Part shown: in pieces, positions 1-64,000 of the stretch
Numbering within the stretch: the first letter of the stretch is position 1
Layout: every line of letters begins with the position of its first letter
Source of the DNA: Pararhodobacter marinus
GTDB lineage: Bacteria > Pseudomonadota > Alphaproteobacteria > Rhodobacterales > Rhodobacteraceae
Direction: 5' to 3'
Assembly: GCF_003122215.1 (NCBI RefSeq)
Contig: NZ_QEYD01000004.1
Span: forward strand, 1 to 64,000
Length of the DNA stretch: 64,000 nucleotides
Position numbers and translations under genes: made by a program
Notes under the pieces: generated by a model
Databases searched by the model: none
Told to the model about the DNA's origin: nothing
What the model saw: only the letters and a program-made list of their open reading frames with translations

Positions 1-210
1 CAGGTGGGCCAGACCGGCAAGGTCGTGGCGCCGGACCTCTACGTGGCGGTGGGCATCTCGGGCGCGATCCAGCACCTGGCGGGGATGAAGGATTCGAAGG
101 TGATCGTGGCGATCAACAAGGACGAGGAAGCCCCGATCTTCCAGGTCGCCGATTACGGCCTCGTGGGCGACCTGTTCACCATCGTCCCCGAACTGACCGA
201 AAAGCTGTGA
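1..210 (+). CDS. etfA: Electron transfer flavoprotein alpha subunit, C-terminal end (partial)
   Basis: The reading frame is open from the window edge and ends in TGA at 208-210. The encoded tail contains [20 protein letters not shown] followed by QHLAGM and a [19 protein letters not shown] stretch, which is the conserved FAD-binding C-terminal domain of EtfA. EtfAB carries electrons from acyl-CoA dehydrogenases to ETF:ubiquinone oxidoreductase. The 5' part of the gene, and presumably etfB, lie outside the window. An insertion-sequence remnant begins about 75 bases downstream, so the original 3' neighbourhood is probably disturbed. Confidence 0.95.
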
Positions 211-535
211 GCGCAATGGACATCTAAGACCTTGGCGACGCGGTCCGTGCTGTTCGGCGACTGTGATCCGGCGGCGATTGTCTAGGTTGTGTCGCAAACT
301 TTGCAACTAGCCGAGTCAGGCTGACCGGCCGACACACTTGCGCTGCCGGTGCGGCGATAGTCTCGATAGCGTTGGCGCCATTGGCGGGAATTTGATCCTT
401 GCGGATCATGTGAGCCGCCTCGATGCCAGCGATAGTCGCTTCAGCCGAATGGAGAGCCTTGAAGCCCATCATCGGGCCTGTGATCCGTTTACCGCCCGCG
501 CTGCGCCATGTATGTCCCCTGAAAAAGGGGGCAGG
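211..535. other. Gene-free stretch holding an IS remnant
   Basis: There is no intact gene between etfA and the LuxR-type gene. The stretch carries the terminal inverted repeat and the C-terminal coding end of an IS6-like transposase on the minus strand (listed separately). I see no convincing terminator for etfA. Confidence 0.6.
285..500 (-). mobile_element. Decayed IS6-like element: one end plus transposase C-terminus
   Basis: Read on the minus strand, this stretch encodes MMGFKALHSAEATIAGIEAA followed by HMIRKDQIPANGANA. This closely resembles the C-terminal signature of IS6/IS240-family DDE transposases (MxGFKSF..A..T..GIE..HMIRKGQ). The DNA end GGTTGTGTCGCAAACTTT at 285-302 resembles the family's terminal inverted repeat (GGTTCTGTTGCAAAGTT type). 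Only about the last 70 codons are recognisable. The catalytic core and the other end are missing, so it is a dead fragment. The frame stays open past the expected end, consistent with decay or a shifted stop. Its boundary near the LuxR gene is approximate. Confidence 0.65.
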
Positions 536-1228
536 ATGAGCAGCACACATCGCCTGACGGTTGCCTGTCTGGACGCGCTGGGCGGCGCGGGCTTTGCCCC
601 GGCGCTGGAGGCTCTGGCCGAGGCGACCGGCGCGCGCCAGCTGATGGTGTTCGAGATCGGCGCCACCGGCGCGCGCTGCCTGATGTCGCGCAATTACGCC
701 GCGCCCGGCATGGCCGAAATCCTGGCGGCGGAATACCTGAACGGCTGGTTTCGCCGCGACCCGCTTCTGCCCGCTCTGCGGCGGCTGGCGCCGGGCCGGC
801 GCCGTGTGTTGCGCGTGCGACCGGACACGGCGGGGATGGCTGCCGATTACCGGCGGATCTTCTTCGACGCGCCGGGGCTTGCGGGCAAGACGGCGGTTCT
901 GTGTGCGGGAACCGGGCGGCGGCTGATCGTCAATCTCTACGAGGCGGAAGACGGGGCCATTGATGCCGATCTGGCCGATCTGCTGGCCTTGCTCGTCGCG
1001 CGGCATTTCGAGGCGGCGCCGGTCGACCGCTATGCCGCGCTGTCGGGATTGAGCGCGCGCGAGCGCGATGTCTGCCTGGGGATCCTTGCAGGGCAGACCG
1101 CCGACGCGATTGCGCACGACATGGGATTGTCGGCGGCGACGGTGACGACCTATCGCAAGCGCGCCTATCTGAAGCTGGGCCTCACATCGCGCAGCGCGCT
1201 CTTCGCGCTTTGCCGCGCCGGTGACTGA
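536..1228 (+). CDS. LuxR-family DNA-binding transcriptional regulator
   Basis: The product is 230 aa. The C-terminal 65 residues (LSARERDVCLGILAGQTADA, then IAHDMGLSAATVTTYRKRAY) form a clear LuxR-type helix-turn-helix. The N-terminal 150 residues are an unrecognised sensor-like region, possibly a degenerate autoinducer-binding or GAF-like fold. I chose the ATG at 536 because AAGGGGGCAGG lies directly upstream. The gene stops at 1228 and the convergent dehydrogenase-like gene ends at 1229, leaving no intergenic space. Its upstream region is the IS remnant, so its native promoter may have been replaced. The target is unknown; neighbouring the box cluster does not prove a role in it. Confidence 0.8.
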   Translation: MSSTHRLTVACLDALGGAGFAPALEALAEATGARQLMVFEIGATGARCLMSRNYAAPGMAEILAAEYLNGWFRRDPLLPALRRLAPGRRRVLRVRPDTAGMAADYRRIFFDAPGLAGKTAVLCAGTGRRLIVNLYEAEDGAIDADLADLLALLVARHFEAAPVDRYAALSGLSARERDVCLGILAGQTADAIAHDMGLSAATVTTYRKRAYLKLGLTSRSALFALCRAGD

Positions 1229-2263
1229 TCAGCGCGGCGCGGCGTCGAACAGCACGCCGCCTTTCGCCGCGGGAAAACCGCAGGCCAGAACCGAGACCAG
1301 GTCGACCATGGCGGGTTCGACCCTCAGGGCATGTCCCGCGCGGATCAGGGCGCCGATCAGGCGGCGCCGGATCTCGGACTCAGGGATCTCGCGCGGGGAG
1401 AAACCGGCGAAATGCGCCTCCTCGCGGGCCAGATCCTCGATCAGCGGATCGATCACGCGCCCGCCGCCGCCGGGATAGCGATACCAGCCGACGCCCGCCT
1501 TGCGCCCGAGCCGTCCCTCTTGAACCATCCGGTCCAGCACGGGCAGGTCGTGGCCCGTGACGCGGTGACGCGCACGGGCGCGGTCGAGCCCGCGCAGATC
1601 CTGCGCGGCACAGGGGCCCAGCGCGAAGCCGTAGGCCTCGGCGGCGGCGTCGACCTCCCACGGGGTCGAGCCCTGGAACACCAGCGCCTCGGCCTCGTCT
1701 TCAAGCGCGGCGATCAGCTTCGCGCCCAGAAACAGCGGCACGATGACCGGCAGCGCCCCCAGCGCGCGGGCGAAACCCGACGCGCGCGGGTCCGAGCCCT
1801 TGGCGATCTCGATCAGGTCGATGGCGGGCGGCGGGGCATCGGTATCGATCAGCGCGACAGGTCCGCGCAACCCGTCCTTCAGCGCGCCAAGATTGACGCC
1901 GGGGCCCAGGCTGACGCGCAGCGCGTCGGGGGCGGTACGCGCCATCTCGCTCAGCAGGGCCAGCCGCAGGCCGATATCGCCCTCGGACGCTTCGACGATG
2001 ACCTCCGCGCCCTCCGCTGCGGCGCTGTCGGTCGTCAGCGTGATCCCGTCCAGTCGCCCGGCCCGGATCAGCGCATCGCGGGCGCGGGTCAGGCCCCAGT
2101 CATCGGCTTCGATCAGCGTGACCTCGGCGCCCGCCGTGACCATTGCCACGGCCAGCCCGAGCGCCTGCGGGCTGCCCCCTGCGACGGCGGCGCGGGTAAG
2201 CGCCATCGCCTCGCCCTGCGACAGCCGGGCGCGGATCGCGGCGAGGTGTTCGGAAGGGGTCAA
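1229..2263 (-). CDS. Divergent 3-hydroxyacyl-CoA dehydrogenase-like protein, last gene of the box cluster
   Basis: The product is 344 aa with the overall layout of 3-hydroxyacyl-CoA dehydrogenases: an N-terminal Rossmann half (residues 25-190), then a 3HCDH C-terminal domain (AAEAYGFALGPCAAQDLRGL) and RMVQEGRLGRKAGVGWYRY. Such an enzyme could oxidise 3-hydroxyadipyl-CoA downstream of BoxC. Two key features are abnormal. The dinucleotide loop reads VAGGSPQALG (residues 27-36) instead of GxGxxGxG. The catalytic His position aligns with Asp140, while the partner Glu152 is kept. Start: TTG at 2263 overlaps the boxR stop, suggesting translational coupling; the ATG at 2206 is an alternative. Catalytic activity is uncertain. 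Confidence 0.75.
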   Translation of the reverse strand: MTPSEHLAAIRARLSQGEAMALTRAAVAGGSPQALGLAVAMVTAGAEVTLIEADDWGLTRARDALIRAGRLDGITLTTDSAAAEGAEVIVEASEGDIGLRLALLSEMARTAPDALRVSLGPGVNLGALKDGLRGPVALIDTDAPPPAIDLIEIAKGSDPRASGFARALGALPVIVPLFLGAKLIAALEDEAEALVFQGSTPWEVDAAAEAYGFALGPCAAQDLRGLDRARARHRVTGHDLPVLDRMVQEGRLGRKAGVGWYRYPGGGGRVIDPLIEDLAREEAHFAGFSPREIPESEIRRRLIGALIRAGHALRVEPAMVDLVSVLACGFPAAKGGVLFDAAPR

Positions 2264-3177
2264 GACAGGAAGCCGCGCTCGTCGATCAGGGCCAGAAGGT
2301 CGGAGACGGACTCGTCGATGCTGCGCCCGGACGTGTCCAGTTTGGCGCGCGCCTGATCGTAGAGCGTCTCGCGGCTGGTCAGGATGAACTTGAGCTGGTC
2401 CATCGCTTCGGGATTGCCGGCCATGGGGCGCAGATCGCCCTGTTCCCGCACGCGCGCCATGTGTTCCGACGGGCTTGCCTTGATCCAGATCGTGTGGAAA
2501 TGGCCCAGCAGCGTCTTGTAGGTCTCGGGCTCGGACACGATGCCCCCTGCAACGGCCAGGATCATCGAATCGTGCGTGGCGATGATGCGGCCCAGCGCCT
2601 GCGCCTCCAGCCGGCGGTAGCCTTCCTGTCCGTAAAAGGCCATCACCTCGTTCACGGGCATCCCCGCCTGATCCTCGATCTCGCGGTTGAGTTCCACGAA
2701 AGGCAGGCCCAGCGCGTCGCCCGCCATCATGCCCAGCGTCGATTTTCCGGCGCCGCGCAGGCCGATCAGCGCGATCCGGTGACGACGCGCCGTGGCCTCG
2801 GGCTGCGGCGAGAGGATTTCGAGCACCTTCGCGCGGCGGTCGTTCGGAGCGCGGCGATAAAGGTCGGCCACCTGTATTGCCTCGGAGGTCCACGGGTCTT
2901 CTTCGCCGACCAGCCATTCGATCCGGTGGTCCAAGGCATCGGCCACACGCTGCAGAAGCCCGATCGAGATATTGCCTTCGCCCGCTTCCAGCAGCGCCAG
3001 GTAACGCGGCGACACGCCCGAGGATTCCGACAGCACGCGGCGCGGAATGCCCTTCAGCTCACGCGCCTTGCGCACCCGTTCGCCCACGCGCAGGATCAGC
3101 GCCCGCGCGGCGTCTTCGCCCAGGCTTCCGGTATCGGCTGAGACGGCTTCGCCGCGAAAGTTGGTGATCTCGGACAT
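2260..3177 (-). CDS. boxR: BoxR-type regulator: helix-turn-helix fused to a shikimate-kinase-like domain
   Basis: The product is 305 aa. Residues 28-92 form an XRE-type helix-turn-helix (RVRKARELKGIPRRVLSESS followed by GVSPRYLALLEAGEGNIS). Residues 132-300 form a shikimate-kinase-like P-loop domain with GLRGAGKST at 139-147. This fusion is diagnostic of BoxR/BzdR, repressors that sense benzoyl-CoA through the kinase-like domain. I chose the ATG at 3177 (MSEIT); an upstream TTG at 3270 would add a proline- and arginine-rich tail unlike the family. The gene sits inside the box cluster, with candidate TGCA-N6-TGCA operators in its own upstream gap, so autoregulation is likely. Confidence 0.92.
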   Translation of the reverse strand: MSEITNFRGEAVSADTGSLGEDAARALILRVGERVRKARELKGIPRRVLSESSGVSPRYLALLEAGEGNISIGLLQRVADALDHRIEWLVGEEDPWTSEAIQVADLYRRAPNDRRAKVLEILSPQPEATARRHRIALIGLRGAGKSTLGMMAGDALGLPFVELNREIEDQAGMPVNEVMAFYGQEGYRRLEAQALGRIIATHDSMILAVAGGIVSEPETYKTLLGHFHTIWIKASPSEHMARVREQGDLRPMAGNPEAMDQLKFILTSRETLYDQARAKLDTSGRSIDESVSDLLALIDERGFLS

Positions 3178-3263
3178 GGGGTCGGCAGGCCAGGCGGGAA
3201 CGGGTGTATCGGCGATGTCCGGCACAAGTTCAGCGCGACGACGCTGCACGGATCGCACCGGAC

Positions 3264-3277
3264 GGAACAATAATGCA
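3264..3277. promoter_or_regulatory. Weak BoxR-like half operator upstream of boxR
   Basis: The sequence GGAACAATAATGCA is a TGCA half-site six bases after a degenerate partner. It shares the decamer ACAATAATGC with the site at 8432-8445 in front of boxC. The shared decamer is what makes it worth listing. Confidence 0.35.
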
Positions 3278-3337
3278 TAACCCTAGGCGATGCGTCTGGC
3301 CCTAACAATAGGCAACGGGGCAGCGTGGGGGACGTTC

Positions 3338-3351
3338 TGCACTATTCTGCT
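3338..3351. promoter_or_regulatory. Candidate BoxR operator between thioesterase gene and boxR
   Basis: TGCACTATTCTGCT matches TGCA-N6-TGCA with one mismatch in the second half. It overlaps the TAG stop (3342-3344) of the thioesterase gene and lies upstream of boxR on the minus strand. BzdR/BoxR are known to bind TGCA repeats spaced by six bases; binding here is inferred. Confidence 0.5.
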
Positions 3352-3761
3352 GAGGGTTCGAGATGCGCTTCGATCAGGGCCTTTACCTCGTCGGGGGGCG
3401 GGGCCTTGGTGAAGCTGCGCGCATCGGTGAAGACGCAGGTAAAACGCCCTTCGAAACAGGTCACGCCGTCCTGGCGCCCGACCACCCGCCAGTCGATCGA
3501 GGTCCGGCCCAGGCGCGTCGGCGCGACCTCGCAGATCAGCCGGTGGCGGGGCGTGATCGGCGCGCGGAAATCGAGGTTCATGTTGACGAAGGGCGAGCCG
3601 AAGCCGTGGTCCATCTCCATCTGGTACCAGCCGCCGCCGAACTTCTCTTCCCACCAGCCATTGATCGCATCCAGCGCGAACCACGGGATCCGCGCCGTGT
3701 AGACGATATTCGCCGGGTCGCAATCGCCCCACGCGACGCGGATCTTGTGCTGATAGGCCAT
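3342..3761 (-). CDS. Hot-dog-fold acyl-CoA thioesterase (4-hydroxybenzoyl-CoA thioesterase family)
   Basis: The product is 139 aa, typical of the family. The N-terminal VAWGDCDPANIVYTARIPWF motif is the signature of 4-hydroxybenzoyl-CoA thioesterase-like proteins, including the catalytic Asp of the GDCDPA segment. It should hydrolyse an aromatic or ring-cleaved acyl-CoA. In the box cluster the obvious role is relieving CoA sequestration when benzoyl-CoA or a dead-end thioester accumulates; that role is inferred. ATG at 3761 overlaps the boxA stop by one base (TGATG), so it is translationally coupled to boxA. The TAG stop lies inside a candidate BoxR operator. Confidence 0.88.
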   Translation of the reverse strand: MAYQHKIRVAWGDCDPANIVYTARIPWFALDAINGWWEEKFGGGWYQMEMDHGFGSPFVNMNLDFRAPITPRHRLICEVAPTRLGRTSIDWRVVGRQDGVTCFEGRFTCVFTDARSFTKAPPPDEVKALIEAHLEPSAE

Positions 3762-4942
3762 CAGTAGGTTTCGACGTGGTAGCGGCCCTCGTCGCGCATC
3801 GCGTCGCGCGTGGCATCCCAGGATTGGCCGGTGCTTTCACTGATCGAGCGGAACGCTTCCTCGACGCCCTGCTCCATGCCGCGCAGACCGCAGATATAGA
3901 TATGCGTCTTCGGATCGGCCAGAAGATCGGCCAGGGCCTCTTCTTCGTTCATCATCCGGTGCTGGACATATTCCTTCTGCTGGCCGGGCTGACGGCTGAA
4001 GACGAGGTGCTTTTTCAGCAGCTGCTCGGGCACTTTGCCCAAGGGGCCGAAATAGGGCAGCGAGTCGGGCGTGCGCGCCCCGAAGAACATCGTCATGTCG
4101 CCCGCGCCGCCGGCTTTCGACCGCTGACGCCGCATGGTGAAGGCGCGGAACGGTGCCGAGCCGGTGCCGGTGCAGACCATCAGCAAGCGGGCTGCGGGGT
4201 CTTCGGGCATCAGGAAGGTCGCGCCGAACGGGCCGGTGACCTTGATCTCGTCGCCGATCTTCAGGTCGCAGACATAGTTCGAGCACAGGCCCTTTTCCTC
4301 ACGCTTCACGGTCAGCGAGAGGTTGTTGTAATTGGGCCGTTCGCCGTCGCGCGGCGAGCTGACGGAATAGAGACGCGGCAGATGCGGCTTGCCGTCGGCA
4401 TCGGTGCCGGGGGGGATGATGCCGATCGACTGGCCTTCGAGCACCGGAAAGGGCTGGGCGCCGAAATCGAGGATGATGTGGCGCACGTCCGACCCCGATT
4501 CCTCGGAGGTCAGGCGGTAATTGCCGGTCACCCGCGCGGTCGCGGGTTTGCCCAGATTGTACAGGTTCACCGAGGGTTTCGCCGCGCTCGCGGGCGCTTT
4601 CGACTTGCCGCCGGCGCCGGCATGGGCCTCGGCCAGCAGCGCGGCCATCGCGTCGTCAAGCGCCTCGACGCCCGAGGCCTCGCCGATTTCTTCCTGCGCC
4701 GGCAGCTCGTCCCATTCGAACTGTTCGTCCAGCGAATAGGGCGTTTCCACCACCCGCCATTCGTCGATCGAACCCGTCGGGCAGACCGGGATGCAATCCA
4801 TGCAGAAATCGCATTTCTCGGCATCGACGACGACGTTGTTGTCGTCATGGGTGATCGCCTCGACCGGACAGGTCATCTCGCAGGTATAGCAGCGGATGCA
4901 GATTTCGGGGTCGATCAGGTGCTGTTTGAGGGGCTTGTTCAT
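3761..4942 (-). CDS. boxA: Benzoyl-CoA 2,3-epoxidase reductase component BoxA
   Basis: The product is 393 aa. The N-terminus carries two [4Fe-4S] ferredoxin motifs: C15-x2-C18-x2-C21-x3-C25 and C44-x2-C47-x2-C50-x3-C54. After an Ala-rich linker (about residues 80-125) comes a ferredoxin-NADP reductase module, with RLYSVSSPRDG for FAD, VCTGTGSAPFRAF for NADPH and a C-terminal aromatic residue (HVETY). BoxA passes electrons from NADPH to the BoxB oxygenase. I chose the ATG at 4942 (MNKPLK), which overlaps the stop of the 51-aa Cys-rich gene (ATGA) and so is translationally coupled to it. The order boxB, small gene, boxA ties all three into one transcript. Confidence 0.96.
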   Translation of the reverse strand: MNKPLKQHLIDPEICIRCYTCEMTCPVEAITHDDNNVVVDAEKCDFCMDCIPVCPTGSIDEWRVVETPYSLDEQFEWDELPAQEEIGEASGVEALDDAMAALLAEAHAGAGGKSKAPASAAKPSVNLYNLGKPATARVTGNYRLTSEESGSDVRHIILDFGAQPFPVLEGQSIGIIPPGTDADGKPHLPRLYSVSSPRDGERPNYNNLSLTVKREEKGLCSNYVCDLKIGDEIKVTGPFGATFLMPEDPAARLLMVCTGTGSAPFRAFTMRRQRSKAGGAGDMTMFFGARTPDSLPYFGPLGKVPEQLLKKHLVFSRQPGQQKEYVQHRMMNEEEALADLLADPKTHIYICGLRGMEQGVEEAFRSISESTGQSWDATRDAMRDEGRYHVETY

Positions 4943-5094
4943 GCGCTTGGCTTCCGGGTGTGCAGCACCGTCTCGGGCAGACGGTTCAGTTCGAGGAGGC
5001 TCCAGCAGCGCCCGGTGCAATCGGGGCAGCCGAGACAGGAACCTGGCTTGAGGGCATGGCGCTTGGCGTCAAGGGCAGTGCGTTCGACGGGCAT
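4939..5094 (-). CDS. 51-aa Cys-rich mini-protein with CX2CX2CX3C motif, between boxB and boxA
   Basis: I do not recognise this protein. It has a strong ribosome-binding site (GGAAGGGAGGT) seven bases before the ATG at 5094, and its TGA overlaps the boxA ATG by four bases. Residues 20-30 read CLGCPDCTGRC, giving Cys20, 23, 26 and 30 in the CX2CX2CX3C spacing of [4Fe-4S] ferredoxin sites. The flanks are basic at the N-terminus and hydrophobic/Leu-rich after the motif (WSLLELNRLPETVL). There is no signal peptide, so it is probably cytosolic. Plausible roles are electron relay or Fe-S/iron delivery to BoxAB, or a zinc-binding assembly factor. Gene status is well supported by signals; function is open. 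Confidence 0.8.
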   Translation of the reverse strand: MPVERTALDAKRHALKPGSCLGCPDCTGRCWSLLELNRLPETVLHTRKPSA

Positions 5095-5183
5095 CGGGAC
5101 CTCCCTTCCGTGTGCCTTGCTGTCGGGGCGGAGACGCTCGGGTCTCCGCCCCGCAAGGGTGGGATGTCTTCCCACCATCGGCC

Positions 5184-6635
5184 TCAGGCCATGTACAGTT
5201 TCACATACTCGAAGTCGCCGGGCTTGTTGTCGATGCCGACTTTCGGCGGGGCGATCCAGCTGGCGAACTGACCGGGCTCGGTCACAGGCTTCATCAGCGA
5301 CTGGATGAAATCGCCATCGGCATGGGTCGGCAGCCAGTCGTTCTTGCGCTTGTCGTATTCTTCGCCCGACAGAAGGTTGCCATCGGGGTCGAAGGTCTTG
5401 CCCGAGAACACGCCGATCTGGCGGTGGAAGCTTTCATGCGGCAGCTTCAGTTCGAACTCGATCCCGGCTTTCTCGATGATCTTGTTCCAGCGGCCGACAC
5501 CGCCCGCCGCATCGCGGGTGTAATCGTCGCGCAGGCGCATGTTTATCGCGGTCAACGCCGGCACTTCGTGGCGCACCAGCTTGCCGTCGACGAAATCCCA
5601 CACCGGGTAGGTGTCGTTCTTCAGCTGGTGGTCGTCTTTCAGCCGGTGCTCCATGTAGCGGCCCTTGATGCCCGCGTTAAACGCGTTGGCGGCATTGGTC
5701 GAGACTTCCTGACCGAACAGGTCGAGCGACAGCGTGTAATGCAGGTTCAGCTTCTTCTGGATCGTCGGCAGGTCGATGACGCCCAGATCGCGGATCTTGT
5801 CGATGTCATAGGGGTCGGTGATGCCGTTGGCGTTCATCACCTCGCAGGTCTTTTCGATCGTGCGGCCCACGCCGGTTTCGCCCACGAACATGTGGTGCGC
5901 TTCCTCGGTCAGCATGAAGCGGCAGGTGCGCGACAGCGGGTCGAAGCCCGATTGTGCGAGCGATTCGAGCTGCATCTTGCCGTCACGGTCGGTGAAATAG
6001 GTGAACATGAAGAAGGACAGCCAGTCGGGCGTTTCCTCGTTGAAGGCGCCCAGCATGCGCGGCGCCTCTTCCGACCCCGAGGAACGGACCAGCAGGTCAT
6101 CGGCCTCTTCGCGACCGTCCTTGCCGAAGTATTTCTGCAGCAGGTACACCATCGCCCACAGGTGACGGCCCTCTTCGACGTTGACCTGGAACAGGTTGCG
6201 CATGTCGTAGAGCGACGGCGCGGTCAGGCCGAGGAAGCGCTGCTGCTCGACCGAGCCCGGCTCGGTATCGCCCTGGATCACGATCAGGCGCTTGAGCATG
6301 TTGCGGTATTCGCCCGGAACTTCCTGCCACGCGGGCTGGCCCATATGCTCGCCGCAGGGAATGACACGGCCCTCGACCTCGGGTGCCAGCAGAACGCCCC
6401 AGCGGTATTCCGGCATCTTGACGTAGTCGAACTTGGCCCAGCCTTTGGGGTCAACCGAAACGGCGGTGCGCAGGTAGACCATGCTCTTCTGGAAGTTCTG
6501 CGGGATCAGGTCGTTCCACCAGTTGATGTAACCGGGATGCCATTTCTCCAGCGCCTTCAGCACGCGCTTGTCCGACGACAGGCCCACATTGTTGGGGATC
6601 TGGGTGTCGTAGCTGACATTGATGAGGTCGATCAT
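5184..6635 (-). CDS. boxB: Benzoyl-CoA 2,3-epoxidase oxygenase component BoxB
   Basis: The product is 483 aa, the usual length. BoxB is a class-I-type diiron enzyme that epoxidises benzoyl-CoA to 2,3-epoxybenzoyl-CoA using O2 and electrons from BoxA. Diiron ligand motifs are visible as E155-x2-H158 (NVEEGRHLW) and E245-x2-H248 (LTEEAHHMF). The N-terminal MIDLINVSYDTQIPNNVGLS and RVIPCGEHMGQPAWQEVPGE are characteristic BoxB segments. I chose the ATG at 6635 because CCTGGAGGAG precedes it; an upstream in-frame codon would add ten poorly conserved residues. A 25-bp-arm inverted repeat occupies the short gap to boxC. Confidence 0.97.
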   Translation of the reverse strand: MIDLINVSYDTQIPNNVGLSSDKRVLKALEKWHPGYINWWNDLIPQNFQKSMVYLRTAVSVDPKGWAKFDYVKMPEYRWGVLLAPEVEGRVIPCGEHMGQPAWQEVPGEYRNMLKRLIVIQGDTEPGSVEQQRFLGLTAPSLYDMRNLFQVNVEEGRHLWAMVYLLQKYFGKDGREEADDLLVRSSGSEEAPRMLGAFNEETPDWLSFFMFTYFTDRDGKMQLESLAQSGFDPLSRTCRFMLTEEAHHMFVGETGVGRTIEKTCEVMNANGITDPYDIDKIRDLGVIDLPTIQKKLNLHYTLSLDLFGQEVSTNAANAFNAGIKGRYMEHRLKDDHQLKNDTYPVWDFVDGKLVRHEVPALTAINMRLRDDYTRDAAGGVGRWNKIIEKAGIEFELKLPHESFHRQIGVFSGKTFDPDGNLLSGEEYDKRKNDWLPTHADGDFIQSLMKPVTEPGQFASWIAPPKVGIDNKPGDFEYVKLYMA

Positions 6636-6654
6636 GGGTTCTCCTCCAGGGGAT

Positions 6655-6727
6655 GGTGCGTGCAATCACGCACCCTACAGTGTTGTCCGTTTGCGCTGAC
6701 GTTGTAGGGTGCGTGCTCGCACGCACC
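6655..6727. repeat. Palindromic intergenic element between boxC and boxB
   Basis: Two 25-base arms, 6655-6679 and 6703-6727, are inverted copies of each other with two mismatches (GGTGCGTG...CCCTACA versus TGTAGGG...GCACC). Each arm is itself a small palindrome (GGTGCGTGC/CACGCACC), so the transcript could form a cruciform of two short hairpins or one long one. No T-tract follows, so it is not a classical terminator. It resembles REP/MITE-like sequences and could stabilise or attenuate the boxC-boxB mRNA. I saw no second copy in this window. Confidence 0.75.
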
Positions 6728-6733
6728 GCTGCG

Positions 6734-8392
6734 TCACACGCGCTGCATGTTGTAGTCGCCGCGCACGCCCGTGCCGTAGCGCTGCAGCGCGCCGTCGGTG
6801 CCGGTGGCGTTCGGGCGGTTGAAGATCCAGTTCTGCCACGCGGTCAGCCGGCCGAAGATCCGGGTCTCCATCGTTTCCGGGCCGGCGAAGCGCAGGTTCG
6901 CTTCCATGCCGGTCATCGCGTCAGGGCTGAACGAGGCGCGTTCTTCCATGAAGATGCGGATCTCGTCTTCCCAGTCGATATCGTCGAAGGCTTCGGTCAC
7001 AAGCCCCGCCTCCATCGCGTCCTCGGCTTCCATCGCTTCGCCCAGCTTGCCCTTGAGCGTCCCGACCGCCTCGGGCTCGCCCAGGAAGCGGGTCTCCAGG
7101 CGGGTCAGGTCGTTACCCATCGGGAAGGGGCCGAAATTGCCGTCCGACAGCGTCACGGTGGCGACCGGGCGGTTGTCGCCGTCGAACTCGCCGTCCATCA
7201 TGTAGCTGCGGTCCGAGGCCCAGAGCAGTTCGGCCAGGAAGCCCGCATAGCACGAGCCGTTCTCGACCAGCGCCACCAGCGAGCGCGAGGTGACGTCGAC
7301 GCGCTTCAGGACACGTTTCCAGTATTGCAGGATCTCACCCGCCAGCCAGTGGTCCTTGTTGGCCAGCATGAAGGCTTCATGCGCCAGCACGGCCTCGGGA
7401 TCGCCCTGCGTGCGGAACACGACAAGGCCCAGCTCCATCTCGTTGAGGCGCAGCTCCAGGATCGCGTCGTCGAATTCCCGCGCGAGCCGCAGCATCCAGG
7501 ACTGATCGCCCTCGGCCTCCAGCGCCTCGGTCGAGGCGGGCACGTCGCGGTCGGGGCCGTTCAGCGTGATCGTGACCTTGCGGCCTTCGCGGTCAACGTC
7601 GACCTCGACCAGCGAGTAATGGATCGAGCCGTTGTCATCGATGGTTTTCTTGAGCGGGTTCAGCGCGATGCCGGTGCCGGTGGCCTTGTCCGAGGCGGCC
7701 GCGAATTCCTTCGCGCGCTCGGCGACCGTCTCGTCGAATTTCGAGGTCGCGACGACCTCGTCCACCAGCCGCCATTGCTTGGCACGCTTGCCCTTGATGC
7801 CTTCTTCGAGCGAGCAGAAGATATCCGCCAGGTCGCGGCGCACCTTGCGCTTGTCGGTGACGCGCGTCAGCCCGCCGGTGCCGGGCAGCACGGCCAGAAG
7901 CGGCACTTCGGGCAGGGCCACGGACGAGGTGCTGTCATCGACCAGCATGATGTGGTTGCAGGCCAGCGCCAGCTCGTAGCCGCCCCCGGCGCAAGCGCCT
8001 TTCACGGCGGCGACGTATTTCTGGCCCGAATCGGCTTCGGCGGCTTCGAACGTGTTGCGGGTCTCGTTGGTGAATTTGCAGAAGTTCACCTTGTGGGCAT
8101 GGCTGGCGCCGCCCAGCATGCGGATATTGGCGCCGGCGCAGAACACCTTGTCCTTGCCCGAGCGCATCACCACGACCTTCACTTCGGGATGCTCGAAGCG
8201 CATGCGCTGCACGACATCCGCCAGCTCGATATCGACACCCAGATCGTAGCTGTTCAGCTTAAGCTGGTAGCCGTCGAACAGCCCGCCATTCTCGTCGACA
8301 TCCATGGTCAGGTTGGCGACGTCGCCGTCATAATCCACGCGCCAGTGGCGATACATGGACGGGTTGGTCTGGAAGTCGATTCGCTTGGTCAC
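6734..8392 (-). CDS. boxC: 2,3-epoxybenzoyl-CoA dihydrolase (benzoyl-CoA-dihydrodiol lyase) BoxC
   Basis: The product is 552 aa, the expected size for BoxC. It is an enoyl-CoA hydratase/isomerase superfamily member with two crotonase-like halves (VVVMRSGKDKVFCAGANIRM with GACAGGGYELALACNHIML, then SRSLVALVENGSCYAGFLAE). BoxC hydrolytically opens the epoxide ring, yielding 3,4-dehydroadipyl-CoA semialdehyde and formate. The start is GTG at 8392, preceded by CCAGGGAGGACC, a strong ribosome-binding site; no in-frame ATG comes before Met13. It is the first gene after a 138-base gap with candidate BoxR sites, so it probably has its own promoter as well as read-through from bclA. Confidence 0.96.
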   Translation of the reverse strand: MTKRIDFQTNPSMYRHWRVDYDGDVANLTMDVDENGGLFDGYQLKLNSYDLGVDIELADVVQRMRFEHPEVKVVVMRSGKDKVFCAGANIRMLGGASHAHKVNFCKFTNETRNTFEAAEADSGQKYVAAVKGACAGGGYELALACNHIMLVDDSTSSVALPEVPLLAVLPGTGGLTRVTDKRKVRRDLADIFCSLEEGIKGKRAKQWRLVDEVVATSKFDETVAERAKEFAAASDKATGTGIALNPLKKTIDDNGSIHYSLVEVDVDREGRKVTITLNGPDRDVPASTEALEAEGDQSWMLRLAREFDDAILELRLNEMELGLVVFRTQGDPEAVLAHEAFMLANKDHWLAGEILQYWKRVLKRVDVTSRSLVALVENGSCYAGFLAELLWASDRSYMMDGEFDGDNRPVATVTLSDGNFGPFPMGNDLTRLETRFLGEPEAVGTLKGKLGEAMEAEDAMEAGLVTEAFDDIDWEDEIRIFMEERASFSPDAMTGMEANLRFAGPETMETRIFGRLTAWQNWIFNRPNATGTDGALQRYGTGVRGDYNMQRV

Positions 8393-8431
8393 TGGGGGTC
8401 CTCCCTGGAATCCGCCGGCTGCCTTGTGGAT

Positions 8432-8445
8432 TGCACAATAATGCC
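8432..8445. promoter_or_regulatory. Candidate BoxR operator upstream of boxC
   Basis: TGCACAATAATGCC matches TGCA-N6-TGCA with one mismatch at the end. It lies about 40 bases upstream of the boxC GTG. An additional isolated TGCA occurs at 8485-8488, next to a plausible minus-strand -10 (GATATG/TATGAT). Placement suits repression of a boxC promoter. Confidence 0.5.
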
Positions 8446-8526
8446 GACGAGGTGAGCGGTAAATACCTAAATTGGCCGTTTCAATGCATCATATCGCCTA
8501 TCTTGTGCGTCTTGTCACGCAAAAAT

Positions 8527-8540
8527 AGCACTATAGTGCA
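8527..8540. promoter_or_regulatory. Candidate BoxR operator at the end of the DUF309 gene
   Basis: AGCACTATAGTGCA is AGCA-N6-TGCA and contains the perfect 12-base palindrome GCACTATAGTGC (8528-8539). It overlaps the TAG stop of the DUF309 gene, the same arrangement as the site at 3338-3351 overlapping the thioesterase stop. It lies about 140 bases upstream of boxC. Confidence 0.5.
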
Positions 8541-8962
8541 CTTTCTTTCTCGACTTGCTGGCGCAGCGATGCGATTCGGGTCCGCGTCACGCCCATCGGG
8601 GCGGTGTTACCGGCGCCGAACGCCTCGGCCAGCGCGGCATCGGCCAGCGGCAGGATCCGTGCGGCTGCTCGCGCGCGTCCCATCCGGGCCTTCAGCGCCG
8701 CATTGGCCAGCTGGATCAGGCCGCGCACAAGATGGCGTTCCGCGCTGGCCGGGGGCAGGGCCATCCAGACGGGTTCCCAGAACTCGTGCGCTTCCCAGTA
8801 ATAGCGGGCCGCAAAGGCCTTGAACCCTGCATCAAAGGCTGGGCTTTGCGCCAGACGCACGGGGTCGTCGCTGTCGAGCCCGGCGCGCAGAGGGGCGAAG
8901 ACCGCCTCGTCCGGGCGCGCGTTGCGGCCCGGAAGATGCGGCGCGCCGGGAAAGTCGATCAT
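8531..8962 (-). CDS. DUF309-family protein of the box cluster
   Basis: The product is 143 aa. The central YYWEAHEFWEPVWMALPP segment and RHLVRGLIQLANAALKARMG are the hallmark of DUF309, a small all-helical family whose biochemical role I do not know. The conserved His and Glu residues in the EAHEFWE helix could bind a metal or ligand. ATG at 8962 overlaps the stop of the hydrolase gene by four bases (ATGA), so it is translated as part of the bclA-hydrolase-DUF309 unit. A link to benzoate metabolism is by context only. Confidence 0.85.
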   Translation of the reverse strand: MIDFPGAPHLPGRNARPDEAVFAPLRAGLDSDDPVRLAQSPAFDAGFKAFAARYYWEAHEFWEPVWMALPPASAERHLVRGLIQLANAALKARMGRARAAARILPLADAALAEAFGAGNTAPMGVTRTRIASLRQQVEKESAL

Positions 8963-9771
8963 GCGCCTTCGGGCATGGCCGCTTCATGCGCCATGAGCCG
9001 CTGCGCGAAGAACGAAACCGCATCCAGAACCGCCTGCGGCTGGTCGACATGCGGTGCGTGGCGGCAATCGTCGAGCGCCAGCACATCGACGGGCGCGTAA
9101 GAGCGGGTGGCGATCTCGTCCACCTGTTTCATCGTGCCGTACTGGTCCTGATGGCCCTGGATCACCAGCGCGGGAACGCGCAGGTAATCGATGACCTCGC
9201 TGACGTCCCAGCGCTTGAAATCGGGGTTGAGCCACGCCTCGTTCCAGCCCCGGAAGGTGGCTTCCGGGTCGCGGTGGTACTTGCCCATCCTGGCCGCCAT
9301 GTCGGGGCCGAAGACGGCGCCCGCGCGGGCGATTTCCGCCAGTCCCATCTCTTCAGTGAAGACATGCGGTGCCATCAGCACAATGCCCCGGGTGCGGAAG
9401 TCCTCGACCCGGCCGGCATATTCCAGCGCGATGGTCGCACCGTCGGAATGGCCCATCAGGATCACGCTGCCGGCGCCGATCTGATCCAGCACGTCGGGGA
9501 TCACGCCCGTCGCCTGACGGGTCATGTAATCGATCGGGAAGGGCAGGTCGCCCGCTTCCGACTGGCCGTAATTCTCGCGCGAGAAGGCAAAGACGCCCAG
9601 TCCCGTCGCCTGCGCCAGTTTCTCGGGGAAGTCCCGCCACAGCGCCAGCGATCCCAGCCCCTCGTGCAGCAGCACGATCACCGGGCCCGCGTCGCGGTCG
9701 CCCCAGCAGGCCCATTCCAGTTCCTTGCCGCCTGCGGTGAAGCGGCCTTTTCCAGCGTTCCAGTCGATCAT
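8959..9771 (-). CDS. Alpha/beta-fold hydrolase of the box cluster
   Basis: The product is 270 aa, with an oxyanion-hole segment (VIVLLHEGLGS), a nucleophile elbow GHSDGAT, a likely acid Asp in GHQDQYG and a catalytic His in DCRHAPHVDQP. The fold and triad are complete, so it should be an active esterase, thioesterase or C-C hydrolase. ATG at 9771 overlaps the bclA stop (ATGA). Being directly coupled to benzoate-CoA ligase, it might hydrolyse benzoyl esters to feed the pathway or remove a side product; the substrate cannot be read from sequence. Confidence 0.9.
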   Translation of the reverse strand: MIDWNAGKGRFTAGGKELEWACWGDRDAGPVIVLLHEGLGSLALWRDFPEKLAQATGLGVFAFSRENYGQSEAGDLPFPIDYMTRQATGVIPDVLDQIGAGSVILMGHSDGATIALEYAGRVEDFRTRGIVLMAPHVFTEEMGLAEIARAGAVFGPDMAARMGKYHRDPEATFRGWNEAWLNPDFKRWDVSEVIDYLRVPALVIQGHQDQYGTMKQVDEIATRSYAPVDVLALDDCRHAPHVDQPQAVLDAVSFFAQRLMAHEAAMPEGA

Positions 9772-11318
9772 TCGGCAGGCTCCGGTGTGCGCAGTTTGAA
9801 GCGCTGGATCTTGCCGGTAGCGGTTTTGGGAAGCTCGTCCACCACCGAAACCCAGCGCGGGTATTTCCACATCCCGATCTTCGCCTTCACATGCTCTTTC
9901 AGCGCGTCGGTGTCGATCTCGGCGCCCTCTTTCAGCACGATGAAGGCGGCGGGCTTGATCAGGTCCTTGTCATCGGCGCGGGCGACGACGGCGGCTTCCA
10001 GGATGCCGGGATATTCCACCAGCGCCTGTTCCACCTCGAACGGGCTGACCCAGATGCCCGAGACCTTGAACATGTCGTCCGTGCGTCCGCAATAGACGAA
10101 GCGGCCGTCCTTCGTGCGCTCGTACTTGTCGCCGGTGCGCGTCCAGTGCCCCTGGAACGTGCTCATGCTTTTCGAACGGCGGTTCCAGTAGCCTTCGGCG
10201 CTGGACGGCCCGCGAACCAGAAGCTCGCCGACATCGCCCTCGGCCACGTCCTCGTCATGCTCGTCGACCAGCCGGACCTCGTAGCCCGGGACCGCGATGC
10301 CCGACGTGCCATAGGCGATGTCGCCCGGACGGTTGGACAGGAAGATATGCAGCATCTCGGTCGAGCCGACGCCATCGACGATCTCGGCCGCCCAGAGCTT
10401 TTCCCACCGTTCGCCGATATCGCGCGGCAGCGCTTCGCCCGCCGAGGTGCAGAGCCGCACGCAATGGACGGGCGCGGTGCCCGCCTTTTCCTGCGCGGCA
10501 ACCAGCGCCGCGTAAAGCGTGGGCACGCCGCAGAAGATCGTCGGTTTCTCGCGGGCGAGGATGTCGAACACCGCGTCGGGCGTGGGGCGGCCGCCGAACA
10601 GGATCGTGGTGGCGCCCACCGACATCGGAAAGGACATGCCGTTGCCCAGCCCGTAGGCGAAGAACAGCTTCGCCGCGGAAAACACGGTGTCGTCCTCGCA
10701 GATGCCCAGAACCTGCGCGCCGAACGTGTCCGAGGTGGCTTTCAGGCTGGAATGAACGTGGCGCACGCCCTTCGGCACACCCGTCGAGCCTGAGGAATAC
10801 AGCCAGAAGGCCAGTTCGTCGCCATGCGCGTCGACCGTCTCGACGGGATGCGCGCCGTCCATGAAGGCATCGAAGCTTACGCATTCCTTGCCGTCGCAAT
10901 CGCGCGCTTCGCCGATCACCACGACCGCGCGCAGGAAGCGGTTGCCGTCGATGGCCGGTTTGACGGTGTCCCAGAGCTGTTCCGACACGACGAGGATCGA
11001 CGCCCGGCTGTCGTTCAGGATCGTTTCGTAGACCGAAGCCGATAGCAGCGTGTTCAGCGGCACCGGGATCGCGCCCGCTTTCAGCGCGCCCCAGAACACG
11101 ACCGGAAACTCGATCTGGTCGCGCACGATCATCGCCACGCGTTCTTCGCGCCGCACGCCATGCCGCTCCAGCGCTCCGCCGAACCGCGCGGCCTGTTCTG
11201 CCAGCGCGCCATAGGTCAGGCTGCGTTGGGCGCCGTCAGCCTCGCGGAAGGCGGTCTTGGCTGCCCGGCCTTCGTCCAGGTGGCGGTCCACGAAATAGAC
11301 GGCTGCGTTTTCGTTCAT
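9768..11318 (-). CDS. bclA: Benzoate-CoA ligase
   Basis: The product is 516 aa, an acyl-CoA synthetase of the ANL superfamily. Visible motifs are YSSGSTGVPKGVRH (174-187, ATP/AMP loop), GVGSTEMLHIF (317-326), TGDKYERTKDGRFVYCGRTD (395-414) and the C-terminal catalytic Lys in LPKTATGKIQRFKLR. It converts benzoate, ATP and CoA to benzoyl-CoA, AMP and PPi, the entry step of the box pathway. Position at the head of the cluster, with two TGCA-N6-TGCA sites just upstream, supports the benzoate assignment; a hydroxybenzoate preference cannot be excluded. It is followed without gaps by the hydrolase and DUF309 genes. Confidence 0.93.
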   Translation of the reverse strand: MNENAAVYFVDRHLDEGRAAKTAFREADGAQRSLTYGALAEQAARFGGALERHGVRREERVAMIVRDQIEFPVVFWGALKAGAIPVPLNTLLSASVYETILNDSRASILVVSEQLWDTVKPAIDGNRFLRAVVVIGEARDCDGKECVSFDAFMDGAHPVETVDAHGDELAFWLYSSGSTGVPKGVRHVHSSLKATSDTFGAQVLGICEDDTVFSAAKLFFAYGLGNGMSFPMSVGATTILFGGRPTPDAVFDILAREKPTIFCGVPTLYAALVAAQEKAGTAPVHCVRLCTSAGEALPRDIGERWEKLWAAEIVDGVGSTEMLHIFLSNRPGDIAYGTSGIAVPGYEVRLVDEHDEDVAEGDVGELLVRGPSSAEGYWNRRSKSMSTFQGHWTRTGDKYERTKDGRFVYCGRTDDMFKVSGIWVSPFEVEQALVEYPGILEAAVVARADDKDLIKPAAFIVLKEGAEIDTDALKEHVKAKIGMWKYPRWVSVVDELPKTATGKIQRFKLRTPEPAE

Positions 11319-11392
11319 GCTGGCTCTCCTCCCGCGCGGGCACGGCCTCTCCTCAGGCCGGACGCGAGTCGCGTCGCCGCTATGCTATATAG

Positions 11393-11415
11393 TGCAACTT
11401 TTGCATCCGAATGCA
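11393..11415. promoter_or_regulatory. BoxR operator candidate I upstream of bclA (TGCA triple array)
   Basis: Three TGCA words lie at 11393, 11402 and 11412. The last two form a perfect TGCA-N6-TGCA (TTGCATCCGAATGCAA), with the third five bases away. A minus-strand -10-like TATATAG lies immediately downstream (11384-11391), so a bound repressor would cover the promoter. Confidence 0.65.
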
Positions 11416-11433
11416 AGCGGCTTATCCGACATG

Positions 11434-11447
11434 TGCATTTTTTTGCA
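11434..11447. promoter_or_regulatory. BoxR operator candidate II upstream of bclA
   Basis: This is a perfect TGCA-N6-TGCA with six T residues as spacer, extended by flanking G and C to GTGCA...TGCAC. It lies 19 bases from operator candidate I and about 120 bases upstream of the bclA start. BzdR/BoxR-family proteins recognise TGCA palindromes of this spacing (family knowledge). Confidence 0.65.
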
Positions 11448-11556
11448 CAGGACGTTTTGGGCGCGAGCCGGCGTCGCACGCGCGGCATTGCCCGCCCCGA
11501 TTTTCGCCGCCAAAGTGTCCTGAAAGCTTGTTCCCGGCGCAGTTCAGGACCCCGTC

Positions 11557-12153
11557 ATGCCCCGACTTCTGCATATCGCCGCGCATCCGGCGCCGTCCTC
11601 GTCGCGCGCCAACCGGGCGATGCTGCGGGCCTCTCGCGCGCTGACCGGGATCAGCCGACTGGACCTGTACGCGGAATATCCCCGCTATGACATCGATATC
11701 GGGGAAGAGCAGCAGCGCCTTCTGGATCACGACATCATCGTGCTGCAGTTTCCGATCTTCTGGTATTCCTGCCCCGCGCTGGTCAAGGAATGGCTGGACC
11801 TGACCTGGGAACACGGTTTCGCCTATGGTCAGAACGGCGACAAGCTGAAGGGCAAGGTTCTGGCGCTGGCGGTTACCGCGGGCGGCCCGCAGGAGGCCTA
11901 CCGGCCCGAAGGCTATCAGCATTACGAGCTGCGCACCTTCCTGACCCCGTTCGAACAGACCGCGCGGCTGGCGCAGATGCGCTTTCCTGCGCCCTATGTC
12001 TTGCACGGGGCGCTGAAAGCCGATCCCGAAGCCCATGCCGAGGGTTTCGCGCGCTATCTCGCCGCGCTGCGCGACGACCGGCTGGATCTGGCCCGGGCCG
12101 AGGCGCAAGACATCCTGACCCACGACACCCTGCCGCTGACCGAAAGTGCCTGA
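11557..12153 (+). CDS. kefF: KefF-like NAD(P)H-dependent oxidoreductase, ancillary to the K+ efflux system
   Basis: The product is 198 aa, with a flavodoxin-like quinone-reductase fold. It has AHPAPSSSRANRAML at the N-terminus, the LQFPIFWYSCPALVKEWLDL loop and WEHGFAYGQNGDKLKGK, all typical of the KefF/MdaB/NQO group. KefF proteins bind FMN, reduce quinones and activate the KefC antiporter. The next gene is a KefC-type antiporter starting four bases after this stop, the classic kefF-kefC pairing. It is transcribed divergently from bclA across the operator region. Confidence 0.88.
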   Translation: MPRLLHIAAHPAPSSSRANRAMLRASRALTGISRLDLYAEYPRYDIDIGEEQQRLLDHDIIVLQFPIFWYSCPALVKEWLDLTWEHGFAYGQNGDKLKGKVLALAVTAGGPQEAYRPEGYQHYELRTFLTPFEQTARLAQMRFPAPYVLHGALKADPEAHAEGFARYLAALRDDRLDLARAEAQDILTHDTLPLTESA

Positions 12154-12156
12154 GCC

Positions 12157-14058
12157 ATGTCCGATTTCCTGATCCTCGCCTTTCTGTTCCTTGCTGCCGG
12201 GGTTGCGGCGGTGCCGCTGGCCTCGCTGGCGGGGCTTGGCTCGGTGCTGGGCTACCTGATCGCCGGGATCGCGCTGAGTCCGGTTCTGACGCTGCTGGAG
12301 GTCGATGTCGTCTCGATCCAGCACTTCGCCGAGTTCGGCGTGGTGATGATGCTGTTTCTGGTCGGGCTCGAGCTTGAGCCGAAACGGCTCTGGGCCCTGC
12401 GCAACCGGCTGATGGGACTGGGCGGGCTTCAGGTCGCGGGCACCACGGCCCTGATCTTCGGGGTTCTGGTCCTGTTCGGCATGGATATGCGCATGGCGCT
12501 GGCCATCGGGCTCATTCTGGCCATGTCCTCGACCGCGATCGTGCTGCAGACGCTGAATGAAAAGGGGCTGATGCGCGGAGATGGCGGGCAGGCGAGTTTC
12601 TCGGTCCTGCTGTTTCAGGACATTGCGGTGATCCCGATCCTGGCGCTGATCCCGCTTCTGGCGATGCCCGGCGCGCATCATCCGCATGGCGGCGAAGAGC
12701 ACGGCGCCTCGCTGTCGATCGTGGCCGACATGGCCGGCTGGCAGGTCGCGTTGGTCACGGCGGGGGCGATCGCGCTGGTGGTCGCAGGGGGCATGTTCCT
12801 GACCCGGCCCGTCTTTCGCTACATCGCCCATGCCCGCTTGCGCGAGATCTTCGTGGCCACCGCGCTGGCCTTCGTGGTGGGCATCGCGCTGCTGATGACG
12901 ATGGTCGGCCTGTCGCCCGCCCTGGGCACGTTCCTGGCCGGGGTGGTGCTGGCCAACAGCGAATACCGGCACGAGCTGGAATCCGATATCGACCCGTTCC
13001 GTGGGCTGCTTTTGGGCCTGTTCTTCATGACCGTGGGGGCGGCGATCAATTTCGGGCTTCTGTGGGACGAGCTGTTCTTCATCCTCGGTGCCACCGTCGC
13101 GGTGATGGTGGCGAAAGCGGCGGTGCTGATGGCGCTGGCGATGGTGTTCCGCGTGCGGGGCGCCGACAAGTACCTGTTCGGCCTGGGACTGGCACAGGCG
13201 GGCGAGTTCGGGTTCGTGCTGACCTCGTTCGCGGTGTCGAGCTTCGTGCTGCCCGACGACATCGCCCCCCGGCTGACGCTGATCATCACGCTGTCGATGA
13301 TGCTGACGCCGGGGCTGTTCATCCTCTACGACCGGGTGATCCAGCCGCGCTTTCACCGCCCGGTCGAGCGCGACGCGGACGAGATCACGCCGAAGGGGCT
13401 GGCGATCATCGCCGGGCACGGGCGGTTCGGCGGCATCGTCAACCGGATGCTGCTGGCGGCAGGGTATCAGACCACGGTTCTGGACCATTCCGCAGCGCAG
13501 CTCGACATGCTCCGGACCTATGGCGTGCAGGCGTTCTTCGGCGATGCCAGCCGACCGGACCTGTTGCATGCCGCGGGCATCGCCGAAGCGAAGCTGCTGG
13601 TCGTGGCCATCGACGACAAGGATCAGGCCGAAGCCATCGTCCACCATGTCCACCAGACCTATCCGCATGTGCATATCATCGCGCGGGCGATGGACCGGCG
13701 GCATGTCTACCGGTTGTACTCGGCCGGTTGCCGCGACATCATCCGCGACACGTTCGACAGCTCGGTGCGCACCGGTCGCTCGGCGCTCGAAGCGCTGGGA
13801 ATGCACCCGTTTCAGGCCGAAAGGACGGCGCGCGCCTTCGTTTCCGCCGACCGGCACGCGCTCTATGAACTGGCGCAGCTGTGGAAACCGGATGTTCCCG
13901 ATACCCAGAACGAAGCCTATGTGAAGATGGCGCGCACGCTGATGACGGACACCGTTCTGGGCGCCCCGATGGGCGCCTATCACGAGCGCAGCACGCGCGG
14001 CTGGACCCCGCCCACGCCGGACGACACGAAGGCCGACGCCGTGCGGTCGGACGGCTGA
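12157..14058 (+). CDS. kefC: Glutathione-regulated potassium/proton antiporter KefC/KefB type
   Basis: The product is 633 aa in the CPA2 antiporter family. About 12 membrane segments span residues 1-390, including SSTAIVLQTL and the FGDASRPDLL region later on. Residues about 413-530 form a KTN/RCK NAD-binding domain (IIAGHGRFGGIVNRML, with the conserved Asp in VLDHSA). Such proteins export K+ in exchange for H+ when electrophile-glutathione adducts bind, acidifying the cytoplasm as protection. It forms an operon with the kefF-like gene. The C-terminal tail after residue 560 is less conserved. Confidence 0.92.
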   Translation: MSDFLILAFLFLAAGVAAVPLASLAGLGSVLGYLIAGIALSPVLTLLEVDVVSIQHFAEFGVVMMLFLVGLELEPKRLWALRNRLMGLGGLQVAGTTALIFGVLVLFGMDMRMALAIGLILAMSSTAIVLQTLNEKGLMRGDGGQASFSVLLFQDIAVIPILALIPLLAMPGAHHPHGGEEHGASLSIVADMAGWQVALVTAGAIALVVAGGMFLTRPVFRYIAHARLREIFVATALAFVVGIALLMTMVGLSPALGTFLAGVVLANSEYRHELESDIDPFRGLLLGLFFMTVGAAINFGLLWDELFFILGATVAVMVAKAAVLMALAMVFRVRGADKYLFGLGLAQAGEFGFVLTSFAVSSFVLPDDIAPRLTLIITLSMMLTPGLFILYDRVIQPRFHRPVERDADEITPKGLAIIAGHGRFGGIVNRMLLAAGYQTTVLDHSAAQLDMLRTYGVQAFFGDASRPDLLHAAGIAEAKLLVVAIDDKDQAEAIVHHVHQTYPHVHIIARAMDRRHVYRLYSAGCRDIIRDTFDSSVRTGRSALEALGMHPFQAERTARAFVSADRHALYELAQLWKPDVPDTQNEAYVKMARTLMTDTVLGAPMGAYHERSTRGWTPPTPDDTKADAVRSDG

Positions 14059-14185
14059 CCCGTCGCCGGGATTTTCCGCCCCGGCACCGGACACGATTAA
14101 ATGACCACAGGTTGTGGCCCGGGCCGGAACAGCCCGGCCTGCCCCGCGTTGTCTGTTCAACTCTCAATGAATGAAAGGACAGACG

Positions 14186-14686
14186 ATGAATGCCTATGCC
14201 TCCATCGTGGCCCATCCGCGCGAAGCGCTGCAGGACGGGCTGGAAAAGGTGCGTGCCGGCATGCTGGGCGTCGACGGCTCGTCGCAGCACATGCAGCCGA
14301 TGACCCATTTCCCCGACTGGGAAGCGAACCGCATCTGGTTTCTTACCTCGAAGGATACCGATCTTGTCCGCGAGTTGAAATCCGGTGCGCCCGCGAAGTT
14401 CTGCGTGACCGATCAGGAGCACGGCTTCGACGCCTGCATCAAGGGTCACCTGACCGAGGATCTCGACCGTGCCAAGCTGGACGAATACTGGTCGCCCGTC
14501 GCGGGCGCGTGGTTCCAGGGCGGAAAGGACGATCCCAAGCTGACCATGCTGCGCTTTGATCTGGTCGATGCGGCGCTCTGGGGTTCCACCGACAGCAAGG
14601 TGAAGTTCGGCTTCGAGATCCTCAAGGCCAACATGGACGAGGACAAGACCCCCGATGTCGGCGCGCATACGATCCTGCGCTTCTGA
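14186..14686 (+). CDS. Pyridoxamine 5'-phosphate oxidase-like / general stress protein 26 family
   Basis: The product is 166 aa with a split-barrel flavin-binding fold. MTHFPDWEANRIWFLTSKDT and a C-terminal ANMDEDKTPDVGAHTILRF match the general stress protein 26 (Pdx-oxidase-like) group. The biochemical role is unknown; members may bind FMN or FAD. Start ATG 14186 follows AAAGGACAG at good spacing; an in-frame ATG 15 bases upstream is less well placed. It is preceded by a 127-base gap after kefC with a weak GC hairpin around 14117-14138, so it probably has its own promoter. Confidence 0.85.
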   Translation: MNAYASIVAHPREALQDGLEKVRAGMLGVDGSSQHMQPMTHFPDWEANRIWFLTSKDTDLVRELKSGAPAKFCVTDQEHGFDACIKGHLTEDLDRAKLDEYWSPVAGAWFQGGKDDPKLTMLRFDLVDAALWGSTDSKVKFGFEILKANMDEDKTPDVGAHTILRF

Positions 14687-14687
14687 A

Positions 14688-15617
14688 CTATCGGTCCGCC
14701 GGGAGACGCTCATCCGTGGCGGTGGACGGCGGGGTCTTGGCCTCGTCGTCCTGCCGCGCGTGGATCACCGCTTCGAGCGCGGCGTTCAGCTCGGCCCCCA
14801 GCAACAGTACATAGGCTGACAGCCAGAGCCATGTGAGCAGCACGATCACCCCGGTGAGGGCACCGAAACTCCGCTGGTAGCTGGCGAAATTCTCGGCATA
14901 GAGCGAGAACCCGGCCGAGGCGATGACCCAGAGCAGGCAGGCGACGACCGCGCCGGGCAACGTCCAGTGCCAGCGATGGTGGCGACGGTCGGGGCCGTAG
15001 CGATAGATCACCGCGATGCCGATCGTCGAGATGGTGAAAAGCACCACCCAGCGGGCGAGCGAGATCCAGCCTTGCAGGTTCAGGTCCAGCGGCACGATCT
15101 TGAGCAGGGCCGGGATCACGGCGATGGCGCCCATGCCCAGAAGCACGCCGGAAATGACGAAGACGGCAAGGATCACGATCGTGGTCCAGAGCATGAAGAA
15201 ATTGCGTCTTTCGACCCGGTCGAAGGCGACGTTGAGCCCCTGAACCAGATGGCGCATTCCGCGCGCCGTGGAATAAAGCGCGACGAAAAGCCCGATGCCC
15301 GCCGCCAGACCCAGCGAGGAATTGTCCGCGGCGACGACGGAATTCGCCTGATCGACGATCAGTTGCGCCGCGCTGGGCGGCATCCCGGCGGTGGCGGTGG
15401 CGACGGGGCCGGTGATTTCCTCGGGCGTGAAGAAAATGCCCAGCAGCGCCAGGACAGAGCCCATCGCCGGAAAGATCGCCAGCAGCGCATAGAACGCGAT
15501 CCCCGCAGCCAGAAGCCCGATCTGGTCGGTGACCATTTCGTTGTACATCCGGCCGATGACCTGCCGGATCAGGCGCCAGCGGGAATTGCGCGGCGGCATG
15601 GCAAGTCCGACCCTCAT
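14688..15617 (-). CDS. YihY/UPF0761 family inner-membrane protein (ribonuclease BN-like annotation)
   Basis: The product is 309 aa with about six membrane segments and the family signature QIGLLAAGIAFYALLAIFPA near residue 40. The soluble C-terminus is Asp/Glu-rich. The old RNase BN name for this family is not trustworthy; the true function is unknown, with envelope or lipid transport proposed. ATG at 15617 overlaps the pdeM stop (ATGA), so it is the fifth gene of the ligase-associated repair operon, an unusual membrane addition. It converges on the stress-protein gene with one base between stops. Confidence 0.88.
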   Translation of the reverse strand: MRVGLAMPPRNSRWRLIRQVIGRMYNEMVTDQIGLLAAGIAFYALLAIFPAMGSVLALLGIFFTPEEITGPVATATAGMPPSAAQLIVDQANSVVAADNSSLGLAAGIGLFVALYSTARGMRHLVQGLNVAFDRVERRNFFMLWTTIVILAVFVISGVLLGMGAIAVIPALLKIVPLDLNLQGWISLARWVVLFTISTIGIAVIYRYGPDRRHHRWHWTLPGAVVACLLWVIASAGFSLYAENFASYQRSFGALTGVIVLLTWLWLSAYVLLLGAELNAALEAVIHARQDDEAKTPPSTATDERLPADR

Positions 15618-16273
15618 GCGCGACGCCGCTGGCTTGGCTGCCCGATCGGGCGCGACAGGATCTTCGACCCGCAGAGCAGCGCCAGCCCGGGCCCGATCAG
15701 CGTGCTGAGCGGCGCGCGCTCGCAATCGAGACCGCCGGTATAGGTGCCGAAGGCGGGGAGGATCAGGTGATCCGCACCGACAAGGAAGGCCGGGCGCGCG
15801 CGTCCCGCAAGCCGGGCCTTGGGGTGGTAATGGCCGCTGATATCGGGGCCTGTCTCGGCGATATGTCTCAGGGTCAGGCCTTTTTCGTTTATTTCCGAAG
15901 TAACGGTGCCGAATCCCGGTCGTGCCCGCAGGTCGTGGTTGCCGGTGATCCACACCCAGTCGCGCCCCGCGGCCAGTTCCGCAAGCCGCGCGGTGTCACC
16001 CACGGACAGCGCGTCGGGTGCGGCGTGGTCCTCGAAGGCGTCGCCCAGCGATACGACACGCGCGACGGGCAGAGCCGCCAGCTCGGCCGCCAGCTTGTCG
16101 ATCGTGTCTTGGGTTTCGTGCGGCGGCAGCAGCGCGCCACCCCGCGCGGCCATCCGGGCGGATTTGCCCAGATGCAGATCCGCGACGATCAGCCAGCGCA
16201 GCGCGGGCCACCAAAGCGCGCCCGAGGGCCGGGCCTCGAAGGCCTGCCCGGCAAAGGTCAGCGGTTGCGTCAT
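15614..16273 (-). CDS. pdeM: Ligase-associated DNA damage response endonuclease PdeM (metallophosphoesterase)
   Basis: The product is 219 aa. Calcineurin-like phosphoesterase motifs are complete: ADLHLGKS (DxH), GDAFEDH (GDxxxD), ITGNHDL (GNH) and GHYHPKA (GHxH). The family travels with the bacterial ATP-dependent ligase, Lhr-like helicase and beta-CASP exonuclease, exactly the arrangement here. It starts at 16273, overlapping the helicase stop (ATGA). It is expected to cut or process nucleic-acid ends during repair. Confidence 0.93.
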   Translation of the reverse strand: MTQPLTFAGQAFEARPSGALWWPALRWLIVADLHLGKSARMAARGGALLPPHETQDTIDKLAAELAALPVARVVSLGDAFEDHAAPDALSVGDTARLAELAAGRDWVWITGNHDLRARPGFGTVTSEINEKGLTLRHIAETGPDISGHYHPKARLAGRARPAFLVGADHLILPAFGTYTGGLDCERAPLSTLIGPGLALLCGSKILSRPIGQPSQRRRA

Positions 16274-18648
16274 GCCATCCCCGCCTCGGCCATGAGGCGC
16301 CCGGCCTCGCGTTCCATCATCCTCTCGCGTCCCTCGCCATCGACCGACACGCGTCCGATTTCCAGCAGCAGTGGCGCCGAAAGCGGCGTGACATGCGGCG
16401 CTCGGGCGTGGTCGATGAGGGGATTGGTGCGCAGCATGTCCTCGATCCGGTCGTAATCCACCAGACCCCGCCGCGCCTCGTCGCGGGTGATCCGCAACAG
16501 CAGGTGGTCGGGGTCGTGCCTGCGCAACGTGTCATGGATGATGTCCGAGGAAAAGGTCGCCTGCTTGCCCGAGCGTCGCTGTCCGGGCAGGTTGCGCTGC
16601 ATCAGCCCCGCGATGGTCGCCACGCTGCGGAATGTGCGTTTTATCAGCGAATTGTTGGCCAGCCAGTCGTCGAACCCGTCGCGCAGGCTTTCGGCATTGA
16701 GCAGCGGCGCGGGATCGTCCACCGGATCGACAGACCAGATCATCAGCGCGTAATCGGTGGTGACGAACCCCAGGGGACCCAGCCCCATCGCCTCCATCCG
16801 GCGCGAGATCAGCAGGCCCAGCGTCTGGTGCGCGTTGCGTCCGGCGAAGCCCCAGATCGTCAGATACCACTGTCCGCCGCGCGCGAACGTCTCGCAGGCC
16901 AGCACGCCGTCGCGCGGCAGGATCGACAGGCGGCGCTGCGTTTCCAGCCAGTCGCGGATCCCGGGCGGCAGGCGGTGCCACTGCGCGGGGTCGCCGATCA
17001 GCGCCTGCACCCGGTGCGAGACCTGCAGGCTGCTGGCCATCTTCACGCCGCTATAGACGGCGATGCGCGGCTGTTTGCGCGGGGTGTTCTGCACCTCGAC
17101 CACCATTTCGCGCAGGCGCTCGAAGGCGACGACGCGCCCGCCGATCAGGAACGTGTCGCCGGGTTCCAGCGAGGCGGCGAAGCTTTCCTCGACCGTGCCG
17201 AGCGGCGCGCCGCCGCGCGAGCGGGCCATGCGGACATTCAGCTGCTCGGGATCGGTGATCGTGCCGATATTCATGCGGATCAGCTTTGCCGCGCGCGGGT
17301 CGCGCAGGTACCACAGGCCCTTGCGCTCCATCAGCCGCTGCCAGCGGTCATAAGCTTTCAGCGCATAGCCCCCCGTGGCGCAGAAATCGAGACAGGCATC
17401 GAAATCGGCGCGGCTGAGACCGCGATAGGGGCCGGCGCTTCGGAATTCCTCGAACAGGCTGTCGGCCTCGAACGGTCCGGCGCAGGCGGTCAGCAGGATA
17501 TGCTGGCACAGCACGTCCAGCGGCCCGGCGCCATGCGGTTGCCCGTCCAGATCGCGTGCCTCGACGGCTTCCAGCGCGACCACGCTTTCGATCACCTCGA
17601 AGCGGTTGGCGGGCACCAGCCGGGCGCGGGACGGCGCGTCGTACCGGTGGTTCGACCGCCCGATCCGTTGCACCAGCCGCGTCACCAGCTTGGGCGCGCC
17701 GACCTGCAGCACCAGATCCACATCGCCCCAGTCGATGCCCAGGTCCAGCGAGCCGGTGCAGACCACGGCCCTGAGCGCCCCCTGGGCCATCGCCTGTTCG
17801 ACCCGTTGCCGCGCCTCGCGCGAGAGCGAGCCATGGTGCAGCCCGATGGGCAGGTTCTCGGGGTTCGATTCCCAGAGCTGCTGAAAGAACAGCTCGGCCT
17901 GCGCGCGGGTATTGACGAAGATCAGCGTCATCCGGGCCTGCGCGACCGCCGCCATCACGTCGGGCACCGCGTAATGGGCATTCCCCCCGGCCCAGGGCGG
18001 CGCGGCGCTGGTCGGCAGCATCGCGATATCGGGCGCGGGGCCGGGATCGGCGCGCAGGATCCGCGCGCCACCCATGAACGCCGCCAGCGCCTGCGGGTCC
18101 GAGACGGTGGCGGACAGGCCCGTCACGCGCATCCCCGGCGCCAGCGAGCGTAACCGGGCAATGCCCAGCATGGTCTGATCGCCGCGCTTCGATTCCGCCA
18201 GCGCGTGGATCTCGTCCACCACCACGCGCTTCAGGCTGGCGAAGATCTTCGGCGCTTCCGGGTAGCTGGTCATCAGGGCCAGCGATTCGGGCGTGGTCAG
18301 CAGGATATGGGGCGGATCGACCCGCTGGCGCGCGCGTCGGGTGCCGGAGGTATCGCCGGTGCGGTCCTCGATGCGGATCGGCAGGCCCATCTCGGTCACC
18401 GGCGCGGCAAGGTTGCGGGCGATATCCGCCGTCAGCGCCTTCAGCGGCGACAGATAAAGCGTGTGCAGCCCCTTTGCGCCCGCCTCCATGTCGACGAGCG
18501 AGGGCATGAACCCCGCCAGCGTCTTGCCGCCGCCGGTGGGGGCGATCAGCAGCGTGTCCCCGGTCGCCTCCAGCAGCGCCAGCTGGTGCGGATGCGGCTG
18601 CCAGCCGCGCGCGGCGAACCAGTCGCGGAAACGGGCGGGCAGGCTCAT
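16270..18648 (-). CDS. Ligase-associated Lhr-like DEXH-box DNA helicase
   Basis: The product is 792 aa, a superfamily 2 helicase. Walker A is APTGGGKT (36-43), motif II is DEIH (145-148), motif III is GLSATVSD and motif VI is LVQRIGRSNHR. A winged-helix and Lhr-core region follows the two RecA domains. These helicases are 3'-5' translocases, distinguished by their fixed partnership with the repair ligase. ATG at 18648 overlaps the ligase stop (ATGA), so the genes are coupled translationally. Confidence 0.93.
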   Translation of the reverse strand: MSLPARFRDWFAARGWQPHPHQLALLEATGDTLLIAPTGGGKTLAGFMPSLVDMEAGAKGLHTLYLSPLKALTADIARNLAAPVTEMGLPIRIEDRTGDTSGTRRARQRVDPPHILLTTPESLALMTSYPEAPKIFASLKRVVVDEIHALAESKRGDQTMLGIARLRSLAPGMRVTGLSATVSDPQALAAFMGGARILRADPGPAPDIAMLPTSAAPPWAGGNAHYAVPDVMAAVAQARMTLIFVNTRAQAELFFQQLWESNPENLPIGLHHGSLSREARQRVEQAMAQGALRAVVCTGSLDLGIDWGDVDLVLQVGAPKLVTRLVQRIGRSNHRYDAPSRARLVPANRFEVIESVVALEAVEARDLDGQPHGAGPLDVLCQHILLTACAGPFEADSLFEEFRSAGPYRGLSRADFDACLDFCATGGYALKAYDRWQRLMERKGLWYLRDPRAAKLIRMNIGTITDPEQLNVRMARSRGGAPLGTVEESFAASLEPGDTFLIGGRVVAFERLREMVVEVQNTPRKQPRIAVYSGVKMASSLQVSHRVQALIGDPAQWHRLPPGIRDWLETQRRLSILPRDGVLACETFARGGQWYLTIWGFAGRNAHQTLGLLISRRMEAMGLGPLGFVTTDYALMIWSVDPVDDPAPLLNAESLRDGFDDWLANNSLIKRTFRSVATIAGLMQRNLPGQRRSGKQATFSSDIIHDTLRRHDPDHLLLRITRDEARRGLVDYDRIEDMLRTNPLIDHARAPHVTPLSAPLLLEIGRVSVDGEGRERMMEREAGRLMAEAGMA

Positions 18649-20216
18649 GCGCCCATCCCGTCCAGGATGTCGGTCAGCGCGGTCAGGCGGTCGGCTTCCT
18701 CGGCCGGCTTGTCCCAGCGGATGCGGCTGATGCGCGGAAAGCGCATCGCCACGCCGGATTTGTGCCGGGTCGAGCGGTTCAGCCCCTCGAAGGCCACCTC
18801 GACCACCAGCCTGGCCTTCAGCGACCGGACCGGGCCGAAGCGGTCGATGGTGTTGTTGCGCACGAAACGGTCGAGCCTGTTCAGTTCCTCGTCCGTGAAG
18901 CCGGAATAGGCCTTGCCCACCGGCACCAGCATGTCGCCGTCCCAAAGGCCGAAGGTGAAATCCGAATAGAAGCCCGAGCGTTTCCCATGCCCGCGCTGGG
19001 CATAGAGGATCACGGCGTCCACGATCATCGGGTCGCGCTTCCACTTGAACCACGGGCCACGCGGGCGCCCGGCGGTATAGGGGCTGTCCAGCCGCTTCAG
19101 CATCACGCCCTCGATCACCGCGTCGGGCGGGTCGGCGCGCAGAGAGGCAAGCGCGTCCCAGTCGCCAAACGGCAGTCGTTCCGAAACGTCGAAGCGCGCA
19201 TCGTCCAGTCCCGCGACCGCCGCTTCCAGCCGCGCGCGCCGCTCGGTCCAGGGCAGGGCGCGCAGATCCTCGCCGTCCCATGTCATCACGTCATAAAGCC
19301 TGAGCGCAGCGGGATGACTGGCGATGATCGCCTTGCCCGGCGATTTCCGGCCCAACCTCTTCTGCAGGTCGCTGAACGGGGCGACCAGCCCCTCGCGGCG
19401 GATCAGCAACTCGCCGTCCAGCGCGCCGTCGAAGTGCATCCGCTCGACGATATCGGGGAACGAGCCCGAGATGTCCTCGCCCGTTCGGGTATATAGCCGC
19501 GCCACACCACCCTCGGATACCGCCTGAACGCGGATCCCGTCCCATTTCCACTCGGCGGCATAGGCTGCGGGGTCAAGCGCGGGCAGGTCGGCCTCGGTCA
19601 CGGGGGTCGACAGCATGACCGGGCGAAACGGCGCTTTCGCCGTCACTTCGGGCCGCGGGCCGCCGTCCAGCCATGCGAAAAGCGGGGCATAAGGCGGCTC
19701 GAAGCCCGACCAGAGCTCCTCGATCTCGTCAAGCGGGACGGTGCCGATCCGCGCAAGCCCGGTCAGCGCCAGCCGGGTCGAGATGCCGACCCGCAGCGAG
19801 CCCGTCACCAGCTTGATGAGCGCAAACCGCTCGGACGGGCGCATCTGGTCAAGCCAGCGCGCGATCAGCGCCGGCAACTCGGTCTTGCCGGCACCCGACA
19901 AGGTGACCACGACCTCGGAGAGCGGGACGTCGCGGGGCGTGCCGCGTTCGGGCCAGATCAGCGCGATGGTTTCGGCCAGGTCGCCGACATAATCGTAGGA
20001 CAGCGCGAACAGCTCGGGATCGACCCGCTCGGCCACCAGCGCGCGCAGCAGCGCGGGCTTGGCCTGCCCGGTTTCGAGCCCGCCAGTGAGAGCGGCCAGC
20101 GCGTAACCCCGGTCCGGGTCGGGCGTGTCGCGGAAATACCGCTCCAGCAGCGCCAGCTTTGCATTGCGCCCGGGCGTGAAAGCCAGCCGTTCCAGAAGAT
20201 CGGCAAAGCGCTTCAT
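18645..20216 (-). CDS. ATP-dependent DNA ligase of the bacterial ligase-associated repair cassette
   Basis: The product is 523 aa. The N-terminal helical DNA-binding domain (1-200) is followed by the adenylation core with nucleophile Lys224 in EWKWDGIR, DGELLIRRE (motif III), EGVMLKRLDSPY (motif IV) and PWFKWKRDP (motif V), then an OB-fold. It belongs to the stand-alone group fixed next to the Lhr-like helicase, not to LigD. It seals breaks using ATP. ATG 20216 overlaps the exonuclease stop. Confidence 0.93.
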   Translation of the reverse strand: MKRFADLLERLAFTPGRNAKLALLERYFRDTPDPDRGYALAALTGGLETGQAKPALLRALVAERVDPELFALSYDYVGDLAETIALIWPERGTPRDVPLSEVVVTLSGAGKTELPALIARWLDQMRPSERFALIKLVTGSLRVGISTRLALTGLARIGTVPLDEIEELWSGFEPPYAPLFAWLDGGPRPEVTAKAPFRPVMLSTPVTEADLPALDPAAYAAEWKWDGIRVQAVSEGGVARLYTRTGEDISGSFPDIVERMHFDGALDGELLIRREGLVAPFSDLQKRLGRKSPGKAIIASHPAALRLYDVMTWDGEDLRALPWTERRARLEAAVAGLDDARFDVSERLPFGDWDALASLRADPPDAVIEGVMLKRLDSPYTAGRPRGPWFKWKRDPMIVDAVILYAQRGHGKRSGFYSDFTFGLWDGDMLVPVGKAYSGFTDEELNRLDRFVRNNTIDRFGPVRSLKARLVVEVAFEGLNRSTRHKSGVAMRFPRISRIRWDKPAEEADRLTALTDILDGMGA

Positions 20217-21226
20217 TCCGCCTCGTCCTCGTAGCCCACCAGATGCAGGGGGCGGGCGCGACGCTGTTCCAGCGCGGCCCAGCGCATCAGCGCATCGTCG
20301 CGGCCATGGGTGATCCAGAATTCCTCGGGATTCAGCTCGCGCAGCGTGCCGGTCAGGTCGGGCCAGTCGACATGGTCGGAAATGACCAGCGGCATCTCGA
20401 CCCCGCGCTGGCGCACCCGGCCCCGGATCTGCATCCAGCCCGAGGCGAACCCCACCACCGGATCGGTGAAACGCTGCACCCACGGGCTGGCAAAGGCCGA
20501 GGGCGGCGCAATCACCACCGCCTCGCGCAGCGTCTTCGCCTCGGCCTTGTCCATCGTGGCCGGGCGCAGGTCGCCCAGCTTCACGCCCTGTTCGATGTGG
20601 TATTCGCACAGCCGCTGCAACGCGCCATGGATGTAGATCGGCGTGTCATAGCCGGCCTCGCGCAGCAGCATGATGACCCGCTGCGCCTTGCCCAGGGCAT
20701 AGGCGCCGACCAGATGCGCGCGCTCGGGAAACGCCCGGACCGAGGCCAGCAGGCGCGCGATTTCATCCTGCGGCGGGGGATGCTTGAAAACCGGCAGGGC
20801 AAAGGTGGCCTCGGTCACGAACAGATCGCAGGGGACGGGCTCGAACGGCGCGCAGGCCGGGTTCGCGACGCGCGAGTAATCGCCCGACACGACGGCGGTC
20901 ACGCCGCCCTGGTGCAAAGCCACCTGGCACGACCCCAGCACATGGCCGGCGGGATGGAAGCTCACCTCGACGCCGCCCAGATCCATGCGCCCCTCGGCCG
21001 CCTGCGTCACCCGCGCGAAATCCGGGCCATACCGGATCGCCATGATGTCGAGCGTCTGGCGCGAGGCCAGCACCGTATCGTGCCCGGCCCGTGCATGATC
21101 GGCGTGTCCATGGGTGATGAGCGCGCGCGCCACCGGGCGCACCGGGTCGATATGGAAATCGCCGGCGGGACAATACAGCCCCTCGGGGCGGGGCAGAAGC
21201 AGGTGGGTGAAGGTCTCGCTCTGCAT
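20213..21226 (-). CDS. Ligase-associated DNA damage response exonuclease (metallo-beta-lactamase/beta-CASP fold)
   Basis: The product is 337 aa. It shows THGHADHA (HxHxDH at 39-44), HPAGHVLGS, and the beta-CASP segment ending SDHVDWPDL and WITHGRDDA. This is the first gene of the four-member repair cassette, in the order exonuclease, ligase, helicase, PdeM. It probably trims DNA ends before ligation. The promoter should lie in the 119-base gap to the divergent zinc peptidase; I see no LexA-type box there. Confidence 0.9.
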   Translation of the reverse strand: MQSETFTHLLLPRPEGLYCPAGDFHIDPVRPVARALITHGHADHARAGHDTVLASRQTLDIMAIRYGPDFARVTQAAEGRMDLGGVEVSFHPAGHVLGSCQVALHQGGVTAVVSGDYSRVANPACAPFEPVPCDLFVTEATFALPVFKHPPPQDEIARLLASVRAFPERAHLVGAYALGKAQRVIMLLREAGYDTPIYIHGALQRLCEYHIEQGVKLGDLRPATMDKAEAKTLREAVVIAPPSAFASPWVQRFTDPVVGFASGWMQIRGRVRQRGVEMPLVISDHVDWPDLTGTLRELNPEEFWITHGRDDALMRWAALEQRRARPLHLVGYEDEAE

Positions 21227-21280
21227 GATCTTCCGTCTGTAACGCCCGTCCCGACGGCCCGTCCGCCCGGCGCGTCGCCC

Positions 21281-21314
21281 GGTGAAACCTTTTTCACCCC
21301 GGCAGTGTTATACT
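21281..21314 (+). promoter_or_regulatory. Palindrome plus -10 element upstream of the zinc peptidase gene
   Basis: GGTGAAA (21281-21287) and TTTCACC (21292-21298) form a perfect inverted repeat separated by four bases. TATACT at 21309-21314 is a good -10 match, about 32 bases before the ATG. The palindrome sits at the -35 position, so it looks like an operator or activator site. It could also act on the divergent repair operon. Confidence 0.4.
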
Positions 21315-21345
21315 GGTGCCCCGTCACCAAGTCTCAAGGTCTGCC

Positions 21346-22350
21346 ATGCGCCGCTTTCGATGCCCTTCGTGCCAGCACGAAGTGTTCTTCTCGAATACCG
21401 CCTGTCTCAATTGCGGCACCGTGCTGATCTACAAGCCGGGCGCCGGTTTCTCGGCCAGCACGCCCGATGCCGTGCCCTGCGCCAACCGCGACAGCATCGG
21501 CTGCAACTGGATCGCCGCAGACGGACAGGATCTGTGCCTGTCCTGCGCGCATACGATCGTCGTCCCCGATCTGGGGGTCGAGGGCAATCTGGACCGCTGG
21601 GCCCGGATCGAGGCGGCAAAGCGGCCGGTGATGCGCGCGCTGTTCCACATGGGTCTGCCCCTGCGCGACACGACGGGCGCGCCCGCCCCGGTCTTCAAGC
21701 TGAAGGGCGATCCGCTCGATCCCGACAGGCCGCGCGTTCTGACCGGGCATGACAGCGGCACCATCACCCTCAATATCGAGGAAGCCGACGACGACCAGCG
21801 TGAAGCGATGCGCAGCGCCATGGGCGAGCCCTATCGCACCCTGTCGGGCCATTTCCGGCACGAGGTCGGCCACCATTACTGGGCCCTTCTGACCGAGGCC
21901 GATCCCCGGGCGCTGGAGACCCTGCGCGCGGTTTTCGGCGATGACCGGCAGGATTACGGCGAGGCGCTGGCCGCGCATTACCGAGACGGGCCGCCCGCCG
22001 ACTGGGAAGACCGGTTCATCTCGGCCTATGCCAGCGCCCATCCGTGGGAGGATTTCGCCGAGACATGGGCGCATGTGATGCACCTGCTCGACGGGATCGA
22101 AACCGCCCGCGCTTTCGGCCTGATCCCGGCCGACCTGCCGGTCGAGCCGGCGGACCTGCTGGCGCTGCCGATGGCGCGACTGGCCGAAGCCTGGATCGAG
22201 CTGTCGATCGCGCTCAACGCCGTCAATCAGGCCATGGGGCACGAAACCTTCTATCCTTTCGTGCTGAACGGGGCCGTGATCGAGAAGATGGACGCCATAC
22301 GCCGGCTGATCGTCGGATCGCGGCTTGTCGAACCCCGGAAGGTCGCCTGA
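21346..22350 (+). CDS. Putative zinc-binding metallopeptidase with N-terminal zinc ribbon
   Basis: The product is 334 aa. Cys6, 9, 20 and 23 (CPSC...CLNC) make an N-terminal zinc ribbon, with further Cys at CANRDSIGCNW and CLSC. RHEVGHHYW (HExxH near 172-176) plus a downstream Glu in HPWEDFAETWAHVMHLLD form the gluzincin-type catalytic set. It matches the conserved bacterial 'putative zinc-binding peptidase' family whose substrate is unknown. I chose ATG 21346, directly before the MRRFRCPSC ribbon. The deaminase gene starts immediately after its stop, so the two are co-transcribed. Confidence 0.85.
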   Translation: MRRFRCPSCQHEVFFSNTACLNCGTVLIYKPGAGFSASTPDAVPCANRDSIGCNWIAADGQDLCLSCAHTIVVPDLGVEGNLDRWARIEAAKRPVMRALFHMGLPLRDTTGAPAPVFKLKGDPLDPDRPRVLTGHDSGTITLNIEEADDDQREAMRSAMGEPYRTLSGHFRHEVGHHYWALLTEADPRALETLRAVFGDDRQDYGEALAAHYRDGPPADWEDRFISAYASAHPWEDFAETWAHVMHLLDGIETARAFGLIPADLPVEPADLLALPMARLAEAWIELSIALNAVNQAMGHETFYPFVLNGAVIEKMDAIRRLIVGSRLVEPRKVA

Positions 22351-22815
22351 ATGGACGATGTCACCGAAGCCGAACGCGCCGCGATGGCGGAGCTTGTCGC
22401 ACGCGCGCATGAAGCGTCGCACGAGCCGGGCAAGGCGGGTATCTCCGCGGCGCTTCTGCGCGACGGCCGCATCGTCGCCGAGGGCACGAACCATGTCCAC
22501 CTGCACGACAACCCGACCCTGCATGCCGAGATCGTCGCGCTGGGCCGCGCTGCCGACGCGCTCGGTCGCGCCGATCTGTCCGATTGCACGCTTCTGAGCA
22601 CGCTCCAGCCCTGCGAAATGTGCCTCGCCGCGATGCGCTTTGCCGGGATCGGCCGGGTGATCTTTGCCGCCAGGCAGGAAAACGTCCCGCCGCGCTACTT
22701 TGCCTTCCCGCATCTGACCCTCGGCGACTATCTGGGCCCGGACACCCCCTTCGTGGCGCTGGGCGGGGTGCTCGAAGACAAGGTCTTGACCCTCTACGAG
22801 GACGGGCAGGAATAG
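22351..22815 (+). CDS. CMP/dCMP-type nucleoside deaminase
   Basis: The product is 154 aa. The zinc-binding deaminase motifs are H58-A-E60 (TLHAEIVAL) and P87-C-E-M-C91 (LQPCEMCLAA), with Glu60 as proton shuttle. It resembles guanine/cytosine-deaminase-like and tRNA-deaminase-like proteins; the exact substrate is unclear. It is shorter and more divergent than TadA. It begins at the base after the peptidase stop and so is cotranslated with it. The convergence of a protease and a deaminase has no obvious shared pathway. Confidence 0.85.
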   Translation: MDDVTEAERAAMAELVARAHEASHEPGKAGISAALLRDGRIVAEGTNHVHLHDNPTLHAEIVALGRAADALGRADLSDCTLLSTLQPCEMCLAAMRFAGIGRVIFAARQENVPPRYFAFPHLTLGDYLGPDTPFVALGGVLEDKVLTLYEDGQE

Positions 22816-22847
22816 CGCGCCGCCGCCCGCTGTCATGGAAATGTCAC

Positions 22848-22882
22848 TTGAGTCCTGAAAACGATTCCAGTATTCCGGAATC
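22848..22882 (+). promoter_or_regulatory. Promoter and palindromic operator of the arsenic operon
   Basis: TTGAGT (22848-22853) and TATTCC (22871-22876) are spaced by 17 bases. The inverted repeat GATTCC...GGAATC (22863-22882, inner palindrome ATTCCGGAAT) covers the -10 and touches the start codon at 22883. Predicted transcription would start within a base or two of the ATG and there is no clear ribosome-binding site, so a leaderless mRNA is possible. The repeat is a candidate ArsR operator. Confidence 0.45.
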
Positions 22883-23713
22883 ATGGAAACGAATGACGCT
22901 GCCCACGCTCTCTCGACCCTCGGTCACCCCGGACGCCTCGCGGTTTTCCGGCTGCTCATGCGCTTCGCCCCGCGCGGCGTGCGCCCGACGGAAATCGCCG
23001 AGGCTCTCGATCTGAAGGCGAACACGCTGTCGCATCACCTCTCCGATCTTGCCGCCGCGGGGCTCGTCCGCGCCGAAAGGCAGGGGCGCAACCTGTTCTA
23101 CGCCGTCGCCATGGACCGCACCGAAGCGCTGGTCGGTTACCTGGCGCTCGATCTCGGGCGCGGCCGGCCGCAGCTTTTGTCCCCGCTGCACTCGGCCGAC
23201 CAACCTGCCGAGAATGCCTCGGACCGCGTCTTCACCGTGCTTTTCCTGTGCACCGGAAATTCCGCCCGCTCGCTGATGGCCGAAGCGATCCTGCGCGATC
23301 TCGGGCAGGGCCGGTTCCGCGCCTTGTCCGCCGGCACGACCCCCCGCGCCGAACCCCATCCGATGACGCTGACCCTGCTCCGGCGCAACGATCACGACGT
23401 GACGGGCCTGCGCGCGAAGCCGGTCAGCGAACTCCGCCAGCAGGGCGCGCCCGCGCTGGATTTCGTCTTCACCGTCTGCGATTCCGCCGCGTCCGAGGAT
23501 TGCCCGCCCTGGCCCGGCCAGCCGATCTCGGCTCATTGGGGCCTGCCTGATCCCGCCCGCGCCGAAGGCACCGAGGCCGAGCGCGCGCTGGCCTTCGCCC
23601 GCACCTATGCCGCCCTGCACCGCCGGATTACCGCCTTCACCGCGCTGCCGCTTGCCACGCTCGACCGGCTGGCGCTGCAGGACGGTGTCGATCGTCTCTC
23701 TCTTTTGACCTGA
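22883..23713 (+). CDS. ArsR-type regulator fused to low-molecular-weight arsenate reductase
   Basis: The product is 276 aa. Residues 1-95 are an ArsR winged helix-turn-helix ([20 protein letters not shown]). Residues 116-250 are an LMW-phosphatase-fold arsenate reductase with CX5R catalytic loop C123-TGNSA-R129, candidate relay cysteines Cys199 and Cys207, and catalytic Asp223 in HWGLPDP. The HTH half has no cysteine at all, so it lacks the usual arsenite-sensing CxC site; sensing may occur through the reductase domain or not involve arsenite directly. It heads an operon with GAPDH and ArsJ. Confidence 0.88.
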
Positions 23714-23723
23714 AGGAAACGCC

Positions 23724-24734
23724 ATGCCCCGCATCGCTTTGAACGGCCTCGGCCGGATCGGTAAACTCGTCCTGCGCGATCTCGTCGACAGCGGTATCGC
23801 GGGCGATATCGTCCTGCTCAACGACCCGGCCGGCGATGCCGAACAGCACGCGCTGCTCCTGGAATTCGACAGCGTGCATGGCCGCTGGCCCCGCGCCATC
23901 ACGGCCGGCGACGGCAGCCTCGGCATCGGTGGCACCCGGATGCGCCTGACCGCCCATCGCCGGATCGAGGACCTGCCGCTTGCCGAAATGGGCGTCGATC
24001 TGGTCATCGATTGCACCGGCGTGTTCAAGACCGGCGCCAAGCTGCAGCCCTATCTCGACGCGGGGGTGAAGAAAGTCGTGGTCTCGGCCCCCGTGAAGGA
24101 CGGCGGCGCGCTGAACCTCGTCTACGGGATCAACCACGATCTCTACGACCCCGCGCAGCACACCATCGTCACCGCGGCCTCCTGCACCACCAATTGCCTC
24201 GCCCCGGTGGTCAAGGTGATCCACGACGCCCTCGGCATCCGCCACGGCTCGATCACCACGATCCACGACGTGACCAATACCCAGACCATCGTCGACCGCC
24301 CGGCCAAGGACATGCGCCGCGCGCGCTCGGCGCTGACCAACCTGATCCCCACCTCCACCGGCTCGGCCACGGCGATCACGCTGATCTACCCTGAACTCGC
24401 GGGCAAGCTGAACGGCCACGCCGTCCGGGTGCCGCTGCTCAACGGCTCGCTCACCGATTGCGTCTTCGAAGTCGCGCGCGAAACCACCGCCGACGCGGTC
24501 AACGCCCTGTTCAAATCCGCCGCCGAGGGCCCGCTCAAGGGCATTCTCGGCTACGAAACGCGCCACCTCGTCTCGTCCGATTTCACCAACGATCCGCGCT
24601 CGTCGATCATCGACGCGCCCTCGACGATGGTGGTGAACGGCACGCAGGTGAAGATCTACGCCTGGTACGATAACGAATGGGGCTATGCCTGCCGGCTGGG
24701 CGACATCGCCCGCATGGTCGCCGCCGCGCTCTGA
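23724..24734 (+). CDS. gapdh (ars-type): ArsJ-associated glyceraldehyde-3-phosphate dehydrogenase
   Basis: The product is 336 aa, with NAD site LNGLGRIGK, catalytic Cys154 in AASCTTNC and His181 in [10 protein letters not shown]. In ars operons this GAPDH forms 1-arseno-3-phosphoglycerate from glyceraldehyde-3-phosphate and arsenate, the substrate exported by ArsJ. Ten bases separate it from the ArsR-ArsC fusion, with a ribosome-binding site (GAAGGAAACGCC) overlapping the gap. A housekeeping glycolytic role is possible but the arsJ neighbour argues for detoxification. Confidence 0.9.
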
Positions 24735-24741
24735 TCTTCAC

Positions 24742-24790
24742 TTTGTCTCAAATACTCTCGGGGGTCCGGGGGCAGACAGCCCCCGGTTCC
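24742..24790. repeat. Hairpin-bearing intergenic repeat, copy 1
   Basis: CTCAAATACTCTCGGGGG leads into CCGGGGGC-AGACA-GCCCCCGG, a perfect 8-bp stem. A related copy lies at 59168-59237 on the opposite orientation, with the same CTCGGGGG and GGGGGCAGACAGCCCCC words. Here it sits between the GAPDH and arsJ genes, where it could attenuate or segment the mRNA. Confidence 0.55.
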
Positions 24791-24814
24791 GCCCCCGCCG
24801 CCCGGAGCGCCGCC

Positions 24815-26035
24815 ATGCCTGTTGCCCGTCCCCTCCGCGCCTATGCCGCCGTCACCGCCGCCTACTGGGCCTTCATGCTGACCGACGGCGCGCTCAGGAT
24901 GCTGGTCCTGTTGCAGTTCAACGCGCTGGGTTTCTCGCCGGTGCAGCTGGCCTGGCTCTTCCTGCTCTACGAGATCGCGGGCATCGTCACCAATCTCTAC
25001 GCGGGGTTCCTCGCGGCCCGCTTCGGCCTCGCCGCGACGCTCTATGCCGGGCTCGGTCTGCAGATCGCCGCCCTGCTGGCGCTGACGCAGCTCGATCCGG
25101 GCTGGTCCGTCGCCGCCTCGGTGGTCTTCGTGATGGCGGTGCAGGGCGTGTCGGGCGTGGCCAAGGATCTGGCGAAGATGTCGTCGAAATCCGCCGTCAA
25201 GCTCCTGGCGCCCGAAGCCGGGCTGTTCCGCTGGGTGGCCGCGTTGACGGGATCGAAGAACGCGGTCAAGGGCGCGGGCTTCTTCCTTGGCGCGGCGCTG
25301 CTGGCGCTGGCGGGCTTTGCCGTCTCGCTCTGGGTCATGGCGGTCGTCCTCGGGCTGATCCTTCTGGCGGTGGCGCTGTTCCTGCCGCCGGGCCTGCCCG
25401 CCAGGGACAAGAGCGCGCGATTCGCCGGCTGGCGGTCGTCCGATCCGCGCGTGAACCGGTTGTCACTGGCGCGGATGTTCCTGTTCGGCGCCCGCGACGT
25501 GTGGTTCGTGGTCGGCATCCCGGTCTATTTCCACGCGGTCCTGTCGGATGGCACCGACGAGGGGCGGCGCACGGCGTTCTTCATCGTCGGCGGTTTCATG
25601 GCGATCTGGATCATCGGCTACGGCGCCGTGCAGGCGCTGGCGCCGCGTCTCCTGCGCGGGGGGGACAGCACGACCAAGGCGATCCGCTGGGCCGGTTTCC
25701 TGGTGCCGATCCCGCTGGCCCTGGCGCTGGCCGCGTGGCTTTCGGGCGGGCCGCAGGACTGGCTGACCGTGACGCTGATCGCCGGGCTGTTGCTGTTCGG
25801 CTTCGCCTTCGCGGTCAATTCCTCGGTCCATTCCTACCTGATCCTCGCTTTCGGACAGGCCGACCGGATCACCCGCGACGTGGGCTTCTATTACATGTCG
25901 AACGCGGCGGGTCGCCTGTTGGGCACGCTTCTGTCCGGCGTCAGCTATCAGCTGGGCGGCGTCGCGCTGTGTCTGGCCGTGGCCGGGGCGATGGCGGCTC
26001 TGGCGTGGCTGGCGACATTGCGGCTGCGGGCCTAG
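24815..26035 (+). CDS. arsJ: ArsJ-type MFS exporter of organoarsenical (1-arseno-3-phosphoglycerate)
   Basis: The product is 406 aa with about 12 membrane segments. The N-terminal YWAFMLTDGALRMLVLLQFN and the KDLAKMSSKSAVKLL loop are typical of ArsJ. It follows the GAPDH gene and an arsenate reductase/regulator fusion, a canonical ArsJ context. Start ATG 24815 has GGAG eight bases upstream; longer in-frame readings run back into the GAPDH end. Its last 95 bases overlap the convergent TIGR03915-like gene. Confidence 0.88.
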   Translation: MPVARPLRAYAAVTAAYWAFMLTDGALRMLVLLQFNALGFSPVQLAWLFLLYEIAGIVTNLYAGFLAARFGLAATLYAGLGLQIAALLALTQLDPGWSVAASVVFVMAVQGVSGVAKDLAKMSSKSAVKLLAPEAGLFRWVAALTGSKNAVKGAGFFLGAALLALAGFAVSLWVMAVVLGLILLAVALFLPPGLPARDKSARFAGWRSSDPRVNRLSLARMFLFGARDVWFVVGIPVYFHAVLSDGTDEGRRTAFFIVGGFMAIWIIGYGAVQALAPRLLRGGDSTTKAIRWAGFLVPIPLALALAAWLSGGPQDWLTVTLIAGLLLFGFAFAVNSSVHSYLILAFGQADRITRDVGFYYMSNAAGRLLGTLLSGVSYQLGGVALCLAVAGAMAALAWLATLRLRA

Positions 26036-26801
26036 AACGCTCGATCATTTCCAGCTCGCGCCCGCGCGCCCCCGCGATCAGCTCGGGGATCAGCGCGGTT
26101 TCGGGCATGTTCTTCCAGTATTTCTTGGGCATTTCCGACAGCATCGCCTTGGTCATCAGCCGCGCCGGGTTGAAGATCGAGCGGTAATAGGTCTGCCACA
26201 CGGCCTCGACCGGGTCGTCCGAGGGGGCATCGCCCTTTGAAGCGGCTGGCCCTTCGGACAGCGATTCGCCATCCCAGTGCAGGCAGCCCAGCGGCGTCAG
26301 GATCGACCAGCGCATGGTGGCGAAGCGACCGGTGAAGAAACCGGCATTGGCGCGCAGGATGTGGTGCTCGGGTTCGAACCACGCGACATAGCGCGGGCCG
26401 TCATCGTCCTGCATCTGCCGGAACCGCACGAAGGCGCGCATCTTGTGGATGTCGCGGCGCACTTGGCGTTCCAGCATGGTCACCCGGCGCAGAGCCGGAT
26501 CGGCGCGATCGCCCATCAGTCCGGGCTGGCGCAGGACGCGCAGGAGAAGGGCGTAGAGCATCGCCCAGCGTTGCGGCTCGTTGTGCAAGAGCGCGCGATT
26601 GGCGAGCGCCATGAAGGATTTCGGCACGCTCAGCGCACCGCCCGCAGGGAATGATGGCGTCGCCTCGCCGAACAGGTCGGCGGAAGCGTCGCCCACCTGC
26701 CACAGCACCTGATCCGCAGGCACCCCGGCACAGGCCAGCCCGCGCGCGGCCTCGCGCCAGCCGTCGAGATCGTCCTCGCGCGCCAGGCGGACGACATGCA
26801 T
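25941..26801 (-). CDS. TIGR03915-like DNA metabolism protein (DUF4130), partner of the radical-SAM protein
   Basis: The product is 286 aa. The MHVVRLAREDDLDGWREAAR start, QVRRDIHKMRAFVRFRQMQD middle and AVWQTYYRSIFNPARLMTKA match the 'probable DNA metabolism protein' family found beside radical-SAM protein TIGR03916. In other genomes this domain is fused to UdgX uracil-DNA glycosylase; no UdgX domain follows here. The tail after residue 255 is Pro/Arg-rich and low complexity. ATG 26801 overlaps the radical-SAM stop by one base. The 3' end overlaps arsJ by 95 bases, so the tail may be dispensable. Confidence 0.85.
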   Translation of the reverse strand: MHVVRLAREDDLDGWREAARGLACAGVPADQVLWQVGDASADLFGEATPSFPAGGALSVPKSFMALANRALLHNEPQRWAMLYALLLRVLRQPGLMGDRADPALRRVTMLERQVRRDIHKMRAFVRFRQMQDDDGPRYVAWFEPEHHILRANAGFFTGRFATMRWSILTPLGCLHWDGESLSEGPAASKGDAPSDDPVEAVWQTYYRSIFNPARLMTKAMLSEMPKKYWKNMPETALIPELIAGARGRELEMIERSRPAAAMSPATPEPPSPRPRPDTARRRPADS

Positions 26802-28039
26802 CAGAACAGCTCCAGTTGCACGGATTTGGGTTTGACCAGTGCCGACAGATCCTCGCGGTCGGCCAGCGCAACGGGGCGCCAGTCGGCCGCGATCAGGAAC
26901 GGCCTGAGCTTGATGATCGACGTGGTCATGCGCCCCACATCCGCCAGCGTCAGGCTGCGGTGACGGCGTGCGGCAAGGATGTTCTTCACCGCCCGCGTGC
27001 CCAGCCCCGGCACCCGCAGCAGCATCTCGCGCGGGGCGCGGTTCACATCGACCGGAAAGGCATCGCGGAATTTCAGCGCCCAGGCGAGTTTCGGATCGAT
27101 ATCGAGGGGCAACATCCCGTTATCGTTGGCTGCCGCCTGCACCTCGGCCGGGGCAAAGCCATAGAACCGCATCAGCCAGTCGGACTGATAGAGCCGGTGC
27201 TCGCGCATGAGCGGCGGGCGCTTCAGCGGCAGCACGGCCGAGGCATCGGGGATCGGGCTGAAGGCCGAGTAATAGACCCGCTTGAGCGCAAAGCGCTGGT
27301 ACAGCCCCGAGGCCCGCCCGACGATATCGCGGTCAGTGGCGGCGTCCGCACCGACGATCATCTGCGTCGATTGCCCCGAGGGCGCGAAGCGCGGCGCATG
27401 GCGGTAGCGTTTGCGCGCGTCCTTGCCGTCCAGGATGGCGGTTTTCATCCCGTCCATCGCGCCTTCGATCCGGGGTTCGGATTTCTCGGGCGCCAGCCGT
27501 GTCAGCCCCTCGCGCGTGGGCAGTTCGATATTGATCGACACGCGGTCGGCATGGACACCCGCCGCATGGATCAGCGCGGGATCGGCGTCGGGGATGGTCT
27601 TCAGGTGGATATAGCCCCGGAAATGGTGATCCTGCCGCAGGCTGCGCGCGACCTCGACGATCTGTTCCATCGTGTAATCGGGCGACTGGATGATCCCCGA
27701 GGACAGGAACAGCCCCTCGATATAGTTGCGGCGATAGAAATCCAGCGTCAGCTCGACGACTTCTTTCGCCGTGAACCGCGCCCGCCGCGTGTTCGAGGAT
27801 TTGCGGTTGATGCAGTAATGACAGTCGAAGATGCAGGCATTGGTCAGCAGGATCTTCAGCAGCGAAATGCAGCGTCCGTCGGGCGTATAGGCGTGGCAGA
27901 TGCCGCTGCCCGTGGTCGAGCCGATCCCCTTGCCCCCTTTCGAATCGCGCTTCTGCGCCCCGGACGAGGCGCAGGAAGCATCGTATTTCGCGGCATCGGC
28001 CAGGATGCCGAGCTTTCCGGCCAGATCGAGTCGGGACAT
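26801..28039 (-). CDS. Putative DNA modification/repair radical SAM protein (TIGR03916-like)
   Basis: The product is 412 aa. C69-x3-C73-x2-C76 (NACIFDCHYC) binds the radical-SAM [4Fe-4S] cluster. A helix-hairpin-helix segment near the end (RVPGLGTRAVKNILAARRHR) indicates DNA binding, and LELF ends the chain. I chose ATG 28039 (MSRLDLAG), because the upstream ATG at 28078 lies inside the LexA box and would be within the promoter. Together with the coupled TIGR03915-like gene it probably forms an SOS-inducible DNA repair module with unknown chemistry. Confidence 0.88.
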   Translation of the reverse strand: MSRLDLAGKLGILADAAKYDASCASSGAQKRDSKGGKGIGSTTGSGICHAYTPDGRCISLLKILLTNACIFDCHYCINRKSSNTRRARFTAKEVVELTLDFYRRNYIEGLFLSSGIIQSPDYTMEQIVEVARSLRQDHHFRGYIHLKTIPDADPALIHAAGVHADRVSINIELPTREGLTRLAPEKSEPRIEGAMDGMKTAILDGKDARKRYRHAPRFAPSGQSTQMIVGADAATDRDIVGRASGLYQRFALKRVYYSAFSPIPDASAVLPLKRPPLMREHRLYQSDWLMRFYGFAPAEVQAAANDNGMLPLDIDPKLAWALKFRDAFPVDVNRAPREMLLRVPGLGTRAVKNILAARRHRSLTLADVGRMTTSIIKLRPFLIAADWRPVALADREDLSALVKPKSVQLELF

Positions 28040-28067
28040 GAGGCTGCTCAACGGGTTGTTTTGATGT

Positions 28068-28082
28068 GAACATACCATGAAC
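28068..28082 (-). promoter_or_regulatory. LexA (SOS) box of alphaproteobacterial type
   Basis: On the minus strand this reads GTTC-ATGGTAT-GTTC, a perfect GTTC-N7-GTTC direct repeat, the known LexA operator of alphaproteobacteria. It is 29 bases upstream of the chosen radical-SAM start. Confidence 0.75.
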
Positions 28083-28174
28083 AGAGGGGCGAGTCATGGC
28101 AACATTCGCGTGAGCGCGGCGCTTGACCTGAGGTCGCGTCCACCGCAGCCTGCCACGGCAGAGGGAGAGCCGGC

Positions 28175-28936
28175 ATGACGAGACAGGACGACTCGCGGCT
28201 ATACGCGGAACGGGGCGGTACGGGCAAGCGGCTGGTGGTCCTGTTGCATGGTCTGGGCGCGACCGGCGCGGTCTGGCATCGCGTCACGCCGCTGATCGAG
28301 GCGCATGGCTGCCGCTGGATCGCGCCGGATCTGCGCGGGCACGGGGCCTCGCATCCGGGGGGCGCTTTCGGCATCGGCAATCACGCGGCCGATATCGCGG
28401 ACCTGCTGGCGGACGAGGATCCGGCGACAACGCTGATTCTGGGCCATTCCTTCGGGGGCGCCGTGGGGGCGCTGATGGCGGGCGGGCTGTTCGGGCCGCT
28501 GCCCGCGCGGCTGGTCACGCTGGGAACCAAGCTGGACTGGACGCCGGAAGAGATCGCCAATGCCCATGCGCTGGCCCGAAAGCCCGCGCGGATCTTCGAA
28601 ACCCAGGCCGAAGCCCGCGAGCGCTTCGCGAAGGTCTCGGGGCTCTGGGGGCTGGTGTCGCCCGATGCGCCGGAAATGGCGCGCGGCGTGGTCGCCGAGG
28701 GGGCGGGTTACCGGCTGGCCATGGATTCGCGCGTCTTTGTCGTGGCGGGGGCCGCCATCGACGCAATCTTCGCCGCGGTGCAGGCGCCGATGCGGGTGGC
28801 GGCGGGGGCCGAAGATCCGATGGTCAGCCTGGCCGCCATGCAGCGCCACGACGCCGGTGCCGTCCAGCTGCCGGGACAACCGCACAATGCCCATGTCACC
28901 GCGCCCGACGCGGTGGTGTCGCTGCTTTTCGACTGA
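28175..28936 (+). CDS. Alpha/beta-fold hydrolase
   Basis: The product is 253 aa. It has VVLLHGLGATG (oxyanion region), APDLRGHGAS, nucleophile elbow GHSFGGAVG, a probable acid near GAEDPMVS and catalytic His in PGQPHNAHVTAP. This is a standard small hydrolase or haloperoxidase-like enzyme of unknown substrate. It is divergent from the SOS-controlled radical-SAM gene, and its start lies 92 bases from the LexA box, so SOS influence on it cannot be excluded. ATG 28175 follows AGAGGGAGAGCCGGC. Confidence 0.82.
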   Translation: MTRQDDSRLYAERGGTGKRLVVLLHGLGATGAVWHRVTPLIEAHGCRWIAPDLRGHGASHPGGAFGIGNHAADIADLLADEDPATTLILGHSFGGAVGALMAGGLFGPLPARLVTLGTKLDWTPEEIANAHALARKPARIFETQAEARERFAKVSGLWGLVSPDAPEMARGVVAEGAGYRLAMDSRVFVVAGAAIDAIFAAVQAPMRVAAGAEDPMVSLAAMQRHDAGAVQLPGQPHNAHVTAPDAVVSLLFD

Positions 28937-28964
28937 CCGGGCGGCGCTTCAGGCCAGGGGCGCT

Positions 28965-29579
28965 TCAGGCCCGGGCGGCGGCGATCGCGGCTTCCAGCGC
29001 CGGGCGCTCCATCGCGCCGCCGAACTGCTCGGCGCCGATCACGAAAGACGGCGTGCCGATGAAGCCGAACGCCTCGGCCTGGGCGGCATTGCGCGCCAGC
29101 AACGGGTCCCAGCGCGCGCGATCCGCATCATACGCGGCCATCGCATCGTCCGCCGGAACGATGCCCGAGACGATATCGGCGATCACGTCGAAGCCCAGCT
29201 CGCCCCGCGTGTCCATCAGCGCATGGTTGACCTCGGCATAATGCCCCAGCGACGCGGCCCCAAGGGCCAGCTGCGCGGCATAGACCGAGGCCACGCCGAA
29301 GACAGGCCAGTCCTTCAGTACCAGCCGGATATTGCCGTCCTGCTGAACCAGATCAGTGATGACGGGATGCATCGCTTTGCAGAACCCGCATTGGTAATCG
29401 AAATACTCGACCAGCGTGACGTCGCCATCGGGATTGCCCAGCACCGGCGCGTCGGGATCGAAGCGGATCAGGTCCGCCGTTTCCTGCGCGAACAGCGCGC
29501 GCGGCGTGGCCATGCCAAGCACGCCCAGAGCCGAAGCCTGCGCAAGAAAGGCGCGGCGATGCGGATTGCGAAGGGGCAT
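28965..29579 (-). CDS. DsbA-family periplasmic thiol:disulfide oxidoreductase
   Basis: The product is 204 aa. The N-terminus RRAFLAQASALGVLGMATPR with cleavage after AQ is a Tat-like or Sec signal. The thioredoxin-fold active site is C64-G-F-C67 (FDYQCGFCKAMHP), and GTPSFVIG provides the cis-proline. Such CxxC proteins introduce or isomerise disulfides, or protect thiols, in the periplasm. I chose ATG 29579; a longer in-frame ORF to 29657 lacks an obvious start signal. It converges on the hydrolase gene and is followed upstream by tRNA-Thr. Confidence 0.9.
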   Translation of the reverse strand: MPLRNPHRRAFLAQASALGVLGMATPRALFAQETADLIRFDPDAPVLGNPDGDVTLVEYFDYQCGFCKAMHPVITDLVQQDGNIRLVLKDWPVFGVASVYAAQLALGAASLGHYAEVNHALMDTRGELGFDVIADIVSGIVPADDAMAAYDADRARWDPLLARNAAQAEAFGFIGTPSFVIGAEQFGGAMERPALEAAIAAARA

Positions 29580-29699
29580 GAGCGTCTCCTGTCCGGTCCT
29601 GCCCTGAATAATCGCCTGCAACAGCGCAGGATCAAGGGCGCTGCGAGGTCGCGGCACCCGGTTCGGCGAAGATCAGCGTGGAAAGTGGAGAGAGAAGAA

Positions 29700-29775
29700 T
29701 GGTGCCGCTGAAGGGACTCGAACCCCCGACCCCATCATTACGAATGACGTGCTCTACCAGCTGAGCTACAGCGGC
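29700..29775 (-). tRNA. tRNA-Thr (anticodon CGU)
   Basis: The minus strand gives a full cloverleaf: acceptor GCCGCTG paired with CAGCGGC, D-arm GCTCAGCTGGTAGAGC, anticodon stem-loop CGTCA-TTCGTAA-TGATG with anticodon CGT, T-loop TTCGAGT and encoded CCA. The first two T-stem pairs are G-T wobble. It reads ACG threonine codons. Confidence 0.95.
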
Positions 29776-29903
29776 ACTCTTCTCGGTCCGGCCCGGAACG
29801 GGCCGTCGCGGGCATCGTCTAAACGATTGCCGGGCGGTGTCAATCGGAAGCCTGAGGCTTCCCGGCCCGGCGCCGCGAACGGGCTGCTCTTAGCACCGGG
29901 CCC

Positions 29904-29926
29904 GGGGCGTATCCAGCCCCTTTTTT
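29904..29926 (+). terminator. Rho-independent-type hairpin on the plus strand facing hemY
   Basis: GGGGC (29904-29908) and GCCCC (29916-29920) form a short stem followed by six T. It points rightward although no rightward gene ends nearby, so it may stop antisense transcription running into hemY, or be chance. Confidence 0.4.
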
Positions 29927-29951
29927 CGGCCCGGCGCGTTCCCATGCGGGC

Positions 29952-31565
29952 TTACAGACCCATCCGCCGGGTCTGTGCCAGATCGATGACCTTCGGATCT
30001 TCGCTGTCCGCGCCGGGATCGGCGGATTGCGTGTTCCCGGCCTTGGGATCCTGCGGCTTTTCCCCGGCGATGTCCGCGTCCTCGGTCGTCGCGTCGGGGG
30101 CCTCGGTCGCGGGTTCCTCCATCTCGGGCGCGGGCGCCTCGGGCTCGGGATCGATGGTTTCCGCTTCGGCGGCTTCGGCCTCGGCCGGGGGCAGGGCGCC
30201 GACGATCAGCGGCAGCATCTCGGTCCCGGTTGCGCTGGGCCCCGACGTGTCGGCGGTTTCCTTCCACGACAGCGTGTCGAAGGCGCCGCAATGGCCGCAG
30301 ATCGCCTGCCACGACGCATGTTCATGCGCGCAGTTGTCGCAGACCCATTGCGGGCCCTTCGGTGCGATCAGCGCGCGGGCCAGCCAGCCGCGCACCACCG
30401 CATCGGGCGAGCCCTCTCCGCGTTCGATGGCGGCCATGATGGTCATCACGCGCTGCGTCGGATGCGTTTCGTGCAGGGTGCCGATGGCGCGGCGGGCGCC
30501 GGGGAAATCCTCGGCCGCGATGAGAAGCTCGGCGCGGGTCATCTGCGCTTCGGGCCCCGGAACCGTCGACAGCAGCCACTCGAACCGGGTGGCGCGCTGG
30601 GCGGCGGTCTCATCGGGCGCAATGGCGGCATAGGCCTGCGCCAGTTCGGGATGCGGCTGCGCCTTCCACGCGCGGCGGATCACCTTCGACGCCGGGTTGG
30701 GCTTGCCGCGATTGGCCAGCGCGCGGGCGGCGGCGGCGGCGGCGGGGATAAGTTCGGGCGATTCCTTGTTCGCCTCGATCGCCAGGTCCTGTGCCACCTG
30801 CGTGTTGCCCTTGGCCTCTTCTGCGGCGGCCTGCTGCAGGGTCAGCACCGCGTCGCGGCGTTTGAAGACCGGCTTGGGCAGCCGTCCCGTGCGCGAGGTT
30901 TCCAGCAGCGTCTTGCGCGCGCCGGGCCAGTCGCCCGCCTGATTTTGCAGCGCCAGCAGGCGATCCTGCGTCGGCGCGTGACCGGGACGGAGGCTGAGCG
31001 CGGTCTCGGCAAGCTTGCGCGCCTTGGTGTCGTTGCCGGCCTCGATCTGCTGCGCCATCAACCCCTGCACCCCGACAAAGCGCGCGCGGTCATCGTCCAG
31101 AAGGCGCTTGTAATACTGCTCGGCCATCTGGGTGTTGCCCTTGGCCTGAGCCGCCTGTGCGATCAACAGGTTGGTGAGCGTCTGCTCTTCCATCAGGCTT
31201 TCGGCGCGGCGGCCCTTGTTCAGCGCCCGGTCGCCATCCCCCGACGCCAGCGCGAGGAACCCGTCGGTCAGCGCGTTCAGGCCCCGCTTGCGGCGGTTGC
31301 GTTCGAAATAGCGGCTGATCGCGGTATCGTCGCCATTGATGAAACGCAGCGTGGCGATCAGCAGGCCCACCAGCTTCATCAGCACCCAGAGCAGCGCCAC
31401 CAGCAGGATCGCCGCGATGGCCATCTGCACCGGGCCCAGCGTGAACTCGGTATTGGCGATGGCGATGCGCAGCCCGGCTTCCTGGTTGGTGAGCGCCTCG
31501 ACGCCCAGAACCAGCCCCGCAACGATGGCGAGGAACAGAACGATCTTCAACACGGTCCAGAACAT
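29952..31565 (-). CDS. hemY: HemY-like inner-membrane TPR protein
   Basis: The product is 537 aa. Two N-terminal membrane segments (about 5-25 and 43-70) precede a HemY_N region and TPR repeats. It is unusual in having a C-terminal CX2C...CX2C zinc ribbon (CDNC...CGHC) followed by a roughly 115-residue acidic, Ala/Glu-rich tail. This HemY is not the oxygen-dependent protoporphyrinogen oxidase of Gram-positives. It sits next to the Mic60-like gene and hemD, an alphaproteobacterial arrangement. Six bases separate it from the upstream gene. Confidence 0.88.
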   Translation of the reverse strand: MFWTVLKIVLFLAIVAGLVLGVEALTNQEAGLRIAIANTEFTLGPVQMAIAAILLVALLWVLMKLVGLLIATLRFINGDDTAISRYFERNRRKRGLNALTDGFLALASGDGDRALNKGRRAESLMEEQTLTNLLIAQAAQAKGNTQMAEQYYKRLLDDDRARFVGVQGLMAQQIEAGNDTKARKLAETALSLRPGHAPTQDRLLALQNQAGDWPGARKTLLETSRTGRLPKPVFKRRDAVLTLQQAAAEEAKGNTQVAQDLAIEANKESPELIPAAAAAARALANRGKPNPASKVIRRAWKAQPHPELAQAYAAIAPDETAAQRATRFEWLLSTVPGPEAQMTRAELLIAAEDFPGARRAIGTLHETHPTQRVMTIMAAIERGEGSPDAVVRGWLARALIAPKGPQWVCDNCAHEHASWQAICGHCGAFDTLSWKETADTSGPSATGTEMLPLIVGALPPAEAEAAEAETIDPEPEAPAPEMEEPATEAPDATTEDADIAGEKPQDPKAGNTQSADPGADSEDPKVIDLAQTRRMGL

Positions 31566-31571
31566 CGTCGG

Positions 31572-33119
31572 TTACTCCTCGTCACGATCGAGTTGCGCGC
31601 GGACATCGTCCAGCGCCTGCAGCGCGGCCAGCCGGGTCTCGGCCCTGGCGCGCCACTGTGCCATTTCCGCTGCGGGCTCGTCCGTCAGCGCGTCCAGTTC
31701 GCTCAGCGTTGCCGCGAGATCGCCCTGCCGCAGGGCGGCTTCGGCGCGCGACAGCACGGCATCGACATCGTCACCTTCGCGCGGCGCGAGCGAGCGCGCG
31801 CCGGTCTGGGCGCGGAAGAATTCGCTCACCCGCTCGCCCAGCGTGGCGTTTTCGGGGATCGGCTGCGCCGCGAGCGCGTCGCGCGCCGCGACCGAGAATT
31901 CGTCCTGCAGCGTGGCAAGCGGCGCAATCCCGTCGGCCATCGCGGTCAGCGGGTCGGGGACGGCGTCGGGCATCGAGTCCTGCAGCCGCGCCAGTGCGTC
32001 GGGTGCGGGCTCGCCCGATTCGCTGGCCGCGGTCAGCTCGGCCAGGGCGGCGCGCGCGGAGATCCGGGCCTGCCGTGCCTCGACATCCTCGGCCTGCGCC
32101 TCGACGCTGTCGGCGCGCTGTTGCAGCGCGGCCTCGGCATCGGCGGTGGCGGCGGCCACCGCGCTGTCGATGCGGCTTTCGATGCCCGAGTCCAGCTCGG
32201 CCAGTTGCGAGGTCAGCGCACCGATGGCGGTGTTCAGCCGCTCTTCGATGACGCCGCCCTGCTGCTGTTCCAGCGCTGTCACGCGGTCTTGCAGCGGCGC
32301 GAGGTCGGGCGCGGCGGTCTGACTGCTTTCCAGCGCGGCGATACGGTCTTCGAGTGGCTGCAGATCCGATTCCGTGAGCCCGCCCGAGCGCGCTTCGAGC
32401 GCGCGCACGCGCTCGGCCAGTTCGGGATCCGCCGCGCCGCCCTGCCAGCCATTGGGCAGGAAGAACAGCACCACCAGCGCGCCCAGAGCGGCGGCGAAGA
32501 AGCCACCCAGCACCATCGGCATCGCGCCGCCGCCGCCCGAGGTTGGGGCCGGGGCCGCCGGCGGCGTGGTCGGGCTGACGGTGCGCCCGTCGCGACGGGG
32601 CTCGGCTGTGGTATCGGCGGTTGCGGTACGCTCGGGGGCGGACCCGGGGGCGGAGGTGTCCGAAACGGACCTTTCCGCGGCCGACGCAGCCACCGCTCGC
32701 AGGTCCGTTCCCGGTTTGCGCGGGTCGCCACCCGGCGCAGGCGTCCCGGCGGCAAGCCGCGCGGGCGCCGCGCTGTCGGCCGTATCGGTCAGGGCGGGAT
32801 CGGCGGTGCTGACGGGCGGTTCGCTGCCGGTGGGCGCGGAGGGGGAGTCGTCCACTGCTGCGACCAGATCAGGCGTTTCGGAGGGCGGCGCCTCGGGCGT
32901 CGGAGCCAGTTCGGCCTCGGAGGGCGAACCAGCCGCTTCCGTCTTGCCGCGGGCCTTCGACTTGCCGGTGCCCTTGGCCGTCGCGGCGGGCTTTTCCTGC
33001 GCGGGATCCGCAGGCGATGCGTCGGGGGTATCCCTGTCGGGGGTGTCCGTTTTGTCGATGGCCTCCGCCTTGCCCCCTGGGGTCTCCGCCTTGGGTCGGC
33101 TGCGCGTGTTACGGGCCAT
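31572..33119 (-). CDS. Mic60/mitofilin-like inner-membrane protein (COG4223)
   Basis: The product is 515 aa. The N-terminal 195 residues are Pro/Ala/Thr-rich and disordered. One membrane segment follows (VLGGFFAAALGALVVLFFLP, about 200-220), then a long coiled coil (about 230-370) and a C-terminal mitofilin-signature-like domain. Alphaproteobacterial Mic60 shapes intracytoplasmic membranes, as its mitochondrial relative shapes cristae. Position between hemD and hemY is the known conserved context. Coiled coil and helical C-terminus are visible, but the sequence is divergent, so the assignment rests partly on synteny. Confidence 0.85.
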   Translation of the reverse strand: MARNTRSRPKAETPGGKAEAIDKTDTPDRDTPDASPADPAQEKPAATAKGTGKSKARGKTEAAGSPSEAELAPTPEAPPSETPDLVAAVDDSPSAPTGSEPPVSTADPALTDTADSAAPARLAAGTPAPGGDPRKPGTDLRAVAASAAERSVSDTSAPGSAPERTATADTTAEPRRDGRTVSPTTPPAAPAPTSGGGGAMPMVLGGFFAAALGALVVLFFLPNGWQGGAADPELAERVRALEARSGGLTESDLQPLEDRIAALESSQTAAPDLAPLQDRVTALEQQQGGVIEERLNTAIGALTSQLAELDSGIESRIDSAVAAATADAEAALQQRADSVEAQAEDVEARQARISARAALAELTAASESGEPAPDALARLQDSMPDAVPDPLTAMADGIAPLATLQDEFSVAARDALAAQPIPENATLGERVSEFFRAQTGARSLAPREGDDVDAVLSRAEAALRQGDLAATLSELDALTDEPAAEMAQWRARAETRLAALQALDDVRAQLDRDEE

Positions 33120-33192
33120 CGATACCTCCAGTCACGTTCGCGGCGCCGGAACCGGGCGCCTGTCTGAGTCTTAGCCTGCCCCCCTCGGGGTC

Positions 33193-33897
33193 TCAAGCCG
33201 CCGGGGCATCCTGCGACATCGCTTCCGCCAAAGCGCCGATCACTGCATCGCCATTCGGCCCCGATGCGATGATTGCGCGGGCACGAAGCGGCTGGGGCAG
33301 GGCATCGGCGCAGGCGTCGCTGATTGCCACGGGCACAAGTCCGGACAGAGAGACAACACCCGGCTGCCGTGCAAGTTCCGTCGCGGCGCGTGCGGAATAG
33401 AGCGGGGCGTAAACGCGTCCGGCGCGCGACAGCCGGTCGGACAGGTCCGCCGGGATGGGACAGGCGCGGGATTCGTATACCGCGACGCCGTGGATCGTCA
33501 GCTCCGGCAGGGCGGCCACGATGTCGCGCGACCAATGCACGCCATGGGCATAGACGAGCGGGCCTTCGGGGCGTTCGGCGCGCAGGACGTCGATCAGCTC
33601 GCCCGCTTCGCGCCCGGCGGCGATGGCATCCAGCCCGGCCTCGCGCGCGGCGGCGGCGGTCTTGCGCCATACGCACCATGTTTTCAGAGCACCGAGCGCG
33701 GGCAGGCCCGGCACCGCGTTGGCCGAGGTCAGGATCAGCCCTTTTGCGCCGTCGAACACCGCCGGGTCGTACTTCGCCGGCACGATCCGGAAGAGGGGCG
33801 CGATGACCGCTTGGTGCGGCGGGCAGCGCAGCCGGGCCGCTTGCGCCGAGGCCTCGCTTTCGCGCTGCGGGCGGGTCCAGAGGATGATGGGCTCCAT
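33193..33897 (-). CDS. hemD: Uroporphyrinogen-III synthase
   Basis: The product is 234 aa, two-lobed HemD fold. Conserved bits include [32 protein letters not shown] and [12 protein letters not shown]. It cyclises hydroxymethylbilane with ring-D inversion for haem, sirohaem and, in phototrophs, bacteriochlorophyll. I preferred ATG 33897 ([11 protein letters not shown]); ATG 33915 would add six residues. It is divergent from tsaD, which begins 76 bases away, and upstream of the Mic60-like gene. Confidence 0.85.
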
Positions 33898-33973
33898 GAG
33901 CGGGTCTCGCGGCATTGTCTGCGGTCTGTGCCGATGCTACCCCCCTGTAGACGCCAGACGCAACCGGACCGAC

Positions 33974-35053
33974 ATGACCCGCACGCTGACAATCCTTGGC
34001 ATTGAATCGAGCTGCGACGATACCGGCGCCGCGCTGGTCCGGGCCACCGACGGCGCGGCGCCCGAGATCCTGGCCAATATCGTCGCCAGCCAGACCGAGC
34101 TGCACGCCGCGTTCGGCGGCGTGGTCCCCGAAATCGCCGCGCGCGCCCATGCCGAGAAGCTGGACCTGGTCATCGAACAGGCCCTGGGTCAGGCGCGGCT
34201 CACCCTGCGCGATCTCGACGCCATCGCGGTTACCGCCGGGCCGGGCCTGATCGGCGGCGTGTTGTCGGGCGTCATGACCGCCAAGGGCCTCTGCGCCGCC
34301 ACGGGTCTGCCCTTGGTGGGCGTCAACCATCTGGCCGGCCATGCGCTGACACCCCGGCTGACGGACGGCCTGGAATTCCCCTATCTCATCTTGCTGGTCT
34401 CGGGCGGGCATTGCCAGTTCCTGCGCGTCGACGGGCCGGAAAGCTTCTCGCGCCTTGGCGGGACCATCGACGACGCGCCGGGCGAGGCTTTCGACAAATG
34501 CGCGAAGCTTCTGGGCCTGCCGCAACCGGGTGGGCCCGCGGTCGAGACCGAGGCCAGGCAGGGCGATCCCGCGCGGTTTGCCTTTCCGCGCCCGCTCCTG
34601 GACCGGCCGGGTTGCGATCTCAGCTTCTCGGGGCTGAAAACCGCGTTGATGCGCGCCCGCGATGCGGTCGTCGCCGAAAAGGGCGGGCTGACGCGTCAGG
34701 ACCGCGCCGATCTCTGCGCCGGGTTCCAGGCGGCGATTGCCGATGTGCTGGCCGAGAAAGCGCGCCGCGCGCTGTCGCAATGCCCCGGCATCACCGCCTT
34801 CGCGGTGGCGGGGGGCGTGGCCGCCAATACCGTTCTGCGCCAGCGTCTGACGGCGGTGGCGGGCGATCTGCCCTTCGTGGCGCCGCCCTTGGCCTTGTGC
34901 ACCGATAACGCCGCGATGATCGCCTGGGCCGGGCTGGAACGCCTGCGGCTCGGCGCGCGCGACGACATGACCCTGAGCGCCCGGCCCCGCTGGCCGCTTG
35001 ACACTGCCGCCGCTCCGCTTATCGGCTCGGGCAAACGCGGCGCGAAAGCCTGA
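33974..35053 (+). CDS. tsaD: tRNA N6-threonylcarbamoyladenosine synthase TsaD
   Basis: The product is 359 aa. The ASKHA-family signatures are [15 protein letters not shown], the metal-binding His119 and His123 in [34 protein letters not shown] and [15 protein letters not shown]. TsaD transfers the threonylcarbamoyl group onto A37 of ANN-decoding tRNAs with TsaB and TsaE. ATG 33974 is the only well placed start. The YciI-like gene follows 11 bases after. Confidence 0.96.
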
Positions 35054-35064
35054 GGAGAGACACG

Positions 35065-35337
35065 ATGCCCCTGTTTGCCCTGATCTGCACCGACAAGGCC
35101 GAATGCGAAGACCTGCGCAAATCCACGCGCGAGGCGCATCTGGCCTATCTCAACGCCACCGGCACCACCGTCATGGCCGGGCCGTTTCTGGAAGACGGGC
35201 ACATGACCGGCTCGCTCGTGGTGATCGAAGTGGCCGACCGCGCCGCCGCCGAGGACTGGGCCGCGAACGATCCCTATGCGCAGGCGGGCCTGTTCGCCAA
35301 GGTGCGGATCGAGGAATGGAAAAAGGTGATCGGCTGA
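35065..35337 (+). CDS. YciI-like protein
   Basis: The product is 90 aa. FALICTDKAECEDLRKSTRE, then HLAYLNATGTTVMAGPF and LVVIEVADRAAAEDWAANDP, match the small ferredoxin-like YciI/YCII family. Family function is uncertain; some members act as dehydratases or hydrolases. It starts 11 bases after tsaD with GAGGAGAGACACG upstream, and its stop overlaps the EVE-domain gene (TGATG). Confidence 0.9.
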   Translation: MPLFALICTDKAECEDLRKSTREAHLAYLNATGTTVMAGPFLEDGHMTGSLVVIEVADRAAAEDWAANDPYAQAGLFAKVRIEEWKKVIG

Positions 35338-35750
35338 TGGCCCACTGGCTGATGAAATCCGAGCCCAACAAGTTCTCGTGGGACCAGCTTGTCGCCAAGG
35401 GCGAGGCCGGCGAGGAATGGGACGGTGTGCGCAATTACCTTGCCCGCAACAACATGCGGGCGATGGCGCTGGGCGACACGGTGTTCTTTTACCATTCGAA
35501 TATCGGGCTGGAAGTCGTGGGCATCGCCGAGGTCTGCGCGCTGTCGCATCCCGACAGCACGACCGACGATCCGCGCTGGGATTGCGTCGATATCCGCGCG
35601 GTCAAGCCGCTGCCGCGCCCCGTCAGCCTGAAAGAGATCAAGGCCACGCCCGAATTGTCCGAGATGTCGCTGGTGACGTCGATGCGGCTGTCGGTGCAGC
35701 CGGTGACGGACGAGGAGTGGAAGATCGTCTGCAAGATGGGCGGCCTTTGA
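35337..35750 (+). CDS. EVE-domain protein
   Basis: The product is 137 aa. MAHWLMKSEPNKFSWDQLVA, WDGVRNYLARNNMRAM and VFFYHSNIGLEVVGIAEV are diagnostic of the EVE (PUA-like) family, which reads modified bases in DNA or RNA. Start ATG overlaps the YciI-like stop by one base, and its own stop overlaps the next gene in the same way, so the three are translationally coupled downstream of tsaD. Confidence 0.93.
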   Translation: MAHWLMKSEPNKFSWDQLVAKGEAGEEWDGVRNYLARNNMRAMALGDTVFFYHSNIGLEVVGIAEVCALSHPDSTTDDPRWDCVDIRAVKPLPRPVSLKEIKATPELSEMSLVTSMRLSVQPVTDEEWKIVCKMGGL

Positions 35751-36121
35751 TGGCGCCCATCGCGTTTCAGCGCGCGGTGCCGGTCTTCCGGATCTTCGAC
35801 ATTCCCAAGGCGCATGAATTCTACCTGGATTTCCTGGGCTTCGGGATCGACTGGGAGCATCGCTACGGTGACGATTTCCCGCTCTATTGTCAGGTCTCGC
35901 GCGGCGATCTGGTGCTGCATCTGACCGAACATTCGGGCGACGCGACGCCGGGCAGCACCGCCTGTATCGTCATGACGGGCATCCGCGACCTGCACGCGCA
36001 ACTGAGCGCGAAGCGCTACAGGTTCAACCGCCCGGGGCTTGAAGATGCCGGCGGGCGGCTGGAATGCACCGTCATCGACCCGTTCGGGAACCGGCTGCGC
36101 TTCATGGAAGTCACGGGCTGA
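35750..36121 (+). CDS. Glyoxalase/bleomycin-resistance superfamily protein
   Basis: The product is 123 aa, one vicinal-oxygen-chelate unit pair. AVPVFRIFDIPKAHEFYLDF and CTVIDPFGNRLRFMEV, with a metal-type Glu near the end, match bleomycin-resistance-like proteins, which usually dimerise. Substrate unknown. It starts within the EVE-gene stop (TGATG), and is the last gene of the tsaD unit. Confidence 0.85.
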   Translation: MAPIAFQRAVPVFRIFDIPKAHEFYLDFLGFGIDWEHRYGDDFPLYCQVSRGDLVLHLTEHSGDATPGSTACIVMTGIRDLHAQLSAKRYRFNRPGLEDAGGRLECTVIDPFGNRLRFMEVTG

Positions 36122-36184
36122 AAACGCTTTCCCGTCCCGCATCCCCGCGCTAGCGTGCCTGCAAACGGAGAGGGGGCGTGTGAC

Positions 36185-36580
36185 ATGGATTATCTGGCAG
36201 TCATCGTGACGGCGGCGGTAGGGTTCGCCATCGGTGCCTTGTGGTACGGGATCTTTGCCCGGCCGTGGGTCGCCGCCTCGGGCGTGCCGACCGATGAGAA
36301 GGGCGCTCCGCGGGACGGCGCCAACCCGGTGACCTGGGCCGGCGCCTATCTGTGCATCCTGCTGGTCGCGGGCATGATGCGGCACGTCTTCAACATGTCG
36401 GCGGTCGTTTCGGTGAATGACGGGGTGGTCGCAGGGCTGGGGATCGGGCTGTTCTTCATCGCCCCCTGGGTCGCGCTCAACATCCTCTTTGCACAACGGC
36501 CGAAAGTGCTGATCCTGATCGACGGCGGCTATGCGGCGATTGCCTGCGCGATCATGGGCGGCGTGCTGATGCTGTTCTGA
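36185..36580 (+). CDS. DUF1761-type small membrane protein
   Basis: The product is 131 aa with four predicted membrane segments, beginning MDYLAVIVTAAVGFAIGALW. The GALWYGIFARPW motif is typical of DUF1761. Function unknown. ATG 36185 has GGAGAGGGGG upstream. Its stop overlaps the start of the HD-domain gene by one base. Confidence 0.85.
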   Translation: MDYLAVIVTAAVGFAIGALWYGIFARPWVAASGVPTDEKGAPRDGANPVTWAGAYLCILLVAGMMRHVFNMSAVVSVNDGVVAGLGIGLFFIAPWVALNILFAQRPKVLILIDGGYAAIACAIMGGVLMLF

Positions 36581-37182
36581 TGCCCGGTCCGACGGTTTCC
36601 TTTACCCGCATGAAGGACGGCACGGCCGAGGATTACGCCCTGCTTGCCGAGTTGGAAAAGCCCTTCATCGCCGCCACCGGCGAGCGTGTCCTCGCCGAGC
36701 TTGCGCGCCATGGCGAGGCGACGCTGGAAGGCTATCGCATCACCCGGCTCGAGCACGGATTGCAGGCCGCGACGCGGGCGGAACGGGACGGCGCCGATCT
36801 TGACTGGATCGTCGGCGCCCTGCTGCACGATATCGGCGACGGGCTTGCCCCGCAGAACCACGACCGGTTCTCGGCCGAGGTGATCCGCCCCTTCGTGCGC
36901 TGGGATGTCGCCTGGGTGGTCGAACATCACGGCATCTTCCAGATGCTCTATTACGGCCATCATTACGGATGGGACCGGAACGCGCGCGACCGGTTCCGCG
37001 ATCATCCCTGCTTCGACGCCTGCGCCACGTTCTGCGAGCGCTGGGACCAATCCTCGTTCGATCCGGATTACGACAGCTTGCCGCTCGACCATTTCGTGCC
37101 GATGGTGCGCGAGGTCTTTGCGCGCAAGGCGTACGATCCGGCCGTGATCCGCGAAGGCGAGGTGACGGCGCTGACGGCATGA
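36580..37182 (+). CDS. HD-domain phosphohydrolase-like protein
   Basis: The product is 200 aa. RLEHGLQAATRAERDGADLD and VGALLHDIGDGLAPQNH give the HD-domain metal set (H...HD), and VVEHHGIFQMLYYGHHYGWD adds further His ligands. This resembles the small HD family related to MioX-like or phosphonate-degrading oxygenases, where the extra His would bind a diiron site; a hydrolase remains equally possible. It is coupled to the DUF1761 gene by TGATG overlap. Confidence 0.8.
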   Translation: MPGPTVSFTRMKDGTAEDYALLAELEKPFIAATGERVLAELARHGEATLEGYRITRLEHGLQAATRAERDGADLDWIVGALLHDIGDGLAPQNHDRFSAEVIRPFVRWDVAWVVEHHGIFQMLYYGHHYGWDRNARDRFRDHPCFDACATFCERWDQSSFDPDYDSLPLDHFVPMVREVFARKAYDPAVIREGEVTALTA

Positions 37183-37218
37183 GCCCGTCCGCGCCGTGCG
37201 TTTTTCGCCCTCCGGCGA

Positions 37219-37941
37219 TCAGGCCGCGTTGTCCCGGCCCATCCGGCGGCGCAGGATCAGCATCGCCGTGAACAGCACGGCACCCAGCGCGGCAAGGCCC
37301 GCCACCGGCGTGTTGAGCGGATCGGAATTGCTGACGACGACGGCGATCAGCGCCCAGATCAGCGCCAGCGCGTAGCCCGGGGCGCGCATCACCCGCGATT
37401 GCACGAAAAGCCCCAGAACCAGCGCGATCATCAGCGCGACCAGCGCGGCGGGCGTCGCCTCGAGAATGCCCCAGCCCGCCAGAAGCAGCCCGACCGACAC
37501 CGAAGACGCGGCGGTCAGCCAGCCTGCATAGGTGGCAATCGGCGCCTGGTACCACCAGCGGTCGCGCTTGGGGGTCTTGAACAATGCCACCAGAGCCGTC
37601 GCCAGCATCGCCCAGATCAGCACCGTCGCGCCGATCGGCGTACGCTCGGCAAGCGCCAGCCAGAAGGTTCCCATGGCAAGGCTTGCCAGCAGCCAGGGCC
37701 GCGCGGGCTGCCAGGCCGGATGCTCGGCGCGTTTGACGAGCCCGAACCCGGCCGACACGATCAGCCAGACATAAAGCAGCCCCCAGATCGAAAAGGCGTA
37801 GCCCGCGGGCTGCACCGGCGGGTTGTCCTGCGGCACCGGGAACAGGCTGGGATCGAAGCCCGCGAAGCTGGTGACGAAGAAGGGCGACACGGCGAAGGTC
37901 ACCGAGACGACAAGGGTCAGGATGGCAAGCAGACGGGACAT
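37219..37941 (-). CDS. TspO/MBR-related membrane protein
   Basis: The product is 240 aa with about seven membrane segments. PVQPAGYAFSIWGLLYVWLI and WWYQAPIATYAGWLTAASSV resemble the longer TspO/MBR-like family, larger than classical 160-aa TspO. Tryptophan-rich regulator-like roles in tetrapyrrole transport are known for classical TspO; for this longer group the function is unknown. I chose ATG 37941 with GAGG seven bases upstream; an in-frame TTG adds two residues. Confidence 0.78.
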   Translation of the reverse strand: MSRLLAILTLVVSVTFAVSPFFVTSFAGFDPSLFPVPQDNPPVQPAGYAFSIWGLLYVWLIVSAGFGLVKRAEHPAWQPARPWLLASLAMGTFWLALAERTPIGATVLIWAMLATALVALFKTPKRDRWWYQAPIATYAGWLTAASSVSVGLLLAGWGILEATPAALVALMIALVLGLFVQSRVMRAPGYALALIWALIAVVVSNSDPLNTPVAGLAALGAVLFTAMLILRRRMGRDNAA

Positions 37942-38054
37942 GGTCAAACCTCGGATTTGCGGGCGGGCAAGTGGGGGACGGCAGGGATGCCCCTGACCGG
38001 GATGTAACCCTGATCGTTCAGCGTCAACAGGGATTTAAGCCCGGCAGGGCGCGC

Positions 38055-39023
38055 TCAGGCAAGGCCCGACTCGTGCAGCGTTGCCTGCAGGTCCAGCGCG
38101 CCGGGCTCGATCCGCTCGCGCAGCATCCGCACCGCCAGCGCCATCAGCGCGTCGTTCACCGGGGTTTTCACGCCGTGGAGCCGGCCCAGATAGCAGATCT
38201 CGCCGTTCAGGAAATCGGTCTCGACCGAGTTGCCGCGCTGAAAGCTCTGCAGGGTCGAGTTCGACATCGCCGGCGCGCCCGGCACCTCGGCCACCCGGAT
38301 GTATGCGTCGCGCCGCTCATCGGCATTGCTGACATCGGCAAAGGTGATCCCGGCGGCCTCGTAGACCGTGCGGGCTTCGCGCTGGGCGGCCTTGCGCAAG
38401 TCGCCGTCGGGCGCCGCCGAGCCAAACGCCGCGCCCGAGATATTGCCGAGATTGAGCAGCAGCTTGCCGTATTTCGACGCCATCACGTCCGGTTTCACGA
38501 AGGCCGCGAATCCTGCCTTCCACAGCGCGTCGACCAGCGCGTCGTCGGCGGCATCCTTGCCGTAGGGGAAGCGCCCGATATCGAACATCCCCAGCTTCGG
38601 CGTGCAATGCGAGACCACCTCGCCCGGGGTCAGGTAGGTGCCGGGCAGCATCACCGTCATGCCGTGCACGTTGGGAAAGAACCGCAGCGCCATGGGCTCG
38701 TTGGCGACACCGTTCTGGGTGCAGAAGACCGGCTGATCGGTCACGCCCGCCATGCGCAGCGCCTCGAGCGCGGGCTGGGTGTCCTGCGTCTTCATGCAGA
38801 GCAGGATCGCGTCGTCCGGGCGAAAGTCGATCTCGGACGGCGAGCCGACCATCGGTACCCTGATCACCTCGTCCAGGTCGGGGCTCATCAGGCGCAGACC
38901 CTTTTGCTGCACCGCCTCCAGCATCCTGCCGCGCGCGATGCCGATCACCTCGGCCCCGGATCTGGCCAACGCGCCCGCCAGTACCCCGCCGATGGCGCCG
39001 ACCCCGTAGACGATGATGCGCAT
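38055..39023 (-). CDS. panE: 2-dehydropantoate 2-reductase (ketopantoate reductase family)
   Basis: The product is 322 aa. YGVGAIGGVLAGALARSG is the Rossmann GxGxxG with NADPH preference, LLCMKTQDTQPALEAL and FCTQNGVANEPMAL match the KPR N-domain, and KYGKLLLNLGNISGA contains the conserved Lys of the ApbA/PanE family, with a C-terminal helical domain. It reduces ketopantoate for CoA synthesis, although some family members use other 2-keto acids. Start ATG 39023 follows GAGGCAGGAG. Confidence 0.82.
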   Translation of the reverse strand: MRIIVYGVGAIGGVLAGALARSGAEVIGIARGRMLEAVQQKGLRLMSPDLDEVIRVPMVGSPSEIDFRPDDAILLCMKTQDTQPALEALRMAGVTDQPVFCTQNGVANEPMALRFFPNVHGMTVMLPGTYLTPGEVVSHCTPKLGMFDIGRFPYGKDAADDALVDALWKAGFAAFVKPDVMASKYGKLLLNLGNISGAAFGSAAPDGDLRKAAQREARTVYEAAGITFADVSNADERRDAYIRVAEVPGAPAMSNSTLQSFQRGNSVETDFLNGEICYLGRLHGVKTPVNDALMALAVRMLRERIEPGALDLQATLHESGLA

Positions 39024-39060
39024 GTCAGTCTCCTGCCTCGTTTTCCGCGTTGCGGCGAAC

Positions 39061-39567
39061 CTATACGCTGCGCCTCACCCCTGCCAGCAGCAAGTCGCTG
39101 TCGTCCTGTCCGGTGTCCGGTCGGGTGAGAATGCTGATCGTGCCGGTCGTCTCAAGCACTGCGGCCCGCACGGCATCCAAGGACGAGACGCCCGTTTCAC
39201 GCAAACGGGCGCGCAGGTCGTCCTCGGTCAGCCGGGCATGGGCAAGATTGGCGTGAAGGAACAGGCGGCCATCCATCAAAAGGAGCGGTTCGTTATCGAC
39301 TGATCGCTCGATCCGCCGGGCGCGGCTGCGGCCAAAGGCCACGAGCGCCTGAACCGCGAAGATCGCGGTTATCGCGGCGATCCCCGACACAAAAGCGCTG
39401 CTTGTATCCGAAATGGTCGATCCCAGCACCGAGCCTGTGGCGATGGTCAGCGCGAAGTCGAAGCTCGACATCTTTGAGAAGCTTCGCAGCCCGTTCAGGC
39501 GGGTCAGAAAGATGACGGCGGCCACTGCGGCCGCCGCCCTCACGAAAGGTTCCAGAACCAGGTCCAT
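39061..39567 (-). CDS. DUF421/YetF-like membrane protein
   Basis: The product is 168 aa. Two or three N-terminal membrane segments are followed by SFDFALTIATGSVLGSTISD, RRIERSVDNEPLLLMDGRLF and LRETGVSSLDAVRAAVLETT GT, all typical of the DUF421 cytosolic domain. Its role is unknown, perhaps in sporulation-unrelated stress. It ends 37 bases before panE and starts 51 bases after ahcY, whose mRNA it may share across a GC-rich hairpin (about 39582-39605). Confidence 0.88.
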   Translation of the reverse strand: MDLVLEPFVRAAAAVAAVIFLTRLNGLRSFSKMSSFDFALTIATGSVLGSTISDTSSAFVSGIAAITAIFAVQALVAFGRSRARRIERSVDNEPLLLMDGRLFLHANLAHARLTEDDLRARLRETGVSSLDAVRAAVLETTGTISILTRPDTGQDDSDLLLAGVRRSV

Positions 39568-39618
39568 ACGCGTCTCCGGGTAGCCGGCCCCGTTATGGGG
39601 CTGGCTTCGGAAACCGCG

Positions 39619-41019
<1,401 letters not shown>

Positions 41020-41286
41020 GTCCGGCTCCTGTCATGTCCTTATTTTGAAGCCGAGATAACACCGCCACGCCATCGCGGCAATGCTGCGGCCGGGACCATG
41101 GTTGCCGGGCTGGAAAGGTTCCGGTCGCGCCCCTGCGGCAAGGCGCGCAATCGCGGGGCCGGAACGACAATCCGCGCCCGTGCCGGGCGGGGAAGCAACC
41201 ACCGGGCAGGGCGCGGAAAGCGACGCGGGACTAGGCGCGTATCCGGGTCCGTGGCTGAGCGCGTAACTGACAGCTCAGCTTGGATA

Positions 41287-41442
41287 TCACCGATGCGCAG
41301 TTTTGCGCCATTCAGCGATGGCTGCCTCGCGGCGGGCCAACGTTTCGCGGCTGCTGTCTTCGCAGGTCGCGGGCTGAATGGTCGTGGTGCTGCGCTCGGA
41401 GAGCGTTGCCTGACGGATTACCGAGTTCATGATGCCGATCAT
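41287..41442 (-). CDS. Predicted 51-aa small protein divergent from a LysR gene
   Basis: I do not recognise the protein. The ATG at 41442 follows AAGGAGGCGACCTT, a near-perfect ribosome-binding site, which is the main reason for calling it. It encodes MIGIMNSVIRQATLSERSTT at the N-terminus, then a charged helical stretch (SSRETLARREAAIAEWRKTA). There is one Cys, no signal peptide and no membrane segment. It is divergent from the LysR regulator by 111 bases, the layout expected for a LysR target. It might be a small regulator, although a spurious ORF cannot be excluded. Confidence 0.55.
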   Translation of the reverse strand: MIGIMNSVIRQATLSERSTTTIQPATCEDSSRETLARREAAIAEWRKTAHR

Positions 41443-41553
41443 AAGGTCGCCTCCTTGGCGCTGGGTGGTTTTCTGAGTCTTGTTTTGCCCGAACCCGCGG
41501 CGGCAGGAAAGTTGCGATGGTTTTCGTGCTGTAAGCTGTGCTAACATTTCCGG

Positions 41554-42459
41554 ATGGACTGGAAGGGCATCCCCTCGCTGGCGTCGTTGCGCGCGTTCGA
41601 AGCCATGGCGCGTCTTGGCAGCCTGTCGGGCGCGGCGCGCGAGCTGAACGTGACACACGCCGCGGTGTCGCAGCATCTGCGGCATCTGGAATCCGAGTTC
41701 GGCGAATCCCTTGCGCGGCGCGAAGGGCAGGGCATGGCGCTGACCGAGGCAGGGCATGAACTGGCGGCGGCGCTGGGCGACGGTTTCGGCCGGATCGCCG
41801 AGGGCGTCACCCGGTTGCGCGACCGCAGCATCTCGCGTCCGGTCGTCGTCGCCCTGACGCCCTCGTTTGCCGAAGCCTGGCTCATGCCGCGGATCGGCGG
41901 GTTCTGGGCCGCGCATCCCGAGATCGAGGTGCGCCTGGTTCCCGGGATCGCGCTGTCGGACCTGCGCCGCGACGGGATCGATCTGGCGATCCGCTTCGGT
42001 GAGGGGAACTGGCCCGGGCTCGATGCGGAACCGCTGACCGCCAGCCGTTTCGCGGTGGTCGCCGCGCCCGACTTCACCAAGGCGCGGACGCTCGAGGATC
42101 TGGGTCGGCTGAAGGCGCATGACTGGTTCTTTTCCACCGCCAGCAGCGAGCAGCGGATCTGGGGCCGCGCGATCGGTGTGGATTTCGAACGCGTGGGCGC
42201 GCGCGAAATGGCCAATAACGGGCTGGTGGTCAGCGCGGTGCGCGCCGGGCTGGGCCTGTCTATCCAGGCCCTGCCGCTGGTCGCGCCCGATCTGCAATCG
42301 GGGCAGCTCGTGTCGCTGTTCGAGGGCGATGCCGAGGGGCTCGGCTATTACATGGTCACGCGGCCCGAGGCGCTGTCGCCCGGCACGCGGCTGTTCCGCC
42401 GCTGGCTCAGACGCACCGCGCGGGGCGAAACGCCGCAGGGCGAGGCGCGGAACGCGTGA
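41554..42459 (+). CDS. LysR-family transcriptional regulator (GcvA-like)
   Basis: The product is 301 aa. The N-terminal winged helix (SLASLRAFEAMARLGSLSGA, then AARELNVTHAAVSQHLRHLE) and the periplasmic-binding-like effector domain (EVRLVPGIALSDLRRDGIDL with AIRFGEGNWPG) match GcvA-type regulators. The effector is unknown. Its likely target is the divergent small ORF, and possibly itself. ATG 41554 is fairly close to a divergent promoter region that is A/T-richer than the surroundings. Confidence 0.9.
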   Translation: MDWKGIPSLASLRAFEAMARLGSLSGAARELNVTHAAVSQHLRHLESEFGESLARREGQGMALTEAGHELAAALGDGFGRIAEGVTRLRDRSISRPVVVALTPSFAEAWLMPRIGGFWAAHPEIEVRLVPGIALSDLRRDGIDLAIRFGEGNWPGLDAEPLTASRFAVVAAPDFTKARTLEDLGRLKAHDWFFSTASSEQRIWGRAIGVDFERVGAREMANNGLVVSAVRAGLGLSIQALPLVAPDLQSGQLVSLFEGDAEGLGYYMVTRPEALSPGTRLFRRWLRRTARGETPQGEARNA

Positions 42460-42477
42460 CGGTCCCGCGGGCCGTCG

Positions 42478-43719
42478 TCAGGCGGTATCGCGATTAAAAC
42501 GCGGCAGGAACACCGCCAGCAGCCCCAGCGCCGGCAGGAAGCTGCAGATCCGGTACACCGTCTCGATGCTGGTCGCGTCGGCCACCAGCCCCAGCGCTGC
42601 CGCTGCGATCCCGCCGATGCCGAAGGCCATGCCGAAGAACACGCCCGCGATCAGCCCGACACGCCCCGGCACCAGCTCCTGTGCGAAGACGACGATGGCG
42701 GGAAAGGCCGAGGACAGGATGAAGCCGATGAACACCGTCATCACGCCGGTCCAGAACAGATCCAGATAGGGCAGGGCCAGCGTGAAGGGCAGAACGCCCA
42801 GGATCGACACCCAGATCACCGCCCGCGTGCCGATCCGGTCGCCGATGACGCCGCCGAAGATCACGCCCGCCGCCGCCGCCGCAAGGAACAGGAACAGCAT
42901 CATCTGCGCCTCCTGGGCGCTGAGCCCGAAGCGGTCGATCAGGAAGAACGTGTAATAGGCGCTGATCGAGGCCATGTAGACGTTCTTGGTAAAGGTCAGG
43001 AAGGCCAGCACGACGATGGTAAGCATCACGACGCGGCGCGGCAGGCCGTGTTCGCGTGCGGGTGCGGTGCGTTTCTTCTTGCGCCGGTGCTCGGCCTGCC
43101 AGCGGCCCACAAGGCTGAGGATCGTCATGCCCACCAGCGCCAGGGCGGCGAACCACGCGACCGATCCGCGCCCCAGCGGCACGACGATGAACGCGGCCAG
43201 AAGCGGCCCCGCCGCATGCCCGGCATTGCCGCCCACCTGGAACATCGATTGCGCGGTGCCGAACCTGCGCCCGGCGGCGGTGCGGGTGACGCGGCTTGCC
43301 TCGGGGTGGAACACGGCCGAGCCGATCCCGATCAGCGCCGCGCCCGCCAGCAGGTAGGGATAGGACGGCGCATTGGCCAGCATCAGCAGGCCCAGCATGG
43401 TCGACCCCATGCCGACCGTCAGCGATTGCGAGAACGGGTAGCGGTCGGTCAGCGTGCCCACCAGCGGCTGCAGGACCGAGGCCGTGCCCATGAAGGCAAA
43501 GGACATGAGCCCGATCTGGGTGAAGCTCAGCGCGAATTCGTCGCGCAGCAACGGATAGCTTGCCGAGAGCACCGATTGCATCACATCGTTGATGAAATGG
43601 CACAGCGCGATCGACATCAGCACCAGATACTGCGTCTTCAGCACTGCGTCGCCCTGCGCCGCGGAAGGGAGAGCGCCGGGCAGCGGCATCGTGGCTTGCG
43701 GGATGCTGGAATCGGCCAT
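42478..43719 (-). CDS. fsr: MFS transporter, fosmidomycin-resistance (Fsr) type
   Basis: The product is 413 aa with 12 membrane segments. ALCHFINDVMQSVLSASYPL, then LLRDEFALSFTQIGLMSF, is the Fsr/fosmidomycin-resistance hallmark, with MFS motif A-like LTDRYPFSQ. It should export a small drug or metabolite. It stops 18 bases from the convergent LysR stop. ATG 43719 follows TGAAGGACCAGTC. Confidence 0.88.
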   Translation of the reverse strand: MADSSIPQATMPLPGALPSAAQGDAVLKTQYLVLMSIALCHFINDVMQSVLSASYPLLRDEFALSFTQIGLMSFAFMGTASVLQPLVGTLTDRYPFSQSLTVGMGSTMLGLLMLANAPSYPYLLAGAALIGIGSAVFHPEASRVTRTAAGRRFGTAQSMFQVGGNAGHAAGPLLAAFIVVPLGRGSVAWFAALALVGMTILSLVGRWQAEHRRKKKRTAPAREHGLPRRVVMLTIVVLAFLTFTKNVYMASISAYYTFFLIDRFGLSAQEAQMMLFLFLAAAAAGVIFGGVIGDRIGTRAVIWVSILGVLPFTLALPYLDLFWTGVMTVFIGFILSSAFPAIVVFAQELVPGRVGLIAGVFFGMAFGIGGIAAAALGLVADATSIETVYRICSFLPALGLLAVFLPRFNRDTA

Positions 43720-43895
43720 GACTGGTCCTTCACATGTGCAAGGGTGACATGATCGTGTCCTGCCGCAAGGTCAAGCCTTGGTCAATGTGCATTATCGGGA
43801 CGTTCGCCACGGAAGAATGTCAGGGCGCCTTTCCGCCGCCGCCCGGACCTGCGGGCCTTTGGCGGTCACTCTGCTGTTGTGACGCAGGGACCTTT

Positions 43896-45833
43896 ATGCG
43901 ACATCTGGTTCAAAAGGCGGTACAAAGAGGACAGCGCGTGGCACACGCGACGGCAGGATGGCGGGACAGGCCGCGCTCGGCCGGGGGCCCGGATTCCCGG
44001 CGCGGCCTGGCGCTCAGGACGTTCTACGCGCGCACGCGCAGGCTTGCCGTGGCGGCGGGCGTCGCGCTGGCGGTGCCGTTTGTCTGCACGCCCCCTGCCC
44101 ATGCGCTCGACAGCATCGCGCTGAATGCCCCCGGCGCGTCCGACAGCCTGCTCGAGACGTTGCGGGCCAGTTCGCTGCTGTTGACCTCGGAAGAGGCGGA
44201 ACGGACCGATCCGATCGACCTGATGGCGGCGGCGCGGGCGGAATACGGGCGTCTGATCAATCTTCTGTACGAGGAAGCCTATTACGCGCCCGAGATCCAT
44301 GTCCGGGTCGACGGGCGCGAGGCGGCGGATATCTCGCCGCTCAACAATCCCGGTCGTATCGACAATATCGTCATCGACATCGCGCTGGGCCCGCAATTCA
44401 CCTTCGGCGAGATCGCCATCGCGCCGCTTGCCCCCGGCACCGAACTTCCTGCGGATTTCGCCCCGGGCCAGCCCGCGCGCAGCACGGTCGTGCGCGCGGC
44501 GCTGACCGCCGCGCTGGAGGCATGGCGCGATCAGGGCCACGCACTGGTGGAATCCGTGGGTCAGCAGGTGGTGGCCAACCACATTACCCGCTCGCTGAAC
44601 GTGCGCGTGTCGCTGGCACCGGGGCCGCGGCTGAATGTCGGGGCCATCATCCCCGAAGGGAACGAGCGCACCCGCGATCGCCGCGTGGTGGCGATTGCCG
44701 GGCTGCGTCGCGGTGAATTGCACACGCCCGAAAGCATCGCCGATGCCGAGACGCGGCTGCGCCAGACCGGCGCGTTCTCGACGGTGGTGCTGGAAACCGC
44801 CGAGACGCCCAATCCCGACAACACCGTCGATGTCACCGCGCGCGTGGAAGAGGCCCTGCCGCGACGGATCGGGTTCGGCGCGGAACTGGACAGCGAGAAC
44901 GGGGTCGGGCTCAGCGGCTTCTGGCTGCACCGCAACCTTCTGGGCGGGGCCGAGCGGCTGCGGCTGGAAGCCGCGATCGACGGCATCGCGGCGCAGGTCG
45001 GCGGCGTGGGGTTCACCCTGTCGGCGCTCTATACCCGCCCCGCCACGTTCAACCGCGATACGGATATGGAACTGGGCCTCAACGCCGTGCGGATGAGCGA
45101 GCGGGACTATGACGCCGATGCCTACGAGGCCAGCGCCTCGCTGGTGCGGCGCTACAGCGACACGATCACGGTCAGCGGCGGGCTGAACCTGCGGTTCGAG
45201 ACCGCCGATTATTCCGGCCTGGACCGCGATTTCGGCACGTTCGGCGTGCCTCTGGCCATCACCTACGACACCCGCGACGAGCCTTTGAACGCCACGCAGG
45301 GCTATTACCTGTGGACCGAGGCGATGCCCTATCTGGGCTTCGCGCAGGCCGATAGCGGATTGCGGCTGCGCTTCGATGCGCGCATTTACAACGATGTCGG
45401 CACCGACGGCCGCATCGTGCTGGCTGCCCGCGCGCAGCTGGGCGCGGTCGTGGGCGCGGCCACCCCGGCCACCCCGCGCGGTTTCCTGTTCTATTCCGGC
45501 GGTGGCGGCACGGTGCGGGGGCTGCCCTATCAGTCGCTGGGCGTGACGACGAACGGCGTGGATTCCGGCGGTCGCGGTTTCGCGGCGCTGTCGGCAGAGG
45601 TGCGCTTCCAGGTGCGCGAAAACTATTCCATCGTCGCTTTCGCCGATGCGGGCGCGGTGTCGTCGGGGGCGTTCTCGGGCGTATCCGGCTGGCACGCGGG
45701 TGCGGGGCTCGGGCTGCGCTATGATACGCCCATCGGTCCCTTGCGGCTGGACGTGGCGGTGCCGGTGCGCCGCAATGCCAGCGTGACGAACAGCGACTTC
45801 CAGCTTTACCTTGGCATCGGCCAGGCGTTCTGA
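43896..45833 (+). CDS. tamA: Translocation and assembly module outer-membrane protein TamA
   Basis: The product is 645 aa. A long basic N-terminus leads to a signal segment (RLAVAAGVALAVPFVCTPPA, cleavage near AHA-LD), POTRA repeats (about 75-340) and a 16-stranded Omp85 barrel (about 345-645, ending FQLYLGIGQAF with terminal Phe). TamA inserts outer-membrane proteins with TamB. I used ATG 43896 (AGGGA upstream); an in-frame GTG at 43938 with AGAGGACAG upstream is an equally good start and shortens the unusual leader by 14 residues. The stop overlaps the tamB start. Confidence 0.9.
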   Translation: MRHLVQKAVQRGQRVAHATAGWRDRPRSAGGPDSRRGLALRTFYARTRRLAVAAGVALAVPFVCTPPAHALDSIALNAPGASDSLLETLRASSLLLTSEEAERTDPIDLMAAARAEYGRLINLLYEEAYYAPEIHVRVDGREAADISPLNNPGRIDNIVIDIALGPQFTFGEIAIAPLAPGTELPADFAPGQPARSTVVRAALTAALEAWRDQGHALVESVGQQVVANHITRSLNVRVSLAPGPRLNVGAIIPEGNERTRDRRVVAIAGLRRGELHTPESIADAETRLRQTGAFSTVVLETAETPNPDNTVDVTARVEEALPRRIGFGAELDSENGVGLSGFWLHRNLLGGAERLRLEAAIDGIAAQVGGVGFTLSALYTRPATFNRDTDMELGLNAVRMSERDYDADAYEASASLVRRYSDTITVSGGLNLRFETADYSGLDRDFGTFGVPLAITYDTRDEPLNATQGYYLWTEAMPYLGFAQADSGLRLRFDARIYNDVGTDGRIVLAARAQLGAVVGAATPATPRGFLFYSGGGGTVRGLPYQSLGVTTNGVDSGGRGFAALSAEVRFQVRENYSIVAFADAGAVSSGAFSGVSGWHAGAGLGLRYDTPIGPLRLDVAVPVRRNASVTNSDFQLYLGIGQAF

Positions 45834-48800
45834 TGATCCGAACCCCGTTCTCTGCCCCGCCCCGCCCGGCACGTTTGCCGGTCCGCCGCCGCTGGCGCTG
45901 GCTGGCGATGATCCTGACCGTGCTCACGCTGGCTGCGACGCCGGTCCTGCCGCAGGACGAGAGCGAGGATGTCGGCATCCTTGCCGGGATGCTGCAGGAC
46001 GTGTTGTCGGATGCCGGGCGCGACGTGCGGATCCGCGGCTTCCAGGGCGCGTTGTCCTCGCGCGCGACGGTGGACGAAATCTCGATTGCCGACGATCAGG
46101 GCGTGTGGCTCACGCTTACCGACGTGGTGATCGACTGGAACCGCAGCGCGCTGTTCAACCGCCGCGTCGAGGTCAACGAGCTGAGCGCGGGGCGGATCGA
46201 ACTGGCCCGCCTGCCGGTCACGGCCCCGTCCGACGGGCCCGCGATGCCCAGCCCCACCGCGCGCCCTGATTTCGCGCTGCCGGAATTGCCGGTCTCGGTG
46301 AATATCGGCGAAGTCCGGGCCGATGTCGTCGCGCTTGGCGCCCCCATCCTGGGCGAGGCGGCCGAATTCACGCTGACCGGCAGCGCACAGCTTGAGGGCG
46401 GGCAGGGCGTTGCCAGTTTCGATGCCCGCCGCACGGACGGTGTCGCCGGCCAGTTCGTCTTTGCCGGCGCCTTCGACAATGAAAGCCGGGTGCTGCAGCT
46501 CAATCTCGATCTGAGCGAGGGCGAGGGCGGCATCGCCACGACCCTGCTCAGCATTCCCGGCGAACCCGCTCTGAGCCTGTCGATTGCGGGCGAGGGCCCG
46601 ATCAACACCTTCGAGGCCGATATCGCGTTGGCAACCGACGGGACCGAGCGCGTGACGGGCCAGTTCTCGTTCATCGACGAATCGCCGGAAACGGGGCTGT
46701 TGTCGGGCGGCGGGTTCAGCCTGGATATCGCCGGGGATCTGCGCCCGCTCTTGTCGTCGGACCTGCACCCGTTCTTCGGCGATCAGGCCAGCCTGCGCGC
46801 CACCGGCCAGCGCGACGATCAGGGCGAGATCACGCTGCCGGAGCTCAGCATCTCGACCGGCGCGATGCAGGTCGATGGCAGCGCCGCGATCAGCCCGCAG
46901 GGTCTGCCGCGCCGTGTGCAGCTGGTGGCCGGGATCATGCGCGACGACGGCGAGCCCACGGTCCTGCCCGGCTCGGGCGGGGCGGTGATGCTGCAAAGCG
47001 CCACGCTGAACATCGGTTTCGACGAGGAGGTCTCGCGCGACTGGTCGCTCAGCGCCGAGGTCGACACGCTGGACCTGACGCAGGCGACGCTGGGATCGAC
47101 CACGCTGTCGGGGCGCGGACGGCTGGGCACCAGCGTGGTCGGCGACGGCTCGCCGCTGTTCGAAGGCGTGTTCGAATTCGCCGCCCAAGAAATCGAGGCG
47201 CGCGATCCCGATGTTCAGCGCGCGCTCGGGGACCAGTTCCTGGGCCTCATCAGCGTGAGCCTGACCTCGGCGGGCGATCCGCTGGAACTGACCGGCCTGA
47301 CCTTCGAAGGCGACACCGTGTCGCTGACCGCCTACGGATCGCTCGAAGGGCTGACCTTCACGGGCTTCACCGAGCTTGAGGCGCCGAACCTGTCGGTCTT
47401 TTCGGGGCTCGCGCAGCGCCCCCTGGGCGGCCACGCGCTGGCCACGGTCGACGGCTCGGTCAATGCGCTGACCGGCGCGTTCGACCTTGGCGCCGAACTG
47501 ACCACGACCGACCTGTCGGTCGGCATCGCCGAGGCCGACGCGCTGCTGGCGGGCCAGGCCGGGATCCAGCTGTCGATCCGCCGCGATACCGAGGGCACGA
47601 CGCTGCGCAATCTCGATGTCCGGGCGGGCACGCTGCAACTGAGCGCCGAGGGCTCGCTGGAGCCCAGCGCCGCTGATATCGCCGCGCGTCTGGTCGCCAG
47701 CGATCTGTCGCGGCTGGGCCCGGGCTATCGCGGGCAGGCGCGGCTCGACGCGACGCTGACAACGACCGAGATCGCGACCCGGCTGCAGCTTGACGGGTCG
47801 GTCATCGACCTTGCTTTGGCGGATCTTCCGGCGGCCGATGTCATCGGCGGCATCTTCACCGGGTCGAACACCCTACGGGCCGACCTGTCGCTGGTCGACG
47901 GCGTGACGCGGGTCAGCGAACTGACCCTGACCGGCCCGCGGCTGGACCTTCAGGCCGAGGGCAGCTATTCCGCCGAGCGCCCGGACCTGACCCTGACGCT
48001 CAACCGGCTGGACATGGCGGCGCTGCGTCCGGGCGGCCGGGGCCAGATCACGGGCCGCGCCGAGATGAACGGCGAGAACGGGACGACGCGGTTCGGCCTG
48101 TTCGTGGACGGGCAGGGCCCGATCGTGACCGGCATCGACCAGCTTGACGCACTTGTCGGGCGCGGGCTGCGGCTTGAAGCGCGCGCCACGACCACGCCCG
48201 ATGGCGGCGTCCGGATCGACACCGCGCGGCTCGATGCCGACGGCGTGCGGGCCTCGGTCACCGGATCGCAGGAACCTTCGGGCGCGGCCCGTTTCTCGGT
48301 CGACGCGGCCTTGCAGAATATCGGACGTCTGGCGCCGGGGCTGGCAGGGAACCTGACGCTTGCGGGGGATGTCACGCGGGCGGCGGGCGATACCGGCTAC
48401 GGTGTCGATCTGCGCGCCTCGGGGCCGCAGGGCATGAGCGCCACGGCGCGCGGACGGGTGAACGAGGATTTCACCATGGCCGTGCAGCTTGACGGTCAGG
48501 TCCAGAGCCAGCTTCTGAACGCGATGCTGGAACCCGCCAGCGTGTCGGGGCTGATCCGGTTCAACGGCTCGATCAACGGCGCGCCGGGGATCGACGCGCT
48601 GCGGATGGACGTCTCGCTCAGCGATGGCCGCTATGCGCTGCCCGCCGCCGGGATCGCCTTTGCCGATATCGACGCGCAGGCGCAGCTGGACGGGCTGTCC
48701 GCGCAGGTTCAGCTTGAAGGCCGCTCGCTGGCCGGCGGGACCGGCACGGTCAGCGGACGGATCCGGCTGGATCAGGGCGCCGATGCCGATCTGAGCGTGC

Positions 48801-49765
48801 AGGTGCGCAACCTTGTCGTGCAGCAGGCCAACCTGTTCGATGCGCGGGTGTCGGGCACCGTGCGGCTTCTGGGCCAGATCGGGCGCAATGCGCTGGTCTC
48901 GGGCGACGTGACGCTGGACGAGGCCGAGATCCGCATTCCCAATTCGCCGCTGGGTCGCGCAGGCTTCGGGCTGCAGAATCTCAGCCACGTGGGCGAAGGC
49001 GCGGGCAGCCTGCGCACGCGGGTCAATGCGGGCATCGCCACCGGCACACGGGTGGGCTCGGCGCCGGTGCCGCTGCGGCTGGATCTGCGGATCAACGCGC
49101 CCAGCAGCGTGTTCGTGCGCGGCCGCGGGCTGGATGCCGAACTGGCGGGCACATTGCGGCTGGGCGGGACCACCCGCGCCGTGGTGCCTGCGGGCGACTT
49201 CACGCTGGTGCGCGGGCGTCTGGACCTGCTGGGCAATCGCTTCACCCTGACCGATGGGTCGGCCAGCATGATCGGCAGCTTCATGCCCTTCATCACCCTG
49301 ATCGCCACGACCGAAAGCGACGGTGTCGTGACCTCGATCACCGTCACGGGCGAGGCGAACAGCCCCGAGATCGAGTTTTCCTCGGTGCCCGACCTGCCCG
49401 ATGACGAGATCCTCGCGCGGCTGATCTTCGGGCGCGCGCTGACCTCGCTCAGCCCGTTCCAGGCGGCGCAGCTGGCGCTGTCCGTGGCCACGCTGACCGG
49501 GCGGGCGGACAATTCGATCATCAGCCGCACGCGCGAGACGCTGGGCCTCGACGATCTCGACTTCACGGTCAATGACGAGGGCACCACCGAATTGCGCGCC
49601 GGTCGCCGGATCAGCGACCAGCTTTACACCGACGTGACGGTGGATGCGGCGGGCGAGAGCGAGGTGTCGATCAATCTGGACCTGACCGACAGCATCACGC
49701 TGCGCGGCAGCGCCGACAGCGAAGGCGGATCGTCGGTCGGGATCTTTTTCGAGCGGGATTACTGA
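45833..49765 (+). CDS. tamB: Translocation and assembly module inner-membrane component TamB
   Basis: The product is 1310 aa. One N-terminal membrane segment (WRWLAMILTVLTLAATPVLP) anchors a very long beta-rich AsmA/YhdP-like periplasmic body; the C-terminal DUF490 module ends GSSVGIFFERDY. It spans the periplasm as a groove that carries phospholipid or outer-membrane protein to TamA. Start overlaps tamA by one base (TGATG). Size and order fit alphaproteobacterial tamAB. Confidence 0.92.
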   Translation: MIRTPFSAPPRPARLPVRRRWRWLAMILTVLTLAATPVLPQDESEDVGILAGMLQDVLSDAGRDVRIRGFQGALSSRATVDEISIADDQGVWLTLTDVVIDWNRSALFNRRVEVNELSAGRIELARLPVTAPSDGPAMPSPTARPDFALPELPVSVNIGEVRADVVALGAPILGEAAEFTLTGSAQLEGGQGVASFDARRTDGVAGQFVFAGAFDNESRVLQLNLDLSEGEGGIATTLLSIPGEPALSLSIAGEGPINTFEADIALATDGTERVTGQFSFIDESPETGLLSGGGFSLDIAGDLRPLLSSDLHPFFGDQASLRATGQRDDQGEITLPELSISTGAMQVDGSAAISPQGLPRRVQLVAGIMRDDGEPTVLPGSGGAVMLQSATLNIGFDEEVSRDWSLSAEVDTLDLTQATLGSTTLSGRGRLGTSVVGDGSPLFEGVFEFAAQEIEARDPDVQRALGDQFLGLISVSLTSAGDPLELTGLTFEGDTVSLTAYGSLEGLTFTGFTELEAPNLSVFSGLAQRPLGGHALATVDGSVNALTGAFDLGAELTTTDLSVGIAEADALLAGQAGIQLSIRRDTEGTTLRNLDVRAGTLQLSAEGSLEPSAADIAARLVASDLSRLGPGYRGQARLDATLTTTEIATRLQLDGSVIDLALADLPAADVIGGIFTGSNTLRADLSLVDGVTRVSELTLTGPRLDLQAEGSYSAERPDLTLTLNRLDMAALRPGGRGQITGRAEMNGENGTTRFGLFVDGQGPIVTGIDQLDALVGRGLRLEARATTTPDGGVRIDTARLDADGVRASVTGSQEPSGAARFSVDAALQNIGRLAPGLAGNLTLAGDVTRAAGDTGYGVDLRASGPQGMSATARGRVNEDFTMAVQLDGQVQSQLLNAMLEPASVSGLIRFNGSINGAPGIDALRMDVSLSDGRYALPAAGIAFADIDAQAQLDGLSAQVQLEGRSLAGGTGTVSGRIRLDQGADADLSVQVRNLVVQQANLFDARVSGTVRLLGQIGRNALVSGDVTLDEAEIRIPNSPLGRAGFGLQNLSHVGEGAGSLRTRVNAGIATGTRVGSAPVPLRLDLRINAPSSVFVRGRGLDAELAGTLRLGGTTRAVVPAGDFTLVRGRLDLLGNRFTLTDGSASMIGSFMPFITLIATTESDGVVTSITVTGEANSPEIEFSSVPDLPDDEILARLIFGRALTSLSPFQAAQLALSVATLTGRADNSIISRTRETLGLDDLDFTVNDEGTTELRAGRRISDQLYTDVTVDAAGESEVSINLDLTDSITLRGSADSEGGSSVGIFFERDY

Positions 49766-49767
49766 AG

Positions 49768-49796
49768 CGCCCGCCCCGATGCGTTCGGGGCGGGCG
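49768..49796. terminator. GC-rich bidirectional hairpin between tamB and the glutathione transferase gene
   Basis: CGCCCGCCCCGA (49768-49779) pairs perfectly with TCGGGGCGGGCG (49785-49796) across a five-base loop. It lies between two convergent stops, as expected for a shared terminator. The T-tract is poor. Confidence 0.6.
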
Positions 49797-49804
49797 GTTC
49801 GGGC

Positions 49805-50407
49805 TCAGCGCTTGGCCATCGTCGCCTTGTAGGCCGGGCGCTCGCTGATGCGGTCGAAATACTCGACCAGCGCGGGTTCGGTGATCTCGAATTTCGCGGC
49901 CTTCGCCCAGAGCAGGCAATGCCCCAGCACGATATCCGCGATCGAGAAATTCTCGCCTGTCAGATAGGGGCCGTCGCCCATCCGCCGGGCCATGCTGGCC
50001 TGGTTGCGTTCGAATTCCCAGCGCAGCGAATCCTTGACCTGCGGCACGCGCTTGTCCTCGGGCAGGATGAAGCTGTGCCGGGCCGAGGTCCAGAGGACCG
50101 AGTCGAACTCGTCCAGCGCGCATTGCAGCAGCATGTCCTGACGCGCGCGGGCCAGCGTTCCGGCGCGGGCGGTGAACTGGTCGTGCGCATCCGCCAGATA
50201 GCTCAGGATCGCGGTGGAATCGGTGATCGGCTCGCCCTCGACCAGCAGCACGGGGACCTTCCCGCGCGGGTAGTGGCGGACCACGTCGTCGCTATGCGGC
50301 TTCACGCCGAGATGCTCATAGGGCACACCCAGCTCTTCCAGCATCCAGACCGGACGGGCGGCGCGGGTCGAGACCGCGCCGATCAGGGTGTAATTCGGGG
50401 TGGACAT
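49805..50407 (-). CDS. Glutathione S-transferase family protein
   Basis: The product is 200 aa. The thioredoxin-fold N-domain (YTLIGAVSTRAARPVWMLEE, PRGKVPVLLVEGEPITDSTA, with the SxA glutathione motif ITDSTAI) and helical C-domain (PYLTGENFSIADIVLGHCLL) are complete. The catalytic residue is likely Ser or Thr near SVSTRA rather than Cys. Substrate unknown. ATG 50407 has AGGAGGAGCG upstream. It lies downstream of holA on the same strand. Confidence 0.9.
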   Translation of the reverse strand: MSTPNYTLIGAVSTRAARPVWMLEELGVPYEHLGVKPHSDDVVRHYPRGKVPVLLVEGEPITDSTAILSYLADAHDQFTARAGTLARARQDMLLQCALDEFDSVLWTSARHSFILPEDKRVPQVKDSLRWEFERNQASMARRMGDGPYLTGENFSIADIVLGHCLLWAKAAKFEITEPALVEYFDRISERPAYKATMAKR

Positions 50408-50481
50408 GCACGCTCCTCCTTGGCAGTCGGGCGGCATCAAGCCACGGGCCGAGCGGGCAGGCAAGCCCGCCGCTGCGTCAT

Positions 50482-51507
50482 TCAGCGCCGCCCGGCAAGC
50501 CGGCACAGCCGGACCAGCGCGCGCTCAGCCAGCGCCCGGGTGGGCGCGCGGGTCGATGACCGCAGCATCAGATCGGTCTCCGTCAGGCCGCGCAGGGCTT
50601 CTTCCACACGCGGCAGGGACCACATATTGGCCTGTCTGAGCAGCTTGTCGCGGCGCGGGCCGAAGACCGGGGGCCGCAGCGTGCCGATGGCCTGACCGGG
50701 CCCGCCCGGCGCGCTGACCAGCGCATGCAGCACCCGGAAATGCCGCGCGGCGCCGATGAACACCGCGACCGGCTGCACGCCCTGCGCCGACAGCCGCGAC
50801 AGAATCGGCGCAAGTTCGCCCACGCGGCCCTCGGCCACCACGTCGAGCACGTCGTCGATATCCGCTTCGTTCGATTGCGGCGCCAGAAGCGCGACTTCGG
50901 CGGGACTGAGCGGAGTGTCGTCGTTGAGCTTGTAGAGCGAGATCCGCGTCAGCGTCTGGCGGAAATCGCCCGGTTCCAGCATCTGGCCCAAGGCCAGCAG
51001 GTCGCGCATCGTGTCGTCGGGGATCTGCGTCAGCCCGGCCTCGCGCAGCATGGCCTCGATCTCGGCCCGGCCCGGCGGGTCGTCATAGACCGCCAGGCAC
51101 AGCGCGCGCTTGTCGCCCTCGAACAGCTTGCGCAGTTTCGATCCGGGGGTAAGCTGCCCGGCCGTGGCGACGATCATCGCGTCGCCCTCGGCCCATTCGG
51201 CCAGCGCGGTTTTCAGCGCGTTGACGGCGTGGTCATTGGCTTCGTCGATGACCAGCGCGCGGGGGCCGGGGAAAAAGCCCTGCGCCTTGATCGCATCCAC
51301 CGCCGCCGAGCCGTCCTTGCGCAGGTCGCTGCCGGTCATCCGGGTGAGGCGCATCTCGGTATCGGCATTCGCGCCGACATGCGCGGTGACGACCTTGGCG
51401 CGGCGCTCGGCCACCCGCATCGCATCGGCACCATAGATCAGAAGCCCCGGCACGCGCGGATCGGGACGGCTGAGAAACCCGGTCGCATCGCGGGGAGAAA
51501 GCTTCAT
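50482..51507 (-). CDS. holA: DNA polymerase III delta subunit
   Basis: The product is 341 aa, with GLLIYGADAMRVAERRAKVV at the N-terminus, RALVIDEANDHAVNALKTAL, and C-terminal RDKLLRQANMWSLPRVEEAL, matching the clamp-loader delta subunit. It opens the beta clamp. It overlaps the lptE stop by four bases (ATGA), forming a leuS-lptE-holA unit, a conserved alphaproteobacterial arrangement. Confidence 0.9.
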   Translation of the reverse strand: MKLSPRDATGFLSRPDPRVPGLLIYGADAMRVAERRAKVVTAHVGANADTEMRLTRMTGSDLRKDGSAAVDAIKAQGFFPGPRALVIDEANDHAVNALKTALAEWAEGDAMIVATAGQLTPGSKLRKLFEGDKRALCLAVYDDPPGRAEIEAMLREAGLTQIPDDTMRDLLALGQMLEPGDFRQTLTRISLYKLNDDTPLSPAEVALLAPQSNEADIDDVLDVVAEGRVGELAPILSRLSAQGVQPVAVFIGAARHFRVLHALVSAPGGPGQAIGTLRPPVFGPRRDKLLRQANMWSLPRVEEALRGLTETDLMLRSSTRAPTRALAERALVRLCRLAGRR

Positions 51508-51999
51508 TCCGCGGTGAGGCCCGGCTCGGTGTAAAGCCGCGTGACGACCGAATCGGCCAGCATCCGCATCAGCCGCGCCTCGGCATCCTCGGCGGCGGTG
51601 AAGCTGGCAAGCTGGGTGCCAGTGGTCGAATAGGCGGTGTTGCCCGCGACTTCGCCCTGCGCGACGGTCCGGCCGGTCGCGGTGTCGGTCAGGGTGAAGG
51701 CGGCGGTGCCGAAGATCTGCACCCGTGTCGCGCCGAAATCCTGCACATCGCCGCCGCCGACTTCCTCGGTTGTGATCGTGTAGGCCAGCGCATAGCGCGG
51801 CGCGGTGGGCGGGCCGAGGATATCCTCGACCGCACGCAGGAACTGAAAGTCCGAGCGGGTGACCGGATCATCGACACGCACGGCGTTGCGCAAGGCCGTG
51901 CCCGCGCCGCCCGGCCCGTAGACCGGCGTAAAGCCGCAGCCCGCCAGCGCAAGCGCCCCCGCAAGCCCCAGGAAACCCCGTCTGTTCAATGTTCTGGTC

Positions 52000-52013
<14 letters not shown>
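51504..52013 (-). CDS. lptE: LPS assembly lipoprotein LptE
   Basis: The product is 169 aa. [20 protein letters not shown] provides the lipoprotein signal with lipobox Cys26 and the GFTPVYG motif seen after the Cys in alphaproteobacterial LptE. With LptD it inserts lipopolysaccharide in the outer membrane. The N-terminus also shows RRGFLGLAG, a twin-arginine-like stretch. Its start overlaps the leuS 3' end by 14 bases. Confidence 0.88.
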
Positions 52014-54555
<2,542 letters not shown>

Positions 54556-54590
54556 GCGGTTTCCTGCGAAGTGTAAGGGCCGGACGAATG

Positions 54591-54614
54591 AAAAAGCCGG
54601 GCGAAACGCCCGGC
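54591..54614 (-). terminator. Rho-independent terminator for the DUF3576 gene
   Basis: On the minus strand, GCCGGGC-GTTTC-GCCCGGC forms a perfect 7-bp stem followed by TTTTT. It lies 63 bases after the DUF3576 stop and 36 bases before the leuS start. Confidence 0.8.
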
Positions 54615-54676
54615 GGTGTCTTACGCGCGTTTCCGCGGGGTTTCCAGCGTCGCGATGCCCCGCGCGCGATTCGCGC

Positions 54677-55168
54677 TCAGAGCCCCAGCTCGCGGATGCG
54701 GATCTGGCGGGCGCGGGTGAGGATGGCGTTTTCCACCGCGCGCACGGTCTCGGCGCTGGCCGGGCCGTTGCGGGTGATCAGCGCCACGTTGAGCGAGCGC
54801 GCATCGAGCGCGGCATCCGTCACCGCGATGGTCGCGCGGTAGGGGCGCCCGCCGCCCGGCGGTGTGCCGAAGCCCGTGGTGATCACGCCCGAGAAGGGAT
54901 CGACCTGTTCGACCGGCAGGAAATCCAGCACTTCCAGCGAGGCCGTCCAGATATAGCGGTTCACCGTCAGCACGGTCGAGGGATCCTCGCGCCCTGAAAA
55001 CAGGTCCCAGATCGAGTCGGTCGACCCGGTTTCCTCGACCCGCTGCTGCAGCGCCTCCTCGCGCGCGGCATCGCCGCCCCCGCGGAAAAAGCTGCCGCCG
55101 CCACAGGCGCCCAGCGCAAGCGTGATACCGAGGGCCGCAATGACCTGCATCGCCGGTTTCGTGATCAT
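54677..55168 (-). CDS. DUF3576-family lipoprotein
   Basis: The product is 163 aa. [20 protein letters not shown] leads to a lipobox Cys (ALGACGGG), giving an exported lipoprotein. The [20 protein letters not shown] segment, then [13 protein letters not shown], matches DUF3576, a conserved alphaproteobacterial family of unknown function. ATG 55168 is the start. It has its own terminator, and a long 600-base gap without a gene lies upstream. Confidence 0.88.
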
Positions 55169-55768
55169 GGGTCCGTCACCCTTGTTGTCGTCCACCAATG
55201 CTTCATGAGGCCCCGCCTGCCTGCCTTCGGGTTTGCCCTGCGGCGTCCCCCTGAGCGTTCCCCGTGACAGGGCACATGCGTGGCGTCCCAAGACGCGCAT
55301 CGCGTGTCTACCCGAGCGGGCGTTTGCGAACAAGGGTCGGTGCGCGAGTCGGTGTCTGCTTGCAGGGCGTGCCGGCAGTTCGTCGCGCGCGCGCCGTGCA
55401 GGAGAGGAACGGCAGCCTCCCGCACCTGCCGATTCCCGCCGCATTCCACAAGGGTCTGCCTGCTTTTCGATCCGGCCCCGGCACGGCCCGCGATTCTATG
55501 GGGCGTCCGCCATCGCGGCACTGGCGGCGGCCAGGGGATAAGATAAGGTGGTTCCTGCGGTCGAAAACGCGACCCTGAAGCGCTTAGCCTTGCCCGAATC
55601 CTGTCCCGGAAAGCCCGGTGGAAACAGCGGCGTGGCAATTCTGCATCACAAATCGACGGAGTTCCGGGGGTGTTTGTGCGTATCTTGCATTGGGGGGGCA
55701 AAGGCGAGAAACAGACACAGACCCAGCTTGCGGACAAGGTGGGCAGTTAAAACGCAACGAGGGAAACC
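55169..55768. other. 600-base stretch without a supported gene upstream of the first porin
   Basis: The three forward frames between 55233 and 55578 stay open together, but none has a good start or a recognisable product, and their Arg/Pro-rich translation looks like chance. The right end is the porin leader, with GAGGGAAACC before the ATG at 55769. The stretch probably holds promoters for the divergent lipoprotein and porin genes. A non-coding RNA cannot be excluded. Confidence 0.5.
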
Positions 55769-56665
55769 ATGAAGAAAATTCTTCTCGCTTCGACCGCCCT
55801 GGTCCTGTCGGCCGGCCTGGCCCACGCCCAAGGCCTGACCATCACCGGCGAAGGCCGCATGGGGGTCTTCTTCCAGGACAACGGCTTCGTGTCGGCCTGG
55901 ACGCAAGAAAACCGCCTGACCCTGAACTTCAACGTCTCGGTCGAAGCCGATCACGGCCTGACCTTCGGCGCTTGGACCCGTGCCCGTACCCAGTCGACCA
56001 ACTGGGGCAGCTACGCCGGCATCTTCTCGGGCTCGCGCGTTTGGGTTGAAGCTTCGGGCCTGCGCCTGACCTTCGGCAACATCGACGGCGCGATCCGTGG
56101 CGCTGGCGTTGCGATGGGCTACGGCGGCGGCTGCGGCATCGGCTACGAAGGCGGCACCCTGTGCGGTGACTCGCTCGGCCTGGTCGGCAACGGCACCGTG
56201 ACCCAAGGCCAGTCGTCGACCGGCGTTGGCCCGGGCTCGCGCACCCGCATCGACTACAGCTTCGGCGAAACCCGTGTTGCTCTGTCGCACGACCGTAACG
56301 GCAACACCGAGCTGGGTGTTCGCACCTCGTTCGACGCCTTCACCGTTGCTCTGGGCTACTCGGACGGCGACGCGTTCATCTTCGGCGACGTCTGGACCAT
56401 CTCGGGCCACTACGACGGCGGTTCGTGGGGCGTTGGCGCTCTGATCACCGACTTCGCTGGCTGGACCAACTACGCCATCTCGGGCAACGTGAACCTGGGC
56501 GGCGGCGACCTGTACGGCTTCGTCGGCCAACTGTACGACGACGCCACCTACGGCATCAGCTACGGCTACGACCTGGGCGGCGGCGCCACCCTGACCGTCG
56601 GTGCCGAGCACACCGCCTACAACGACGTGACCTTCGGTTCGGTCGGCGTTGCCTTCACGTTCTGA
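55769..56665 (+). CDS. Rhodobacter-type outer-membrane porin (major, highly expressed)
   Basis: The product is 298 aa. A signal peptide (MKKILLASTALVLSAGLAHA) precedes a Gly/Tyr/Trp-rich beta-barrel ending with the outer-membrane C-terminal Phe (VGVAFTF). Each strand pattern (RMGVFFQDNG, NRLTLNFNVSVEADHG, YGISYGYDLGGGATLTVGAE) resembles Rhodobacter capsulatus-like porins. Codon use is strikingly restricted (GGC, GCC, CTG, ACC), marking very high expression. GAGGGAAACC precedes the ATG and a strong terminator follows. It is paralogous to the porin at 57029. Confidence 0.93.
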   Translation: MKKILLASTALVLSAGLAHAQGLTITGEGRMGVFFQDNGFVSAWTQENRLTLNFNVSVEADHGLTFGAWTRARTQSTNWGSYAGIFSGSRVWVEASGLRLTFGNIDGAIRGAGVAMGYGGGCGIGYEGGTLCGDSLGLVGNGTVTQGQSSTGVGPGSRTRIDYSFGETRVALSHDRNGNTELGVRTSFDAFTVALGYSDGDAFIFGDVWTISGHYDGGSWGVGALITDFAGWTNYAISGNVNLGGGDLYGFVGQLYDDATYGISYGYDLGGGATLTVGAEHTAYNDVTFGSVGVAFTF

Positions 56666-56690
56666 TCCAGAACGCGACGGACTTTATGGA

Positions 56691-56723
56691 AGAGCGGGCT
56701 TCGGCCCGCTCTTTCTTTTTTTT
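56691..56723 (+). terminator. Strong Rho-independent terminator of the first porin
   Basis: AGAGCGGGC (56691-56699) and GCCCGCTCT (56704-56712) form a perfect 9-bp stem with TTCG loop, followed by TTCTTTTTTTT. It is the clearest terminator in the window. Confidence 0.92.
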
Positions 56724-56909
56724 GTGCTCTCCTGTCCGTATGGCGGCCCATGCGGAATCGCCGGGAAGACAGCCGCATATCTCCCGACAGCTTGTCTGTT
56801 TCATCCTTGAAGAGCCGGTTTTCCCGCCGTCCGTTTTGCAGGCAGCGGCAAGCCGGTTGCCCGATTTGCGGGCGTGACCATCCGCCAGGATGCTGCGGCT
56901 GCGCGGAAA

Positions 56910-56929
56910 TTGTTGCTGCGCCGCAACAA
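56910..56929. promoter_or_regulatory. Palindrome upstream of the second porin
   Basis: TTGTTGC (56910-56916) and GCAACAA (56923-56929) are perfect inverted arms around TGCGCC. It lies 100 bases before the porin ATG, and could be a binding site for a porin regulator. Confidence 0.35.
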
Positions 56930-57028
56930 GTCATGCAGCAGTCAGGAAAGGGTCGGGATTTTTCTCGAAACGCGCCGCGAAATACCTGACAAAAATACTC
57001 AGGACAAACATCGCGAGAGCGCACAACA

Positions 57029-57892
57029 ATGAAAAACCTTCTCCTCGCCACTACCGCCCTGATCGCCTCGGCAACGATCGCCAATGCGCAGGCCCTCACC
57101 ATTTCGGGCGAAGGCCGGATGGGCGTCATCGCCGTTCACGGCCCCTTCTTCGGCGTCTGGAGCTGGGCGCAGGACAACCAGCTGTCGCTCGATTTCAACG
57201 TCGCCATCGAAGCCGATCACGGCCTGAGCTTCGGCGCGCTCACCACGGCGGAAATCGCCAACGGCTCGGTCGGCATCTTTTCCGGCTCGGCCGTCTGGGT
57301 CGAGGCGAACGGCCTGACGCTGACCTTCGGCAACACGCCGGGCGCCGTCTATACCGCCGGCTTCGCGCTTGATACCTGCCTGGTCGGCTATGAGGGCGGC
57401 ACGATCTGCGGCGACGATGCGGGCGCGGACCTTGCCTTCGTCGATTCGGACACCGCCGGGGTCGGCCCGGCCAATGTGACCGCCGCCTATGCCTTCGGCG
57501 CCACGACTGTCGCCGTCTCGCACGAGCGCGCGACCGGCGAAACCGAGGTCGCGGCGATGACCTCGTTCGACGCTTTCACCGTCGCCGCCGGCTACACCAC
57601 CTTCGCTTCGGGCATCTGGACCGTGTCGGGCCATTACGATGGCGGATCGTGGGGCGTCGGCGCGCTGGTCGTGTCGGACGGCACCATCAACAACTATGCG
57701 GTGTCGGGCAATATCGCGCTTTATGGCGGGATGCTCTATGGCTATGTCGGCCGGGAATTCGGCGGCCAGACCTATGGTCTGAGCTACGGCTATGATCTGG
57801 GCGGCGGCGCCACCCTGACGGCGGGCGTCGAGCATTGGGATATCGGCGCGGGCGCGACCTCGGCCTCGGTCGGCGTGGCCTTCACCTTCTGA
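57029..57892 (+). CDS. Second Rhodobacter-type porin
   Basis: The product is 287 aa. Signal peptide MKNLLLATTALIASATIANA, then a beta-barrel that matches the upstream porin strand for strand (ISGEGRMGV, SGHYDGGSWGVGAL, YGLSYGYDLGGGATLTAGVE), ending VGVAFTF. Codon use is clearly less biased than in the upstream copy (more TAT, GTC, TCG), which suggests a lower expression level or a later, condition-specific copy. The two are tandem duplicates that have diverged in the long extracellular loops. Confidence 0.92.
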   Translation: MKNLLLATTALIASATIANAQALTISGEGRMGVIAVHGPFFGVWSWAQDNQLSLDFNVAIEADHGLSFGALTTAEIANGSVGIFSGSAVWVEANGLTLTFGNTPGAVYTAGFALDTCLVGYEGGTICGDDAGADLAFVDSDTAGVGPANVTAAYAFGATTVAVSHERATGETEVAAMTSFDAFTVAAGYTTFASGIWTVSGHYDGGSWGVGALVVSDGTINNYAVSGNIALYGGMLYGYVGREFGGQTYGLSYGYDLGGGATLTAGVEHWDIGAGATSASVGVAFTF

Positions 57893-57926
57893 CCCGCGAT
57901 CCGAAAACCGCATGACCGCCATGTCG

Positions 57927-57953
57927 ACGGGCCCGTTTGCGGGCCCGTTCGCT
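57927..57953 (+). terminator. Rho-independent-type terminator of the second porin
   Basis: ACGGGCCCG (57927-57935) and CGGGCCCGT (57940-57948) form a 9-bp stem with a TTTG loop. The following TCGCTTT is only a weak T-tract. Confidence 0.7.
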
Positions 57954-58070
57954 TTCCAGACCCTCGCCGCGCACGCGAACGTGTAAGCGAAGCGCCGCTG
58001 ACGGCCCACGCGCCACATTCCGTCTGCCCAAGCGAAATGATACCCTTAGGTACATTTTCGGTTGGTTTTC

Positions 58071-58370
58071 ATGCGCAACGCCCTTCTCGCTTCCGCCCTG
58101 ACCCTGCTGTCGGCTCCGGCCTTCGGCCAGACCTATGTCGTCCATTCCTTCGATTCCCGGTTCGGGGTCGGCTATGCGCACGACCCGAACGCCGCGCAAT
58201 CGTCGCTGCAGCCCCTTTACCAGGGCCGCTACACCGCCAGTTTCCGCCATACCTCGGATGTCGGGGTGCTGTTTCGCTTCGATCTGGGCGTCACGGTCGG
58301 CAATCTGCCCGACAGGCCGCTCAACGACCGCGACAATTTCGGCGAACCGCTGCCCGTCTCACAGAACTGA
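58071..58370 (+). CDS. Small secreted protein, porin-like N-terminus (possible truncated porin)
   Basis: The product is 99 aa. MRNALLASALTLLSAPAFGQ is a clean signal peptide, so the mature form is about 79 aa. RYTASFRHTSDVGVLFRFDL resembles a barrel strand pair of Rhodobacteraceae porins, but there is no C-terminal outer-membrane signature, and only a few strands would form. It follows the second porin by 178 bases and precedes yggS. It may be a small periplasmic protein or a decayed third porin copy. Confidence 0.65.
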   Translation: MRNALLASALTLLSAPAFGQTYVVHSFDSRFGVGYAHDPNAAQSSLQPLYQGRYTASFRHTSDVGVLFRFDLGVTVGNLPDRPLNDRDNFGEPLPVSQN

Positions 58371-58500
58371 ACGGATCCTTCCCGGGCCTGTGGAGTGGGC
58401 CCGTGGGCCGGGTCTGTGGATCGGGGCGGCGGGCGATTTACTTCTCCGGCATGCTGTGGCTTCCTCGCCGGACGCCGCTGTCCGACGCACAGGAGGGTTC

Positions 58501-59157
58501 ATGTCGCTGAAAGATATCAACGATCGTCTGAAAGCCGCCGAGGCCCGCGCGGGACGAGCGCCGGGTTCGGTGACGCTGATCGCCGTGTCCAAGGTGCAGC
58601 CGGTCGAGCGCGTGCGCGACGTTCTGGCGCAGGGGCAACGCGTCTTCGGGGAGAATCGGGTGCAGGAGGCGCAGGGACGCTGGCCGTCGCTGATGCAGAC
58701 GCATGACGGCATCTCGCTGCACCTGATCGGCCCGCTGCAGACAAACAAGACCCGCGCCGCGATGGAGATGTTCGACGCGATCCATTCGGTCGACCGGCTG
58801 AAGCTGGCCGAAACGATCGCCCGCATCGCCGACGAGATCGGGACGTGCCCGGATCTGTTCGTGCAGATCAATACCGGCGCCGAGCCGCAGAAGGCGGGCG
58901 TGTTGCCCGACGATACCGACGGGCTGGTGCGACAGATCCGGGACCTGTCGCTGCCGCTGAAAGGGCTGATGTGCATTCCCCCGGTCGATCAGGAGCCGGC
59001 GGCGCATTTTGAGCTGTTGCAGGCACTGGCGGCGCGCAATGGCCTTGAGGGGCTGTCCATGGGCATGTCCGACGATTTCGAAACCGCCATCGCGCATGGC
59101 GCCACGCATGTGCGCGTGGGCTCGGCGATTTTCGGCGAGCGGGTCTACCAGGGCTGA
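58501..59157 (+). CDS. yggS: YggS-family pyridoxal phosphate homeostasis protein
   Basis: The product is 218 aa, a single TIM-barrel-type PLP protein. The PLP-binding Lys31 lies in LIAVSKVQP, and FGENRVQEAQGRW, LHLIGPLQTNKTR and LSMGMSDDFETAIAHGATHV complete the signature. It buffers PLP and affects amino-acid and cofactor balance. ATG 58501 has AGGAGGGTTC. It converges on the L,D-transpeptidase gene across a conserved hairpin repeat. Confidence 0.95.
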   Translation: MSLKDINDRLKAAEARAGRAPGSVTLIAVSKVQPVERVRDVLAQGQRVFGENRVQEAQGRWPSLMQTHDGISLHLIGPLQTNKTRAAMEMFDAIHSVDRLKLAETIARIADEIGTCPDLFVQINTGAEPQKAGVLPDDTDGLVRQIRDLSLPLKGLMCIPPVDQEPAAHFELLQALAARNGLEGLSMGMSDDFETAIAHGATHVRVGSAIFGERVYQG

Positions 59158-59167
59158 GACATGGTCG

Positions 59168-59237
59168 TCGGGGAAGGGGGGCTGTCTGCCCCCCTCGGCC
59201 TGCGGCCTCACCCCCCGAGGATATTTAGGGAACAAAG
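59168..59237. repeat. Hairpin-bearing intergenic repeat, copy 2
   Basis: It contains GGGGGGCTGTCTGCCCCCC and a second stem (GGCCTGCGGCC), ending in CCCCGAGGATATTTAGG. On the minus strand the words CTCGGGGG and GGGGGCAGACAGCCCCC match copy 1 at 24742-24790. It lies between two convergent genes, so it probably terminates both. Confidence 0.6.
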
Positions 59238-59758
59238 ATGCCGGGCGCGGGCGGGACAACGATTTCCGTGCCGATCGTCACGCGCGCGGCGATCCAGAGC
59301 AGGTCTTCGCGCGAGAAAGCGAGGCAGCCGGCGGTCGGATAGCCGGGGCGGCGCCAGGTATGGACGAAGATGGCCGAACCCTTGCCGGGGCGGGCATCGG
59401 GATAGTTCCAGTCGGTGACGAGGATCAGGTCATACATCGGATCGGCGCGGCGCAGGCGTTCATGGCTGGCCCTGAACGGCGCGCGGACCGGGTGGTTGTA
59501 ATCCGGATGATCCGGATCGTCGCACCACAGATCGCGCGGGCCGATGGGTTCGGCCCAGCGGGGCAGGGCGCCGGCGCGCAGCCGGTCGGGGCGGTAGAGC
59601 AGGCCGAGGATGCGGTGGCGGCCCGACGGCGTGGCCATGTCGCCTTCGCGCTTGGCGTCGCGGATCCCGCCGCGACCGATCACGCAGGGAAGGCGGCGTC
59701 CGGCGAACAGAATGCCCGTGGGCGTGAGATGGAGGGCATCGTCTCTGATACCGATCAC
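59225..59758 (-). CDS. L,D-transpeptidase family protein
   Basis: The product is 177 aa. HTWRRPGYPTAGCLAFSRED provides the YkuD catalytic His and Cys. DMATPSGRHRI and RPDRLRAGALP match the catalytic domain. It has no obvious signal peptide, unlike most family members, which is odd for a periplasmic cross-linking enzyme. The GTG start at 59758 overlaps the ribA stop (GTGA), so the enzyme is coupled to riboflavin synthesis. Confidence 0.82.
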   Translation of the reverse strand: MIGIRDDALHLTPTGILFAGRRLPCVIGRGGIRDAKREGDMATPSGRHRILGLLYRPDRLRAGALPRWAEPIGPRDLWCDDPDHPDYNHPVRAPFRASHERLRRADPMYDLILVTDWNYPDARPGKGSAIFVHTWRRPGYPTAGCLAFSREDLLWIAARVTIGTEIVVPPAPGIFVP

Positions 59759-60819
59759 AGCAGGTGGCCCGATTTGGCAGCCTTGGTCGCGAGATAGGCC
59801 GCGTTTTCGTCCGTCAGCCCCACTTTCAGCGGCACGCGCTCGACCACGTCGATGCCGCCCGATTCCAGCATCGAGACCTTGCGCGGATTGTTGGTCAGCA
59901 GCCGCACCTGCGAAAAGCCCATCTTGCGCAGAAGCTCGGCGCCGAGCCGGAAATCCCGCTCGTCGTCTTCGAAACCCAGCCGGTGATTGGCCTCGACCGT
60001 GTCGAAGCCCTGATCCTGCAGCGAATAGGCGCGCATCTTGTTGGCCAGCCCGATCCCGCGGCCTTCCTGGTTGAGATAGAGCAGCACGCCCGCCCCCTGC
60101 GCCTGCATCGCGGCCAGCGCGGCGTGCAGTTGCGGGCCGCAATCGCATTTCAGCGAGCCAAGCACGTCGCCGGTGAAACAGGCGGAATGGAGCCGTGCCA
60201 GGACCGGCGCATCGCGCAGGGGTTTGCCGATCTCGACCGCGTAATGCTCGGTCCCGCCATCCTGCGGGCGGAAGACATGCAGACGTCCGACACCGGCCAG
60301 CCGCATCGGCAGGCGCGCGGCGATCACCGGGTCGAGCCGGGTTTCCGGCGCCTGCGTTTCGGCGATGGACAGGCGGGTCAGGCCCTCGGGCACTGCTGCG
60401 CCCGTAACCACCAGCGCGGCGGGCAAAAGCTGGGCCGATTTCACCAGCCGGATCGCCGCGCGGTGCAGATCGGCGCTGCCCTCGCGCTGCGACTGCATCG
60501 GGCCTTTCATCGGATGGGTCAGATCCTCGGCCGGGTCGGCCAGCGCCTCGATCCAGCGGGCATCGACATCGGCGGGCACGAGGATTCGTGCCAGATCGCC
60601 GTCATAGGCGCGCGCCTTCAGCGTGGCGGCGCGGCGTTCGGTCAGGGCCACGACCGGCTGGCCAAGCGCCCGCAGCGCGCCGAGCCGCGTATCGTCGAGC
60701 GTCTCGGCGGCGGCGATCAGCGCGGTCTGCGCGCCCTCGGTCAGCACCACGGGCAGGCCCACGCGCAGATCGGCACGCGCGCGGTTGAGGCGTTCGAGAG
60801 GGCCGGGGGACAGCGTCAT
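59755..60819 (-). CDS. ribA: GTP cyclohydrolase II (RibA) with an N-terminal extra domain
   Basis: The product is 354 aa, about 150 longer than Escherichia coli RibA. The C-terminal 200 residues form the enzyme: zinc Cys in SACFTGDVLGSLKCDCG, LLYLNQEGRGIGLANKMRAY and LLTNNPRKVSMLESGGIDV. The N-terminal 1-150 resembles a degenerate RibB (dihydroxybutanone-phosphate synthase) or related domain (ARADLRVGLPVVLTEGAQTA) lacking its acidic active-site set. It makes the first riboflavin intermediate from GTP. It is divergent from the cenR-like gene. Confidence 0.9.
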   Translation of the reverse strand: MTLSPGPLERLNRARADLRVGLPVVLTEGAQTALIAAAETLDDTRLGALRALGQPVVALTERRAATLKARAYDGDLARILVPADVDARWIEALADPAEDLTHPMKGPMQSQREGSADLHRAAIRLVKSAQLLPAALVVTGAAVPEGLTRLSIAETQAPETRLDPVIAARLPMRLAGVGRLHVFRPQDGGTEHYAVEIGKPLRDAPVLARLHSACFTGDVLGSLKCDCGPQLHAALAAMQAQGAGVLLYLNQEGRGIGLANKMRAYSLQDQGFDTVEANHRLGFEDDERDFRLGAELLRKMGFSQVRLLTNNPRKVSMLESGGIDVVERVPLKVGLTDENAAYLATKAAKSGHLL

Positions 60820-60990
60820 GGCGCGCCTTTGACTGTAACAATTGTCCCGTGGATGTAAGACACCGGCGGGGAAATTGAAACATAAGCCGTAACTGCGACA
60901 CGTCCGCGTGAGAAAATTCGCCGTCGCTTGAACGATCCGCGTGCCTGCAACACCTTATGGGCAACAGACCGCGAGCCCGAGGACGGACCC

Positions 60991-61677
60991 ATGGCCAAAC
61001 TGAACAAGATCCTGCTTGTCGATGACGACGAAGACCTGCGCGAGGCGCTGGCCGAGCAACTGGTCGATACCGAGGAATTCGACACGTTCGAAGCCGGCGA
61101 CGGCGCCTCGGGGATGGAGCGGGTGCGGGACGAGCAGTTCGACCTCGTGATCCTCGATGTGGGGCTGCCCGATACCGACGGGCGCGAGCTGTGCAAGCGG
61201 ATGCGCAAGGCCGGGGTGAAATGTCCGGTGATCATGCTGACGGGGCAGGATTCGGATGCCGACATGATCCTTGGGCTCGATTCCGGCGCGAACGATTACG
61301 TCACCAAGCCCTTCAAATTCCCGGTGCTTCTGGCGCGGATCCGCGCGCAGCTGCGCCAGCACGAGCAATCCGAAAACGCGGTGTTCCAGCTGGGCGATTA
61401 CCAGTTCAAGCCCGCGCAGAAGATGCTGGTCGACGAAAAGGACCGCAAGATTCGGCTGACCGAGAAGGAAACCAACATCCTGAAGTTCCTGTACCGCGCG
61501 CCCGACGGCCTGGCCCCGCGCGAAGTGCTGCTGCACGAGGTCTGGGGATACAATGCGGGCGTCACCACCCACACGCTCGAGACGCATATCTACCGGCTGC
61601 GTCAGAAGATCGAATCCGACCCGTCGAATGCGCGGCTTCTGGTGACCGAGCCGGGCGGGTACCGGCTGGTTCCGTAA
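60991..61677 (+). CDS. cenR: CenR-like OmpR-family response regulator
   Basis: The product is 228 aa. The receiver domain has phospho-acceptor Asp56 in VILDVGLPDTDG and Lys of VTKPFKFP. The OmpR-type DNA-binding domain (EKETNILKFLYRAPDGLAPR, then THTLETHIYRLRQKIE) completes it. ELREALAEQL-like EDLREALAEQLVDTEEFD and LCKRMRKAGVKCPVIMLTGQ closely resemble CenR of Caulobacter and Rhodobacter, which controls envelope and outer-membrane genes. CenR is essential in those hosts. Assignment is by similarity; no sensor kinase gene is adjacent. Confidence 0.82.
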   Translation: MAKLNKILLVDDDEDLREALAEQLVDTEEFDTFEAGDGASGMERVRDEQFDLVILDVGLPDTDGRELCKRMRKAGVKCPVIMLTGQDSDADMILGLDSGANDYVTKPFKFPVLLARIRAQLRQHEQSENAVFQLGDYQFKPAQKMLVDEKDRKIRLTEKETNILKFLYRAPDGLAPREVLLHEVWGYNAGVTTHTLETHIYRLRQKIESDPSNARLLVTEPGGYRLVP

Positions 61678-61733
61678 CCCGCTGCCGTCCCCTGCCGTGC
61701 TTTACCTTGGGGTAAGGTCTGGCTGGTAGGGTG

Positions 61734-61823
61734 GTGTCATGGGTTTTCTTATCCCCTGCGTGTCGGGGTCATGACACGCTCCTCCCTGTTGGACTGGTCC
61801 GGGCTTCGGCCCGGACCTTTTTT
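61734..61823 (+). ncRNA. Candidate small RNA A with exposed CUCCUCCC motif
   Basis: A 5' stem (GTGTCATG 61734-61741 with CATGACAC 61770-61777, enclosing CCCC/GGGG) is followed by an unpaired linker GCTCCTCCCTGTTGGACT (61778-61795). A perfect terminator hairpin (GGTCCGGGC/GCCCGGACC, TTCG loop, 61796-61817) and TTTTTT follow. The CUCCUCCC core is complementary to ribosome-binding sites, as in the CcsR-type sRNAs of Rhodobacter. The 5' end is approximate; no promoter is convincing. Confidence 0.55.
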
Positions 61824-61943
61824 CTTTCACGACGGTGATTTCTTTCGCGACTGGGATTTCTTGCGGGACAGGGATTTTGCCTGCGAGGCGCGCGCCCGGC
61901 GGGAAAAAACGCGCCCAGACCTTGACCCGGGGGCGTCCGAGAC

Positions 61944-61957
61944 TTGATTTACATCAA
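61944..61957 (+). promoter_or_regulatory. Perfect FNR/FnrL box
   Basis: TTGAT-TTAC-ATCAA matches the FNR consensus TTGAT-N4-ATCAA without mismatch. Its centre at 61950.5 lies about 41 bases before the predicted start (about 61991) of small RNA candidate B, i.e. class II spacing near -41.5. A -10-like GATTTA lies at 61976-61981. Confidence 0.7.
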
Positions 61958-61990
61958 TGCGGCATCCGTGCTGCAGATTTAACGAGTCAT

Positions 61991-62039
61991 TTCTCCCTGT
62001 TGGACTTTGGCCCCGCATGTTGCGCGGGGCCTTCTTTTT
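61991..62039 (+). ncRNA. Candidate small RNA B, downstream of the FNR box
   Basis: TTCTCCCTGTTGGACTTT is followed by a terminator hairpin (GGCCCCGC...GCGGGGCC, 62008-62030) and TTCTTTTTT. It shares TCTCCCTGTTGGACT with candidate A, including the pyrimidine CUCCC stretch, so the two are probably duplicated units of one RNA family of about 50-90 nt. Placement behind the FNR box suggests induction at low oxygen. Confidence 0.6.
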
Positions 62040-62152
62040 TGCCGCTCAGGCCGCGTCGCGATCGCAGGTTTCGGGTTTTTCCCCGGCATCCGAACGTGTA
62101 GACCCGCTGCGTGCGAAACGGGCGCGGACGTTCAGGCGCGAAAGGAAATCCC

Positions 62153-62941
62153 ATGTCATTCACCCTTGCCACCTGGAACATCAACTCGGTCCGGCTGCGC
62201 AGCCCGCTGGTGCAGAAATTCCTGACCGAGGAAGCGCCCGACGTGCTGTGCCTGCAGGAATGCAAGAGCCCCGTCGACAAGATCCCGCTCGCCGATTTCG
62301 AGGCCCTGGGATACGGTCACATGGTCGCGCGCGGGCAGAAGGGATACAACGGCGTCGCCATCCTGTCGCGCATCCCGATCGAGGATGCCGGGCATATCGA
62401 CTGGTGCCAGAAGGGCGATGCGCGCCACGTCGCGGCCCGGCTGGAAAACGGCGTGACGATCCACAATTGCTATGTCCCGGCGGGGGGCGACATCCCCGAC
62501 CGCACGGTGAACGAGAAGTTCGGCCACAAGCTGGATTTCGTGGCCGAGATGCGCGACGTGTTCCGCGACTCGCTGCCGGAAAAGTCGATCCTGGTGGGCG
62601 ATCTGAACATCGCCCCGCGCGAGGATGACGTCTGGAGCCACAAGCAGTTGCTGAAGGTCGTCAGCCACACCCCCGTCGAGGTCGAGGCGTTCGAAGAGGC
62701 GCGCGCGGCGGGCAAATGGGTCGACATCACCCGGCAGGACATCCCCGAGGGGCAGGTCTATTCGTGGTGGTCCTATCGCTCGCCCGACTGGGACGCGGCG
62801 GACAAGGGCCGCCGGCTGGACCATGTCTGGGCCAGCGGCGATATCGCGGCGGCCGGTCACTCCTCGCGCATCCTGCGGCATGTGCGGGGCTGGGAGAAGC
62901 CATCCGACCACGCGCCGGTGCTGGCGACCTTCGACCTCTGA
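62153..62941 (+). CDS. xthA: Exodeoxyribonuclease III
   Basis: The product is 262 aa of the EEP nuclease fold. Glu36 in LCLQECKSP, the NYVPxG-like HNCYVPAGGD, GDLNIAPREDDVW and C-terminal SDHAPVLATFDL are the catalytic set. It has AP endonuclease and 3'-exonuclease activity for base excision repair. AAAGGAAATCCC precedes ATG 62153. A 15-base tandem duplication starts inside its stop region. Confidence 0.93.
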   Translation: MSFTLATWNINSVRLRSPLVQKFLTEEAPDVLCLQECKSPVDKIPLADFEALGYGHMVARGQKGYNGVAILSRIPIEDAGHIDWCQKGDARHVAARLENGVTIHNCYVPAGGDIPDRTVNEKFGHKLDFVAEMRDVFRDSLPEKSILVGDLNIAPREDDVWSHKQLLKVVSHTPVEVEAFEEARAAGKWVDITRQDIPEGQVYSWWSYRSPDWDAADKGRRLDHVWASGDIAAAGHSSRILRHVRGWEKPSDHAPVLATFDL

Positions 62942-62965
62942 AAACGGGGGCTCTGAAAACGGGGG
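62936..62965. repeat. 15-bp tandem duplication over the xthA stop codon
   Basis: CTCTGAAAACGGGGG occurs twice head-to-tail (62936-62950 and 62951-62965). The first copy contains the TGA stop of xthA. It looks like a recent replication-slippage event. Confidence 0.9.
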
Positions 62966-62986
62966 CCACCCGGACCGGGCAGCCCC
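62962..62986. terminator. Hairpin between the convergent xthA and doeA genes
   Basis: GGGGC (62962-62966) and GCCCC (62982-62986) form the outer stem, with CCC/GGG pairing inside. It has no T-tract, so its strength is doubtful, but the position is right for a shared terminator. Confidence 0.4.
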
Positions 62987-62992
62987 AGAGCC

Positions 62993-64000
62993 TCACTGCT
63001 TGATCAGCATCTTGCGTGGCAGGTCGCAGAAGACCTCGGGCGCGCCGTCGGTGATGGCGATGGATTCCGTGGTCTCGTAGCCCCAGGTATCCATCCATAG
63101 CCCGGTCATGAAGTGAAAGGTCATGCCCGGCTGCAACTCGGTCATGTCGCCCCGGCGCAGCGACATCGTGCGCTCGCCCCAGTCGGGCGGATAGCTCAGC
63201 CCGATGGAATAGCCGCAGCGGTTGTCCTTGATGATGTCGCGCTTTTCCAGCGACTTGAAGAACGCGTCGGCGATGTGGTGACAGGTATTGCCCGCACGCG
63301 CGGCCTCCAGCCCGGCCTCCATCCCTTCGATCACCGCCTTTTCGGCCTCCAGGATCTCCTGCGGCGGCTTGCCCAGGAAGATTGTCCGCGACAGCGGAAC
63401 GTGATAGCGCTGATAGCAGCCGGCGATTTCGAAGAACGTGCCTTCGTTCTCTTTCATCGGCAGGTCGTCCCAGGTCAGGTGCGGCGCGGCGGCATCGGGG
63501 CCTGACGGCAGCAGCGGCACGATGGCGGGGTAATCGCCGCCATGCCCGTACCATTCGTCATAGCGCAGCCCCGCATCGTAGATCTCGGCCACCAGATCGC
63601 ATTTACGGATGCCGACCTCGATCTTGTCGGCGATGCGGTGGTGCATCCGCTCGACGATCCGCGCGGCCTGCCGCATGTATTCCAGCTCTTTCTCGGACTT
63701 CACCGCGCGTTCCCAGTTGATGAAGCCGGTCGCATCCTTGAACTTGGCGTTGGGCAGGCCGTTCTGCAGCCGCTCATAGGCGCGGGCCGAGAACCAGTAA
63801 TTGTCCATCTCGACGCCGATCGTGCCCTTGTCCCAGCCTTTGTCGATCAGCTGCTCGCACAGATATTCCATCGGGTGGCATTCGGTCGACTGCACGTAAT
63901 GGTCGGGATAGCCGATGACGTTGTCGCGCTTGATCCAGACGGTGCGGTAGGCGCCCTGCGCATCCTGCTGGCGGCCGAACCAGACGGGCTCGCCCACGGG
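62993..64000 (-). CDS. doeA: Ectoine hydrolase (DoeA-like), M24 peptidase fold, N-terminus beyond window
   Basis: The visible 336 residues run off the window edge. GYPDHYVQSTECHPMEYL, GWDKGTIGVEMDNYWFSARA, GGDYPAIVPLLPSGPDAAAP and GTFFEIAGCYQRYHVPLSRT match DoeA, the M24-fold enzyme that opens the ectoine ring to N-alpha-acetyl-diaminobutyrate. As in creatinase, the dinuclear-metal ligands of true aminopeptidases are not all present. A general M24 Xaa-Pro peptidase is the alternative. Ectoine use would suggest a marine or saline habitat. Confidence 0.82.
   Translation of the reverse strand, partial: PVGEPVWFGRQQDAQGAYRTVWIKRDNVIGYPDHYVQSTECHPMEYLCEQLIDKGWDKGTIGVEMDNYWFSARAYERLQNGLPNAKFKDATGFINWERAVKSEKELEYMRQAARIVERMHHRIADKIEVGIRKCDLVAEIYDAGLRYDEWYGHGGDYPAIVPLLPSGPDAAAPHLTWDDLPMKENEGTFFEIAGCYQRYHVPLSRTIFLGKPPQEILEAEKAVIEGMEAGLEAARAGNTCHHIADAFFKSLEKRDIIKDNRCGYSIGLSYPPDWGERTMSLRRGDMTELQPGMTFHFMTGLWMDTWGYETTESIAITDGAPEVFCDLPRKMLIKQ

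Follow-up and report, generated by a model that had tools for sequence, protein, structure and literature searches.

The window analysed here comprises the first 64,000 nucleotides of contig NZ_QEYD01000004.1 of Pararhodobacter marinus. A box cluster is encoded near its beginning, in which the gene of a 51-aa protein (MPVERTALDAKRHALKPGSCLGCPDCTGRCWSLLELNRLPETVLHTRKPSA) has, on the minus strand, boxB upstream and boxA downstream (Table 1). The box pathway is oxygen-using; BoxA is the reductase of benzoyl-CoA 2,3-epoxidase and BoxB its diiron subunit. The original prediction had described the small gene by its coordinates and length, cysteines at residues 20, 23, 26 and 30, a ribosome-binding site and a four-base overlap with boxA; all of this was confirmed, the overlap being ATGA and the strand minus. 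Through this overlap, translation of the small gene and boxA is probably coupled. BoxR is our assumed name for the regulator in Table 1. The DUF309 gene also belongs to many related box clusters. No Pfam or NCBIfam model matched the small protein of the window at E-values up to 1, and a published description of this family was not found in the open-licence literature.

Table 1. Coordinates of the small gene, its signals and its neighbours in the window, and of a second gene copy in Antarctobacter heliothermus.
Feature	Position	Strand	Basis or remark
51-aa four-cysteine protein gene, C20-X2-C23-X2-C26-X3-C30	4939..5094	-	ORF, homologue alignments
Shine-Dalgarno-like AAGGGAGG	5107-5100	-	5 nt 5' of ATG (5094-5092)
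ATGA stop/start overlap small gene/boxA	4939..4942	-	TGA 4941-4939, boxA ATG 4942-4940
Codons C20 to C30, conserved cysteine block (CLGCPDCTGRC)	5005..5037	-	translation, alignment
boxA, benzoyl-CoA 2,3-epoxidase subunit	3761..4942	-	TIGR03224, 3.3e-165
boxB, benzoyl-CoA 2,3-epoxidase subunit	5184..6635	-	TIGR03225, 6.5e-276
boxC, 2,3-epoxybenzoyl-CoA dihydrolase	6734..8392	-	TIGR03222, 4.1e-288
4HBT thioesterase-like gene	3342..3761	-	PF13279, 1.8e-10
BoxR-like regulator	2260..3177	-	start placed at MSEITNF codon
DUF309 protein of box cluster	8531..8962	-	PF03745, 5.3e-18
Alpha/beta hydrolase of box cluster	8959..9870	-	PF12697, 6.9e-15
Benzoate-CoA ligase family protein	9768..11318	-	TIGR02262, 2.5e-215
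Second copy in A. heliothermus (L184)	L184:6970-8820 (same place as L258)		acyl-CoA cluster, BoxR-like regulator

Homologues were searched in a first sample of 198 genomes from the family to which the window belongs, of Rhodobacteraceae type and presumably the Rhodobacteraceae in the wide sense; most named carriers in the 38-locus tree described below are placed by NCBI in the Roseobacteraceae or Paracoccaceae. boxB was present in 46 of the 198 genomes, and an ORF with the motif C..C..C...C was found downstream of it in 27 of these, in one case (G080) with boxA not next door. The claim that the gene is real and linked to box thus stands. One contig (G102) ends at boxB and is unassessable, hence the number of assessable boxB loci is 45. 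In the search for a small ORF beside boxB in relatives, as proposed with the original prediction, 27 of the 45 loci carry the motif and 16 are without the small gene. A search of those 16 whole genomes with a profile built from 49 homologues found no copy elsewhere; at several of the 16 loci the gene is missing, because the gap between boxB and boxA measures only 6-76 bases. In two genomes of the sample, G143 and the boxB-positive G009, a frameshift near a G run splits the small gene (loci L204 and L070), due to either sequencing error or decay.

Profile matches were obtained in 30/198 and 66/394 genomes of the family, the list of 394 including the carriers of the first sample. Of the boxB-positive genomes 27/46 were profile-positive versus 3/152 boxB-negative ones (Fisher p = 8e-18); by reading of the boxB loci, with G102 excluded, the figures are 27/45 versus 2/152 (p = 4e-19). 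Intact copies among the 152 boxB-negative genomes occur in G106 and G193 and the split copy in G143, and 149 are without a profile match. The larger sample added 36 carriers, 31 with boxB and five without (G617, G639, G666, G731, G788). In total, boxB is missing in eight of the 66 profile-positive genomes, one of which has the split gene. A tree of 64 BoxB sequences requires nine changes between presence and absence of the small gene, at least four of them forced by well supported branches; therefore, the gene came or went several times within box clusters.

A class-level sample comprised 385 genomes, of which at least five belong to the window's family, and scoring was limited to 16 first-look candidates per genome. 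Besides the copy of the window itself, the profile search, which may miss weak matches, returned seven matches, all of them weak. L102 and L103 were rejected as homologues outside the family, as their alignments show two-motif Fer4-like proteins, and L106 was rejected as an ORF without start codon. The other four (L104, L105, L107, L108) were judged by score or partial alignment. The matches outside the family are weak and probably ferredoxin-like or due to chance. boxB occurs in 81/385 class genomes, and at 29 class boxB loci besides the window (one is that of family genome G055) the motif was found downstream of boxB and outside boxA in none. At 16 of these 29 loci (L109-L137) there is no boxA within the 1.5 kb examined. 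A plasmid collection queried with one homologue gave no match.

For conservation analysis, two alignments were used. A1 consists of 29 rows chosen by the cysteine motif. A3 consists of 49 rows, i.e. the window sequence and 48 homologues from a scan of 84,980 species genomes with the single pattern CxGLCx[AE]LID, which yielded 49 loci, all belonging to the Rhodobacteraceae group as judged from titles; L182 was excluded from A3 because its match starts inside the gene. Invariant in A3 are M1, C20, C23, C26, G28, C30, L33 and P40 (window numbering). Exactly four cysteines are present in 47/49 rows, and 48/49 have a length of 51-58 aa, the remaining one 74 aa. Cysteine invariance in A1 and A3 is partly built in, since the rows were selected by motif or pattern. 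A fairer test is given by 37 profile-found copies from the 36 further genomes, of which only three fit the pattern; all four cysteines are kept in 37/37. Loss of the cysteines in related box clusters had been named as evidence against the original prediction; the cysteines are mostly kept, the exception being the box cluster of G139 with the variant spacing CX3CX2CX3C. The profile search missed the divergent copy in G017, in which the motif spacing is kept. The ATGA overlap recurs in 26/30, 14/28 and 19/25 boxA-containing loci of three partly overlapping sets. The small ORF is a real conserved gene family and not a chance ORF.

Several box clusters have an unusual composition. In G139 (L206:6573-8720) and G056 (L207:7244-9200) a flavodoxin-like gene replaces boxA between boxB and the thioesterase gene (for the G056 protein, PF00258, 2.3e-22). 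A search for boxA elsewhere gave nothing in the genome of G056 and, in G139, two partial matches that stay under the cut-off; a flavodoxin may supply BoxB in these two genomes. In G080 the cluster is split over two contigs (L055/L205), one with boxB, small gene, thioesterase and boxR, the other with ligase, hydrolase, boxC and boxA.

Among the 49 pattern loci, the order boxB - small gene - boxA is found in 30, and box genes are not adjacent in 19. For 18 of the 19 genomes no boxB and no boxA match was obtained, many being draft assemblies, and the small gene is open in all 18. The nineteenth, Antarctobacter heliothermus (L184), has two copies, one of them inside a box cluster. The other lies in an acyl-CoA cluster without box genes, together with dctPQM, genes of an SDR and a 3HCDH protein, a BoxR-like regulator (61% identity) and an AMP-binding ligase, which we take to resemble feruloyl-CoA synthase. 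L184 is also the single locus with a BoxR gene among the 24 that have no box genes next to the small gene.

The fullest box-positive order is dctPQM-ligase-hydrolase-DUF309-boxC-boxB-small gene-boxA-thioesterase-boxR, with parts varying among loci, followed by a convergent gene and a further one, presumably YcaQ-like and LacI-type, respectively. Of the 18 box-less genomes, 15 have dctPQM directly upstream of the small gene, and nine of these 15 still have the thioesterase gene downstream; in L170 only dctM is seen before the contig ends. Marinibacterium (L176) has retained the ligase, DUF309 and a boxA-like fragment (residues 7-72, 44%), and in G666 the order is dctPQM - DUF309 - small gene. 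The box-less loci look as if the surrounding box genes had been deleted while the small gene was retained. Wholly different neighbours, named by sequence reading, are found in two box-less carriers, G731 and G617, the latter with an aldolase-like gene. In G731 (L250, near 9183) the copy follows directly behind an operon read as a tungstate-type ABC transporter.

When 38 carriers (19 box-positive, 19 box-less) are placed on a tree of two neighbouring proteins, six changes of box state are required, at least four of them forced by well supported branches. Such a tree counts changes and by itself cannot separate loss from gain; the six are read as box losses because of the leftover neighbour genes at the box-less loci.

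Selection was examined by pN/pS, whereby the pooled values contain non-independent pairs. Pooled pN/pS is 0.207 for 12 box-less genes of the Leisingera clade (0.114 for core codons 25-51) and 0.194 for seven box-positive Ruegeria (core 0.128). In the frame control, performed for the Leisingera clade only, pN exceeds pS in both wrong frames. The small gene is under purifying selection in the box-less Leisingera clade. The 170-base upstream junction of the 12 loci is 69-79% identical to L151, compared to 51% for shuffles of one locus; therefore, the upstream side of the deletion represents one event before divergence of the clade. Since this event predates the divergence, the changes among the 12 genes would mostly postdate box loss. 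The downstream side varies, the thioesterase gene being missing in three of the 12. For other box-less pairs, compared over 51 codons, pN and pS are 0.15 and 0.65 (L176-L178), 0.23 and 0.55 (L176-L233), 0.24 and 0.56 (L178-L233), and 0.21 and 0.31 (L161-L170, ratio about 0.68). Retention without box is not universal, given the ratio for L161/L170, the split copy of G143 and the 149/152 boxB-negative genomes without a match.

The four cysteines had originally been described as having the exact spacing of a [4Fe-4S] ferredoxin site. This was too strong, as only one half-motif is present. The small protein shares C-X2-C-X2-C-X3-C with CxGCxxC with 2[4Fe-4S] ferredoxins and PsaC, which are its top PDB profile matches, but ferredoxins have two C-X2-C-X2-C-X3-C-P motifs, and the proline after the fourth cysteine is found in only 1/49 A3 rows and 1/37 profile-found copies. 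The best 60 of 85 matches in the PDB profile search (E up to 1) are all Fe-S proteins (PsaC, ferredoxins and others), the top one being PsaC at 9.2e-5 with both of its halves. Significant Fer4 matches, in contrast, are absent: the window protein has none, and Fer4_18 is weakly matched by 24 of the 49 members (best E 0.0021). The ferredoxin likeness does not extend beyond the cysteine loop, and the spacing alone could account for it. Each motif of a 2[4Fe-4S] ferredoxin gives three of its cysteines to one cluster and its fourth to the other; a single chain of the small protein would therefore need another geometry or a partner chain. The AlphaFold2 monomer models are poor, the window protein reaching a mean pLDDT of 52.6 and a Ruegeria homologue one of 62.0. 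Helices are present in both weak models and strands of at least three residues in neither; the low-confidence Ruegeria model has one helix on each side of the cysteine loop. The N-terminal ferredoxin domain of BoxA resembles the small protein in its Fe-S cysteine motifs and is encoded by the adjoining gene, but an origin from this domain was rejected, as profile similarity is absent (hhalign aligned 15 columns with a probability of 0.9%).

As the leading explanation, held tentatively and drawn from sequence comparison, we propose a small metal carrier, most likely an Fe-S protein, that works in cells degrading aromatic acids and whose partner lies outside BoxAB. These Rhodobacteraceae proteins of 50-60 aa would hold a metal centre, most likely iron-sulfur, in the C-X2-C-X2-C-X3-C loop between two predicted helices. 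During aromatic acid degradation, the protein would be made together with BoxB and BoxA via translational coupling. It would not be a fixed subunit of the BoxA/BoxB enzyme, because it is missing from many box clusters and is kept without box. Instead, the partner that it may serve as a redox or cluster carrier would be one that is also found in cells without BoxA and BoxB.

The strongest rival, which we consider unlikely, is a small zinc protein, in which the four thiolates would hold Zn2+ and the protein would act as a regulator or assembly platform rather than as an electron carrier. The missing CP proline (48/49), the helix-loop-helix prediction of low confidence and the oxygen-using pathway of the hosts are consistent with zinc, and a regulatory role would tolerate the changing gene neighbours. 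However, the leading PDB matches just described are Fe-S motifs, the 14 Pfam families listed for members contain no zinc family, the models common to most being Fer4, and the cysteine loop is tighter than that of common zinc fingers.

A specific form of an Fe-S carrier, rather improbable on present evidence, would be a half-ferredoxin homodimer, in which the fourth cysteines are swapped and two [4Fe-4S] clusters are held in a symmetric carrier of pre-duplication type. PMC12648291 describes semidoxins such as PD1 as short chains with a single C-X2-C-X2-C-X3-C motif, as in the small family. According to the same paper, semidoxins have about 28-30 aa, keep CPxxAI and are modelled with a beta-alpha-beta fold, whereas the small family has about twice this length and is predicted to be helical at low confidence. 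Natural semidoxins are reported almost only from anaerobes (PMC12648291, PMC13348028); the small family, in contrast, occurs in bacteria with an oxygen-using pathway.

It is improbable that the small protein helps in aromatic-acid uptake with the flanking TRAP transporter dctPQM, although dctPQM directly precedes it in the 15/18 boxB-less loci mentioned, and the gene orders in G666 and at the second L184 copy (dctPQM - SDR - acyl-CoA ligase with a BoxR-like gene) would fit. The nearest solved solute-binding protein is 7nr2. A TRAP system of R. palustris, TarPQM, takes up lignin-derived aromatics (PMC3610893). Against this role, no TRAP genes were found in the first 20 kb of the window or in the stretches searched around L140, L176, L178, L230, L233, L250 and L261. 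Moreover, dctPQM has long stood next to the locus, so that a deletion would be expected to leave the two adjacent.

The role proposed originally, in which the small protein would be a third, dedicated part of benzoyl-CoA epoxidase and would pass electrons between BoxA and BoxB or help to load the BoxA clusters or the BoxB diiron site, has become very doubtful. The position between boxB and boxA, the ATGA overlap with boxA and the strong statistical linkage to boxB speak in its favour, but an obligate component should neither be missing at boxA/boxB loci, as in 16 of 45 assessable clusters, nor outlast these genes, as the small gene does in genomes without a boxA or boxB match, being under selection there in the Leisingera clade. 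Furthermore, the small gene stands beside boxB with boxA elsewhere (G080, G613) or with no boxA match (G789 and G620, the latter 75% complete). PaaD/SufT-like accessory proteins, which are small, cysteine-bearing and encoded with phenylacetyl-CoA epoxidase, are similar in that a small cysteine-bearing protein is encoded beside CoA-epoxidase genes, but by description they differ in size and cysteine pattern. A function as Paa helper was rejected: paaA is present in 56/65 genomes (15/19 carriers without adjacent box, 15/19 boxB genomes without an intact standard copy and 26/27 boxB genomes with such a copy), a distribution so even that it does not account for the small gene. Among the boxB-less carriers, which are draft assemblies, 4/18 gave no paaA match. 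Finally, a leader ORF, whose translation rather than its product matters for boxA expression, would fit a short ORF with a good ribosome-binding site overlapping boxA, but is hardly credible, as protein-level constraint persists where boxA was not found.

The small gene family represents a conserved component, without Pfam or NCBIfam match, for an aromatic pathway that depends on oxygen and has been studied well, in a large family of bacteria. If the half-ferredoxin dimer were true, it would be a free-standing carrier recruited by several aromatic-acid gene clusters, and a natural half-ferredoxin, so far reported almost only from anaerobes, would exist in bacteria using an oxygen-dependent pathway. 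With this family it can be tested cleanly whether Fe-S proteins that are very short and have a single motif work in aerobes, and in the box-less Leisingera strains the small protein's own function is set apart from that of BoxA and BoxB.
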